Origin: Dermatophagoides farinae
Lineage: Eukaryota; Arthropoda; Arachnida; Sarcoptiformes; Pyroglyphidae
Length of the DNA stretch: 64,000 bases
Assembly: GCF_024713945.1 (NCBI RefSeq)
Contig: NC_134679.1
Location: 1,245,001-1,309,000, forward strand
Reading direction: 5' to 3'
The position numbers were made by a program, and so were the translations under genes. Each line of letters opens with the position of its first letter. Positions within the stretch are counted from its first letter, which is position 1. Positions 1 through 64,000 of the stretch are shown here, piece by piece. Below the pieces are notes generated by a model that was not told where the DNA came from, did not search any database, and saw only the letters and a program-made list of their open reading frames with translations.

Positions 1-1088
1 ATACACACACACATCACACACACGTTCGACACCTGTCTTTTGTTGTTAACGTTTTTCGTCAATCACATATATATATCGATGAGGGTTTTCTCTCGTTGTC
101 GTTCACAATCAGATGCAAATAATAAATCAATTATTTAAGAAAAGAAAAAAAAATTATGCTAATTCGTTTCACATAAAACACGTACAGCAAAAAAAAATGT
201 AAATGAAAAATATAAACGAAGAAAAAAGAGAGCGAAACACCAAAACACCACACACACGCACACATAGACAAGTGTATTTTACTCATTTTTACACACACAC
301 ACACACAAACACTCACATTTTTTTTTTTTGACGTGCCAACACGCCTGAAATCCATGAGGCCCACACGTATATATCCACAGATACACACTGTTTGTAGCTT
401 TTATTATTATGATGATTTTTTTTTGCTATTTTGTCTCTTTCAGAGCATTATGAGTCACAATAGAGTAAAAAAAAAAAAATTTCAGTTTTTCTGCGCATGC
501 TAACTATGTCATTTTTTTTGTTTTGGCTATCTAAACTAAATGATTGATTTTCAATCAATAAATGATCGATGTGATGAATTAAGTGTGGTGGAAAATGAAA
601 ACAAAACAAAACAAAAAAAAAATTTCCACCACTTTTTTTTCTAAGTGCACCAAGAATTTGTTTGAAATCAACTTTTTTCCATTCAAGTTGGTAAAGATTT
701 TTTTTTTTAAATTATTTTATTCGAATTGCACAATTTTTAGTTTAGCGTAAAAAATAAATTGACGCTAATTTATCAATTTAACGTGGATTTTGTCAATTCG
801 ATTTTTTTTTGTTTATTATGGGAAATTTTATTTTATTTTTTTTTTCAATGAAAATACTGATTGATACTAATTGATACAATGTATTCGATTTCACAGTTTT
901 AAATCATCACCAACAGATAATAATAATAATAATAATGGTTTTATTTGGAAAGACCTCTAGAACTAGAAAAATACACTAGAGGTACGTAAATGAAGAAAGA
1001 TGATCACCAACAGATGGAGCAAGCGAAAAACAAAAATAAATATTCGAAATTTTTTTTTCCAATCAAGAATACGATACGATAACACCAC
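1..1088. other. Non-coding, AT-rich repeat DNA
   Basis: I see no convincing exon here. The stretch holds short (CA)n tracts near 285-306, poly-T runs, and a short 8-bp inverted repeat (953-960 with 976-983). It lies downstream of the small minus-strand gene. Confidence 0.5.
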
Positions 1089-1089
1089 T

Positions 1090-1473
1090 TTATTGATAAA
1101 AACGCATAGGTGATTGTTGTGGTTGTGGTTGTCCAAGTGGTTGATTTTGATTCTTAAGCATCAAATTCAATCGTTCATCTTCATCAGTACCAGGCCGAAA
1201 TAGACAATAAAGAATGGTGGCCAATACAATGATAAAAAATAATATGGTGAATATAAGCATGAATATAAATATTATATTTGGAAGTATAACCGGATATATT
1301 GTTTCATCTGGATCATCAACAAAATCGTAATCAGAATCAGCCATCATCATCATCTTCACCAACATCAGCATCATCGTGATGAATGTCCGAAAAAAACCAT
1401 CAATCATCGAAAAACACGTTTCATTTATTTCATTTTTTTTTTTGTTTCTAAATTCAATTAACCAATTAACCAT
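1090..1473 (-). CDS. Small putative single-pass membrane protein, unknown function
   Basis: Open frame of 127 codons with no intron. The part that looks real begins at a run of four Met codons (about residue 42). It reads as an acidic N-terminus (ADSDYDFVDDPDETIYP), one strong hydrophobic segment of about 24 residues, then RPGTDEDERLNLML and a Gln/Pro-rich tail ending MRFYQ. The 40 residues before the Met run are less protein-like, so the true start may be near 1350. The stop codon TAA (1092-1090) lies inside an AATAAA hexamer (1094-1089), so the 3' UTR may be very short. I do not recognise the family. The charge pattern around the membrane segment supports a real small membrane protein over a chance frame. 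Confidence 0.45.
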   Translation of the reverse strand: MVNWLIEFRNKKKNEINETCFSMIDGFFRTFITMMLMLVKMMMMADSDYDFVDDPDETIYPVILPNIIFIFMLIFTILFFIIVLATILYCLFRPGTDEDERLNLMLKNQNQPLGQPQPQQSPMRFYQ

Positions 1474-2217
1474 TCGAATATTGTAAATTTTTGTTTTTTT
1501 TTCAGTTTAAAATTTATTGAGTAAAGTTTTTTTTTCATATATGAAAATAATAATAATAATAATAATAATGAATTAATAAGTATTATATAAAGAAAAAATG
1601 GACAGAAAAAAAATGACCAATACAAAAGAAAAAAAAAATTCTATCTAAATAATGAAAAGGACGAAAAAAAAATTCATTGTTTCTTTTTCGTATATATAAA
1701 AAAAAACTAAATCATCAATCAATTTAATGTAAGTGTGTGTGGGTGTATGTTCCGTTTCCCAAAAAAAGAATTTGGACCAGGTCAATTTTGTTTGTTTGTT
1801 TGTTTGTCACAATCACCGTTGTCATGATCACAAAAATATAGTGTATCTGTGTGTAAGTGTGTGTGGGTGTGATTACGTAGATTCCTTAGCCCAAAAAAAA
1901 AATTGATTTTATTTTCTTCTGGTGATAAATTTGATTTACAATTTGAAAATTATTGCTGTATATAGTTGAAATGAACATTGTGTGTATAGAAGAAGAAGAG
2001 AAAAAAAAATGAAATTTTTTTTTTTGATGATGATGATGGTGATGATTATGAGTGACAAAATGATGATAAGAGAATCGTTCGATTTGAGGCAATTATTATA
2101 AATCCACACACACACACACACACATATATATGAATGAATGATTGATTTACGTGTTCGATGATTGTATCATTATTAATATTATTAGATTAATAATTAATAT
2201 ATATAGATATATAGATA
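1474..2217. other. Intergenic, AT-rich
   Basis: Homopolymer runs, (ATG)n and (CA)n tracts (2104-2122). It lies between the small minus-strand gene and the 3' end of the ABCA gene, so it should contain the ABCA 3' UTR and the promoter of the small gene. No clear coding signal. Confidence 0.5.
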
Positions 2218-5200
2218 CTATAACATTTCAGCAATATCAGCCAATGATTTACGTTTAGGCCTTTCTTGTGGTTGTTTCTTTGCAAATGATAAGAAAATTT
2301 GTTCCAATGTTGTATCACCAACTTGATAATCTTCTAGCTGTAGATTTGATTTTGCCTCTTCCATAGCACGAAATAATGATGCCCAAGTAACATCGGATTC
2401 CGGTGGAATATGATAGAATAATAATGTTTGATGAATATCCCGTAATACGGCACTTGGTAAACGATCTTCAATAGATTCCTGTACCTGATCTAGATAAAGA
2501 TCATTTTCAGCAACAATATCTGGATTTAATTTGATGATTAATGAATAACCTTGACCGAATTTTGTACGTAAATATTGTGTTGAACCAATACATTCAAAAT
2601 GACCGGCAGCCATAATGGCAATACGATCACATAATGCTTCACATTCATCCATTGAATGTGATGTTAGAATGATACTACAACCGGAACCATATTGAATATC
2701 TGAAATGGCTACCCACATTTTACGACGTGCAACAGGATCTACACCGGATGTTGGTTCATCCAACAATACCACTGGTGGTGCACCGATCAATGCCATTGCC
2801 AATGATAATTTACGTTTATTACCACCGGAATAATTTCGACACATTCGTGCAGCATGTGCTTGCAGGTCAACTTTTTTAATCAAACGATTCACTTCTAATT
2901 TGATAGCATCATCTGGAATACCACGTAATCGGCCATACAATTGTAATGTTTCAAATGAATTAAGACGATCGAGTAATGCATCAAATTGTGGACAATAACC
3001 AATTTGTGCTTGATATTCTTGAGTGGATGAAAATAGATCAAAACCACCAGCCCATGAATTACCACGTGTCAATGATAGATCACCGGTTAACATACGAAAA
3101 GTGGTCGTTTTACCGGCACCATTTATGCCCAATAGGCCGAAAAATTGTTCCTTACTAACGGCAAAACTAAGCTGATCAACAGCACGGAAATTACCATTGG
3201 AATAGATTTTTGTTAGATTATGAACACATAATGCTTCTTGATCCATTTTTTTGGCTGCTAAAATTTTTTCAGTTCTTGCACGTTCTTCTAAAACATCTTT
3301 ATCGGTGAACGCTGTACCATGACCCATACGTTCCAATTTAAATGTTTTTGAACTTTTCGATACTTTCATTACATCTTTTGTACCACGATAAAAGCTACGG
3401 AAACGTTTTGAAACAGATTCACGAATCTTTTTGTTATCCAACAATGCTAATAAACTCCAATAAAGAATGGCATCCAAAATGAGCATAAAAATTTCATCAT
3501 TAACACCGAGCCAATTAAACCAGAAAAATGGATGTTGAAATATACATTCATTACCACAGACCTCTATAAAAATTTTAGTGGAAAAAAATACATTAAAATG
3601 TAAACAGTAAACAATAATAAAATCAAATCAATTTACCATCACAACAACGTTCTGGTTTAAGAATTTTCAACTCTTCCAATTCCGGATTGGTTCGTTGAGA
3701 TGCAGCATAAATACCGCAAAGAATGGCACGTAATGATGCTTGAAATTGTGCACAAATCAAACGTGTTGAATCTAATGTAAACAATTTTTGTAGTCCTAAA
3801 ATCAATGCCACAACCGGTGAAAGTCTTGTGAACCACATGCCAGCATAGAATAGGCCACGAATTTCGGCACTTAATTTTTCTTCAAGAATCGTTTCAAAAA
3901 ATGTTGCTATAACACCCATACCGATTCCGGTAATGACCGAAATCAGACATAATATACCGAATGCTGTTGATGGTTTACGGAATATTAACGATGCAACATA
4001 TGCAAATGGTATGGCTGCCAAACCGAATGTTAAAAATAATGACATGAATGCCACTGTTTTTGTTTTCAAACAAATAAAAAAACAAAAATAAATTCGATTA
4101 GGATGAAAAAAAAATTCAAAAAAACAAAAAACTTACATGTTGATAATGGATTTGAGAAATAAAGACCATAACCAAAACTACGATCCCAAATCAATATCAA
4201 TGTAAACATTGCAACGAAATAACAAAAATATACGGTATAATCAAAGATAAAATTAGAAATCCAATATAACCGTACACTAAGACCGGTCATTAGCTGTAAA
4301 AGTTTTGCCTGAACAGAAAAAAAATTTACAATGATTATATTCAGATGGATTTCAGAAATAAAAATACATACCTTGGATATACGTTCATGTGTAGGAAACA
4401 ATACATAGAATGCAGCAATAAATGAAACGGAAAATGGAAAAAATATTCCATTATAAACACGACCAAAAAATGGTAGAAAAGCTGAATGTGGATTAAAATG
4501 TTCGAATGTAATTTGATCAAGGCTAATGCTAAAATTATCTGGATTATATGATGGACCACCATTTGCAACGGATAATGAATTTGCTTTCGATATCAATTTT
4601 TTCAATAATGCATTATACAATAAATTGATACTGATTGGTAATGAATGTGCTGCTTCACCATTGTACCATGCAAAATATAGCCAACGACGACGATAATATT
4701 CTGTGGATGCACCAATTAGCCATTTTTCACGATAAATATTTAAATCTCTTAGTGCAATGTCCAAAAGACGATCAGATGCTTGTGAATAATTTCGTGCCGG
4801 TGCCGTTGATGGTGGTGGTGTTGTTGGAACTCTTGATGATGATGAATGTGTAGTAGATTCAGCTTTATCTGGATAGAATTTATCCAAATATGCACCTTTA
4901 TTACGATTAGTATTTATTGATCGTATACCGAAAAATTGTGCCAAATTACGTGAATCATCCAATTGTACAAGTCCAAAGTGTTCATGACGAATTTCTTTTG
5001 CATAATAATTACGGAATGATATGTTATTACTTTTTTCTTGGTCAAAATATATGGCACGTAGATTATCATGTCCATAACCGGCTGCTTGTGTGTTGATTTC
5101 CATACTCCAATTTGGAAAACGATCAGTTGCATTGACAGTGGTTTCAATCAAACCAAGAATAGCCAGAATACAACCAATAGCAATGCCAAGTATGGGAACC

Positions 5201-8200
5201 ACCGTTTTTGTATTACGTTTTATATCATGTACACGTTTCGATAATAATGCTTTCAATTTCAATATGGTCAATGAACGTCCAGGTGGAACTTTTGGTGTTT
5301 GTCGTTGAATAATATCACCAATATTATTATTATAAAGTGGACGATCAGTACTAAAACTACCGGCACGGAATGCATTATTATTGAATACATCTAGATGATT
5401 GTTTGTTGTTTTGAATGCGCCCGGCGCACCATCACCATTTGTTTTATTCTGTTGTTGTGTTGCATATATTGAAATAACGGAATTAGCACGACTAGTACGT
5501 GCTACGGCCAATGTTTGTAGATCATGATTCATAGATGCTTCGGCTGCTTCTAATGATTTTGATTTGGTATTTTCCAATTCAATAACCTTTAGGAATACAT
5601 CATCCATCGATGATACGTTCACACCACATGAATATACACCCAATTCTTGTTTATCATTTTCCAATTTTTCAAAAAAATCCGGTAATTTATTCGTATCTTC
5701 GGGTGCTATAGTGAATTTGATCTCATTACCGGTTTCATTTTCCAATTTCGAATCGGGTAAATTTTCACGGACAAATTTTTGGAAATATTTTGAATCAAAT
5801 TTATCCGATTTAGCAATACGAAGATGATAGCCACCAGCATAGACACGTTTAAGAAATATGGATGAACCACAACAAACAACACGACCACGTGACATTATAG
5901 CGATACGATCACCAAGTACATCGGCTTCTTCCATCCAATGAGTGGATAACATGATAAGACGATCTTTACGGATAGATAGAAGAAAGTCCCATACACCACG
6001 ACGTGCTTCCGGATCTAACCCTGAGGTAGGTTCATCGAGAATCAATATTTTCGTATTATTTATCATGGCCATTCCAAGTGAAAGACGTCGTTTCATTCCA
6101 CCGGATAAATCTTTACTCAATACACGACGTTTAAATGTTAGACCAAGTTGTTCAAGTACATGTGATACTTCCATTGAAACACGTTTTGGTGGACAATTTT
6201 TAACAACGGCAAACAAACGAAGATGTTCCTCGCATGTCAATTCATCATAAAGAACATCAAATTGTGGACATAAACCCATTCGACGTCGAGAAAATTCAGG
6301 ATTTTTGATAGCATCAGTTCCGTCTACTTTTAATTCACCACTTGTTGGTTGATAAAGACCAGTAAGCATCGAAGCAAATGTTGTTTTACCAGCACCATTA
6401 TGACCCAATAAAACAGTGATTTGTCCATGATAAACATTCAATGTAACATCTTTGACGGCTACTTTAACGGCAAATTCTTTTCGCAATCCTTTTGCCTGGA
6501 TACCGACACGAAGTTTTTTCGGTTCTGCTTCGAAATATTTTTTACGATTTTCTTCCGGATCTGTTTCTTCATAAGCTGGATTATCGTAACCATCATCATC
6601 ACCGCCTTGGTATTTTTCGTTTGATTGTCGTTTATAGACACAATAAACATCAATATACCAGACGATTACACCGTAAAATAAACAGGAGAAAATCAATGCA
6701 CCAGCAACACGTAATACGCTTAGATATTTATACAATGGTAATACTCGGAATATATTCGACCAATGAGCTGAATATTGTGCATATTGTGATACAAATGTTC
6801 CATATGCAGCATATACTTCTGATTCGACAAATAATTCATTGCTCACTTTAAGTGCATAATTTGGAACCAATGCACAAATGATTAGATGAGCCCATTCTGG
6901 TATATGAATCAAACCGGATGTTTCGGTGAGACCGGCACGTTTTTCAAACAACATTGCCACCACTTCTTGGATGGAAAGCCACATAATAAAACCGATAATC
7001 ATAGCATTGGTTGGTTTTTTAAAAAACACCGCAATAGCCATTGCAAACATTATCGATGCCGATGAATAAAGAATCAATAAACAGAATACTAATGATGTTG
7101 ATGCACCTTTTAGCTGTGCTTCACTGCCAACACAAAACATCAATGTTAAAATTGCCGATTGTACAACCATGACAATGAATGTATTGGCAAAACAGCTACT
7201 ATAATAGATGAAATCTTTTAATCCCATTAAACGAAGCATTGCACGAGCTCGATTGACTTTTTCATCAACAATTCCTTTATTTTTTTTTATGAGAGAAGAA
7301 AAAGAAAAACAGTTAAATTTAATATTAAAAATGATATGATTTAACGAACCTTTAATGAGCAAAACAATCATGACGACAAAACCCAATATGGTACAATATT
7401 CCATTGTCAATTGAATTGTATTCAATTTGGTTGCACCAGGAAAAAAACGTGATATAATTGATACCTGAAATCTTGGATGTCTAATATATTTTGGATATGG
7501 AAAACGTTGTGCACGAATATCACGCATATCCGGTATTGGAAATGGCACATCAGTACCATTTTGATAAAGATATTCACTCAATAATTGAAGATAGGCATAA
7601 TTAACCAATGATTGGATGGCGACAAAATTTTTCTTTATATAATGATCTGCATTTGGAAATGGGCCGAAATCCTGTTTTTTTGGATAGGCATCATGTTGTA
7701 ATTCAAAATCTCGTACACGTAATGTGTAACGAAGATTCTGTGGTACCATTGTATCGTTACCGATATCGATAGTCGGTTCCGGTGTATCACTGAATTCATC
7801 ATTAAAATGAAATATCACACCAGCGATTGTTTCATTTTCCTGTAAACCTAACAGCAATTTTTCCACCGAATCTGATATCGTAAATGGTATTTCGGATTTT
7901 ATTATATCATCCAATTCTTCTTCAGATTCAACGCCACGGCAATCAATTTTTTCATTTAATCTTGACATTAGATTCACTGTAAATTCATTTACAGGTGTAT
8001 ACAATACTGTATAATATGAACGTAAAGATTTTTCCACTGGTACTGGACGATAACGGATTGGTTCTTCAACACTAGTACCACCTTTACCACCAGAATTAGC
8101 TATTATCGATAATGATGCAATGAATATTGGTAATGCTAATTCCAGAAAAGTCCATATATAATGACGTTTACGAATGATGAAGGATTTCCATAGGAGAATC

Positions 8201-8232
8201 CCAAATTGTCTGACTGGTAATGAGTAAGCCAT
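2218..8232 (-). CDS. ABCA: ABC transporter subfamily A (ABCA), full transporter
   Basis: Five exons on the minus strand: 8232-7350, 7274-4372, 4308-4137, 4053-3637 and 3563-2218, joined by GT-AG introns of 75, 63, 83 and 73 bp. The spliced frame gives 1906 residues. It starts with the typical ABCA N-terminus (RQFGILLWKSF), then a first membrane helix and a large extracellular loop. NBD1 has Walker A GHNGAGKTT near 583, signature LSGGMKRRLS near 683, Walker B ILILDEPTSGLDP near 701 and H-loop STHWMEEAD. A second membrane domain with its own large loop follows. NBD2 has GINGAGKTTT near 1604, YSGGNKRKLS near 1701, VVLLDEPTSGVDP near 1721 and H-loop TSHSMDE. The C-terminus carries the ABCA-type DTTLEQIFLSFA element. 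ABCA proteins move lipids across membranes using ATP. Both ATP sites look intact. Length is between ABCA3 and ABCA1; I favour an ABCA3-like protein but cannot fix orthology. Confidence 0.95.
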
Positions 8233-9765
8233 TGTAAATTGAATTATTTAATTATGATGATGATGATGATGATGATGATTAGAATTGGACAAGATGAGAT
8301 TCAAATAGTAGAAAAAAAATACATATAAAAGAAAAAAAAAGTGAACGCACGATTCAACGATTAACGATTGTTGTGATCATGAGCCAAATTAATTTGTTTC
8401 AACAAAAAACAAAACAAAAAAAATAAATAATGAATGACTAAAAAAACGTTGAATGTTTTGAACTTTGTTTATTTGTTGTTGTTCAATGTTGTTTTTGTTG
8501 TTGTCGTTAATGTTGACCGAATGATGATGATGTTTTAATGAATGAAAATGGATAAAAATAATGATCTAAAAGGGAATAAACAGAAAAAAAATTAATTTCA
8601 AATTAAATTTAAATTTTTAAAAATTTTGCATTTATAATGTAACCACAACAAAATCACTCTGATAATGAATGTTAATATTGATGATGATGATTATCGACAA
8701 ATCAGATCTGATATGGTGAAAACAAAAAACAAAAACAAAAAAGAATTCTTGGTCGAGGTCACACACACACACAGTCGCAGGAAGGAAATTCGTTTTTTTT
8801 CTGGTATTTTTCAAACTAAATTAACGTCTGTCTTTTTTCTCGAAATTGACAAAAAGGTCATCAATCCTGTCAAGTGTGAGTGATTGCATGAAAACGGAAG
8901 GCGACAAACAAAAAAAAATAATTTTTCAAGTGAATTTTGAAAAATTTCCACACACACACACACACAAAAATCAATCGATCGATAATCGATGTTAAAAATA
9001 AAACTCACCATAGAGGAAAAAAAATTCTCCTAAATCCGGTCACTTTTTTTTGTATAACAAACAAAAAAAACACATTTATCAATTCGATCGAACGATTTAT
9101 CCAGCTGATGATGAACCACACACAAATAGCGTGAACAATATTTTAAAATTTGAAAACAAAAAAAATTTTATTTCACTAAACAATCAACAAGTGATGACCA
9201 AAAATAAACAAACAAAATTTAATAAATAAAATCAATATCACCATCGATCGTCGATTGCCATTAACACACACACACACACACACACAAACAAACTCAATCG
9301 ATATATGAATGAAAGATAGAAGAATCACCAAAATGATCATTCAAAATACGGTACGATAAATGCAATAAATAATCATCATATATCTATCTGTATGGTGTTG
9401 TCTGAATGAAATTGTTAAAAGTAAATTGAATGGGAAGTAGAAAAAAAAGAAGAAGAAGAAAAAGAAAAAAAAAGGCGAAACATTTTCTTCAACAGACCAC
9501 TTGTGTGATGCTCCATTCATATAAATCATCAAAAATTATTGTAGGAATATTGCTGCTGATGTTGCTGCTAACCTGTTGATGCTAACCTGCAGACCTGTTG
9601 ATGATCATATGGGCATATTTTATGTATACATCTGTATTGTTTTTATGAATTTTTTTTTTTTTTTTTTTTGCAAAAACCAATCAACCAACCAATCGAATAC
9701 AAAATCCATCAATTGCAAAGAAGAAAATTGTAGAATCACAAGCATGAAAAAAGGTGTTAATTGTT

Positions 9766-9768
<3 letters not shown>

Positions 9769-9807
<39 letters not shown>
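9769..9807. repeat. (GT)n microsatellite
   Basis: Uninterrupted GT dinucleotide tract of about 39 bp, one of the longest in the window. Confidence 0.95.
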
Positions 9808-9808
<1 letters not shown>

Positions 9809-11366
9809 AAGTAAATGTAAAAAATCAATTCATTTCAAAATTCAAAGAATATGAATTGAGAAAACCGGTAGTGCGTGTGTTGATGAATTCTACATTGGGT
9901 GTTTAGAAGCAGAGAAAAAAAAATTTTTAGCACCAAATGATAATTAATGACGCCCAACAAAAAAAAATTGATCATTCAATCTGAAAAGTGAAATAAAAAA
10001 AAAACAAAATTATTGATTGGAAAAAAAAAATTTTCTTCCACAAATAAGTGTCTCCAAATGTTCATCGTCTACGTTGTGAATGTTTCAAATATATTAATTA
10101 TGAATTAATTGGAATTTTTTTTTTCGTTATTTATAGAAAGTTGTCAACCTTGTTGTTGTTGTGTGTTGTAAATAACAACAACAACAACACGATGGATGTG
10201 GACAGATCAAATGACAACAACAACAACAACAACAGCGACAATTTCGATCCATTGATGAAGAAATCAACATCATCATCATTGGGCAAAAGAAATTGATTGA
10301 TCTGATAAAAAATAAAAAAAAACGAATGTGACAAATTATTATTGGAGATGAAAAAAAAAATTCAAATACAAACCGGAAACAGACATTATGAAGCTAATGG
10401 AAATCCCAATGAAATCAATCAATAATCAATAAATTTATTGATAAGAATCTTGAATTATAAAAGTTTGAACCAGAAACGAAAACAACAACAACAAAAAAAA
10501 TTAATTTCTTGTTCAATCACTGATTTTTCGTTACACACACACACACACAATAATTATTCAATCGTCGTTTGACGTCACCATATATGTCATGTTATTTTTT
10601 TGTTGTTGTTGTTGTTTTTCACTTGTTGATTCAAAAGTTTTTTTTCCATCATTTTCATCTTATTTTTTTTCTAGATTAAATTAAATGGCGTCAATTCTAT
10701 TTAATTTTATCTCATTTTTTTTATTTGTTTTGATTGACTAACCTTGAATTTGGATGGAAAAATCAAAAAAAATTATGAAAGAATTCATCAATATAGCGGT
10801 ATAATGGATGTAAATGCTCATCCACCACCGCCACCACTATCTCTGTGGATTTGGAACTTTGTCAATTTTTTTTTTGGTCATCATTGAGACATGAAGAGAG
10901 AGAGATAAGATACAACAAAAACAATGTCAAAGCTGTGTAAATTAAAGTGAAGACAGAAAAAATTGATTTAATTTTGAATGACAGATCCGAATATTATCTC
11001 TCTCTCTCCCTGTGATTGGAATCACATTGAAAAAAAAGAAAAAAAATGACGGCAATTATAACACTAATTAATTATTGTATGTGTGTGTGTGTAATTTTCA
11101 TTTTTTTTTATTTTTTTTTTTTTTTTTTGAAAATTGATTATTAATAATTTTTTTTTTCAATATGAATTTATTATGATCATCCGCTAATTATCGTTGTAGT
11201 TGTTGTCATCATCATCATCATCATCATCATTTCAGATTCAAAATGTATCGCATTGGCAATTACAAACGCACACACACACACACACACACAGTGAAATCTA
11301 TCAAGGATTTAGATGTGTGACACACACACACACACAAAGACACGTGGATTCATGAAATTCCACACC

Positions 11367-11394
<28 letters not shown>
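11367..11394. repeat. Poly-A tract (28 A)
   Basis: An uninterrupted run of 28 A residues, preceded by two (CA)n tracts at about 11270-11335. Confidence 0.95.
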
Positions 11395-11397
<3 letters not shown>

Positions 11398-14300
11398 TCA
11401 TGATTGACAATGAGTAAGGAATGCAAAAAAAAAATGAAAATTTAATCACCAACACCACCAAAAAAAAAAATCTGATTTTTGTTCATCAAATGGAAATTAT
11501 GACCATATATTAATGATGATTCTCATCATCATCTGAACATTAAACAGGAATTTTTTTTGTGTATGTGCGATGATTGTCATGTAGTCACACACGTAAAATG
11601 TACAGGTATCATCATCATCATCATCATATCATTATCATTAATTTTTTTTTTTACTTTCCACTATCTCAATGTATAAACCCAAAGATTAACAAAAAAATGT
11701 CAGTGTGTGTGTGTGTGTGTGTGAAAAAAGATGAAATTTCAATTTCAAAGTCGATTACAAATTCATACATTAAACGTATTTATTTATTATCGTGGCCAAC
11801 CAAAAAAAAAAAAAAACCTCATCAACAACATTTCAACGTTAAATGCAAAAAAAAAACTGACTAACCCCTAAGGGTGATGAATGTTTGTTTGTTTGTTTGT
11901 TTTTGAACAAAAATAAATATATCGTTATTATTATAGATCAAATGATGATGGTTCGAAATAAAAAAAAATTTCGATGGAAAAAATCTTTTGGTTTTTTTTT
12001 CGCCACAAAAAAAGGTGAACAAATTTTTAAGTGGCAAAAAAACATACACACAAACTCAAATTGATTAACCGGATTCAATATTTATTTTTTTTTCATTCGG
12101 TTCGATTAGAAAACAGAAGGTTTTCAAGGTTTTCTTTCTTTCACTATCTTTACACGGTGTTTATATCGCAGGTAAAAAAAAACAAGCACGTGGTTTCCAG
12201 ATTGGAATTTGTCCTGCTTTTTTTTCTTTGTATCAAATGGAAAAAAAACAACAACAACGACGACGAATTTTTTTTTTTGGATTCGTAAAGGAAAAAAAAT
12301 TCAACGTTTTTTAAGAGGAAAAAACAACAACAACGACGACGATGATGATGATGATGATGATGACGACAAAAGGTCGACAATATAATTTCTATGGAAAAAA
12401 AACGAAATCAAATACAAAATAAAAAATAAAAAATTCAATGAAAGAGAAATCAGGTAAATGGAAAACTGGAAAAACACTTGAATGAAATGTCTTTGAGTAA
12501 AGAAAAAAAACTAAACTAAACTAAAAGAGAACAAATCAGCAACAGATGATGATGATGATGATGATTAAAAAAAAACGTACCATGTTATCTGTGTGTGTGT
12601 GTGTGTGATCGAAAGTTGAACAAATGGCAAAAAAAAATTCGTCTTGTATCGGGATCTTTCCGGGTTAATTAAACTTGGTTTCTTTAAACTTGTCTCGTTT
12701 TTTTTTCTTGGTACTTGACTGACTTAGTGATTGACTGAATGGCTCATTTGTCAGGATCAATCGATCGCGATAAAATTCGATGAATAAAAAAAAATTCACA
12801 CAATGATCATGATGATCATGATGATTGGACAATAAAAAATGGAGATAATTTTCTATTTATTCAACTTTGATGTCCAAAAAATCATCATGGATCGCATTTT
12901 TTATTTTTCAGTTTTTTTGCTATGATGAACAAAATAGATAATGCATATGATCATCAATGATGATAAAGTTTCTTTTTCTGGACGACAATAGAGAGAGAAA
13001 GAGAGAAAAAAAAATTATCATAATCGATCAGTTGGTCGATCGATTATGAAATAAAAAATAAAAAAAAACAAACGGAAAACTGAATCGATGAATGTGTGTG
13101 TATGTTGAATATGTATGAAAATTAATTATTTTTCATCATCATTACATTAATTAGCCCATTGTAACAAACACAACACATTGTTGTATCAATCATCCATCAT
13201 CATTAGCTGATCATTGTCATTATTATTATTAATACCAAACGATTAATTGTATTGTTCTAGAACAAAAGTGATCAATCAGTTTTAGATTGATCACAACAAC
13301 AACAAATTATCAATCATCAAAAAAAAAAAAAAAAAACAAACAAATATTGAATTGATTTGACCGAAAATCTTGTGTTTACTAGTTGATTTGATTAGTATTA
13401 TTATTATCATTATTATCGATCGGTCGATCGATCGATTGATCAGGTTGATCAAACTAATGTTCTAATTGAAATTTGGTTATCGATTCAAATCAATTTAAAT
13501 CAAATCCTTAATAATTGTCTTCTATCTCTATGTGTGAAACTATGTGGATAGCAATGTAAAACAACCATAACAGCGACAATTGTGCAACAAAACAAAACAA
13601 AACAAGAATTGAAACACCCGGATGATTGAATTGATTCGTTTCAAATTAGATATTGATGGAGGGATTTTTTTTTTGTGTGTGTGTACATGTCTGTTTGTTT
13701 GCTTGTTTGTTGACAATGATAATGTCGATGACACCACCCACATGTGTATATATTACATGATTAAAATATGCAACGAAATGTACGCGTGCAAAAAAAAAAT
13801 AACGTGTATACATTTGAACATCATCATCATGTTCATCGGCCATATCAAATGAATATCGAAGAAAAAAAGTAAAAAAAAAAACTTTTTTAATCACATATTA
13901 TATTTACATAGATTTTATCACACACATACACATACACTTTATCATTATTATTATTAATTTTTTTCTTTTAAGGGCCATACATAAATAACATGACCTTGAC
14001 ATGGATAAAATTAGTTAGTCAAACAATAAAAACAAACGAAATCGAACGAAGATTATGATTATAATCATTGGATTTCTAAATCGAAAATTGTAATTAATTT
14101 AAAAAACAAAAAAAGATTTTTTGCTTGCTAATAGAATAATTTTCTTTCACTAATACACACCACATCGAACTAGCAACTAGCAACAGGTAATCTGTTTTTA
14201 TTGATCTGCAAAAAAATGAAAAAAAATTCACTTACATTGACTTATTTGACAATTGAATTTAGCCGATATTGTTGATATAATGATGATGATGATGATTTTT

Positions 14301-17300
14301 TGTGATTATAATAAATGGAGATCGAACATAAATATGATAATGATGATGATTGATAGAAAATAAAAACCACAGAAACTGGATCAGGATCACAATTTAATAA
14401 TGATGATGATGATAATGTGTGAATAGCACATGTATTATTTTGATGAAGAAAAAAAAATTTTTTTTTTTTTTTTGGAATAAATTCAAATCGATCAATCAAG
14501 AGGAATGGTAATGTTTTGAAAAAAAATTATGAACGCTGTTTGCAATGGAAATATTTAAAAGTTGTTGAAGAGAAACACATTCAATTGGTGTGTGGATATA
14601 TTAAATGAAACAAGAAAGGTAAAGGTAACTGATATTTTTATTTTTTTTAATGGCAAACATTTGATGTGTTGATATGATGATGATCAAAATGAATTAATTT
14701 ATATATGTCTGTGACATTGATCATTTTATTTTTCATTTCGTTTTTAATTTTTCTCATCATTTTCTTGTTTCGTTTCTTCAAAAAAAAAAAAAAAAAAAAA
14801 ATCTTTTCAATCTACTCAACAGGTTGTTGTTGTTATGGTTGTTGTGTAATATTCTGAAAACAAAATTCTAAAAAGGGGATAATAATAAATATAAAGGTGT
14901 AGAATTTCCAATTTCAATTTTGATAAACAACAACAACAATAACAAACGATTAATTTAAACTAACTGGAAACAAGAAACAAAAAAAAAATGGTTGAATGGC
15001 TGCATCTATTTCATTGTTTTCGATTCTTTTTCTCTTTTTTTTTTTGTTTCGAAATTCATTGGTTGCTTATATCGTTTTTTTTGGTTGTTTTTGTTAGTGT
15101 TGTTGTTGTTGAAATGTTAAACACACACACAGAAAAAAAACAAAACATTTGCATCACACACACATTAAATATTATTATGGTCGATGATGATTGTGATGAT
15201 GCTGCTATAACCAAGAAAAAGATTTTCAAGGTGATTATATACCACCATCAACAGAGAAAATGAAAAAACATCATCATCAACATCATTTACCAATCGCCAC
15301 ATCAGATAGAATGATAGATGCTTGTAATAATCATTTGAAGAAACAAGAAAATCAAAGATTCAAGTGATGAGCATTTTTTTTATCAAAAAAATAAAAGTAA
15401 AAGATTCACTGGACGACAAAACTCTGACAGCCAATATGATGATGAATATAATGGTCAGGGCTAATTGATTGATTAATCAATTGAATGAAATTGGTTGTAG
15501 AGATATGAAATGAACAAGAAAAAAAAATTTTTTGCATTTGTCGTTGTCGTCGTTGTTTGTGACTTTTTATATATCAGAAAAAAACAGACGCAAAAAAATT
15601 TGAAATAAAAACCGATCAAGATATCCGAAGATGATTGAATTTTTTTATCGAAATCCATTAATTTCGGTTGAAACAAAAAAAAAATTCTTCAAAATCAAAA
15701 CGAAAATGAAAGTTAATTGTTCTGACCGGCAAACAACAAAGACGAATGAATAATAATTCGTTTTTAAATTGAACAAAATTTCTGCAAGCAACAAGTAGTT
15801 GATTAATGATATGAATCGATTCTGTTTTGATTTAATTAACGATATGCAGTGAAAAAAAAACCAAATTTTTTTTTCTGGCAGATTTTAAGAAACAAAAAAT
15901 TTTTCACTGTAGAATAATTTCAAAGATTGCAATCAAGATGTTGATGTAGTGGAAAATCTTGTGGTGATATTTTAATAAATACAGAAAAAAAGAAGATACA
16001 TTAAATACACATGACACACACACACAGAGACACTCAGAGATATTTACATATGAACAATGGAATTATGAATAATTGATGACTGATGATATCTTAATTGAAT
16101 TCGATTGTCGATGCGATTGATGATGATAATGATAATGATAATGATGATGATGATGATGATGAAAAGAAGATGTTTTTACAATGAAAATTTTTTCTCTTTC
16201 TAGCTGTTGCTAAATTTTTTCCATCTTTTTTCTTTTTCTTTTTCCGATGAATATGATATGAATTAGTCTGTAATAATGGATTATTCAATGTCAATAAATT
16301 CTTTTTGTTGTTGTTTGCTGTTGTTGTTGTTGTTGTTGTGATGGCTGTCGTTCCATTGAATATTATGATGTAATAATAATTTTGATAATTTTCCACTTGT
16401 TGATTGTTGTTGTTGTTGTTGATCAATATGTATTGATGGAATAATAATTGTTTGTTGATTGGAAATAAATTTCAAACAAAAATTGTATTGATACATGATC
16501 ACAATGAATAATGATGGTATTGAATAATATGATCAATCAACAACAACATCAACGACGACGACGACGGTGAATCAATGGGAATCAACATTTTCAACAAAAA
16601 AACAAATGTTGAATTCCTGTAGTTCATTCATTCATTCATTCATCAGGTGGATCGATATCTAAAAATCGGGAAAAAATACAAACAGAAAAAGAGATTAATT
16701 TCGAAAAACTAAAACTAAAAAAAAAAAAAAAAAATTCAAGAACAACAACAACAAAAAAAATCTCTGCTTTTTACATCCTGAACACGACACACTGAAATGG
16801 TGAAATACTACTACTAATCCACATGAATGATACAGAAAAAAAAACAAAACAAAACAAATCCATAAAATGATTACGAGATGACCATCACACACACACACGC
16901 GCACACACAGTTTATATTCAACATTTTTTTTTTATTCGAGATCAATGGCTTTTTCCATTACTGATTTTTTCACTGTTAATGGCGAAAGTGTTTTTTTTTT
17001 TCTTTTTTTTTGAGAAAAAAATTTTTCAATTTTTCACCACTATCTATGTATGTATAAGATTCACTATTTTTTTTTTCTTAAATCATGATCATCATAATCG
17101 ATGGCCAGTTCAACGGTCAATAAAAATATCGAAATTTCGTTTCTCTTTAAAAAAAAAAAAATGAATTTTTCCCCCCGCCCCCTCATTTATTCACCGATGG
17201 CAATGTTCATTATCATCATCATGTATATATATATATCTAGTTTAAATCTCATCATCTCACATAACTGTTATCGATCAGTGTGTGTGTGTGTTTTTTTTTC

Positions 17301-20300
17301 ATTTCTCTCAACATTCATAAATATTGATGATGATCATGAGATGATAATCTTTTTTTTACGTGAAAAAAAAAAATTTCATATTGAAACTTTGTGTTATAAC
17401 ATGATCCTTTTGGTGTTTATCAATCAACAAGAGCAAATCGATCGATTGATGACAAAATTGACCCGAAATACAAATGTGTGTGTGCGAGTGTGTGTTCCAG
17501 AACGATATCCAATTGTTTATTTATCGTCTCATACAAAAATCAAATTAGATTTTAACAATAAAAATCGATAAACAAAAAAAAAAACAAAACAATTGATGAT
17601 GATAACGAATGGGAGAAAAAGAAGAAGAAGAAAAAAAAGGTCAACTCAACAAGTGATGATTTTGAATTTTAATTTAATATATATTAAAAAAAAAAAAAAT
17701 AAAATTCAAGGACACAAATTTTAGACCATCGATCGATAGATCGATTGAAATATCTATCTATCGATCAATTGATACCATGAAATGAAATTAAATTGAATAG
17801 AACAAAAATGGATAGAAAAATCATACAATAAATGGTGACAATATTCATTGATGGTGACGCTGGTGGTGATGGTCATTGGTGGTCATCACATAACTGTGAG
17901 AATACATATACTGTAAAATGAAACGTTTAACGTTGTTTCTATCATTATTGTTTGTTTGTTCAATGTCAACAATGTATTGCAGATCATTGGATCATCAATT
18001 ATTTTTTCATTGTCTTTGTGTCTCTCTCTCTCTTTTTTTGTTGTTGTTGTTGTTGTAATTCAATTCATTTACATTTCATCATCATCATCATCATATTATC
18101 ACAGTAACATCAAGATTTTGTTGTTTGATTGAATTGAAAATTGTCGAGGTAGAGATGGACAACAACAACAACAAAAAACAAAAAAAAAAAACAATTTAAA
18201 TTGACTAGAAAATAATTTAGGAAAAAAGGAGGCGGAGAGCAAAAAACAACAACAAAAGCAAAACAATTGATTCGATTCGATTATGGAACAAAATTGGATC
18301 AAATATATTTTTTTATTGTTGATTGTTGATAATTATAAACAAACACAAACACCAAGGTTAACAATCGATGCAACAAAAAAAAAAAAAAAAAAACATTCAC
18401 ATTAATTGACTCATCATTCATGTGAATAAATTGCCGGTATATGTTTTAAGTAACAACAACAACAACAACAACAATCACTGGTCATCATCATCATCATCAT
18501 CATTTTTTCATTTTCATCTTCATTATCATTATTTTTATTACAATCATCGTGGCTGTTTTCGTTGTTGTTGTTGTCTTTGTTGTTTTTGTTGTTATCATCA
18601 TCATCGGATGCCATTGAGATGATGGTAATGTTAATGTCTTGTATTCAATGCAATAATCGCCACAAGACGAAAAAAAGATTTGTTGCTTAATGCACGCACA
18701 CACACAAAAAAACACAGTGGACCAATATGGAACAACAACAGTTGAAAAATTGAAACTTTTAACCCAAAAAATAAAAAAAAAAAATTTTATATGCAACAAC
18801 AACAACAACTACAGATTTGATACACAAATAAACAAAACAAACGCAAAAAAAAATTCGTATGATACATGTGTGTGTGTGTGAATGGAGACCTTTGTGAATG
18901 AATGAATGAATGAATGAATTTGGGGAGAACAAGCAGAAATGGTCGAGATATGCAAAAAAAAAGAAAAGGAAAACAAAATAAATTTGAGGGGAAAAAAATA
19001 TTTACCGGGATAAATGTTTTATTATTATTATTATTATATAATAGCAGTTTTCGCTGGAAACTGAAAGAGAGACAGACGAAAAAAAAAATGCAAGAGAGAA
19101 AGAAAGGAATGATTTTGAATTTTCATTTTCTTCTACTTCTTCAAACCATCAATCCATTCATCCATCCATCAATAGTGGATGAATAAACAAACAAACAAAC
19201 GAAAAAAAATAATGATAATGTTTTTTGATATTTTGGAACAACAACGACAACAACAACAAAATGGGCGGACATTATTTCTTGGAACGATGATGATAATGAT
19301 GATGATGATGATGATGAGTAATACAGATACAAACAGAAACTGAAACTAGATAGACAGAGTGAGAGAGAGAGTCAAAGGTGAAACATTATTCAGTTTACTA
19401 CAGAAAATTGTCGACAATTTTTTTTCTACTGGAATCTGATGATAAAATTTGAATTTCTTTCTCTATCTCTCTCTCTCTCACCTACATTCATTTTTTGTTT
19501 GTTTATTTATTTTACTCTTTTTTTTCTTCAATTTAAGGCTATATAGACGATATTTTTTTGGTTTGTGTTTGTGTTTGTATATGAGTGATTTGTCCCCTAT
19601 GTCCATCAAGGCAATAATTGTTGTTGTCGATATGTCGAAACATTAATTTCTCTGAAATGTTTTAAATTTTCCTTTTTTCTCTCTCTCTCTCTAGTTTTCT
19701 ATCCATTCATGTTTTCTTATCTAATGGACCAAATTTGTGTGTGTTTTCTCTACTTGCTTTCATCACCATCATGGAAAAATTTTATGTATTGTAATTGTTG
19801 TTGGTTTGCAATTGAAAATTTGCAAAAAAAAAAATTGAATTTAGTAATCAAATTGATTCATCATCATCGTCATCATATATGAATTGAGAGCAGAAAAAAA
19901 GAAGAAATGGATTTTTTTTTTGGCTTCACAAGATGATTGTGAAGATGATGATGATGATGATCATCAATTGAAAATTTTTTTTTGTCAAAATGAAATGGAC
20001 AAATGTGAAAAAAATGACACACACACACACACAAGTTTCCAACAACAAAAACACTTGTTGGTCTTGACTTTTTTTTATTATTTCCTTTCTATATCGATGT
20101 TTCAACACTGGACATTATATTTTCATTTGGAAAAAAAACCTAGATATATGATGCAAAATTTGTAATCTACATTTGTTTGGATCAAAAAAATCATACTTTC
20201 GTTCCGACGACGATGATGATGTTAAAAAAACATTACCAAAGTCGTGAGGACCTTTCCATCATTCAACCGTTTGAATTCAAGATTTTCATATTTTTTTTCA

Positions 20301-22066
20301 ACAACAAAAATTCATCTTTTGTGCACCAAAAAAATAAAAAAAAACGAATTGAAATAATTACTGCCCGAAACTGTTATTGGATTTGAATCGAGTGGAAAAA
20401 ACAAAAATTTTTTGTTCTATCCCGATAGATAGTAGTTGATGATGATGATGATGTTTCATTTGTTTGCACGATGTATGCATGTTGTCCGATGAATATTTTA
20501 CTTCCGTTTTCTTTTACACTTTTGATTTTCATCGACAACAACAACAAAAAACAACATCAAGTTTATGTTCCAACACACACACACACACACGAAAAAAAAT
20601 GTCCAGAAGGATCACGATGATGATAGAGAAATATGTTCAGGGAAATCATCAAATGTGAAAAGAAAAAAAATTTTTTTTTATTTTATTTTTTGTAAAAGTA
20701 AAAGTGATGATTGAATGATTGAGTGAGAGAGAGAAAAAGAGTGAGAGGTGAAGTGCATCTCTCAAAATTATGGTTGTTGTCCGACAACGGATATTAGAGA
20801 AAAAAAAAATTCAATTTTCAATGATTTTCGGGAAAATTGGGAAAAAAAACGATGATGATAATAATAATAATTGACCATGGATCAAAGACAAGACAACCAT
20901 CAATTATCTATGGCGAAAATTATTCAAAAATAATAATAACCGTGAATGGATGTTTATTGCATAGCTTGCGGGTTGAATATTACGATATTAACTTTGATTG
21001 ATCTGGATTGGGTTTGGATCACACAAACACACACACACACACATGCATGCATGTATCATAACCTCCTAATGGATTTTGAACTTGTCGGGTTGAGGTAAGA
21101 AAAAAAACCGGAACAACAACAACAGCCAAAAAACCAAGCCCAATTATTTGCCATCATTTCCTGGATTTTTTTTCTACAAAAAAAAAGAAAAAAAAATGAA
21201 AATGAAAATAAAATGATGATGACCTTTCATCGATTGATTATGTCCATGTCTGTCTATATGGTTGTTGTTGTTGGTGAGTGAGTGAGAAATATTTTTAAAA
21301 TCGTTTTGTATTTTGAAATTTTCAATTCAAATTACCTGTATGTGTGTGTGTGTGTGTGTATGACATAACATTATATTTCCTCTTTTTTTCACAAACACAC
21401 ACGCACAAAAATTTGGTTCAAGGATAATCTTTATTATTATCAATGTACAGGATATTTTAAATTGAAATTTTCAATATTTTCTCATTTCGTCATTTCACAC
21501 ACACACACACACATGCACACATGCACAAACACAATGATTGTGTCAAACATCAATAATCAATCGATTCATGCCACTACCACTAACAACCAGAAATGATCAT
21601 TTTAAAATAAAATAAAAAATAAAAAATAATGACAAACAAAAAAAAATCCATTATCTGCAAAAGAATGATTATCCTTGGTGTGCCTCTGTGATATGTACAT
21701 TGTAAGAACAACAACAAAAAAACAATACAACAACAACAACAACAACAACAACAAAAATTCAATGTCAATGCCATCATAATGATAATGATGATTATTATAA
21801 ATAAATAAATAATTTTTTTTCTGATCACAGGAGATGCTTCACTGGTCATGGAGGTAATGCTGGTGTTGCTCGAATTATGTAAATGATAAAACTGGCTGAA
21901 AATTCTATTGTTTTTCAATGTTGTTGCAATGAGCCATTTTTACATACACACACAGACAGACATTATTTTTATTGATTACTATTGCCATAATGAATTATCA
22001 ATCATAATTATAATCATCATCATCATCATCATTATTATTGGATTGATTCAATCCATCTTTTAGTCC

Positions 22067-22098
<32 letters not shown>

Positions 22099-25000
22099 AT
22101 TTAATGAATGAATAAAGATGTATATATATATTCAATAATGATGATGAGTTTCAAATATTGATTTTGATTTTGGATTTTCATTTTCTTCATGTTCAAATGA
22201 ACGGTACAAAAGAATTGAATTTGAATTTTTTTTTTTTTTTGAAGTAGAAAAAAAAACAATTTTCATATTCATAGAATTATTAATTATTTAATTTCAAACG
22301 AAAAAAAAAAATTCAAATAAATTACCACGTGTTCATTTTTTTTTTCATACGTACACACACGTATATGCTCAACTGTTCATTTTTTTCGGACACGAAAAAA
22401 ATGTCATGTTCTTTTTTTTTATGGAAAAAATTTTTCAAATAATCGATTTTCGAGATGGATGAAAAACATAAAATGACATTAAATTCAATGGGAGAAAAAA
22501 AATTGGCTGTGTGTGTAATTAAACACACGCAATACATTAATTAAAGATAATTAATCCAATGATGATGTGATGTGATTTGAAAATGAAAATACGTGGCAAT
22601 AAAAAAAAATCCCATGATAACAATGATGATGATGATGATGGTCGATGAGGTTTGACAATTTCCACTTTCATCTTTTCCATTCAATTCATATTGGAATTGA
22701 ATTGAATTGAATTGAATGGCTGAAAAAGATGAAAGTGAAAATTGTCATCAAATTTCAATTTTTTTCATCATGTTTGTGCGAAATTTAAAAATTAAAACAA
22801 ATGAAAAATTTAGATTTGAAAATTATTTCTTTTTCCTTCCTCTCCCCCTCCCCGACCAATCACCACATGGTCAGAAAAAAAAACAATTGGCCAATTCGGT
22901 AGCTGAATGAATGAATGAAAAAAAACGCAAATTAAATTAAAATTTGAATCAAGGTTGAAACACAACAACAACAACGACGAAAAAAACAATTCACACATTT
23001 TTTGTAATGAGTCTGAAAACGAACAGAAAAAACAAAAAAACAAAATTTATCAATCATTCGAATTGGTCCTAAATCTCAATAAATCTCTATTTTGTACAAA
23101 CTCATGTACACACACACACCAGTAGGGGTAGAACTGGTGCCGAATCTATTTTCATTTATAACCACCTATCGAGAATGTGATAATTAATTCCAATATAATA
23201 CAAAACATGAATTCTTCAATATTCAAAATCTTTTGTTTGTTTGTTTATTTCAATCAATATTGCATCGATACATGGAAATATCATCGACGATAACAACAAC
23301 AACAACAACAGCAGCAGCAAAAAAACAATGAAAAAAACAATGAAAAATTATTTTCTTCGTTTTGTAAGGAATTTTTATTTCATTTCATTTCATTTTTTTT
23401 GTCATTTTTTTTCACACAATTAAAATTTGCATATTTTTCATTATCATTATCATTGTTGATCCACCAAGTGATGATTGATTGATGGTGATGATGAGGATTT
23501 TTTTTTTTTTTTTGGTTGTTTGTCTGATTTTTTTTTTATTATTATTATTATCGTTTCGAACAAACAAACCAAATGGGCAATTTTGGAAATTTCAAAAAAA
23601 AAAAAAAAAAAAAAATGATGGCCAGCCTTTTTCCCCCTTTTTCTCACTGTTCATTTATTATATGACGTACCATCATCGATTTTGTGTGTTTGATTATCTA
23701 TTTGCAACAAAACAAAACAAAAAAAATTCCATACGTGTCATGTGTCACCACCAAGAACAAACTAGAAATTGACATGATAAAAAAAAAGAAGAAAAAAAAA
23801 CCCAAATCAAAATAAAAATATCAAAACCCAACTATAATCTTCATATTGATCGATTATGATGGATGATGATGATGATGATTCCAGGATGATGATGATGATG
23901 GTGATATTCTCACTTTGCATACATGCACACACACACACACACACATACACTTGAAAGATAATATTAACTTGACCTTCGAAAAATTTTCCAAAATGAACAT
24001 TTTTTTTGTTTTTGTTGTTGTTGTTGTCATTATCATTGTTGTTGTTGTTCAATTTCATTTATTGTTTTTTTTTCATTTTTCTGAATTTATGAATTTTTTT
24101 TTTATTCATTGCTCTTTATGACCACACAAAGCCAAAAATGAATGCCGTTGAATGTTGCAACCATCATTGGATGATGACGATGATGACCGCTCAAGAATGA
24201 GCAACGGCAGCAATTGTTTGTTTGTTTGTTTATTTATTTGTTTTTCTGAAAAGATAAAATTTTTTTTATTCATAAGGAATTTCATTCTGGCAAATGTGTG
24301 TGTGTGTGTGCGTGAGTGTGGAAATGAAAAAAAAAAAACAATCGATGATTTCAGATTATTCTTGCTTTGCTGTGTGTTTATTGTCATATTTTTTTTCTAC
24401 TTTTTTGATTTATGACTTTTTTTTCATTTATCAATCACATTCAATTCATTTGTATGAAATGAATTGAGGAAGGAAGGGGGAATAAGAAGGTCGAATGATA
24501 CCCAAATGAATGAAAGAGAGAGGTTTTATTTATTCACTTTTTTTCCAATGAAAAAAAAAACATTCCAATTTTAAATAAATTTAATTTTTTTTCCTCTAAA
24601 TGAATACTGATGATCGTGTGATGATGGTTCATTCATTCGTCAGCAATACCCCCCTCTCTATATCACTATCACTTTCCACAAACACACATTTTTTTTGTCG
24701 TTGATCGATTGATTTGAAATCATTCGATCAACAAAAAAAAAAAAACATACAGAGTAAAATGATCAGTTATCAACAGGATAGAGATGTATGAATAACAAAA
24801 AAAAACGACAAATTTATGTTATGAAGATGAATAAATATAAGCAATCTGAGCAACAACATAACAACAAAACAACAACTAAGAAAATCGAAGAAACCTTGAA
24901 GACTAAATTGAAAAAAAAATCGAAAAAATATTCATCTTCAGATTGAATGAATTTTTTTTTTTTTGGACTAAAGAATTAACGTTGTGAAGCAAAAAGAAAA

Positions 25001-26573
25001 GAGGCATATCGATTGCTAGTTTGGGAATAAAGTTAGCTGTCAATTTTTCTAAATATATACATATAAAAAAAAGAACTAATGAATTTTCATTTTTATGAAT
25101 GCTAGAACCAAAAAAAAAAAAAATCAAAAATCAAAAACAACTCAAGAAAAAACAACAACAACAACAACAACATTAACATTGAAAATATTCAAACCAAACA
25201 AAATATTCAGCAAATGATGATGATGATGATCATCATCATCTTGATTGCGTCAAGGAATAATAAATATAATTGATGATGGGATTGAATATTTTTTTTGTTC
25301 ATTTTCATTTTCATTTTTTGAATTGAAATTCATGTTGATTAAACATATGCATGAGTTGCTTTTTTTTTTGGTGAAATCAAAATTTTGGTACATTATCATC
25401 ATCAGATCAGATCACTACGAGAAAAAGGTTGAAAGTTAAAAGTTGTATGGTGTTTTTTTTATTTTGTCACCTAAACTTGTCAAAAGAACAAAAAAAAAAA
25501 TCACCGTCATTCACGTGAAAAATTGTACCATCTGTTGAGAGAAAAAAAATTAAAAAACCAAAAAAAAAATTCTCATCATCAATAACAGATGGCGTGAGAA
25601 TTTTTTTTTTTTTAAATTTCAATAACGAATATGTTTCTTATTACAACGATAAAAAAAAAATTGATAATCAATCATTGTCAATAATGATCATCATCATTCA
25701 TTCATTTTGGTTATTAATAATGTTAAATTTAGATTTTTTTTTCTTTCAAAGCAATCACACACAAACACAGACACACTTTGTACCTGTTGATATATCAACA
25801 TATATGTTGTGGTTATTTTTACCTTGGATCAGAGGAGAGGGAAACAAAACGAAAAAAATAAAATAAAATACTAAAAATCGATTGACAAGAAAAAAAATCT
25901 ATATATTTTGGCTGTTTGTCTGTTTACATATTCAACAAATGTCATCTCGATAAGTGGGTAAAAAATGGATTTTTGTTTTCTCAAACCCACAAAAAAAAAA
26001 TCAATTTTTCATGTCAAGTTTTTTTTTGGTTCTAACACACACACACACACACACACAAATATTTACTAGAGCATAAAAACAAAGAAGAGAAAGATTTTTT
26101 AAATTCATAGGGAAAAAAATGTAATGAATAATAAAGAGAAAAGATCAAAAACTTGTCACGAAAAAAAAAAAATTTTCATCCGGTCATAAACACACGACGA
26201 AGAAATGAAAATAAAGATAACACACACATGCACACATTAACTAATTATGGCTATCGTTTGTTGTTCTTTTTTTTTTTTTTTTTTTTGCTCGCCGATAACC
26301 GACTGATTATTATTTCCGAGAAAAAAAATGTTATGGTGAGAAAATAAAAGAAACCAAAAAAGAGCAAACAACAAAAGATGACGGGAAAAAAAATCATCAT
26401 CATCATTTTCAAAACGTTTTTTGGTCATCATTTTCATTTTGAATTTGGACACTGGCCATTAAAGTTGATGCACGTGCATGAATCATTAATTTTTTTTTGT
26501 TTTTCCTTTTGTTTTTCATTCAACAAACATTTTTAGAATTGAATCAACATCGAGACAGTAACAAGCAACAACA

Positions 26574-26963
26574 ATGTCGTCGTCATCATTATCATCACGT
26601 TCCAGACGATTATTATGGACCATATTAATCATATCAATAATTGTGAATGTTTTATTCGAAGATCAATTGGTTGCAATGGCCGGACATCGATTGGTACGAA
26701 AATTGATTGGTAAAAAAAGTACACCATATCTATTGATGTTGATGAAATTGAAAAAACGAAAGAAATATATGCCCATACCGATCCCGTTGCCGATACCGGT
26801 GCCATTATTGCCGATTGCATTGGCAAAATTGGCCAAAGAATTGGACAAAGAATCTGAATATTATTTCGTCAAAGATGGTGATATTCCACCACGAAAAGTG
26901 GTACGAAAATATGTTGAACATCATGATGGTAATAGCGAAGTTTTATGGGATAATCATCGATAA
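26574..26963 (+). CDS. Small basic protein with N-terminal hydrophobic segment and Pro-Ile repeat
   Basis: A single exon of 129 codons. The N-terminus is Ser/Arg-rich, followed by a hydrophobic stretch at residues 14-27 (LWTILIISIIVNVL) that would act as a signal peptide or signal anchor. A strongly basic middle (KLKKRKK, 58-64) leads into an alternating proline motif, PIPIPLPIPVPLLP (67-80), then an amphipathic Lys/Leu helix (ALAKLAKEL) and a charged tail ending WDNHR. It is not low-complexity DNA, unlike its surroundings, and codon choice resembles the other genes. A pyrimidine-rich stretch ending TTTTTAG at about 26537 may be the acceptor of a 5' UTR intron. An AATAAA lies at 27214-27219. 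I do not recognise the family; a secreted or membrane-anchored peptide is an inference from the hydrophobic N-terminus. Confidence 0.6.
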   Translation: MSSSSLSSRSRRLLWTILIISIIVNVLFEDQLVAMAGHRLVRKLIGKKSTPYLLMLMKLKKRKKYMPIPIPLPIPVPLLPIALAKLAKELDKESEYYFVKDGDIPPRKVVRKYVEHHDGNSEVLWDNHR

Positions 26964-27794
26964 ATTTTTTGATGAAATTGTTTTTTCTTCTTTTTTATAC
27001 AATTAATCAATCAATTTTTTGTTGTTGTTGTTGTTGTTGTCACACTCAATCAATATTATACCAAATATTTTGTAACCAAAAAATGCCAAAAAAAAAAATT
27101 CAAATCTTTTGTCTACGCACATTTTTTTGTCCACAATCTAGTCTATAATACCTTTGCCAACCAAAGAAAAAAACTCCCCCGATTCAAAACAAATTCTTTT
27201 CGTTAATTTTTAAAATAAAATTTAAAAAAACTTTTGAGAAAATTTCCGCATTACAAAATTGTTTATTTTTCGCTATTAAAAATTTATCATCACACACCAT
27301 CTAAAATTTGTTAAGAAAAAACAATTTTTTTTGTTCCACAGAAAAAAAATCATCTTCATCACTGGACCAGACTATATTTGGATATTTATTTTTGGGAAAC
27401 TAATCAACAGTAAACAAAAAAAAACGAAACTAAATTAGTGTCATTTCCTTATTATTGATGAATCAACTGAAATCATCATCCAATAATCTGTACGCACACA
27501 CAAACATCAAATTAATCGAATCTGAAAATAAAAATAATGCTAAACGATGATGATGATGATAAAGTTAGTTAAAAACTGGAAAAAAAGGTGGTCAACAAGT
27601 GAAAGTAAAAATTGAAACTATTATTATCCGGAAACGTGTGTGTGTTCGGTATCCGCATTTGTGTGAATTTTGTAAATTTTTCACATCGTTTAGAAATATT
27701 GTGTCGATTTTGTACAATCATCAATTGTCAAACAGGTGATGATGATGGAAATTCTTGAATTTCCAAATTTTAATTAAATTATATATGTTGCTAT

Positions 27795-27828
<34 letters not shown>

Positions 27829-28759
27829 CAGATGATCAATGTTTGATGGAAACAGAAAAATAATCTTGACATATAATAGATATTGAATTACAACGATTAA
27901 TATATCAATGAAAAAAAAATCATCAAAAATGGCGCGTCAATTTGATAAATTCGGCTTCATTCAATAATGAAAATGTTTGATTTCATACAAAACAAAACAA
28001 AAAAATGAAGGGAGAATTTTTTTTTTATTTGTAAATTTGCATTTCCCTTTTTCATACCAGGCTCATTTGGATGATATTCGAATCAATGATCTGAAATTTA
28101 TGCAAAATTCAATCCAAACCAATCAACACCAGTAATCCTTGCCCCCTTCATTAAATGATATCGATAAATCATCAATAATCAACAATGATCAACAAGTGTT
28201 CAACATGTGGCAGCAGCAGCAGTTGTAGTAGTAGTAGTAGTAGTAATGGCAATGATCATTATTTATTGATTAATCTGTTTTTTTTGTATGATAAAAAATT
28301 AATTGTCCAATCAAAATAATTGAATTGAATTTAATCAATTAATCAATCAATGAGGAGGTGGTGGGTGGGGGGAAAAGAAATCCTAAGAAAATTTTTACCA
28401 TTACCACCACCACCACCACTACAATAATAATAATGTGTACAAATCAAATAGCCAAATCAAATTGATACCATTGATACCAGCAAATTTATCACATCAATAG
28501 ACATGCAGCCATTTTAGAGAATCGATTTTCATTATTATTTTTACATAAGTCAAGCTAGTGTAATCATCATTTCGGCCATGATGATGATGTCGACTCAATG
28601 TTGTTGATTATCAAAAAAAAAATGAACAAAATGACGATATGTTTGTTTGTTTTTTTCGTTGAAGGCAAACAAAATCTTTAGACTTTTTTAATTGATTAAA
28701 ATCTTGACAAAATTTCTTTTTTTTTTCTCTTCAAAATTATTCTGCATGTTACAACAACA
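26964..28759. other. Intergenic region upstream of the first KCNQ-like gene
   Basis: AT-rich with (GTT)n, (GAT)n and (TAG)n tracts and no convincing exon. It holds the 3' UTR of the small basic protein gene and the 5' region of the KCNQ-like gene. Confidence 0.5.
27214..27219 (+). terminator. AATAAA polyadenylation signal
   Basis: Canonical hexamer about 250 bp after the stop of the small basic protein gene on the same strand. Confidence 0.4.
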
Positions 28760-31755
28760 ATGGCATCCAATCGAAATTCATTCAATCGTTCATCATTGAA
28801 CATTACATCATCATCAGTTTCACAACAACAGCAGCAGCTGCAACAACAACAATCATATAATACAGTACATCCGGTATCATCACCACCTCCACCACCGGTA
28901 TATCAACCACCACAACCAAGTTGGTGGAATACCGGTCTAGCTGGAATTGGTGGTGGCCGTCGTAATTCATATGTGAATGAAGATGTTGAAGATCCATACC
29001 AACAACAACAACAACAACAACAATCAGTACCAAGTATTCAAATTGATCAATCGAATGGTTATATAAATCCATCATCACCAACACATTCTGGTTCTTCACC
29101 AACAAATCAATCATATCATCGTCCACGTGCAAATTCATCAATAACAGCTGCACGTAATAAATTACGTATTATGGCAATGTTAGATGATGTACGAAAAAAA
29201 CGTGAACTTCGTGATCGTCGTAAATCGGATATAATGGCCTATCTTGATGATCTGATCGTACCGGATGATCCAGCAATGGCTAATGCTGCAGCTGGTGCAT
29301 TGAAACTTTATCGTAGAAGATTTTCAATATATCAATTTTTAAATCATCCATCAACAAGTACACCATGGTCAATTACGTATCATGTGATGGTTTTTGTTAT
29401 TGTATTTGTCTGTTTAATATTGACAATTTGTGCAACAATTCAACAGGCACCATTACAGGAAAAAGCAATAAAATCTGTTTATATGCTTGAAAAGGTTGTT
29501 GTTGTTTGGTTTAATATTGAATTCGGTTTAGGTCTTTGGTCTTGTGCTTGTAAAAAACGTTATCGTGGTCTAATGGGTAAAGTTCGTTATCTAACAATAC
29601 CATCCAGATTGATTGATTTTGTCATATTAAGTTTTACAACCATTGTATTGATTGTTAATCCAAGTAAAACTGGCCATGAAGTTTTTGTTGTATCAGCATT
29701 TCGTGGTTTTCATCGTTTTTTTCAAGTAGCACAAGTATTGACATTAAATCGTCCATTAAAACCATGGAAAGTGTTAGCATCGGTTATTTATGATCAACGT
29801 GAACAATTGTTTATTATTTATTATACTGAATTTATTGTTCTTTGTGTATTGGCTTATGTTGCATTTTTAGTTGAAAGAGATACAAATGATAATTTCAATA
29901 GTATTGCCGATGCTATGTGGTGGGCGGTTAGTATTTTGATTCTTATTTTGATTTTGATTCAGATTTTTTTTTCTCAATGCTTCTTCTTCTTCTTCTTCTT
30001 CTTTTTTTTCACCAAAAAAAAAAGATCGTTACACTTTCAACAGTAGGATATGGTGATCGTGTGCCGGTAAGTGAGATTTTTTTTTTTGAATCAAATTTCA
30101 TCAAGCTAGATAAAGACGAAACAAAGAAATGTCATTGTATTCTAGCAAAGTGAAAAGCAACAATTTGATAACAAACAAAAACAAACTAGAAAACAGACAA
30201 AAAAAAATTCGCATCCAAAACTAGCTGCAACCAGTTTTTATTGATGATTGAAAATTAACTTGATTCGATTTTTTTTTCGATTCGTTCCACACAGGTTACA
30301 TGGATTGGTAAAATCATTTCAACAATGTTCACAATATTAGGTGTAGCGATATTTGCATTGCCTGCCGGTATTATTGGCACTGGTTTAGCATTGAAAATTG
30401 AAGAAGTTGAACGGAATAACATACGTAATAGGAAAAAAGTTGCCGCAGCCATTCTTATACAGCGTGCATATCGTTCATGGAAAGCACATCGTACATATGA
30501 ATTGGTATCGAATTTTTTTCGTGAACGTCCAATGCAAATATATAAACAACATGATTATCTATCGATGGCACAAAAATTCATTGCACTAGTACAATTTTTG
30601 GCCGCATTGAATAAATTTCGTGAATTATTGCGACCAGTTGATTGGAAAACCGTCATGCAAAGCTATAGTGATGGTCAAACAGAAGTTTTATTACGTACAA
30701 AATTAGTACAACAATCAATTGAAGAATTATCACGTCGTGTTGAAATGACTGAAAATCGTGTGGCAAATATGTCAATGAAAATTGAAACCAAACAAAATAC
30801 ATTTGAAAGACGTATTGATCATATCAGACAATTGATGGAAAGTTGTCATAGACAATTATTAGCCAATCATTTATTGGTAGAATTATTACGTACAAATAAT
30901 CAACGTTATCATGTTAGTTCAACAATGACCACTGGTAGAAAACATACATCATCTACGGCATTATCAAATCGTGTCATTGGTGGTGGTCAACAACAACAAC
31001 AACAACAACAAACACCATTACAATCAACATTGAATTCGAAACAATCAATAATATTGAATCAACAAGCAGCAGCAACGGCAACAACAACAACAACAACAGT
31101 ACAGAATCGTTCGAAAACAACAACGGCGACAACAACAGCATCAAAATCACTTCAAAAAAATTCAATAACTCAAACATCTATAATCGATAATATTTCGAAT
31201 GAATCAAAGCAACCACCACCAACACCATCACTATTGAATCCGAATAAATCATCAAATAGTAATTTACCAAAATCAACAATAACTAGACCGAATCAATTGA
31301 ATTTGGAAAAATTAAAAAATCTTTATCCAATTGCATCATCCGGTAGTAATACAAGCATTGATGATGATGATAACACTGATAATGATGATGATGATGATGA
31401 TGATTTTTTTAAAACTACCACCACTACGACAACAACAACAACAACAACAGGTCAAACAGCTAATCAATCAAATAATCAAGGAATTAATCGAACATCGATG
31501 ATCAACACTACAAATAATATCGGCACACCAGCACCAGCAACACCAGTAATATCATCATCAGCTGGACCAATTATTTCCGTTCCATCACCATTATTTTCAT
31601 CACAACAACAACAACAACAGAATCGTCAATTAAATAATCATCAAATAATGTCACCATTATTGAATAATTATCATAATAATCAACAGCAACCAAATTTACA
31701 AATAAATCATCATCATCATCATGGTCAATATAGGCCAAGAAGAATGTCATTATAG
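28760..31755 (+). CDS. KCNQ: KCNQ-like voltage-gated potassium channel subunit (copy A)
   Basis: Three exons: 28760-29926, 30025-30066 (42 nt) and 30295-31755, giving 889 residues. After a Gln/Pro-rich N-terminus come S1 (about 206-228), S2 (236-262), S3 (287-302), S4 (AFRGFHRFFQVAQVLTLNR, 313-331), S5 (349-375), a pore helix ending WWA, the filter TVGYGD (395-400) on the 42-nt exon, and S6 with the PAG hinge (IFALPAGIIG). An IQ-type calmodulin site (ILIQRAYRSWKAH, near 455) and a helix-B-like segment (FLAALNKF ... VMQSYSDGQ, about 496-533) then match the KCNQ C-terminal layout, followed by a heptad-like region and a long Gln/Thr/Asn-rich tail. KCNQ channels form tetramers in the plasma membrane and set resting and M-type K+ currents. 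S4 has fewer basic residues than vertebrate KCNQ, so voltage gating may be altered. Family assignment is firm; orthology within KCNQ is open. Confidence 0.92.
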
Positions 31756-32124
31756 CGAATCATCATCATTATCATCATCACATTAATCTGTGGAATTTTT
31801 CTCAAAAATCGTATATCGACATCACCACGGTTTTTTGGTGCATTATTCTTAACCTTGATGTAATCGTCGCCATCATCATCATCATCATCATCATCATTAA
31901 TTTAGGCGCCAGACGGAAATTGATTCTTCTTTTTTTTTGATTTTTTCCGACATTAATTTATTGTGTGTGTGTGTACGTATGTTGTGATCAAATCAAATCG
32001 ATAATTGATTGCAATTATTTGTTGTTCAAAAATATTAAAATTATCATTAAATTAATTAATGATTGAATGGTTATTGCACTAAAATGAAAAATATTTTGTT
32101 ATCATATTGCTGCAGTGATTTCGA

Positions 32125-32130
32125 AATAAA
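32125..32130 (+). terminator. AATAAA signal of KCNQ-like copy A
   Basis: Canonical hexamer 370 bp after the copy A stop codon, on the same strand. It would end this transcript short of the convergent neighbour. Confidence 0.5.
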
Positions 32131-32266
32131 ATCTGAAGTAGTTGATAGTTGATTACAATCGAATGACTGAGTGTTAAGTGTTGTCACTATCGATATTAAC
32201 AATCGATAATAGACATTGACCTTTTTTTTGATGACAGCAAACAAAACAATTTTTTTTTTTTGATAA

Positions 32267-32272
32267 TTTATT
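32267..32272 (-). terminator. AATAAA signal of KCNQ-like copy B
   Basis: Reads AATAAA on the minus strand about 41 bp past the stop codon of copy B. Together with the plus-strand signal at 32125 it leaves roughly 100 bp between the two predicted transcript ends. Confidence 0.55.
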
Positions 32273-32312
32273 GAAATTTTTTTTTCTCATTTTGATGACA
32301 GAATTATTCAAG

Positions 32313-34198
32313 TTAACAATTTAATAATAATTCTTTTAAAAATCTATTCTGTTCACTTAGTTTTTGTTCCATTTGTTCAAGATTTATTTCAAGAATTTCC
32401 AATGTTGATAAATTATTATTATTATTATTATTCGAGGTTTGTTCACTGGTGGTTGATCGATGATGGCCAACCATTTGTTCTAATTGTTGATGAATTTTTT
32501 GTAATATTTCCAATGTATCATTATTTTTAGTCTTATATGATTTCATTGCTGGACGTGGATCCGTATCTGGTATTACGACTGAACAAAATTTTCGTCGTGC
32601 ACGATTCAACAATAATAATTGTATGAATTGTGTAGCGAAAAATTGTTTACGATTCTCAAGTACATGATCAATTTTTTCCCATAATGTTCGATGTGTTCGT
32701 ACTGGTATCGAATTTTCTTGTCCAGTTCGACGCATATGTTCTAACCATACGACCATTTCAAATTGTCGTTGTCGATGTGCAAAACGCCATGCCCGTTGTA
32801 TCAAAGTTGATGCTAACATTTTACGGATTTTACGTTTACGACTCTCTTCCTGTTCTGTTACTTTTAATGCAACAGATGTTGCAATCAAACCACTTGGTAT
32901 GGCAAACAATGCTAAAGCGATCCAAATTCCAATGCCCATTAATGCTTGGCCAGCATAAGTGATTGGAGAAAAATCACCAAAACCAACGGTCAATAATGTA
33001 ATTGATGTTGCATATAATGAATCCATAAGATTACCAATTTTTGTATCCTTTTTATTATGATCATGATCAGGATTTGTTTCGGCTAAAAATATTCCATATG
33101 CCACCAGAAATATTATCAATAAAACCAGATAAAACATGGCGAATAATAAATGTCCACCATCATGAAAAACTTCCAACAGGATACGCCATGGACTATCACG
33201 TTTTTGTACACTAGTCCATTGTATTACATTGAATAGACGATGTAAACCACGTAACATGATTAATGCATAAAGATCTTGTGTAAAATCAATGGGTAATTGT
33301 GGCCATACAAAACAACTTGTGGATAGTATGCCACCAATAACCAATAATATATCGAAAAGATGTGATATACGGCCAAAAAAATATTTAAAAATCCATTGTG
33401 TTACATTAAGATTTTTATATGGAACTTTTGCACGTGATGACCAAAATCGTAATGAAAATTCCATAATGAATTGTATGAAAATTATTAATTCAAAATATGA
33501 TTTAAGACGATGATCTTTTTCATAACGAAAACATTTTTCTTCCCACGTTGTTCTCGACGTGAACATTATCAGACCAAGATAATATAATAAAATGATTGCA
33601 ATGACAAAATGATAATAATATGACCAAATATTAGTTGGATAATTGAGAAAATTGTACACACAAATTCTTGCCCTATAGCTCCATGGTTTTTGTTTGATTT
33701 CTTCTTTATTTTTGGCCGTTTCAATTGCTTTCAATTCAATTTTTGTTCGTGCATCCAATTGTTCGGGTAATTGTACTAATGAATGTAATCTTTTTGTAAT
33801 TGGTTTCTGTAATGTTGTTGGTGGTGATAATGTTTGCATACTACTTGATTCAATCGATTCTGTATTCAAGCTAGATTTTTGATCCAATTTACCTAAAAAA
33901 ATTTTGAAAATTATTTATTTTTTTTCAAAAAAAAAAAAAAAATTTTCCACTTACCACCGATACTGATACTACTATTTGGTCGTTTATTATGATGACGATT
34001 AAACAAACGATGTGGTGTTAATTCTGAAATCGATGTTACTGTCATTTCATTTGCAAAGTGGTTGTCGGTGGTAATAATGTCATGATTATGATCAACATTC
34101 TGTTCATTTTGGTGTTGATCTTCAACGAAGACACCAATGTCTTCGTCATCATTATCATCATTTATGGATTCAATTTCAACAACGTTATCTGGATCCAT
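32313..34198 (-). CDS. KCNQ: KCNQ-like potassium channel subunit (copy B, divergent)
   Basis: Two exons, 34198-33955 and 33892-32313, separated by a 62-bp intron; 607 residues. The first exon encodes an acidic N-terminus. S1-S6 follow: S1 near 172-192, S2 near 214-232, S3 near 258-275, S4 (LRGLHRLFNVIQWTSVQKR) near 295-313, S5 near 330-352. The pore reads TVGFGD (383-388) instead of the usual YG-containing filter, and the S6 hinge is PSG (LFAIPSGLI), not PAG. A conserved IQ-like site (STLIQRAWRF) lies near 443-452. The helix-B region is only weakly recognisable, and the C-terminus has a poly-Asn run and a predicted coiled coil (LEQMEQKLSEQNRFLKELL). S1-S6 match KCNQ and the copy A neighbour. 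The altered filter and hinge suggest changed gating or selectivity, or an auxiliary subunit; that is inference. Confidence 0.88.
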
Positions 34199-34575
34199 TG
34201 AATTCTTTTTTTTTCTGATTGTTGTTAATGTTGCTGATGCTGTTGGTTAATCTACAATGAGCGCACACACACACACACACAAATGATCTCGATACATACA
34301 AATCAATTACCACTTGATCGAACCTTAATCAATCAATATCCATGACAATTTTATTTTATTATTTTGTATATATATAGAGAGAGAGAGAGAGAGAGATAGA
34401 TGGATAAATTATTATCAATTGAAAATTAATTTATATTAGATTTATTGATTGATCAATGGAAAAAAAACATAGAATAAAATGCGACCAGAATGGGTTAATT
34501 GAAAGAATTTTGGATAATAATAATATAGAAAGTAGATGACATAATAGGATATATTATAAAGAATAATTTCAATTT
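34199..34575. other. Intergenic, between ZP gene and KCNQ-like copy B
   Basis: 377 bp containing (CA)n near 34264-34281 and a (GA)n tract at about 34377-34396. It must hold the 3' UTR of the ZP gene (minus-strand AATAAA at 34446-34441) and the promoter of KCNQ-like copy B. Confidence 0.5.
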
Positions 34576-36665
34576 TTAATATCGTTTAACATTTGTTATA
34601 TTACTATTTGGATATCCATGATGATCATCATCGAAACTATAATCAATTTCATGTGTTCGTATTGGACGTAATGAACCTTGTTGTGTAGTGAAATCCGGAT
34701 GATGATGATGATGATGATGTGGATATCGATTACGATCAATTGATTCATTATCCGATTCTGATATACTGCTAATTGATTGTTGTTGTTGAACATTTCTTTT
34801 GGATCTTTTTGGCTGCTGTGGTTGATTATTGGCTGTTGTTGGTATAAATCCTTTATTATCATGATGATGATAATCTGGATTCGAAGTATTATCCGAACGT
34901 AATGTTTCATCACTTGGATATTGTTGCCGTGCATGTTGTAATGAATATCGGGAACCTTGCAATGAATTTGGTGCTGTCCAATCGGCACGATATGGATCAT
35001 AATCATCAAAATCTGTGGGTTCTTTTTCATTTACATCGGTTTTAATGCAACGACATGTTAACGATGAACACATGAATAGATTCAATAATAACATGACCAA
35101 TAACATGATTGCCAAACAAATACATAGTGTAATAAGCCATGGAAAACGCCATTCAGTACATTCTAAATCGGATTGATTTGCGTCCATTAGAGCTGGGATT
35201 TAGAAACAAAAAACAGAGAAAAATAATTAAGAATTTAAGTGATGAATTTTTTTTCTGTTTGTTTACCATCAGAATCGGTTGGTTCACGTATGAAAACCGA
35301 TGTAGATGCAGACACCTGTGAATAAGCATCCAATTCATATTCACGATCATCGTTAGTGGATCCAGTATGTTCACAATCAGGTTCAACACAATTTTCTCTA
35401 CATAATAATGCATCACATTGAAAATGTACTTTTGAATCTTGTGGAAATTTAAACATTTCTGCAATGTATGCTTCACCAATGGCTGAATCATTATAATAGA
35501 ATGGTGTAATTAAATTCGTAATGGCTGGACATCCAGATCGATCAATAAGTTCAACATTATCATTTGATTTAGTGAATACAAAACAATTTTTCATACGTAA
35601 TGTTGTTACACTATCTTTTGGTGAAAGTTCAGCACGAAGTTTATATGGTTGGCCATGTATTAATCGTACAGCTCTTTGTTCGGTATTGGCATCGATTAGT
35701 TTTAGATTCACACGATATGTGCCACCACGAATATTTTGATAACCATTTTGACAGGTAAGATAGAAAAAACGATCTTCCGATAATTCCAATGATTTATGCA
35801 TACGTACAGCTAATCCAACTGATCGTTCACCCTGTTCAATTTGGATCAATTGGGATAAAGAATCTTTTTTGGTTTAAATTTTTCACTAACCTTAAAACGT
35901 TGAACACCACAATAAAGTTCATCATCTGTTTGTGCCAATAAACTAATTTTCAATGTTGTATTGAATGAACCATCACCAATAACCATACATGGTGATTTAC
36001 GATAATCACGTGTATGTGCTACACCATAGAATGGTTGTTGTGATACAATCTGTATGTACATTACGCCACGATCACAACGTGCCGTAACTAATGGACTAAA
36101 TTCATCCGTTATAATTTGTGGTGGTGGTGCCGGTGGTAGTGGCTGTGCTACTTTCAATAAACGTTGTCCATTCTGTAAATTGATAACAAAAACAAAAAAA
36201 AAAGAAAAAAAAAACAGAAATCAGATGAATCGTTTTATAAGTCAAATTCATTGATCTCTCTCTCTCCCATCCCTTTCTCTCATTTTGAATGAAAAAAAAA
36301 TGTATGGTACATTGATAAACAATCAATCAATCAATCAATCGATAGTGTGTGGTTGATTAGCGAAAATTCCAAAACGAAGAGAGAGAGAGAGAGAGAGAAA
36401 AAAAAATTTCAAAACGTTAGCAAAAAGAGATGAATGAGTGTGTAATATCAAGAGAGAGAAAAAAAAACAAAAGAACAAAAAAAATTGAATGGCCTTCAAT
36501 CAATCTATGGGCGAAGATCAATGTTGTTGTATGCAATGAAATCAAACAACAACAACAATTGATGCTGTCGTTGTGGCTTGTTTGTTGTCATCATCATCAT
36601 CATCATCTTCGTGTTCCTATTTTCAAATTGACTTTGAAACATTTGAAATTTATATGAATTGAATT

Positions 36666-36700
<35 letters not shown>

Positions 36701-37544
36701 AAATTGTGGCCACCATAAATGGCTCACGCAAATTTCCAATGTACACATTCACATTAGCACATCAAAATCATCGAGAGAAAAAAAAAGAAAAAGAAAGCAA
36801 AAAAAACATCTGCCCATATTTGTTCATTTTATTTCTTTTTTTGTTGCTGCCTAAAAAAAAGTGAGAGAGAGAAAGGGAGAGAGACTCTAATTTTTAATTT
36901 AATTTCATTTTTTTTTTCATTCAAATATAATAATGACCAGAATCGTAACCAATTCTACTCTATTCATTAGAAAAATAGGAATTTACAAGCCATTGGTACA
37001 TTGTTTTCATTTCTTTTATTTTTTTTTGTTGGTACAAATTTTGATGGCAAAACAAACGAAAACCGATTAATTTTCTTGTTGAAACAAAACAAAAAAAAAC
37101 AACAACAACAAAACTATCACTGTCTATTGCACAAAAACAACAACAACAACAGCAACAAAATTGTGTAATTTGATTCAAGAATAATAAATGAAAAACAAGA
37201 AAGGATTTTTTTTTCTTTCACTATTTAATTTGCTATATGTAGAATATAAAAATAACGACTGTAACGATTGAATAATTAATTGAATTTGTTTTTTTTTTTG
37301 TTATAAATGAATATAAATGAACAACGAAAATGTACATTTTCACTGTTTCGTAATGAAAACAATGACAAATGAATGAACAAAGTTAATTAATTAAATGTGA
37401 TGATGTGAATGATTTGCACATATATAAAATACATACCGTTAATGAATAATGATAATGTGAAGAGATAAATATGATGAAAAGAATTTTTATAAATAAATTA
37501 TTAATATCAATGAAATTCATATTTTTCATGATTATTCTGTTCAT
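34576..37544 (-). CDS. Zona pellucida (ZP) domain transmembrane protein
   Basis: Four exons on the minus strand: 37544-37437, 36172-35891, 35831-35267 and 35192-34576 (introns 1264, 59 and 74 bp); 523 residues. The first exon is purely a signal peptide (hydrophobic IKILFIIFIS, then SLT) ending at a GTATGT donor, in phase with the second exon. A Pro-rich linker precedes a ZP domain (about 69-300) with its typical start CDRGVMYIQI, a KSPCMV segment, DELYCGVQRFK, FYLTCQNG, and the ZP-C part AIGEAYIAEMFKFP with several cysteines (CDALLCRENC). One membrane helix (about 336-360) is followed by a 160-residue cytoplasmic tail with His, Gln and Ser runs. ZP proteins polymerise in the apical extracellular matrix; in arthropods they shape cuticle and attach epidermis to it. 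I see no clear furin site between the ZP domain and the membrane helix. Exon 1 is inferred from phase and splice sites. Confidence 0.85.
36666..36698. repeat. (CA)n microsatellite in ZP-gene intron 1
   Basis: About 33 bp of uninterrupted CA, inside the predicted 1264-bp first intron of the ZP gene. Confidence 0.95.
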
Positions 37545-39779
37545 TTTTGACGATGATGATGATGATGATGATGATCGGAAATTGTGAAATTTTGAATGTT
37601 GAATTGAAATCATAATTTTTCGGGAATGTCACAATTAATTTTGTCACAATAAGATAATAATTATCACATTATAAAAACAATGAAATTTCAAGTTTTTTTT
37701 TGCACTCAATTTTTTTTTTTGACTAGAAAAAATTCACCGAATTTTGATCAACAACCAACAACCCACCAAATCAGGATGAAACATTCATCCACACATAAAC
37801 CATCAGATGAATTTTCAAAGAATCAATAAAATGCCCGAATAAAATGAAATGAAAATTTTTCCCTTTTGGACTTTTGTCGTCGTCGTCGTTGTCGTTGTTG
37901 TTCGATTGCGACAGTCTAAATGACAACAATAATCGACAAAAAACATAGCCGACACAACCACACGCATACACACACACACGTTTTCAATTTGGACATTTAC
38001 AATGAATGCAATAAGGATACGAAATACTTACTTCAGTTACTTATTATTAATGAAAAAGAGAAAGAAAAAAAAAACAAGCACAGGATTGGTTTGATGTGTT
38101 TTTTTTTCTTGGAGAGAGTGTGTGTGGTGTTTTTTTTTGCAGCAACAAACTCTCATGATGATTCCAAGGATTCGGCGTATGATGATGATCATCAGCAGCA
38201 GCGGCAGCAGCTTCCATTCATTGAAAATTTTCAAACATCAAAATGAATAAAAATAAAAGAGAGATGTTTGTGTGTGTGTGTGTGTATTTCGCAACAAATC
38301 GTAAAATGTAAAATCTTTGACCAAGCAAAATGAAAGATTCGATGTTTGTTGTTGGTTTTTTTTCTTTTTGGTTAATTAAAAAAAGATTTTGAGAAACGAA
38401 ACGGAATTATTTATTTATTTTTTTTTTGGTGAATCCAAATTCCAAAATAAATTCTTTTCTTCTTTCTTGGAATTTGTTTTCGTTTTTAATCTGAACATTG
38501 TGATGGACAGTACTGAACTTCCGGTTCGTTTTTGACAAACATGATGATGATGATGATCTATAGTGAAAAAAAATCAAGGTAAAATTAGAATTTTTGTTTT
38601 TTCGGCATAATGAAATATATAATATAAAACTAGAGCTACTGTACTGGATGTATATATATAAATAAAATAATCAACTTTTCTATGGACGCCCACGTCATTT
38701 AAAAAATACACATCCACACACGCACTATGGATTGGAATGTCGAATATGCTGGTGATGTTGGATCATTTTTTTTTTGGAACAAAAATGAAACTAAAAAAGA
38801 TTTCCAATATTAGTGGGTGGGTGTATCCAATCAAGGTTTTTGTTAAAATGAAATGTAACATTGACATGCGACAGGTGACGTATATATAGGATGATTAATA
38901 ATGAATGATGACGATGAAAATATAACCAAAAATTCAATTTTTTTTTATCTTCGACGTTTGCTATGTGTGTGTTTAATAGTGATGTCAAAGTTTACTGGAA
39001 TCACAAAATTCGAAATATTCAATGTCAAAAAAAAAACTGATGATGAAAAATCGAATAGAGTAAAAACGAAACAAGTAGTGCCATCTGATGACATTGGCAT
39101 GAGATATTCATTTCCATTTTCTAAAACCAAAAAAAAAAAAAAAAAAATTATGAAAAGCAATCTTTTTTCGTTTTGATTGATTGATATAGAAAAAATGATC
39201 TCATGGCTAAAATTTTTTTTTTTCAATCATCATCACTAATAATTCATCTCTCTCTCTCTCTCTCTTTCTCTCTGTGTGTGTGTATGTGTACGATCTGCTG
39301 ATTGATTGTGATCAATTTTGATGATGATGATTTTATATATGTCAATTATTAATTGTTGTCGTTGTTGTTGTTGTAGTGGTGGTCGATTTCAATTTCAATA
39401 ATCAAATCATCATTTTATTTATATCAACTATAGCCCAGAGAAAAAAAAAATCGACCAGTTAAAATGCCTGAAACGCGCGTAAACAATATCTAGTCAAATT
39501 TGAATTTCGATATTTCTATAAATCAAAAAGAGTGAAACAAAAAAAATTTTAATTCAAAAATAATAGATAATTGATCAAATTGAAAAAAGAAAATGTTAAT
39601 CAAAAAAATTCATTATCGTTTGATGTTTCAATGAATCAATCAACGCGAATATAAATAATAATTGAAAAAAAAATATTCGGTGGTAAGAATGTTTTCATAT
39701 AATTTTTTTTTGTTTTGTTCATTGTTTTAATCCATTAAATTTGATTTTGTTTTTTTCTTTAAAAAGTTTCGACGATATA
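37545..39779. other. Divergent intergenic region between ZP gene and CCCH gene
   Basis: About 2.2 kb, AT-rich, with (GT), (CA), (TC) and (GTT) tracts. Promoters of the minus-strand ZP gene and the plus-strand CCCH gene should lie here. A candidate 5' UTR acceptor for the CCCH gene ends at 39766. No convincing exon otherwise. Confidence 0.45.
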
Positions 39780-42700
39780 ATGACGATGAATTTTGCTGCT
39801 TCATCATCGAAAAACCAATCAAGACTTGTTCAAATTATTAAAACACAAAATGATATTAACGATTGTGTCGCAGATCATAATGTTGGCCATCAACATCATC
39901 ATTCATCATCATCATCGTCGTCGTCGTTGTCGTCCTCCTCGGTTAATAATCCCGGTTTAGTAACATTTTTACAAATTGATCCACATCAACAGAACCAACA
40001 GAATTTATTACAAACACAGCCATTTGAATCAATGAACAATTCGATAACAACAAGTCTACAACAACAATCAACAGGTCGTTTTCCATATAATGTTCATCAA
40101 CGACGTTCATTATCATCGCAAATGATGTTGTCCGCTATCAATCAACAACAATTACAGCAGCCACAGCAACCGCAACAATTATTGAATCAACAGGAAAATT
40201 ATTCAACATTAAATTCATCGACCATCCAATTTGGACCAATATCGAATCATCAATCGATCCAATCGATTGTTCAACAACAACAACAACGATTCAATCAAAG
40301 ACAATTGACAAAAGGTGCAGCTATGATGATGATGATGAATCCACATCATAATCATCACCATCATCAACATTTAATGATGGCAAATCAACAACAGCATGAT
40401 CCATCGATGACAAGTATTCATCCACCACCTGGTTTTGGTCAAACAACATCGACAACATCCGGTATCAATGTAAATCCAAGGCAACCACAAATATTACCGC
40501 CATCTATGCAACAGATTCCTAAAAATCCGGAAAAATGTTTAAATCGAATGTTATCAACATTAGCGGTACAATTTCATCAACAACAACAACAGCAGCAGCA
40601 GCAGCAGCAACAACAACAAATATCGATTACTCAACGGTGTCCACAACCATCATCTGCAAATAATCAACAATCTGTGATATATGATTTTGTCAATCCAAAT
40701 TTCAATCCATCATCATCAACATCAACAACAACAACAACAACAGGAAATAATAATGGCCAATGTGGTAATTATAATCATTCGATTAATAATTGGCCACCAC
40801 CTCAATCATTAACACCAACGATTGGTCAAGGTCAAGGACAAGGACAGCCACGAATTAATCAGCCAATGATGACTAGATTATTTTGTCCACATTCATATTA
40901 TTTTCAACAACAACAACGATTAACAACAATGTTACAGCAACAGCAACAGCAACAAATACAGCCGCCTACAAATGCAACAACACCGATACAATGTTCAACT
41001 TTAGCAAATTATATTGAACGAATTGGTGCCGGTGGTGGTGATGATGAAATGAATATTCATTCATTACAACAATATTCCAATCAGAATAATCTATCATTGA
41101 ATCCGAATGCAATGGATTTTTTTCCTAACCAACAACAGCAGCAGCAGCAGCAATCTGATTTGGAAAAAGCATCAAATTTTATCAATTCATTGAATCATTT
41201 TGAAACAAACAAATGTAATGATGCCACAAATGAACGAGTGGATGATAATTCGCCAATAGAAAAACCACGACGTCAAGTATCATTTATGGATGATTCACAA
41301 TTTTCTCATTCAAACGATATGGTTTGGAATGATTATGTTTCGAAATTGGTGAATGAAGAAAATGATGATAACGAGGACGATAATCCATCGAACAATCAAA
41401 TGAATATAAGCAAAGATGTTGAATCATTATTCGATGATGATAATGATAATTTTGGAGACATTAATACAATGAATCAATCAGCTGAAAATTTATTGCTCAT
41501 CAACAATGATGAAAAAAATGAAGAAAAAAAATCTAAAAAAATTTGTGAAATTGAACCAGATGAACAGATGAATCAACAGGTAATGATGGTATCGAAAGCA
41601 ACAAAACCGAAAATAGAATTAGAACCAGATAATAATAATGATTGTGATGATAATGATGATGAAGATGATGAAGAATTTGATTCAAAAATTTTGATTCATA
41701 GTCCCAATAACGAACCGTTGCCACAAATACGTGAAAGATGTGTATCATTGAGTACCGGTACAATGATGATGACAAATAGTCCAAAAATATCAAGTAAGTT
41801 GTCGAAGAATTTTTTTTCCCCGAAAAAAAACTAACCAAAATTCCAATATGATAGATATGTTAACATGTCAACATTATAATCATCATCATCATCATCCTCA
41901 CCAACATCACCAACATCAACATCACCAACAACAACAACAACAACAACATAGACGTCGATCATCAATGGTGAGTCAATCGATTTTTAAATATTAAAATATA
42001 ACAATAATGATATATTTTCATATAGTCATCGAATGAATCAATTTTTTCAATGATATCGATATCATCACCACAATCATCTGGTCGTAATCGTGCCAATACC
42101 GTATCGGTAATTGGTGATAATCAATTACTATCATCAAAACGATTTATTAAATTTGATCGTTATAAAACGGAATTATGTATTTATAAATCAGAAATCGGTG
42201 AATGTCCATATGGTGATCAATGTTGTTTTGCACATGGAATCGATGAGATACGACCAAGACCATTGCATGATTGTAAAGAACGTACACAGCCATGTGAATC
42301 ATTTTCAAAGGATGTTTGTTATCGTGGTTCAAGTCGTTGCTGGTATCTTCATCCAAAACCGGAATTCAATCTGGATCGTTTACGTAATGATCTTCAACAT
42401 TGGTTATTTGATCATCAAAAATTTCAACCACATTTATTCATTGAAAATTCTGATGATTGGTTCGATGATGAATGGAATCCAATATTTCATGATCCAATTG
42501 AATATCAATCAATAATTGATCAACCATTCACCGATGAAGATGTTGTTGATTTTGGTGATCATGAACTTAATGAATATTTTGATTTTCATCGTAATTATTA
42601 TTCATTATTCAAGGAAATTCTCAAATCAATTTGTATGATTGAAAAGAAATCGGAAACAAATATAACACAACGGCAACAAGTTATGATGTTTGATGATGAT

Positions 42701-42973
42701 AGATCCATTGATAATAATCCAACATATTATAATTGGTCAAAAGCCAATACAACTGTACCGGATCATATAATACGTCATAGTTTTTATTCAATTCCTTCAT
42801 CACATTCATCAACAGTGCATCGATTCTGTGATAAAGAACCAGCATCATCAACAACAATAAAAAATCCGAATTTCAATAATGAAAATGATCAATTAATCAA
42901 TTCGAATGGATCAACACCAATGATTGGTGATGAATTATTGTTGTCTGAAATATCTCGTCTAAATTTAAACTAA
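39780..42973 (+). CDS. Gln-rich CCCH zinc-finger protein (TIS11/ZFP36-like first finger)
   Basis: Three exons: 39780-41793, 41855-41967 and 42026-42973 (introns 61 and 58 bp); 1024 residues. The first ATG after a candidate acceptor (39766) is taken as start ([10 protein letters not shown]). Exon 1 is Gln/Ser/Asn-rich with an acidic C-terminal part; exon 2 is almost only His and Gln. Exon 3 carries two CCCH fingers at about 750-810. The first, YKTELC...[11 protein letters not shown], is CX8CX5CX3H with the YKTELC lead-in of TIS11/tristetraprolin. The second, [22 protein letters not shown], is CX7CX6CX3H with a 19-residue linker. TIS11-type proteins bind AU-rich 3' UTRs and promote mRNA decay, so an RNA-binding regulator is likely. 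The changed second finger and large Gln-rich N-terminus mean the target may differ. An AATAAA lies at 43080-43085. Confidence 0.85.
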
Positions 42974-43079
42974 TATTACTCTATTATATGCATTATCATG
43001 GAATTTTTTTTTATAAACAAATCCAATGAAATATTTGCTGGAAAAAGAAAAAAAAATTTTCTTTTCTTTATTAAATAAT

Positions 43080-43085
43080 AATAAA
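43080..43085 (+). terminator. AATAAA signal of the CCCH gene
   Basis: Canonical hexamer about 110 bp past the CCCH stop codon on the same strand. Confidence 0.5.
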
Positions 43086-43422
43086 AAAACCATATTATCG
43101 ATTTTATTAAAAAAACTGATTGATTTGACAATTATTTGCTTATCCAGAAATTTCTGTTTTGGTCACAATGATTGTTGAAAAAAAAAAATTTTAATGAAAA
43201 CAAAATGAACAAGAAAAATTAAATACAGTAAAAAAAATTAGCACATTGGTTTCCATTGATATGAATATATCTGACGAAGTGATTCGCCGTCGGCTTATCA
43301 ATGATCACAATTTTCAATGTGGTCCAATAACAATACAAACCAGACGAATTCTTAATAATTAACGAAAAAATCGAACAGATGATTTTTTTTTTCGAGCAAG
43401 AATCTGATATTTACACAATTTT

Positions 43423-43662
43423 TTATGCAGAATTCAGATTGCGATTGAGATTGTGATTACGATTGAGATTGCGATTTGGATTGCGATTACGATTGCGATT
43501 ACGATTTCGAATTCTATTGTTGTTTCGATTTGGAAATTGAAACTTCATGTCCTTTTCTTCAAAATATTCTTCAAGAAATTGCTCATATCGTCGACGTTCA
43601 GGAAATGCTGCATCGAACGAAACAGATGAAAATCCGAGCTGATATTGTCGTAAAGAATCCAT
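43423..43662 (-). CDS. Small Asn/Arg-repeat protein, doubtful
   Basis: Single 79-codon frame. The first half is ordinary protein-like sequence rich in aromatic and charged residues (FPERRRYEQFLEEYFEEKD). The second half is an imperfect NRN(R/P/L/H) repeat encoded by a GATTGC/GATTAC hexanucleotide array on the plus strand (about 43438-43510). The ATG sits in a good context (AAAAATGG). No canonical AATAAA was found just downstream. The N-terminal half argues for a real gene, but the frame is short and could be the remnant of a longer one. No family recognised. Confidence 0.35.
   Translation of the reverse strand: MDSLRQYQLGFSSVSFDAAFPERRRYEQFLEEYFEEKDMKFQFPNRNNNRIRNRNRNRNRNPNRNLNRNHNLNRNLNSA
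43438..43510. repeat. Imperfect hexanucleotide repeat (GATTGC/GATTAC)n
   Basis: About 12 imperfect copies of a six-base unit. Read on the minus strand they code for alternating Asn and Arg in the small predicted protein. Confidence 0.8.
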
Positions 43663-44076
43663 TTTTCGTTACCAGTTAAAATTTTTCCAATTTGATTATC
43701 AGAAGATTTTTTTCTTCTATTTATTTTAATGAATTTTCACTATTAATATATCGGTAGACCGATTTTGATTCATTTCTTTTCATCGATTTGTTCTTTGTTG
43801 TTTTGTACTCTTCATCTCAATCGAACAATAAATGTAATTGGAAATGGAAACAAAAAACATGCTCGATTTTAATGATAAATTCTGTTGAAATATTGATAAA
43901 ATCAATGATGAGTCACACTAAACGTGTACATTGAATGAATATACCAGGCAAGTTATTACCATTACATTGCTGTCTATTATTTATTGCACAGTTATAATAC
44001 TAAACTGAAATTAGAGTCATTCAAAAATGTCATGTACAAAAAAAACGACAAAACTTTTATCGATAATCGAATTATA

Positions 44077-44082
44077 TTTATT
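44077..44082 (-). terminator. AATAAA signal of orphan membrane protein 1
   Basis: Minus-strand AATAAA about 24 bp past the stop codon of the gene ending at 44106. Confidence 0.55.
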
Positions 44083-44105
44083 AATTAATTAATAATTTGT
44101 GTTCA

Positions 44106-45755
44106 TTATTTAAAATGCAATAGTTTTTTCAATTTTTTTCCATCTTTTTCATGATAATAATTTTGTTGTTTTTGTTGATGTTGATGATGATGATGATGAC
44201 GATGATTATGATCATGATGATGATGATGATGATCATGAGGTTTAGGTGGTGATAATGATGATGATGATGATTGTGATCTTAGAAAAGGAATTCTATTACC
44301 ACTTATTCTATTGATAATAATTTTAAACCATTTCATATGAAAACGATTAGGATGTTGTGGTTGTTGATGAGGTTTGGGCAATACTTTTGGAACAACATTT
44401 GGATGATGATGATGATGATGGTGGTTGTGTGGAAATTTTTCATCATCCTGATTCGATTGCCATTGAGTCATGAAGAAAATGCAGCCAAAAATGGTTATGA
44501 AATAAATGATCAAAAAATACCAGACATAATTTTGATGATAGAATAGTAGACCACTGGCTGTGGTCAATTGTAATGGATCCGGTGGACAATTAATATATTG
44601 TTCAATCGATATGGTTATCGATACGGTTGGATCTGGAACATTCAATTGATCCAAACGACCATATGGAAATATTAATACCGTAGATTCAGCAACACACCAA
44701 ACATGAACCAATGATTCATGTATGAAACCATATGGTATTCTACCTGAACAAAAAGCTTTACTACCTTGTTCATTATCCATACGTAATTCGGTTATCAATT
44801 GTGAACTGGACGATGCACGATCATTATTATTAGCTGCTGTAGGAAAATCGGCAATAAAATAATCGATAAAACGTAAATCTCGTTTAGCACGACGTGCATG
44901 CAGATTATTTTGTGGTAGAAAATTTAAAAAATCTTCAAATGTAATTTTGTTCATATCGACAAATATCATACATGGTTTATCGGTATCAAATATGGATGAA
45001 AAAACATCGGCTTCTTGCCATTCTAATGTTCTGGCAGAAATTTTTTGCAAAATTTCTTCATTCAGATAAAAAATTAAATATCCTTGATCTGGACGATCAT
45101 CATTGGGTGGATGAAATAAATCATAAGCCGTTGTGATACTATTCATCGATGGCAGATTAGAATTGATTGCATAACGTTTTCTCTGCAATGATGATGGAAA
45201 TGATGGTTTTCTTCGCATTATGGTTAGGCTTGAAATTTCATTCAATCGGAAACGATATACCAATAATGAATCACTTGGTTTGAACATACATTCCAGTATT
45301 GATTTTTGATTGAAATTAATCATCGTTTCTTCAACATGATATTTTGATTGTTGAAACCATACTGTTGGTTCCAACAAACTGGTTAAATATAATCGTCGAC
45401 AATGATGTACAACATGATTACTAGATGATGATTGATTACATTGGCGAAATTCCATTGTAAATATGTACGCCGTATCATTGATAATCATGTGTAATTGATA
45501 ATTCTTGTCTTTGGTCGTTTTTTTATCCATATAAATGATTAACGTTTTAAGATGACTATATTGTAGACTATTTTTGATTGATTGACAGCTATAAAACTGT
45601 GAAATACACAAGGAATGAGCAAAAATTTCAAAAAAAGACAAAAAAAAAATTCCCAATTCTCTCACCTTTTTTTCGGTAAAAAAACCAATATTCAAAATGA
45701 TAATCGGTATGAAAAGAAACAATACGATGAGAATGAAACATTTTTTCAAACACAT
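44106..45755 (-). CDS. Orphan single-pass membrane protein 1 (head-to-head pair)
   Basis: Two exons, 45755-45666 and 45596-44106, with a 69-bp GT-AG intron that has no stop and keeps frame; 526 residues. An N-terminal hydrophobic segment (CFILIVLFLFIPIIILNIGFF) is a signal peptide or anchor. An extracellular part of about 370 residues has scattered cysteines and a basic cluster, HARRAKRD, that fits a furin-type cleavage site. One membrane helix follows (YVWYFLIIYFITIFGCIFFM), then a cytoplasmic tail full of His, Gln, Pro and Ser repeats. I do not recognise the ectodomain. Its head-to-head neighbour has the same signal-ectodomain-helix-repeat-tail layout. Role unknown; a surface receptor or proprotein is a guess from topology. 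Confidence 0.8.
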   Translation of the reverse strand: MCLKKCFILIVLFLFIPIIILNIGFFTEKKVRELGIFFLSFFEIFAHSLCISQFYSCQSIKNSLQYSHLKTLIIYMDKKTTKDKNYQLHMIINDTAYIFTMEFRQCNQSSSSNHVVHHCRRLYLTSLLEPTVWFQQSKYHVEETMINFNQKSILECMFKPSDSLLVYRFRLNEISSLTIMRRKPSFPSSLQRKRYAINSNLPSMNSITTAYDLFHPPNDDRPDQGYLIFYLNEEILQKISARTLEWQEADVFSSIFDTDKPCMIFVDMNKITFEDFLNFLPQNNLHARRAKRDLRFIDYFIADFPTAANNNDRASSSSQLITELRMDNEQGSKAFCSGRIPYGFIHESLVHVWCVAESTVLIFPYGRLDQLNVPDPTVSITISIEQYINCPPDPLQLTTASGLLFYHQNYVWYFLIIYFITIFGCIFFMTQWQSNQDDEKFPHNHHHHHHHPNVVPKVLPKPHQQPQHPNRFHMKWFKIIINRISGNRIPFLRSQSSSSSLSPPKPHDHHHHHHDHNHRHHHHHQHQQKQQNYYHEKDGKKLKKLLHFK

Positions 45756-46051
45756 TTCAAATAAACTTTGCCACTCTCAAGAACAAAAATTTCAATATGA
45801 AATTATTCCGTAATCTTTATAAATTCTTTTGATTAATTGGCAGGGGTTTTTTTCGAGAATTTTCGAATTTTTTTTCAATTGCCACTTGGTCAACAACAAC
45901 AACAACAACAACAACCAATTGAAATTGGTTTAAATGGTTCCATGAGTGGGTGAAAATGTTTTCGAGTTTAAGAAATTTTTTTTTTTTTTTTTTTGATTAA
46001 ATTTGTTTGTGAAAAAAAAAATTTTCAAAAAAGAGAAAAAAACATCCATTC
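45756..46051. promoter_or_regulatory. Bidirectional promoter region of the orphan membrane-protein pair
   Basis: Only 296 bp separate the two divergent start codons. The segment has a (CAA)n tract near 45893-45914 and a poly-T run of about 18 near 45977-45994. It must hold both 5' UTRs and promoters, so shared control is likely but inferred. Confidence 0.5.
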
Positions 46052-48863
46052 ATGCAGGCAATGTGGTGGAAATTTTCAATTTTCAGCTTTACACTTTTGA
46101 TAATGATCATCATGTTCAGCGGTACTGTGTACAATTTGAAATCCAGAACATATGACAAAAAGCGAAATATTCGACCAACAATTTCATCCAGAATGATGGC
46201 CATTCCAAATCTTGATTCCTGTAACGATATGGACAAACATAATAATGATAATAATAATCAATTTCAATTGATATTAGATATGGGCCGTGAATATGGATTC
46301 AGTATATTTGGCCATAAAATTGATGAAGAATATTCTTGCCATTATAGTTGTTGGAATGGTTTTTATCAAAATTTTCGGCCAATACCATCAACATCGATTA
46401 ATCATAAAATTTGTAAACTAATAAGCAAAGAATTATGTGAACATTTACGGAATGTAAAAATTAAATTACAATCAATTCGTTTGATATTTTTATTGAATAA
46501 AACTTTTTACTATTTTCTTGTGAATAATAAAAGTGAGTATATGTGTGTGTGTATGTGTGTGTTTTTTGTTCACGTTTTATTTTTCTAATTTTCCAATTCA
46601 ATGATACAGCATTACATTCGTTTACTATTGATCGATTACCAAAAACATTATCATTTAATGATGATAAAATTATTGACCAAAAATATAGTGTTATCGAATG
46701 GATAAACGAACATTTGAATGATTATCATATCAAGGTATGTGATGATGATAGATTGATCACGACTTACGTTATCAATTCAAGAATATTCTTGCTTTTTGTT
46801 ACAGACAGCAATATTGATACAAAAACAACAACAACAGCTACAGCAACAACAACAACAAACATTTGTTTGGTTTACAATGGAAACGGCAAACAGTGAACGT
46901 TTATTTGAATATCATTTAAATACAAAGAATTTGAGTGATACAAAACGAAAATTTCTAATGGAAATTAATAAACATGAAATCAATAATGATCCAATCAATC
47001 AAATTTATCTATCATCTTATAATAAACTTGATTATGATGATGATAATGATGAAATAATGTTGAAAAATGGCCAATTATTGAAAATGATAAACTTTGATCT
47101 ATATCTATTTCAACAACAATCATATACACCGATTAAATTCTGTGAATATTGTTCATCATCGTCATCGTCATTACAATTTTTTCCACCATTAACAACATTG
47201 GTAATTATTTTTTGTTTAAAAAAATCTTAAAATTAATTCAAATCAATCAATCAATCACTTTTTTTAGCCATTGAAAACATTTTCCGATTGTCCATTACAT
47301 TTATGCATATGGCCAATGGTTGATTCAATCGTTTATTCATATAGTACACATCAATATCTAATATTTCAAGGTAGATATTTATTCGCATACAATGTTGATA
47401 ATAATCAACTACAGATGTCAGTGAATCCATTATCATTTGATGTACGAATAATACAAAGTTTTTTCAAACGTAAAAATGTTGAATTATTTCAAATTATTTA
47501 CATGATTGATAATAAATTGCATCGAATGGAATATAATTTTAAAAGAAAACATGCAACACATCAAAGTGTAATGGATTTGAGATTGGATATCGATGATAAA
47601 CATTACCGTCTTGTGACTGGTCTTATTGATCGTAATGAAGAGATTTATGTGTTTATTTTCGAAAAATTTAATAATGATAATGATGCCATTGGTAGTACAT
47701 TATTGTGGAATATTTATCGACGACAAAATTTAATTGAATCAAAATCAATACAAACAACAATGTTACCATTGACAGCAATGTTTATCAATAAATATATACA
47801 TCTATTGATTGGTAATCAAATATTCATCATGAATACGGCTAGTTTAATTGAATTGACCATGATGATGGAACAAGATCGATTGAATGAAATGGATTGTATA
47901 CGTATGGATTTTTTCCATTATTTTGATTGTCATATTCATAAAAAAAATGATGAACAATTAATTAAATCAGCAAAACAACAACGTATACAGATGCATAAAT
48001 GGTTTCAATATTTTATCCATAATGAAATATCAACAATAATTGATAAGAATTTTATACAAAATTGTCGATTATTCATCGATAATGGTGGTAATAAAAAATC
48101 AATTAAAGATCAATTATCAACATCGAAAAAAGTATTGGAAAATTTAAATTTTCATAATAATGGTATTGTTGTGGATTTTAATCAATCATTATCAATGAAT
48201 CTAATCAATTATTACAATGATGATGATGATCAGCGGTTATCACCACAAAATGATGCAGAAATTTATTTTCCAATCTATCGTTTTGTATCATTCGGTATGG
48301 TCATAACATTAATATTATGTATAGTTTATATTTGTTACTACATTAATCGTTTAATTTGTAATGGAATGAAAAAATGTTGGAAATTTTTATGCTGTTGTTG
48401 TGGACGAAAAAATATTGATTATAATAGTAATATACGACGACAACAACAACAACAACAATTAAAATTACAACAACAACAACAACAGTATCAACAACAACAA
48501 CAACAATATATGCCTGGAATACAACAACGATGGAAAGAATTAATGGTAATGAAAAAATTTGATGAATTAATGATAAAATCACGTACAATGTCCGATACAA
48601 TATCGACAGTAGTAGCAACAGAACCAAGTACAACAACATCATCATCGATAATAACACCACCACCACCACCATTACAACCATCAACAACGACAACGCCGCC
48701 ACCATCATTATCATCAATATCATCCATATCTACTGGTATGAAAATGAATGATAATTCACAAAGCCAAGAGCCAAAATCAACATCGACAACAACATCAACA
48801 TCAACATTATCACAATGGTCAAAATATCGACAACAATCGATTAAAAGAAATGGAACAATTTAA
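46052..48863 (+). CDS. Orphan single-pass membrane protein 2 (head-to-head pair)
   Basis: Four exons: 46052-46532, 46610-46734, 46805-47200 and 47268-48863 (introns 77, 70 and 67 bp); 865 residues. An N-terminal hydrophobic segment (IFSFTLLIMIIMFSG) is followed by an extracellular region of about 640 residues. It includes a short Cys cluster (YSCHYSCW), a poly-Gln insertion at the start of exon 3, and repeated hydrophobic blocks such as SIVYSYSTHQYLIFQGRYLF that weakly recall propeller or hemopexin-like blades. A membrane helix (about 672-695, FGMVITLILCIVYICYY) runs into a cysteine cluster (FLCCCCGRK) that could be palmitoylated, then a Gln-, Pro-, Thr- and Ser-rich tail. I do not recognise the family. 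The layout mirrors the divergent neighbour. AATAAA hexamers occur at 48879-48889. Confidence 0.82.
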
Positions 48864-48878
48864 TTTTACATTTTAACT

Positions 48879-48889
48879 AATAAAATAAA
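48879..48889 (+). terminator. Overlapping AATAAA signals of orphan membrane protein 2
   Basis: Two AATAAA hexamers 16-26 bp after the stop codon on the same strand. Confidence 0.6.
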
Positions 48890-49686
48890 ATAAAAAAATA
48901 GACATTTTCCGATTCACAATGAAAATGATCAGGATCATTGTTTATAATTCTGATTTTGTGTCCATATATGCATGAACACAATATATCTGGTCTGTTGTGG
49001 TCGATTGATCAATTGTCAATCAATCAAGACAAGTTACACATTTACAAATGAAAAACTTTATGATTTCTTTCTACCAGAAATCTAAACATTGAAACTTGCA
49101 TTTGAATTCCAAAAAAAAAAAAAAAAACAGAACAAAACAAAAAAAAACCAAAATTCATCATCATTCAAGTTCATTATCAATGAAATATTGACATCCGAAA
49201 ATCATTGAATATAAACATTTGAATGTAAAAAAAATCTTTCCACTGGTACAAATGTGATGATTTGTTTATTTCCATGTCCGAAAAACATTTTATTTCAAAA
49301 ATTCCTGCTGACCGAATTTTAAACAGAAAAAAAATTGACACACATGTGATGACCATACAATGACCAGATATATTTGCATTTCTTTTAAATGATGATTGTA
49401 TTGTATAAACAAACCATGATTATATTCAACAACTAAAAACAGAATAAAATGTACATCTACAACCAATGCCATATGTCTTGTGTGATCATATGGTGTGTGT
49501 GGTCTATTCAAAGAATTTTTTTTGTTTCATTTTACAATTTTCGTCCATCATAATCATGATGACCGAACCAATCAACCAACCAACCAACCAAACAACCAAA
49601 CATACGTCCATCATATTCAAAGATGGTTTCTGTTTATTTTTTTCGGCCAAACAACAACAAATTCAATTTAAAAGAAAACAAAGAAA

Positions 49687-49693
49687 TCACACA

Positions 49694-49753
<60 letters not shown>
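49687..49753. repeat. Compound (AC)n-(AG)n microsatellite
   Basis: About 24 bp of AC repeat running directly into about 43 bp of AG repeat, the longest compound dinucleotide tract in the window. Confidence 0.95.
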
Positions 49754-49755
<2 letters not shown>

Positions 49756-49981
49756 AATTTTCTGCTTTGTTTGATACAAATTTTCAGATTGTTTTTAAGA
49801 TGATGATGATGATGATAACAATAATTAGCACTTCATCAACACACACACGCACACAAATGGACATTGTAATACAGTGTTTTCTTTTATATATTCTTATATT
49901 GCCTATACTAATAAATTTATGGATTTGAAATTGAAAATTTTTCAAATGTTTTATTGTCTGTCTATTGTCAAATGCACAACT

Positions 49982-49982
<1 letters not shown>

Positions 49983-50030
<48 letters not shown>

Positions 50031-50031
50031 C
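49983..50031. repeat. (CAA)n microsatellite
   Basis: About 16 uninterrupted CAA units followed by CGACGACAACG. It gives Gln or Thr runs in two frames, but no splice or start context supports translation. Confidence 0.9.
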
Positions 50032-50992
50032 GACGACAACGAAATCATCAAATCAAACACATAATTAAGGACACAATGTTAATGAACAACATTGATCACA
50101 TGTGTGTGTGTGTGTGTGTGAAGAAAATGAACGGAAAACATTTCTTCTATGAATCACACAATCACACACAATGTGAATACATCACAGACAACAACAAAAT
50201 ATTAATTTATTGATAATGATGATGTCCATGAATTTTTTTTTTTTTTTTTTTGGTTCGGAAAGGCCAAACGAATAATAATGATAACAAATGATGATGATGA
50301 TGATAATTAGGAAATAGGAGTGACGACACACCATATCATCATCATCATTGTTGTTGTTGTTGTTGTTGTTGTTTGTGATTAGAATGACTAAGTATTCATA
50401 CACATTGATGTGATTAATGGATGGCCATCACATGAACATACAATATATACGCATCAATAAACCCCGGTACACAACAGCATCATGACCACATAATATGATG
50501 TGATATGATGAACCAACCAATAACAATAACAACAACAACAACAACAACAAAAAACAGAATTTCCGGTTGCGAACAAACGAAAATGACAACAAATTTTTAA
50601 TGAATAAAAATTAATATTCGTTTTTTTTTTCATATGCATAGCACCATCATCATTATTTCCGGTTTTTTTTCGTTCATCATCATCTTATAATTTATCAATG
50701 ATCATTGATCCATCAATGAATGAACCATTGAACCACCCACACACACACATTATACTACTGAGCTGACCGCATCTGTATATCAAAAACTATTCACACACAA
50801 ACACGAATTGAATGAATCAAACAAACAAACAAACATCGATTGCGTGCATTGTTATAATAATCATTTTCAATGTCCATTCTCTCGAAGCATTGGATATGTT
50901 GTCATCTTATTTCGATTGAGTCATATTGAAAAACAAAAAAAAGAGAGAGAGAGCGACAGGGCAAACATTTTCTGCTAAAATCAGCAAATTAC

Positions 50993-51056
50993 CGAATTTA
51001 TTTCTTTCTTCGGGTAGATCGGCCATGATTGGTTGTTGTTGGTGAGCTATTAATGG
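50993..51056 (-). other. Candidate minus-strand coding exon
   Basis: Preceded by a good acceptor (CATTTTCTAG) and followed by a donor G|GTAATT. It reads in one frame as PLIAHQQQPIMADLPEERNKF, with an internal ATG in fair context (AATCATGGCC). A strong minus-strand donor (GTG|GTAAGT) lies upstream at about 51533, and a phase-compatible acceptor occurs near 49428. It overlaps a plus-strand candidate exon, so at most one is likely coding. Short and unrecognised. Confidence 0.22.
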
Positions 51057-51198
51057 CTAGAAAATGAAATAAAAAAAAATTGTAAATTGTAACTAATATC
51101 ACCGTTGTTGATTTTGTTTCATTTCGTTTCAGAAACAACGGCAACAACAACAATTTCGAGGCCATTTACCTTTAGGTTACATTGAGAATTGGCAATAA
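51018..51198 (+). other. Candidate plus-strand terminal exons
   Basis: A strong acceptor (TTTCGTTTCAG) at 51132 starts a 66-nt exon (51133-51198) reading KQRQQQQFRGHLPLGYIENWQ and then two stop codons. Just upstream, 51018-51041 could be a 24-nt in-phase exon (IGHDWLLL) with acceptor GGGTAG and donor GTGAGC. This is consistent with the 3' coding end of a plus-strand gene whose other exons I cannot find. It conflicts with the minus-strand candidate over the same bases. Confidence 0.25.
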
Positions 51199-52598
51199 TA
51201 AAAACGAAACAAATACAAAAAAAAAAACGAAAATAACCGACCACCCGACCAGAGACCACTATCAACATCAAAAAAAAATTGTTTGTTGTCATTTTGGTGG
51301 TGGATTATTTGGGCGAATACAATTTTTAAATGATCCGATCATTTTAGGGGTGGATTTTTTCTGTTTTGCTCTTTTGTTTTGTTCTATTATTCACTCTCAT
51401 TGCTATTCTCTCTATACACGTGCCATTATAATTTACTACTAATGCGCTGCCGATTCTAATTCTGCAGCGTTTATTTATCGCTATCATGATCTTCATAAAA
51501 TTTGTGTATTACACACACACAGAACTTACCACGGTAATAAATGAAAAAGACAGAAATTCTTGTTTTTTGGGACAAACGAACAACAAAAAAAATTTACTCG
51601 AAATACTTGAAAAATATTTATTGGCAATAAAAAAAAACAAGAAAAAAAATTTTTTTCATTAAAATCAATTCACATCATCATAATCATCATCATCATTACC
51701 ATCATCAGGTGTTTTGTTTCAAATGGCAAATAACCAAAACTCGAATCAAAAAAAAAATCATTTAAAATTGATACTGAATCTTTTTTATAGCAATCCTCAA
51801 GCTATAGCCTTTTTATTCTAAAGCTGCCTGTATTACGCATACATACACACATACACACAAACACTGTACACACCCAAAGATCAAATGACACACATGATCA
51901 TCAAAAAAAAAAAAAAAAATAGTGAAACAGGACATTAAATAAAATTATTATCATTTTCTTCCTCACAATGATAATAATAATGAGAATTGATTGTGTCTAT
52001 GTCTCTATTCACTTGTGTTAAAAGATTTACAGCCAGGCTATTTCTTAATGGCTATATATATATGGATGATCATTAAAAGATGAAAGAAAAGTAAAAAAAA
52101 AACAGCAGAACAGTGTACAAGTGCAAGATAGTGATTAAACCATGTGAGAGTTGAAGAAAATGATGATGATGATGATGATGATCTGGATATGTTAAATTGA
52201 TTTAAATTTAAATTTTATTTTTTTATTTTAAATGTCAACCATCCATCTATCCATTGATTTTTTATTTTTTTTTTTTTAGAATGAAATTGTGAAAAATACA
52301 CACTGCATACAAGACATATGGCCTGTATCTCGTATACGAACAACAAACCAACACAAATGTCGCATTATTTATTTTTTTTTTCGGTCAAAAGTCATCGATG
52401 ATGATGATGATGATGATGCTTAATGCAAATTTCAAATTCAAAAAAAAAAAAAATGAATTGCCACTGTCGATGCATGCGAAATGTAATAATGCCATTTATT
52501 TCTGGCTTTTTTCTCTCTCTCTCTCTCTCTTCTATCGAATTGATGAATCATCATCCATCACACATTCTGTCATCGTTATTCTGATCGATTGCATTCGT

Positions 52599-52604
<6 letters not shown>

Positions 52605-52629
<25 letters not shown>
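52605..52629. repeat. (CA)n microsatellite
   Basis: About 25 bp of uninterrupted CA repeat. Confidence 0.9.
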
Positions 52630-54979
52630 TCGTATCATCATCATCAATAGTAAATGGAATTTCTTGATATTTGAGCAATTTGTTTTTTATTATTATGGCT
52701 GAATATATTTGCAAAAAAAGAGGATTTGCAATTGTGAACAAAGAAAAAAGAGACAAAATTCGTGTCAAAATAACAATGATGATGATGATGATGATAACAG
52801 AATAAAGGTATTTTTCAACAACAATGATTATGATCACGTGTTGAAGATTAACTATACTGATGATCGAGAAAACGATCCATTTTCTTATTCAGTTTTTTTT
52901 TTTGGTTCAACAAACAACAATGACGGATGTGGAATGGAAAAAATGTCAATTGAATCGATCCATCACCAGTAGACAAAGAAAAAAAATTCGTACAGTTAAT
53001 TACAATCATCATTCGTAGCTCGAACAGCAAAACCACCACCTCCTCCACCACCACCACCACCTGGTTAATTTGTTGAAAAAAAAGAAATTTTTATGGCCGT
53101 TATAACTGTGTGATGAAATGCTACATTTTGAATACAGAGTAAAGTAATAAAAGAAAAAAAACGGAATTCATTCAAACAACAAAATACGGAAATATTCTCT
53201 GTTCCGGTTTGTTGACCAACAAAAAAAAATACAAACGGAAAAGGAAAATCATTTATCAGTGTATGACATAGAGTTGAGCCATATATAGATTAGACAGGAC
53301 AGTAAAAAAAAAAATCTAGCCACATTTGTTGTCGTTGTCGTCGATAATGAATAGTGATGATGATATTCAAGCGTAAACTCGTTAAATGAAATATAAAAAA
53401 AATTTTGAACAAACGTACGTGTGTGTGTGGTACACGAAATAAAATGGAAAAAAAAGCTGTAAAAATGAAATGAATAAACCGAGAACGAGAACCAAAATTT
53501 TTTTTATTCCACTTTTTTTTCTGGTTAAAAAGCTAAAAGCGTATACACGTCGGACCTTTGGTGATGGATGATGAGTGCTTTGAACTTTTTTTTTCTTATT
53601 GTTCGATGCGATGTTGAGATGATGTAAATAATAATAACCGATTCTATGACTCATACATATGAATGGATGGATGGATACAATTTGTTCGAAATGGTGATCC
53701 ATTTTTTTTGGCAAAACAAAAAAAAACATCTGAAATCAACAGAAAAGAAAAAAAAACATCAGTTTTCAAATCAATAATTGAATTCAATAAGATCAAAAAA
53801 AAAAAACAAATCGATTCGATTTCGAGTTTGAAACAATCAATTCAATGTTTTTCTTACTTGTTTAATGTTTCGTTCACGATTATCATCTAAAAAAACAACA
53901 AAATTATTATTTGGGAGGAGAACAGTATATATGAACGATACTACTACCGCATTATACATGATGATGATGAAATTTTATAAACAAAAAATTTTTTTTTTCT
54001 TATATCACAAAGACAATGATGATGATGATGATGATGATGAACGAAAAAAAAAAATGATTTCAAATTCGGACAACAACCGAAAAATAAAATAAAAAACACG
54101 AATAACAATAGCACAGAAAAAAATGAAATGCATCAAAACATCTGGTCAACAACAACAACAACAACAATTCGAACAAACCATTAGTCCAACAATTGGACAC
54201 ACACAGAATGTACAAAAATCATCAACACACACACACACACACAAACACGATGGACAATATAATGGTATTGTGTAATGATAATAATAATAATAATCGTTCG
54301 ACACACACCTGATGATGATGATGATGATCTGACCACTCTTTTTTTTTCTCAAACGATAAAAAAATTGAGTTATTAAATTTTTTTTTTTTTGATATACAAA
54401 CGAACGAAGGAAATGTAATCATTATCACCGAAATCGAACGTTTTATATGAATTCGGATTGTTGAACATTTTTTTTTCTTCGGGTATATGATCGATCATCA
54501 TCGTCGTCGTCGTTGTTGAGAACAGCAAACAAAATCCATCAAATTCGAATGATTACCATCATCTTGTCGGATGATCATCATCATCATCATTTATAACTTC
54601 AGACGGTCATCAAAAAGAATGATGATTGACCCTTCAATTTGACCTTTGACATGAAAATTATCTGGTATAATCTTGTTTCTATAACAACAACAGCAGCAGC
54701 AACAATGACAATAAGAATGAGAAATTTTCTCAGAATTTTTTTTTCTTTTCAAACAAAAAAAAAATCATCAACAACCACATTATAATGTCGAAGATTCGAA
54801 TGAATGAATTTTGTTTCGAACATAAACAAACAACCGTTCACAAAGAACGTAAAACATTTATAAGAAATCAAATGGAAATGGAATCCAACTTATTTACATT
54901 TAAGCTTGGATGATGATTATTCATTATATCATCATCATTATAACGATGTTGATTAAGATCGAAAACTACATTTGGACAT

Positions 54980-55002
54980 GTGTGTGTGTGTGTGTGTGTG
55001 TG
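54980..55002. repeat. (GT)n microsatellite
   Basis: About 23 bp of uninterrupted GT repeat. Confidence 0.9.
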
Positions 55003-55454
55003 TAATTTAACAAATTACATACCACGCACACCCTAAATACTAAAAAAAAAACATTTTATTCAAAAAAAAGCAGATGTTTAACCTTGTTGTTTTTTTTATC
55101 TCCAAACATTTTTTTCTTTCTTAATTATACACAAAATCATCATCATTTTTTGTTTATTATAACCAAAAGGATAAATGGCGCCCAAAAAACATACGTATTC
55201 TGTGGATGGATGGATGAATGAATCCAAACGGCAGGGTGCAACACTTGTCAACATTCGAAAAATCTACATGAAGATAATAATTATTCACATTTTTATGTTT
55301 TTTATTTTTTTGCAGTTGAATGATTTTCGATTGAAAAAATGAACCAGCGGCCATTATTGTCACATTATAATCTCAGTTGTCGCTTTCTTATTCATCATTG
55401 CTACTTTTTTTTTCTTCTTCTTTGCATACACTGGATTCTTCTTCAAACACTTCA

Positions 55455-55595
55455 ATGGGTTCATCATCATCATCATCATCAACACCGTCGTCGTCGTTGG
55501 ACGATAATGATGATGGCCATGTACGAAAAAGCTCCCTCAATTCAAAAAAAAAAAATTTCTTCTTTGATGATCATGATCATTATCTATATTCTGTT
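55455..55595 (+). other. Candidate plus-strand first coding exon
   Basis: ATG in fair context (TTCAATGGG) opens 47 codons reading a Ser-run, then TPSSSLDDNDDGHVRKSS, a Lys-rich patch and DDHDHYLYSV. They end exactly at a GTATGT donor in phase 0. Composition looks like a disordered intracellular N-terminus, similar in style to the other proteins in this window. No downstream partner exon was identified with certainty; the KRK/RKRLK piece at 61161-61231 is a possible end. Low confidence. Confidence 0.27.
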
Positions 55596-58500
55596 GTATG
55601 TCTATATTTCATCATTCGTTTTGTTCAATTTTCGTTTCAAGTTCTTTCTTTCTCTCACTATCTATTGTGTTATACGACGAATGAATACGGTGAATGTCAT
55701 TGTCGCGCATTGAAAAAAAAACAAAGTTCGATGGTCGATTGTGTAGTTGTGGCGGTGGTGGCAGTGGTGGTGATCGGTCAAGGTTTCATTCAAAATTTCA
55801 AAGAAAAAAAAACGAAGCCATTCTTTTATTCACCCAACAACTGAATTTGGTGATTTAAAGTGTTTTTCATTATTATCAAATTTATCAAAAAAAAAAATGT
55901 AAAAAATTCGTTGTTTTGCATTTCGTGGTCATTTTTTTTCCAATGATGATGATACACGCGTGATCATCATCATCAACAACAACAACAACAACAACAACGA
56001 TCATTACCCAAAACAACCTAACCAACCTAACCAACCAACCAACTAGAAAAAAACACATCATAATCATTCACATTTTGTTATTGTCGTTGTTATTATTATT
56101 ATTATTCACATCGACATCATTATCCATCATCCAGTTGATTATTATGATGATGGTGTTTTTTCTTTCTTTTGGTGGATGGATGAGGACTTTTTTCCTCTCT
56201 GGTTGACTAGATGATGATGGGAGAAAAGTATTGGGAGGAGAATCACACCAATCACACCTAAAACCCCAAAATCCCAAACAACAACAACAACAATATCACC
56301 CCAATAGATGACCATCATGCAAGGTATATCATTAGATCATCATTGAATCATTTATTCACAGAAAAAAAAGAAAAAAAATTCCATTTCACATACCAGAAAA
56401 AAATAACTGATATAATTATTAACTGTTGTGGATCAAATATTATCCGTTTAAAAAAGCAAAAAACAGAAACAAAAAATTGATACATTTGTTCGATCATTAT
56501 AAATGGAAAAAACACGATTTATGTAAAATTATCATCATATATATTCAAAATTGAAACAACAACAAACCAGCAACTATTTCGATTTAATGATGTAATCGAG
56601 ATATACTCAACATCATCATCATCATCATCAACCAGCTGACCGGCTGAATATCATGATGATGATGATGATCAAATCATCACCTTTTTTTCTGGTAGATCTA
56701 TTCATCTAGACATGTATGATGATAATGGAAATGTAAATTACGTAATTACACTATGATAGTCCAATGATGCAGTAAATGATGGATTTCTGTAATAATAGAT
56801 ATATGCATATCATTGGATTGATTGATGATGGATTAACGGGTATTTATTTTGTTTTTTTTTTCATTTCTGATTCAATTCGATTCGATTCAATTTGATTTGA
56901 TATATACATTGATATATTGCGAATGAAAATTTGCAATTATTGGCTACAATTATAGATAAGAAACAAAAACAAAACAAAAAAAAAAAACTGGCTATATACA
57001 TTACATGGAGATTTCGTTGTTTCAATATTTTTTTCTTTTCTTATCCTGGCTGAATTGTTGCCTGTTTGCCGAACTGGCTGACTGACTGACTGATGGATGT
57101 ATAACACGCAAACATACACATAGACCGAGAAAGAGAGATTTGGATCACATCGAAAATGCACGCGAATAAAATTACACAGACACACATTTACTATATCATT
57201 ATCTTTTTGAAATAAGTTGGAAAATGAAAACTAAAAAAGAAAAAAAAAATTAAGTTTTGATGAGAAAGAAAAAAACCCTTTGGAAAACATGGAAAAAAAA
57301 TGAAATTAAAATATCTAGATTAGATTAACCACAAACAACAGCGACAACAATGATGTGTGTGATGATCATGATAATTAGTCAACGGTGAAACAAGCGTTTC
57401 TCTCTCCACCAGTTCAAAACTAAATTATAAATTAATGAAACTAATTTAAATATATGAATCACACACAAAAAAAACCACCCGCTCTATAAGCAAAGAAGCG
57501 GTATAGGTTTAAAGTTAGTGTTCAAAAACTCAAACTGAGAAAAATGAGAAACTTTCTCTAAAGAAAAAACCTAAATTTACAGGAAGATGCTAAATGGTGA
57601 TGGTTGTTGTTGTTGTTTTTTTTTTGTATTATTAACTCTTTGAATGCTACATATGGTCGAATATGATATATAGACAACAGTGTGAGGTCATTCGAAAACA
57701 GGTTTCATGATCAGTATTCACATTCTTGGCTGGGTGGTTTATTTTATTGTTATTTTTGTTGTTGACAAAAAACACACACACACACGCGATTGTATTTTAA
57801 AGTTTTTTTTTCATTTCATATTTATTTTTGCTTTTTCTTCACTTGTTTGGTGATGAGAATTGTGTGTGTGTGTGTTTTTTTTTATTTCATTTCAATTCAT
57901 TTAATTTGCAAATGTTATTTTATTGATGGGAGAGAGAGCTAGAATGGTAATAATGTCCATTCAAGCATCAAGTCTCACACACACACAAATAGAGTTTTGC
58001 CCATTTTTCATTTGTTCATTTGCTTCTCTGTATCTATTTTTTTGTTGTTGTTGTTGTTGTTGTTGTTTCATTTTCATCAATGTTTGGTTTCATCAGTGTG
58101 TGTGTGTGTCATCAACGATTGACGATTGTCGATATGTTGATGATAACCAGAGTTGTCTAATTTTTTTTGTTTTGTTTTGTTTATTTCATCTGACAAATAA
58201 AGATGATGATGATGATGATCCAAACAAACAACCAACAAACCACCTAATGACAATAAAGACCACCACCACCACCGCCGCCGCCGCCGCTACTACCACCACC
58301 ACCAAAAAAACCACATTCACAATGTATGTATGTGTGTGTGTGTGATGTGATGTGCACCCAAAAAAAAAAAAAAAAGATTTCCTGTCTACTGCACATACAC
58401 ACGCACAAACAAACTAAAAAAGCGCGCGCGATAGTTAGTGTGTGTGAGTGAGAGAGAGCCTTTTCTGAATACAATTTGTCGAATGTGAAATTTTCTTTTT

Positions 58501-58646
58501 CTTTTTTTGAAATCATCATCAGTTGAATATTGGCATTCGATCAATGTGGACGTAATTGTTGTCGTTTGTTTGTATGTGTGTGTTTTTTCTCTATATTTTT
58601 TCTGGTTAATCAAGTGAAATCAAATTTATCATCATCACTGGTGTTT

Positions 58647-58673
58647 ATGTGTGTGTGTGTGTGTGTGTGTGTG
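58647..58673. repeat. (GT)n microsatellite
   Basis: About 27 bp of uninterrupted GT repeat. Confidence 0.9.
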
Positions 58674-61160
58674 CTGTGTTGTGACCTGTGATCCTGCTCA
58701 ATAATTCTGTGCCTGATTTGACATAATAATAATGATGATCATGATAATGGAGAGAAGAAAAAAATAGTGACCATTATCATCATTTGATTTGATTATTTTT
58801 TTTTCTTGACATTTTCATATTCATCTATCCATCCATCCATCCATTCATCCATCCATTCAAGTTGACATCAATTTTCTATTCTTACGACAAACGAAAAAAA
58901 AATCCATCAACATAAAAAGGTTCGTCCATCTCTTCTCTTTTCATTTTCTTCGTTTTTGTTTTTTGTTGTTGTTGTTGTTGTTGTTGTGTTTGTCATTTTG
59001 ACCTTTTCATGGTTTTTTTAAACAAAAAAAAAATTTTCCAATTCGAATTTCAAGTGTATGTCTGGTGGTGTCATGCCCGAAAGGTGTAAATAGTCTTCCA
59101 ATATATTATTGTGATGATAATCAAATTAAAAAAAAATGATTGATTAAAACACACATAGCCAACAGAAGGAAATTGTTGTTCAATTCAATTGTCTTTGTTT
59201 TATTTTATTTTGTTTGTTTGTTTGATTGTGATTGTGATTACTTGATCACATCGTTTGCCATCATCATTCGATTTGATTTTTTTTTTTGTTTTTGATTTTT
59301 GTTTTTGTTGTTATTGCAGATTGAACTTGATTCATTCGAATCATACACACACACACACACACACACACTGTTTTTTCTTCCACACATTTAATTATATTGT
59401 TTTTGCCTGCCTGCCTGTTTGCCTGAAAAAAATCCATTGATTTTCATTAATCATTCGTGTCATTCATTGATTGATCTATTGATCTGAAAAAAATAATTCA
59501 ATTCGTAATTTGAATGTCATCACCTATATTTCCTTTTTGTTTTTGTTTGTTATCATCATCACCATCATCGCCGTCGTCGTTATCGTTTGAAATGATTAAA
59601 AATTAAACAAGGGCAACCATAATAATCAAAAGAAATTGAAATCCAAATAATTTTGAATGTACAAAGGTCTTTTTTTTCCATCTAATGGCTAAATATGAGA
59701 ACAATCATCATCATATCATCATCATCATCATCATGTTCATTAGTCCATGGTTAGACATGAAAACCAAAAAAATTTTTTATATTTCATTTCCGGTTCATCA
59801 ATTCTAAATTCTAAATGCAAAAAAAAACACTAAAATCTTCAAACTAATCCACGCATGATTCCAAACAACAACAACAACAACAGATCTTTTTTTTTTGTTA
59901 TTGGACAGTAGTAGCATAATGGATACGTTAATTTTTCAATGTAATCATCATCATCATCGCTGCAGTAATTTTTGGGATCTTGTTTTGTAATACCGGTGCG
60001 ATATGTTTTTTTTATATATAGAGTGGAAATAGACATTTCCAGATCCTATATATACACGGTATTTTGTTGAAAGTTTTCTCTCACTATCTCTTTTTTTGTA
60101 TATAGAACCATTGGTACTAAATTCTTGTATATTATAATGTTTATGGTTTGTATACGGATTTTTTTTCCTGGTTTTTTTTCTGGTTTGTTTGTTCCATAAT
60201 CACAACAATCCAATGTACCTCTTCTATGTCTGGATATATTTTTTTTGTTGACTCTTTTTTTTAGAAATATATAGAATGTGTGTGTGTGTGTGTTCCATAT
60301 TCTTATTTGGTGATGGTAAGAATTCTTTGATTCTGTGTGTGTGTGTGTGTGTGTTGTCCATCTTTTTTTTCGTCATTTACGTCACCAATGGTGGTTTGTA
60401 GTAGTTGTAAATATAAATTTTTTTTTTGTTAGCTTTTAGATCAAAATAAGGTCGACTGTGTGTATGTGTGCTATTAGTGTTGGTGAAAAAATTTATTTTC
60501 ATCATCAATATCAAATGGTGGATATGATGAAATAAACGAATGAACAAATCAAAAATAATTTTTATTTGATTTTTGGCATTTTTGTTTCAATTTTGTATGT
60601 GTTTGTGTTTGATTCATCATTGGTCATCATCATCTACGAAATTGACAACAACAACAACAACAACAACAACGACAACAAAACCGACGCTCAACCAATTAAC
60701 CAGTGTTCAAGTGAGATTTAGTATTAGTGTTGACATTCACATATTTTTCATTTAAACTACACTGATAAAAAAAGGTAAGATTCCCGTTGTCCAAATTATC
60801 AATCTAATCGATTGGAAATTAGTATTTTCTAAATTATTCTGTGTGGTGGTGTTTTTTTCCTGGCTTTTCTGGTTTCACCAGGACAACCAAAGGAGAAAAA
60901 AATTGTCGTCATATGTCAGGATTTATTTCTGTTTTTTTTTTTGTTGTTGTTGTTGTTGCTATCGTTGACGATTTATTTCACACCCAGTTTTTTTTACCAT
61001 TACATTCAGAATTCTAATTTCATTCAAGAATCTCGAACAGAAAAGCTATTGTTGATTCGATTCGGTTTTATTATTGTGACAATTAATCATTCGATAGTGT
61101 TTGTTGGTTTATCTTCACTGACAGTGTTGTTGTTGTTGTTGTTGTCATTTTGTTCACAAG

Positions 61161-61231
61161 AATTCAAACGAAAATCATCTGATGATGATGATGATGAAAA
61201 TTTACCGTATCGAAAACGATTAAAAACATAG
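61161..61231 (+). other. Candidate plus-strand terminal coding exon
   Basis: After a pyrimidine/GTT-rich stretch and CACAAG, the third frame reads FKRKSSDDDDDENLPYRKRLKT and stops at TAG (61229-61231). Two basic clusters flank an acidic run, which looks like a nuclear-protein C-terminus. AATAAA hexamers follow (near 61336 and 61540). The start is uncertain, since the acceptor context is only fair. Confidence 0.27.
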
Positions 61232-63304
61232 CAAACATTTCAATGATTATTTAGCAACAACAAACAACAATAACAACAAAACGTCACAAACGTTTGCCGG
61301 CAATAGTAATTATTTGTATTTTGATTTTTTTTTTACAAATAAAATTTCTCAATCAAACACACTCACATACATCCCCATAATAAACATAGTAATAATTAGG
61401 TGTGGCCTAATTTTTATTCACTACATACATCGATGTATATTGAGGAATTGTTTTGGTTTATTCGAAAAAAGAAGAAACCTTGAACTTTCAGCCTTTTTTT
61501 CCCCATTGTACATCCTTACAAATATATATATGTGATGAAAAAATAAAAATAAAAATTCTGATTCTCCTTGAATGAATGAATGAATGAGAGACAATTCTTA
61601 GACATGTATATTATGGGGCAAAAAAAAGTTTTTTTTCAGTTTAATATGCGCATGCTACTTGTTATATATATGTGTGTGTGTAAAATTCATTTGTTGTTTG
61701 ATGGATTGTATAAAACATGAAAAAATGACGATGATGATGATGTAAAGAAAAGAATAACTAGTTCAAGGATGAATGAGATTTTTTTTTTAACTGGATTCTT
61801 ATGGATTCTAGCGATTTAATTGCCACTACTACCACCAGCACCACCACAAACATTGCTGCTGCTTTATTTGAAACATTTATCGCCATCATCATCATCTAGC
61901 GGTATTCCAGAAATTTTTTCCGTTTTCTGTTGTGATTTAAATCCAAATGAATTTTGACAAATATAAAGTTTTCCACAGGTTTTTATTTCTTTTTTTGCGC
62001 CCAAAAAAACAGTAAAATCTGAACAACAACAACAACAACAAAAAAATAGCGCATCAATTTTAATTGAATTTAATTCAAACATAAAAAAACATCTGCTGTT
62101 TGTCTGTGTGTGTGTGTGTGTATACGGATGTTAAAAAGCAGATTTATCATGGCCTTAATAAATGATCATTGACATTTGCAATTATATGCAACATTTTTTT
62201 TTCTGTCTTGTAATTATTTTTTCTCTGCTGTTTATCGATACTAATGATAATGATGATGATTATCGATTCGATTCGATTCGATTTGGATTTTTTTTTCTCC
62301 TCGAAATCAATCAGATGGTCTATTGAAAATCATTGTATTATAGATGATTATAATGATAATGATGATGATGTTGATGATGACCACAACCATCGATGAAAAA
62401 TCAATCAGTCAATATCAATTTTGATTATTTATTTTTTCTAGCTTGTTTATTGTGGGTCATCATCGTAATCATTTGTATTTTATAAAATCACAAAATATGT
62501 CGTTTTGTTGCTTGTTACATGTGTTTTTTTTTGCAATTATACAACATTTTTTTTATTATTCAATGAAAGAATCAGCGCTGGATTTATAAAAAAAAAAAAT
62601 CAAAATTTCAAAATCTGACATTCAATTCAAATGAAATGAAATGAAATGTGGCTAAAAATACATGAAAATTTTGTTTGACATTTGATTTGATTTGAAACAT
62701 TTTTTTTATAATGACATTTTGTTTCGTTTTAGTTTTTTTCCACTCAATTTTAATACACGTAATTTCATGTTAATACACACACACACACACAAACACAAAA
62801 CCAGTCAATCAATCAATCAATCAGGCGCACAGGCAGGCAAATAACAAATGGTGAAAGCGAGCCGCTAAATTTTGATTATTATCATCATCAATTGATTATG
62901 TGTGTGTGTGTGTGCGTGTATGGTTTAGAGTACTATTCAACTGCTCTTGTTTGTTGATATGACGGAAAACCCCTTGGTTTTTTTCAATGAAAAAAAAGAA
63001 AAATAATAATTTCCGACATTCACTCATACACGCCCTTATGAAAATTTCCATTGTTGTCGTTGTTGTTTTTGTTGTTGTTGTTGTTGTTGTGAATCCGATG
63101 TAAATTGAATAAAGAATTTTTTGTATAAAAATTAAAGTTTTTTCATCATTTCTTTCTTTGGATTGAAAGCTAAGATCCTGAAAACGATAATGATGACCAC
63201 ATGTCAAACATTTTTATTTATTTTTATTTTTTAATATTCGTTTTTCATCGATTACAGCATTTGGTTTTGATCAACAACAATCTTTGGTCGTTGTAGCCAT
63301 TGTC

Positions 63305-63423
63305 ATGGATGAGAATAATATGAGTGAGAGAGAGAGATGGAGAACAAGCGAATTGTCTATAGTGGATGAAACAACCAAAAAAAAAAAACGTCAATCATGT
63401 CCGAATAGTAACAAAAAAGTGGG
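63305..63423 (+). other. Candidate plus-strand exon near window end
   Basis: A good acceptor (CATCGATTACAG) at about 63258 is followed by an open frame with an ATG at 63305 that reads MDENNMSERERWRTSELSI and then a Lys-rich stretch. A possible donor GTATAA begins at 63424. A further coding-like piece (QVRDLLKEIH) follows an ACAG acceptor at 63968 and runs off the window. The phases do not clearly join, so this is only a hint of a gene continuing to the right. Confidence 0.22.
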
Positions 63424-63730
63424 GTATAATTTTCTTTTTTTTTCTTCAAATTCAAATTATCTTGATTTTTTTTTCTTGCTATTATCACTAATAATGATGT
63501 GTGATGTTTAAATTTTGAAAACGTAAATCAATTTTTTTTTTGGTTCATTCATGTCACAAAAAATGTAACTTCATTTATGAATTTATGAAATAAAATAAAT
63601 CTTTAAAATTGTTTAAATGTTTTGAATTCAAATTCGTTTGTTAATTATTGTTGTAAATATAATTGTTGAATTCAAAATGTTTAATGTAATTATTGATTGT
63701 GGTGGTGTTACGAGTTAATTTATTAATTAA

Positions 63731-63877
63731 CCCATCGACTACCGCCATAGACAGAAAAAAGGTCTCAAAATAGACCAACTTTTCGAATTTTCATGTGTTT
63801 TTGGCGCATATATGAGCCGCTGGTCTATTGTGGAAAATTTGAGTGGCACACATATGTGCCGCTTGGTAGTCAATGAG
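63731..63877. mobile_element. 147-bp piggyBac-type MITE flanked by TTAA
   Basis: Terminal inverted repeats CCCATCGACTACC (left) and CTCATTGACTACC (right, reverse complement) match at 11 of 13 bases and are bordered by TTAA on both sides (63727-63730 and 63878-63881). Inside are two related subterminal motifs, GCGGCACATATGTG and GCGGCTCATATATG on the minus strand, and a short GGTCT...AGACC palindrome. TTAA target duplication and CCC-type ends are features of piggyBac elements. The piece is too short to code for a transposase, so it would be a non-autonomous derivative. Confidence 0.6.
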
Positions 63878-64000
63878 TTAATAATTGAATTACTCATTTC
63901 TGGTGTATTTAACACAGTAATGTTTAATCTCAACTTCTAACTTCTAATATTCTTGTCGATAAAACAGATCAGGTAAGAGATTTGTTAAAAGAAATTCACA

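Follow-up and report, generated by a model that had tools for sequence, protein, structure and literature searches.

Two intact KCNQ-family genes lie tail-to-tail in the window analyzed here, a stretch of 64,000 nucleotides from Dermatophagoides farinae: gene A on the + strand (positions 28760-31755) and gene B on the - strand (34198-32313), with 557 bases between their stops. A group-2 allergen exon in this assembly agrees with Der f 2 in 119 of 120 residues. Both carry an altered S4 segment without arginine at R4 or R5, and they are two of nine divergent genes (A, B, and P3-P9) that stand beside one canonical gene among the at least ten KCNQ-family genes of this genome. Judging from their sequences and by analogy with published mutants, A and B may be K+ channels of the KCNQ type that carry less gating charge and whose voltage dependence is weakened or right-shifted, a reading whose gating part is inferred and which we consider about evenly balanced between right and wrong.

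Gene models and family membership

Gene A was modeled as three exons encoding 889 aa (28760-29926, 30025-30066, and 30295-31755, + strand) and gene B as two exons encoding 607 aa (34198-33955 and 33892-32313, - strand). All introns are GT-AG and internal stops are absent from both models. In gene A, exon 1 (supported by the ORF, a GT-AG junction, and a PDB match to KCNQ) spans the N-terminal region, S1-S5, and the start of the pore helix, while exon 2 of the spliced model holds the selectivity filter TVGYGD (30040-30057), and exon 3 holds S6, an IQ-type site (30451-30492; LIQRAYRSWKAHR), the helix B/C region, a low-complexity tail, and the stop. In gene B, exon 1 (33955-34198; ORF and GT-AG junction, phase 1) encodes an acidic N-terminal region. 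Exon 2 (32313-33892) encodes S1-S6, with the filter TVGFGD at 32973-32990 by sequence and alignment, an IQ-type site recognized from the sequence (32766-32804; LIQRAWRFAHRQR), and a C-terminus with a coiled-coil-like end, as judged by eye, followed by the stop. The letters of both filters are of the K+ type.

The spliced channel region of A found its best PDB match in human KCNQ4 (2.5e-70, against 5.5e-21 for the best non-KCNQ entry), and B found its best match in KCNQ1 (5e-25, against 7.1e-7). A fold search with a model of the A sensor returned KCNQ structures for all of its top 36 matches. The Pfam profile KCNQ_channel (PF03520), which covers the helix B/C region, scored 33.4 bits at A (locus L006) with a cut-off of 25, a cut-off that was also exceeded by P3, P4, P5, P8, and the canonical gene. 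The same profile search gave no match over the cut-off for B, P6, P7, and P9; at the C-terminus of B, a weak second phmmer stretch aligned with the KCNQ1 C-terminus (i-Evalue 8.6). A further Pfam scan, which covered exon 1 of A and exon 2 of B, found no T1 (BTB_2) domain in either and again no PF03520 match in B, and PF02214 was placed at 12 sites in the genome, none of them among the ten KCNQ loci. By the sequence of their transmembrane core, which resembles KCNQ more than it does other K+ channels, A and B are thus members of the KCNQ (Kv7) family. The earlier note had described a tail-to-tail pair of KCNQ-like genes, each with an IQ-type site, and both points are borne out by these models.

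With canonical KCNQ/Kv7 channels (a set of human KCNQ1-5 and the single Drosophila KCNQ, represented in the alignments by human KCNQ1/2/4/5), A and B have in common S1-S6, the K+ filter, the S2/S3 acids, R1, R2, and the IQ site, to which A adds the helix B/C region. They differ from them in the missing arginines at R4 and R5, in the residue inserted between R1 and R2, and in the motif after S4, which is PW[KR] instead of TW[KR]. The missing R4 and R5 lower the claim to canonical voltage sensing, not the claim to family descent.

A scan of viral contigs with the KCNQ alignment yielded 45 loci, all through one pore motif.

The altered S4 segment

The S4 segments, located by sequence and alignments, span 29696-29770 in A (SAFRGFHRFFQVAQVLTLNRPLKPWK, + strand) and 33183-33257 in B (IMLRGLHRLFNVIQWTSVQKRDSPWR, - strand). 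Between R1 (29702-29704 in A; 33251-33249 in B) and R2 (29714-29716; 33239-33237), both carry an extra His (RGxHR; 29711-29713 and 33242-33240), and HMMER and MAFFT agree in opening a gap of one position in the aligned KCNQ sequence opposite this residue. The site aligned with R237 of KCNQ1 (R4) is Gln in both genes (29732-29734; 33221-33219). At R5, which is H240 in KCNQ1 and Arg in KCNQ2/4/5, A has Thr (29741-29743) and B has Ser (33212-33210). The alignments therefore uphold the one-residue insertion and the Gln at a conserved KCNQ arginine that had been proposed for this pair. The accompanying assignment of the next basic site held for the Thr of A but not for B, where Trp/Thr had been read one or two residues away from the Ser. 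Neither gene carries the S4 set of canonical channels, namely R1, R2, and R4 for KCNQ1 or R1, R2, R4, and R5 for KCNQ2/4/5.

The same S4 change was found in a third gene, P3. A, B, and P3 share the loss of R4 as well as that of R5, and the His insertion is restricted to these three among the nine divergent genes. All three keep the equivalents of E160 (as Glu), F167, E170, and D202 of KCNQ1. Two AlphaFold models had mean pLDDT values of 64 and 71, and in S4 their confidence was too low to inform on the register of the inserted residue.

A divergent branch of nine paralogues

The canonical mite KCNQ gene is intron-rich and has a full S4. Arg occupies R4 in this gene and in human KCNQ1/2/4/5 (5/5), and in none of the nine divergent genes, where the residue is Gln in six, and Lys, His, and Glu in one each. 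R2 is kept in 9/9, and so are one Glu of S2 and the Asp of S3 (equivalent to E170 and D202 of KCNQ1). The basic or polar residues R190, R195, and H258 of KCNQ1 are kept in the canonical mite gene and changed in many of the nine, among which pairwise identity ranges from 21 to 48%. A and P3 retain the TVGYGD filter and the PAG motif of S6. Open frames with GT-AG introns were recovered for A, B, P3-P8, and P9; the models of P3-P9 begin at a stop or at a selected position and end at a stop, and their start codons are approximate.

The main tree was unrooted and comprised 14 rows, with human KCNQ1/2/4/5 included and human KCNQ3 left out. With the S4 columns removed, the nine divergent genes fell on one side of a branch supported at 99/98, and the canonical mite gene and human KCNQ1/2/4/5 fell on the other. 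It is thus supported at the sequence level that A and B belong to a divergent KCNQ branch of nine, in line with the KCNQ branch suggested earlier for the pair, whose restriction to one lineage is hypothetical. Orthologues whose S4 holds every arginine had been named as evidence that would speak against it; the sole full-S4 gene found in this genome, the canonical mite gene, lies outside the group of nine. When another Kv channel of this genome (L036) was added as outgroup, the divergent subgroups formed a polytomy with the canonical clade, and for this reason we rely on the unrooted split and make no claim that the nine share one origin on a rooted tree. They attached to the canonical mite gene (81/82), and attachment to human KCNQ1 (AU p 0.24) or to human KCNQ2/4/5 (AU p 0.33) was indistinguishable from this placement.

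Within the branch, the closest relative of A is P3, located 1.9 Mb away (support 94/91; 48% identity, versus 30% between A and B). Since A is closest to this distant gene, the local inverted duplication that the earlier note had proposed as the origin of the pair is unsupported. The core of B is intron-less and therefore has no intron in common with A there. A duplication of this kind does not give the best tree, yet A and B as sisters are not rejected: forcing them together costs 6.3 lnL units in the 14-row tree (AU p 0.089; 0.102, 0.107, and 0.089 across three tree sets). The grouping of A, P3, and B depended on the rows used, with support of 57/0 for all 14 rows, 97/96 once P7 was removed, and 98/97 once P6 was removed as well (P9 being outside these last two trees). 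It was missing from the best tree computed without outgroup and S4 columns, where it was not rejected (AU p 0.28). Long branches were those of B, P6, and P9, and for the set to which this last tree belongs the software issued a warning about B and P7 coming together.

Putative gating and alternative readings

A and B would encode K+-channel subunits in which a KCNQ-type sensor is combined with a filter of the K+ type and an IQ site; A also has the KCNQ C-terminal helix region. R1, R2, and the S2/S3 counter-charges are kept, and R4 and R5 are missing. In KCNQ1, an S2 Glu (E160) pairs with R2 to hold the intermediate state of the sensor and with R4 to hold the activated state. A, B, and P3 have both partners of the first pair, and the second pair is incomplete in them. 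Most likely, such a channel would sense voltage through a smaller gating charge and operate for the most part from the intermediate state of its sensor, and it would take stronger depolarization or more lipid or calmodulin drive to open it. A bolder and doubtful extension is that, for want of a Glu-R4 pair, a whole natural KCNQ branch can no longer reach full sensor activation. Its channels would gate from the intermediate state alone, be controlled chiefly by lipid or calmodulin, and carry a wild-type residue identical to that of human Kv7.2 R207Q, which is linked to nerve hyperexcitability. KCNQ sensor studies have mostly been carried out on mutated human channels. This one genome holds nine natural sensor variants, all without Arg at R4, plus a canonical control gene, and these variants could show whether a working KCNQ channel requires the activated sensor state. 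The drug responses of the divergent mite channels may likewise depart from those of human channels.

A weakened or shifted voltage sensing can reasonably be inferred from published R4 mutants. Kv7.2 R207Q and R207W neutralize R4, R207W causing a depolarizing shift with slowed activation and R207Q a loss of function through similar mechanisms (PMC3982104). In KCNQ1, R237W moved V50 from -29 to +10 mV and reduced z from 2.5 to 1.6, H240W reduced z to 1.0, and R231W (at R2) was constitutively open (PMC2275793), the latter being an example of an altered S4 that changes the gating mode of a KCNQ channel, at a site retained in all nine mite genes. Charge-swap pairs in KCNQ1 arrest the intermediate (E160/R231) or the activated state (E160/R237) (PMC7287213). 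R4 is neutralized in A and B as in Kv7.2 R207Q/W and Kv7.1 R237W, in the case of R207Q to the identical residue. Unlike the human mutants, the mite genes carry this as the fixed wild-type state across paralogues, and in A, B, and P3 it comes together with a missing R5 and the inserted His. Changes elsewhere in the protein might compensate, since the published mutants sit in other sequence backgrounds and the identity of A, B, and P3 to human KCNQ1/2/4/5 is only 24-40%.

Compensation would be central if voltage gating were essentially normal, with the extra His and other VSD changes making up for a loss of R4 tolerated like Q3, as canonical KCNQ sensors work with an S4 charge already missing at that site. 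The presence of R2 and of the E170 and D202 equivalents in all nine genes fits such a channel. So does a co-expression experiment that combined Kv7.3 with both mutant and wild-type Kv7.2, in which R207Q no longer caused a loss of function (reviewed in PMC3982104); it indicates that Gln at R4 can be mild in mixed channels. However, A, B, and P3 lack both R4 and R5, and single R4 substitutions alter gating in human Kv7.1 and Kv7.2 expressed alone (PMC3982104, PMC2275793), which makes normal gating rather improbable in our view. Mixed channels are also at the core of a somewhat unlikely reading in which the divergent genes would encode electrically silent or modifier subunits that arrive at the membrane but are active only in tetramers with canonical KCNQ, whose voltage range they would shift. 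The occurrence of nine fast-diverging genes beside one canonical gene, the changes at R190, R195, and H258, and the coiled-coil-like end of B point in this direction. Against it stand the ordinary filter and S6 motif of A and P3, as well as the failure of B, P6, P7, and P9 to reach the KCNQ_channel profile, given that KCNQ assembly is placed at the C-terminal coiled coil (PMC9989356).

With no charge at R4, the voltage sensor itself might also conduct a native gating-pore (omega) leak, since R207Q/W reproduced in Kv7.4 gave a gating pore (PMC3982104). This is very unlikely, as a constitutive cation leak would be costly. The equivalents of E160, F167, E170, and D202 are kept in A, B, and P3, and residues close to the path may seal it. 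The long branches of B, P6, and P9, the four genes below the profile cut-off, and the unfixed starts of P3-P9 could be taken as signs of decaying pseudogenes or annotation artefacts. That reading has a negligible probability, and pseudogenes are ruled out by the intact frames, the splice sites, and the filter and sensor acids kept despite such low pairwise identity. Reduced gating charge with weakened or right-shifted voltage dependence remains our preferred reading for A and B.

KCNQ gene numbers in other animals

No paper on mite KCNQ genes was found among the open-licence matches listed for KCNQ with mite, mites, or Dermatophagoides (title and start of abstract), and such work may be in print elsewhere. 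Hydra KCNQ3a-d, an intron-less expansion, resemble the mite genes in providing several extra intron-poor copies per genome; the likeness is one of description, and the part of PMC9989356 that presents them makes no mention of an altered S4. The table passage of the same paper, which covers cnidarians and three bilaterians only, gives five KCNQ genes for human, three for C. elegans, one for Drosophila, and seven for Hydra, and the count of at least ten in this mite exceeds every one of them.

A tail-to-tail pair of KCNQ relatives

The window belongs to contig C3 of the assembly searched (62.4 Mb, 22 contigs). In an NPC2-like exon of this assembly, 119 of 120 residues agree with the Der f 2 allergen chain 1ahk, and Der p 2 scores lower, which points to Dermatophagoides farinae or a species very close to it. 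Gene A (28760-31755, plus strand; three exons, 889 aa) and gene B (34198-32313, minus strand; two exons, 607 aa) are both intact and are oriented tail to tail, with a stop-to-stop spacing of 557 bases. The KCNQ-like nature that an earlier note had proposed for both was borne out, since human KCNQ4 matched the channel region of A at 2.5e-70 (best non-KCNQ chain 5.5e-21) and KCNQ1 matched B at 5e-25 (best non-KCNQ chain 7.1e-7). The C-terminus of A scored 33.4 bits with the Pfam KCNQ_channel profile, above the cut-off of 25; a search with this profile gave no match to the C-terminus of B, which showed only weak similarity to that of KCNQ1. Because its core matches KCNQ1 and its C-terminus is unmatched by the profile, B is, judged from sequence, a KCNQ relative through its core with a diverged tail.

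Read off the alignment in KCNQ1 numbering, the residues at R228 (R1), R231 (R2), Q234 (Q3), R237 (R4), H240 (R5) and R243 are R, R, Q, Q, T and R in A, and R, R, N, Q, S and K in B. Both S4 segments carry one additional residue, a His immediately preceding the R231 position. The one-residue insertion and the Gln at a conserved KCNQ S4 arginine, both described in the earlier note, were thus confirmed, the latter aligning to R237; of the residues suggested for the H240 position, Thr holds for A, but B has Ser there rather than Trp/Thr. By these matches and substitutions, the pair is of KCNQ descent with a non-canonical sensor.

The KCNQ family of the genome

Searches with the Pfam family, A, B, and three paralogues as queries identified at least ten KCNQ-family loci, a lower bound since only the best candidates are scored: A, B, seven further divergent paralogues (P3, L029; P4, L030; P5, L031; P6, L032; P7, L033; P8, L034; P9, L042), and one canonical gene (L035). 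Identity to human KCNQ1/2/4/5 is 61-66% for the canonical gene and 24-47% for the nine divergent ones. At least seven exons span the core of the canonical gene, and its S4 is complete (ALRGLRFFQILRMVRMDRR); the core of each divergent gene contains 0-2 introns. The KCNQ_channel profile was passed by six of the ten (A, P3, P4, P5, P8, and the canonical gene). Table 1 of PMC9989356 lists five KCNQ genes in human, three in C. elegans, one in Drosophila, and seven in Hydra, and a single Drosophila gene is also given in PMC3168433. Among the papers listed by full-text searches of a library of open-licence articles, none dealt with mite KCNQ genes, judged on titles and the start of abstracts.

Several loci showed further peculiarities. 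The canonical gene has two apparently alternative pre-S1 exons, L035:158-216 (LHNFLERPRGCSPMFYHIT) and L035:5156-5241 (VNNFFELPNGKLSISYHIM), and splicing either of them to the exon at 5547 would preserve the reading frame. In P9 (L042:2486-4231 on G000:C9, locus minus strand), the filter ends in Asn (TVGYGN) rather than Asp (TVGYGD), and S4 (LRGFRMIWFLQNRSVMIR) is strongly reduced. The frame of P7 (L033:3160-3769, G000:C2) is open despite the loss of about five mid-S4 residues and most of the S1-S2 loop. Just upstream of P8, G000:C4:3795398-3795601 gave a weak, group-2-allergen-like match to E1_DerP2_DerF2, over the cut-off.

Sensor residues and predicted gating

None of the nine divergent genes has Arg at R4, which is Gln in A, B, P3, P4, P5, and P9, Lys in P6, His in P8, and Glu in P7, the alignment of this site being uncertain for P7 and P9 because about five residues are absent there. 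R5 is Ile in P3, Arg in P4, P5, P6, and P8, and a gap in P7 and P9; R1 is absent from P5, P6, and P8. R2 and the equivalents of E170 and D202 are retained in all nine. At the E160 position, A, B, and P3 have Glu, and the remaining six have Asp. In the alignment, the His insertion is confined to A, B, and P3. Pro occupies the T247 position in six of nine (T in the canonical gene), the following Trp is retained in eight of nine as in the canonical gene, and Gln stands at the H258 position in six of nine (H in the canonical gene).

During S4 movement in KCNQ1, as described in PMC7287213, the S2 Glu partners R1, then R2, then R4; swapping charges between this Glu and R2 or R4 arrests the intermediate or activated state, respectively. 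KCNQ1 R237W is reported with a V50 shifted by about +39 mV and a z lowered from 2.5 to 1.6, and R231W as constitutively open (PMC2275793). According to PMC3982104, Kv7.2 R207W activates slowly with a depolarising shift, and R207Q causes loss of function through mechanisms like those of R207W, a loss that disappears upon co-expression with wild-type Kv7.2 and Kv7.3; each change, rebuilt in Kv7.4, gives a gating-pore current. A, B, and P3 have the S2 Glu and R2 and lack R4 and R5. Since Glu and R2 are kept, a closable sensor is likely in these three genes. From the residues kept and lost, and by analogy with the published channels, we infer that their gating charge would be reduced and their voltage dependence weak or right-shifted; the most specific version of this idea would have them gate out of the intermediate state. 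In predicted structure models, S4 was too uncertain to inform the sensor question.

Origin of the pair

In the main tree (14 rows, S4 columns dropped, without outgroup), the nine divergent genes formed one side of a branch with support 99/98, within which P7 and P9 (100/100), P5, P6, and P8 (98/97), and A and P3 (94/91) grouped together. A, P3, and B were united at only 57/0 in the best 14-row tree and at 97/96 in a tree from a row set that lacked P7 and P9; another best tree (S4 dropped, without outgroup) did not contain this group but did not reject it either (AU p 0.28). When a further Kv channel from the genome served as outgroup, the human KCNQs and the canonical gene formed a clade (98/98), which the divergent subgroups joined in a polytomy. 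The trees did not discriminate between attachment of the nine to the canonical mite gene and attachment to the human types.

The inverted duplication from which the earlier note derived the pair would make A and B sisters. This arrangement was the best tree in none of three analyses, although none rejects it (AU p 0.102, 0.107, and 0.089). The pore intron of A has a counterpart in P3 at identical column and phase, one codon off an intron of the canonical gene; the core of B is intron-free. An intron at ALK|VQ or ALK|IQ is common to P4, P5, and P8, and another, of phase 1 and within the S1-S2 loop, to P4 and P8; the canonical gene has neither, and a P9 intron lies one column off the S1-S2 one. 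P7 and P9 share an intron past the filter, with the second intron of A one base off. This pattern is better explained by several rounds of old duplication than by recent copying of A into B, and the inverted duplication is unsupported but not rejected.

Other open frames of the window

Minus-strand open frames at 2218-8247 resemble an ABCA-type transporter, judged by eye from Walker and signature motifs. The open frame at 42026-42973 contains a motif resembling a CCCH zinc finger.
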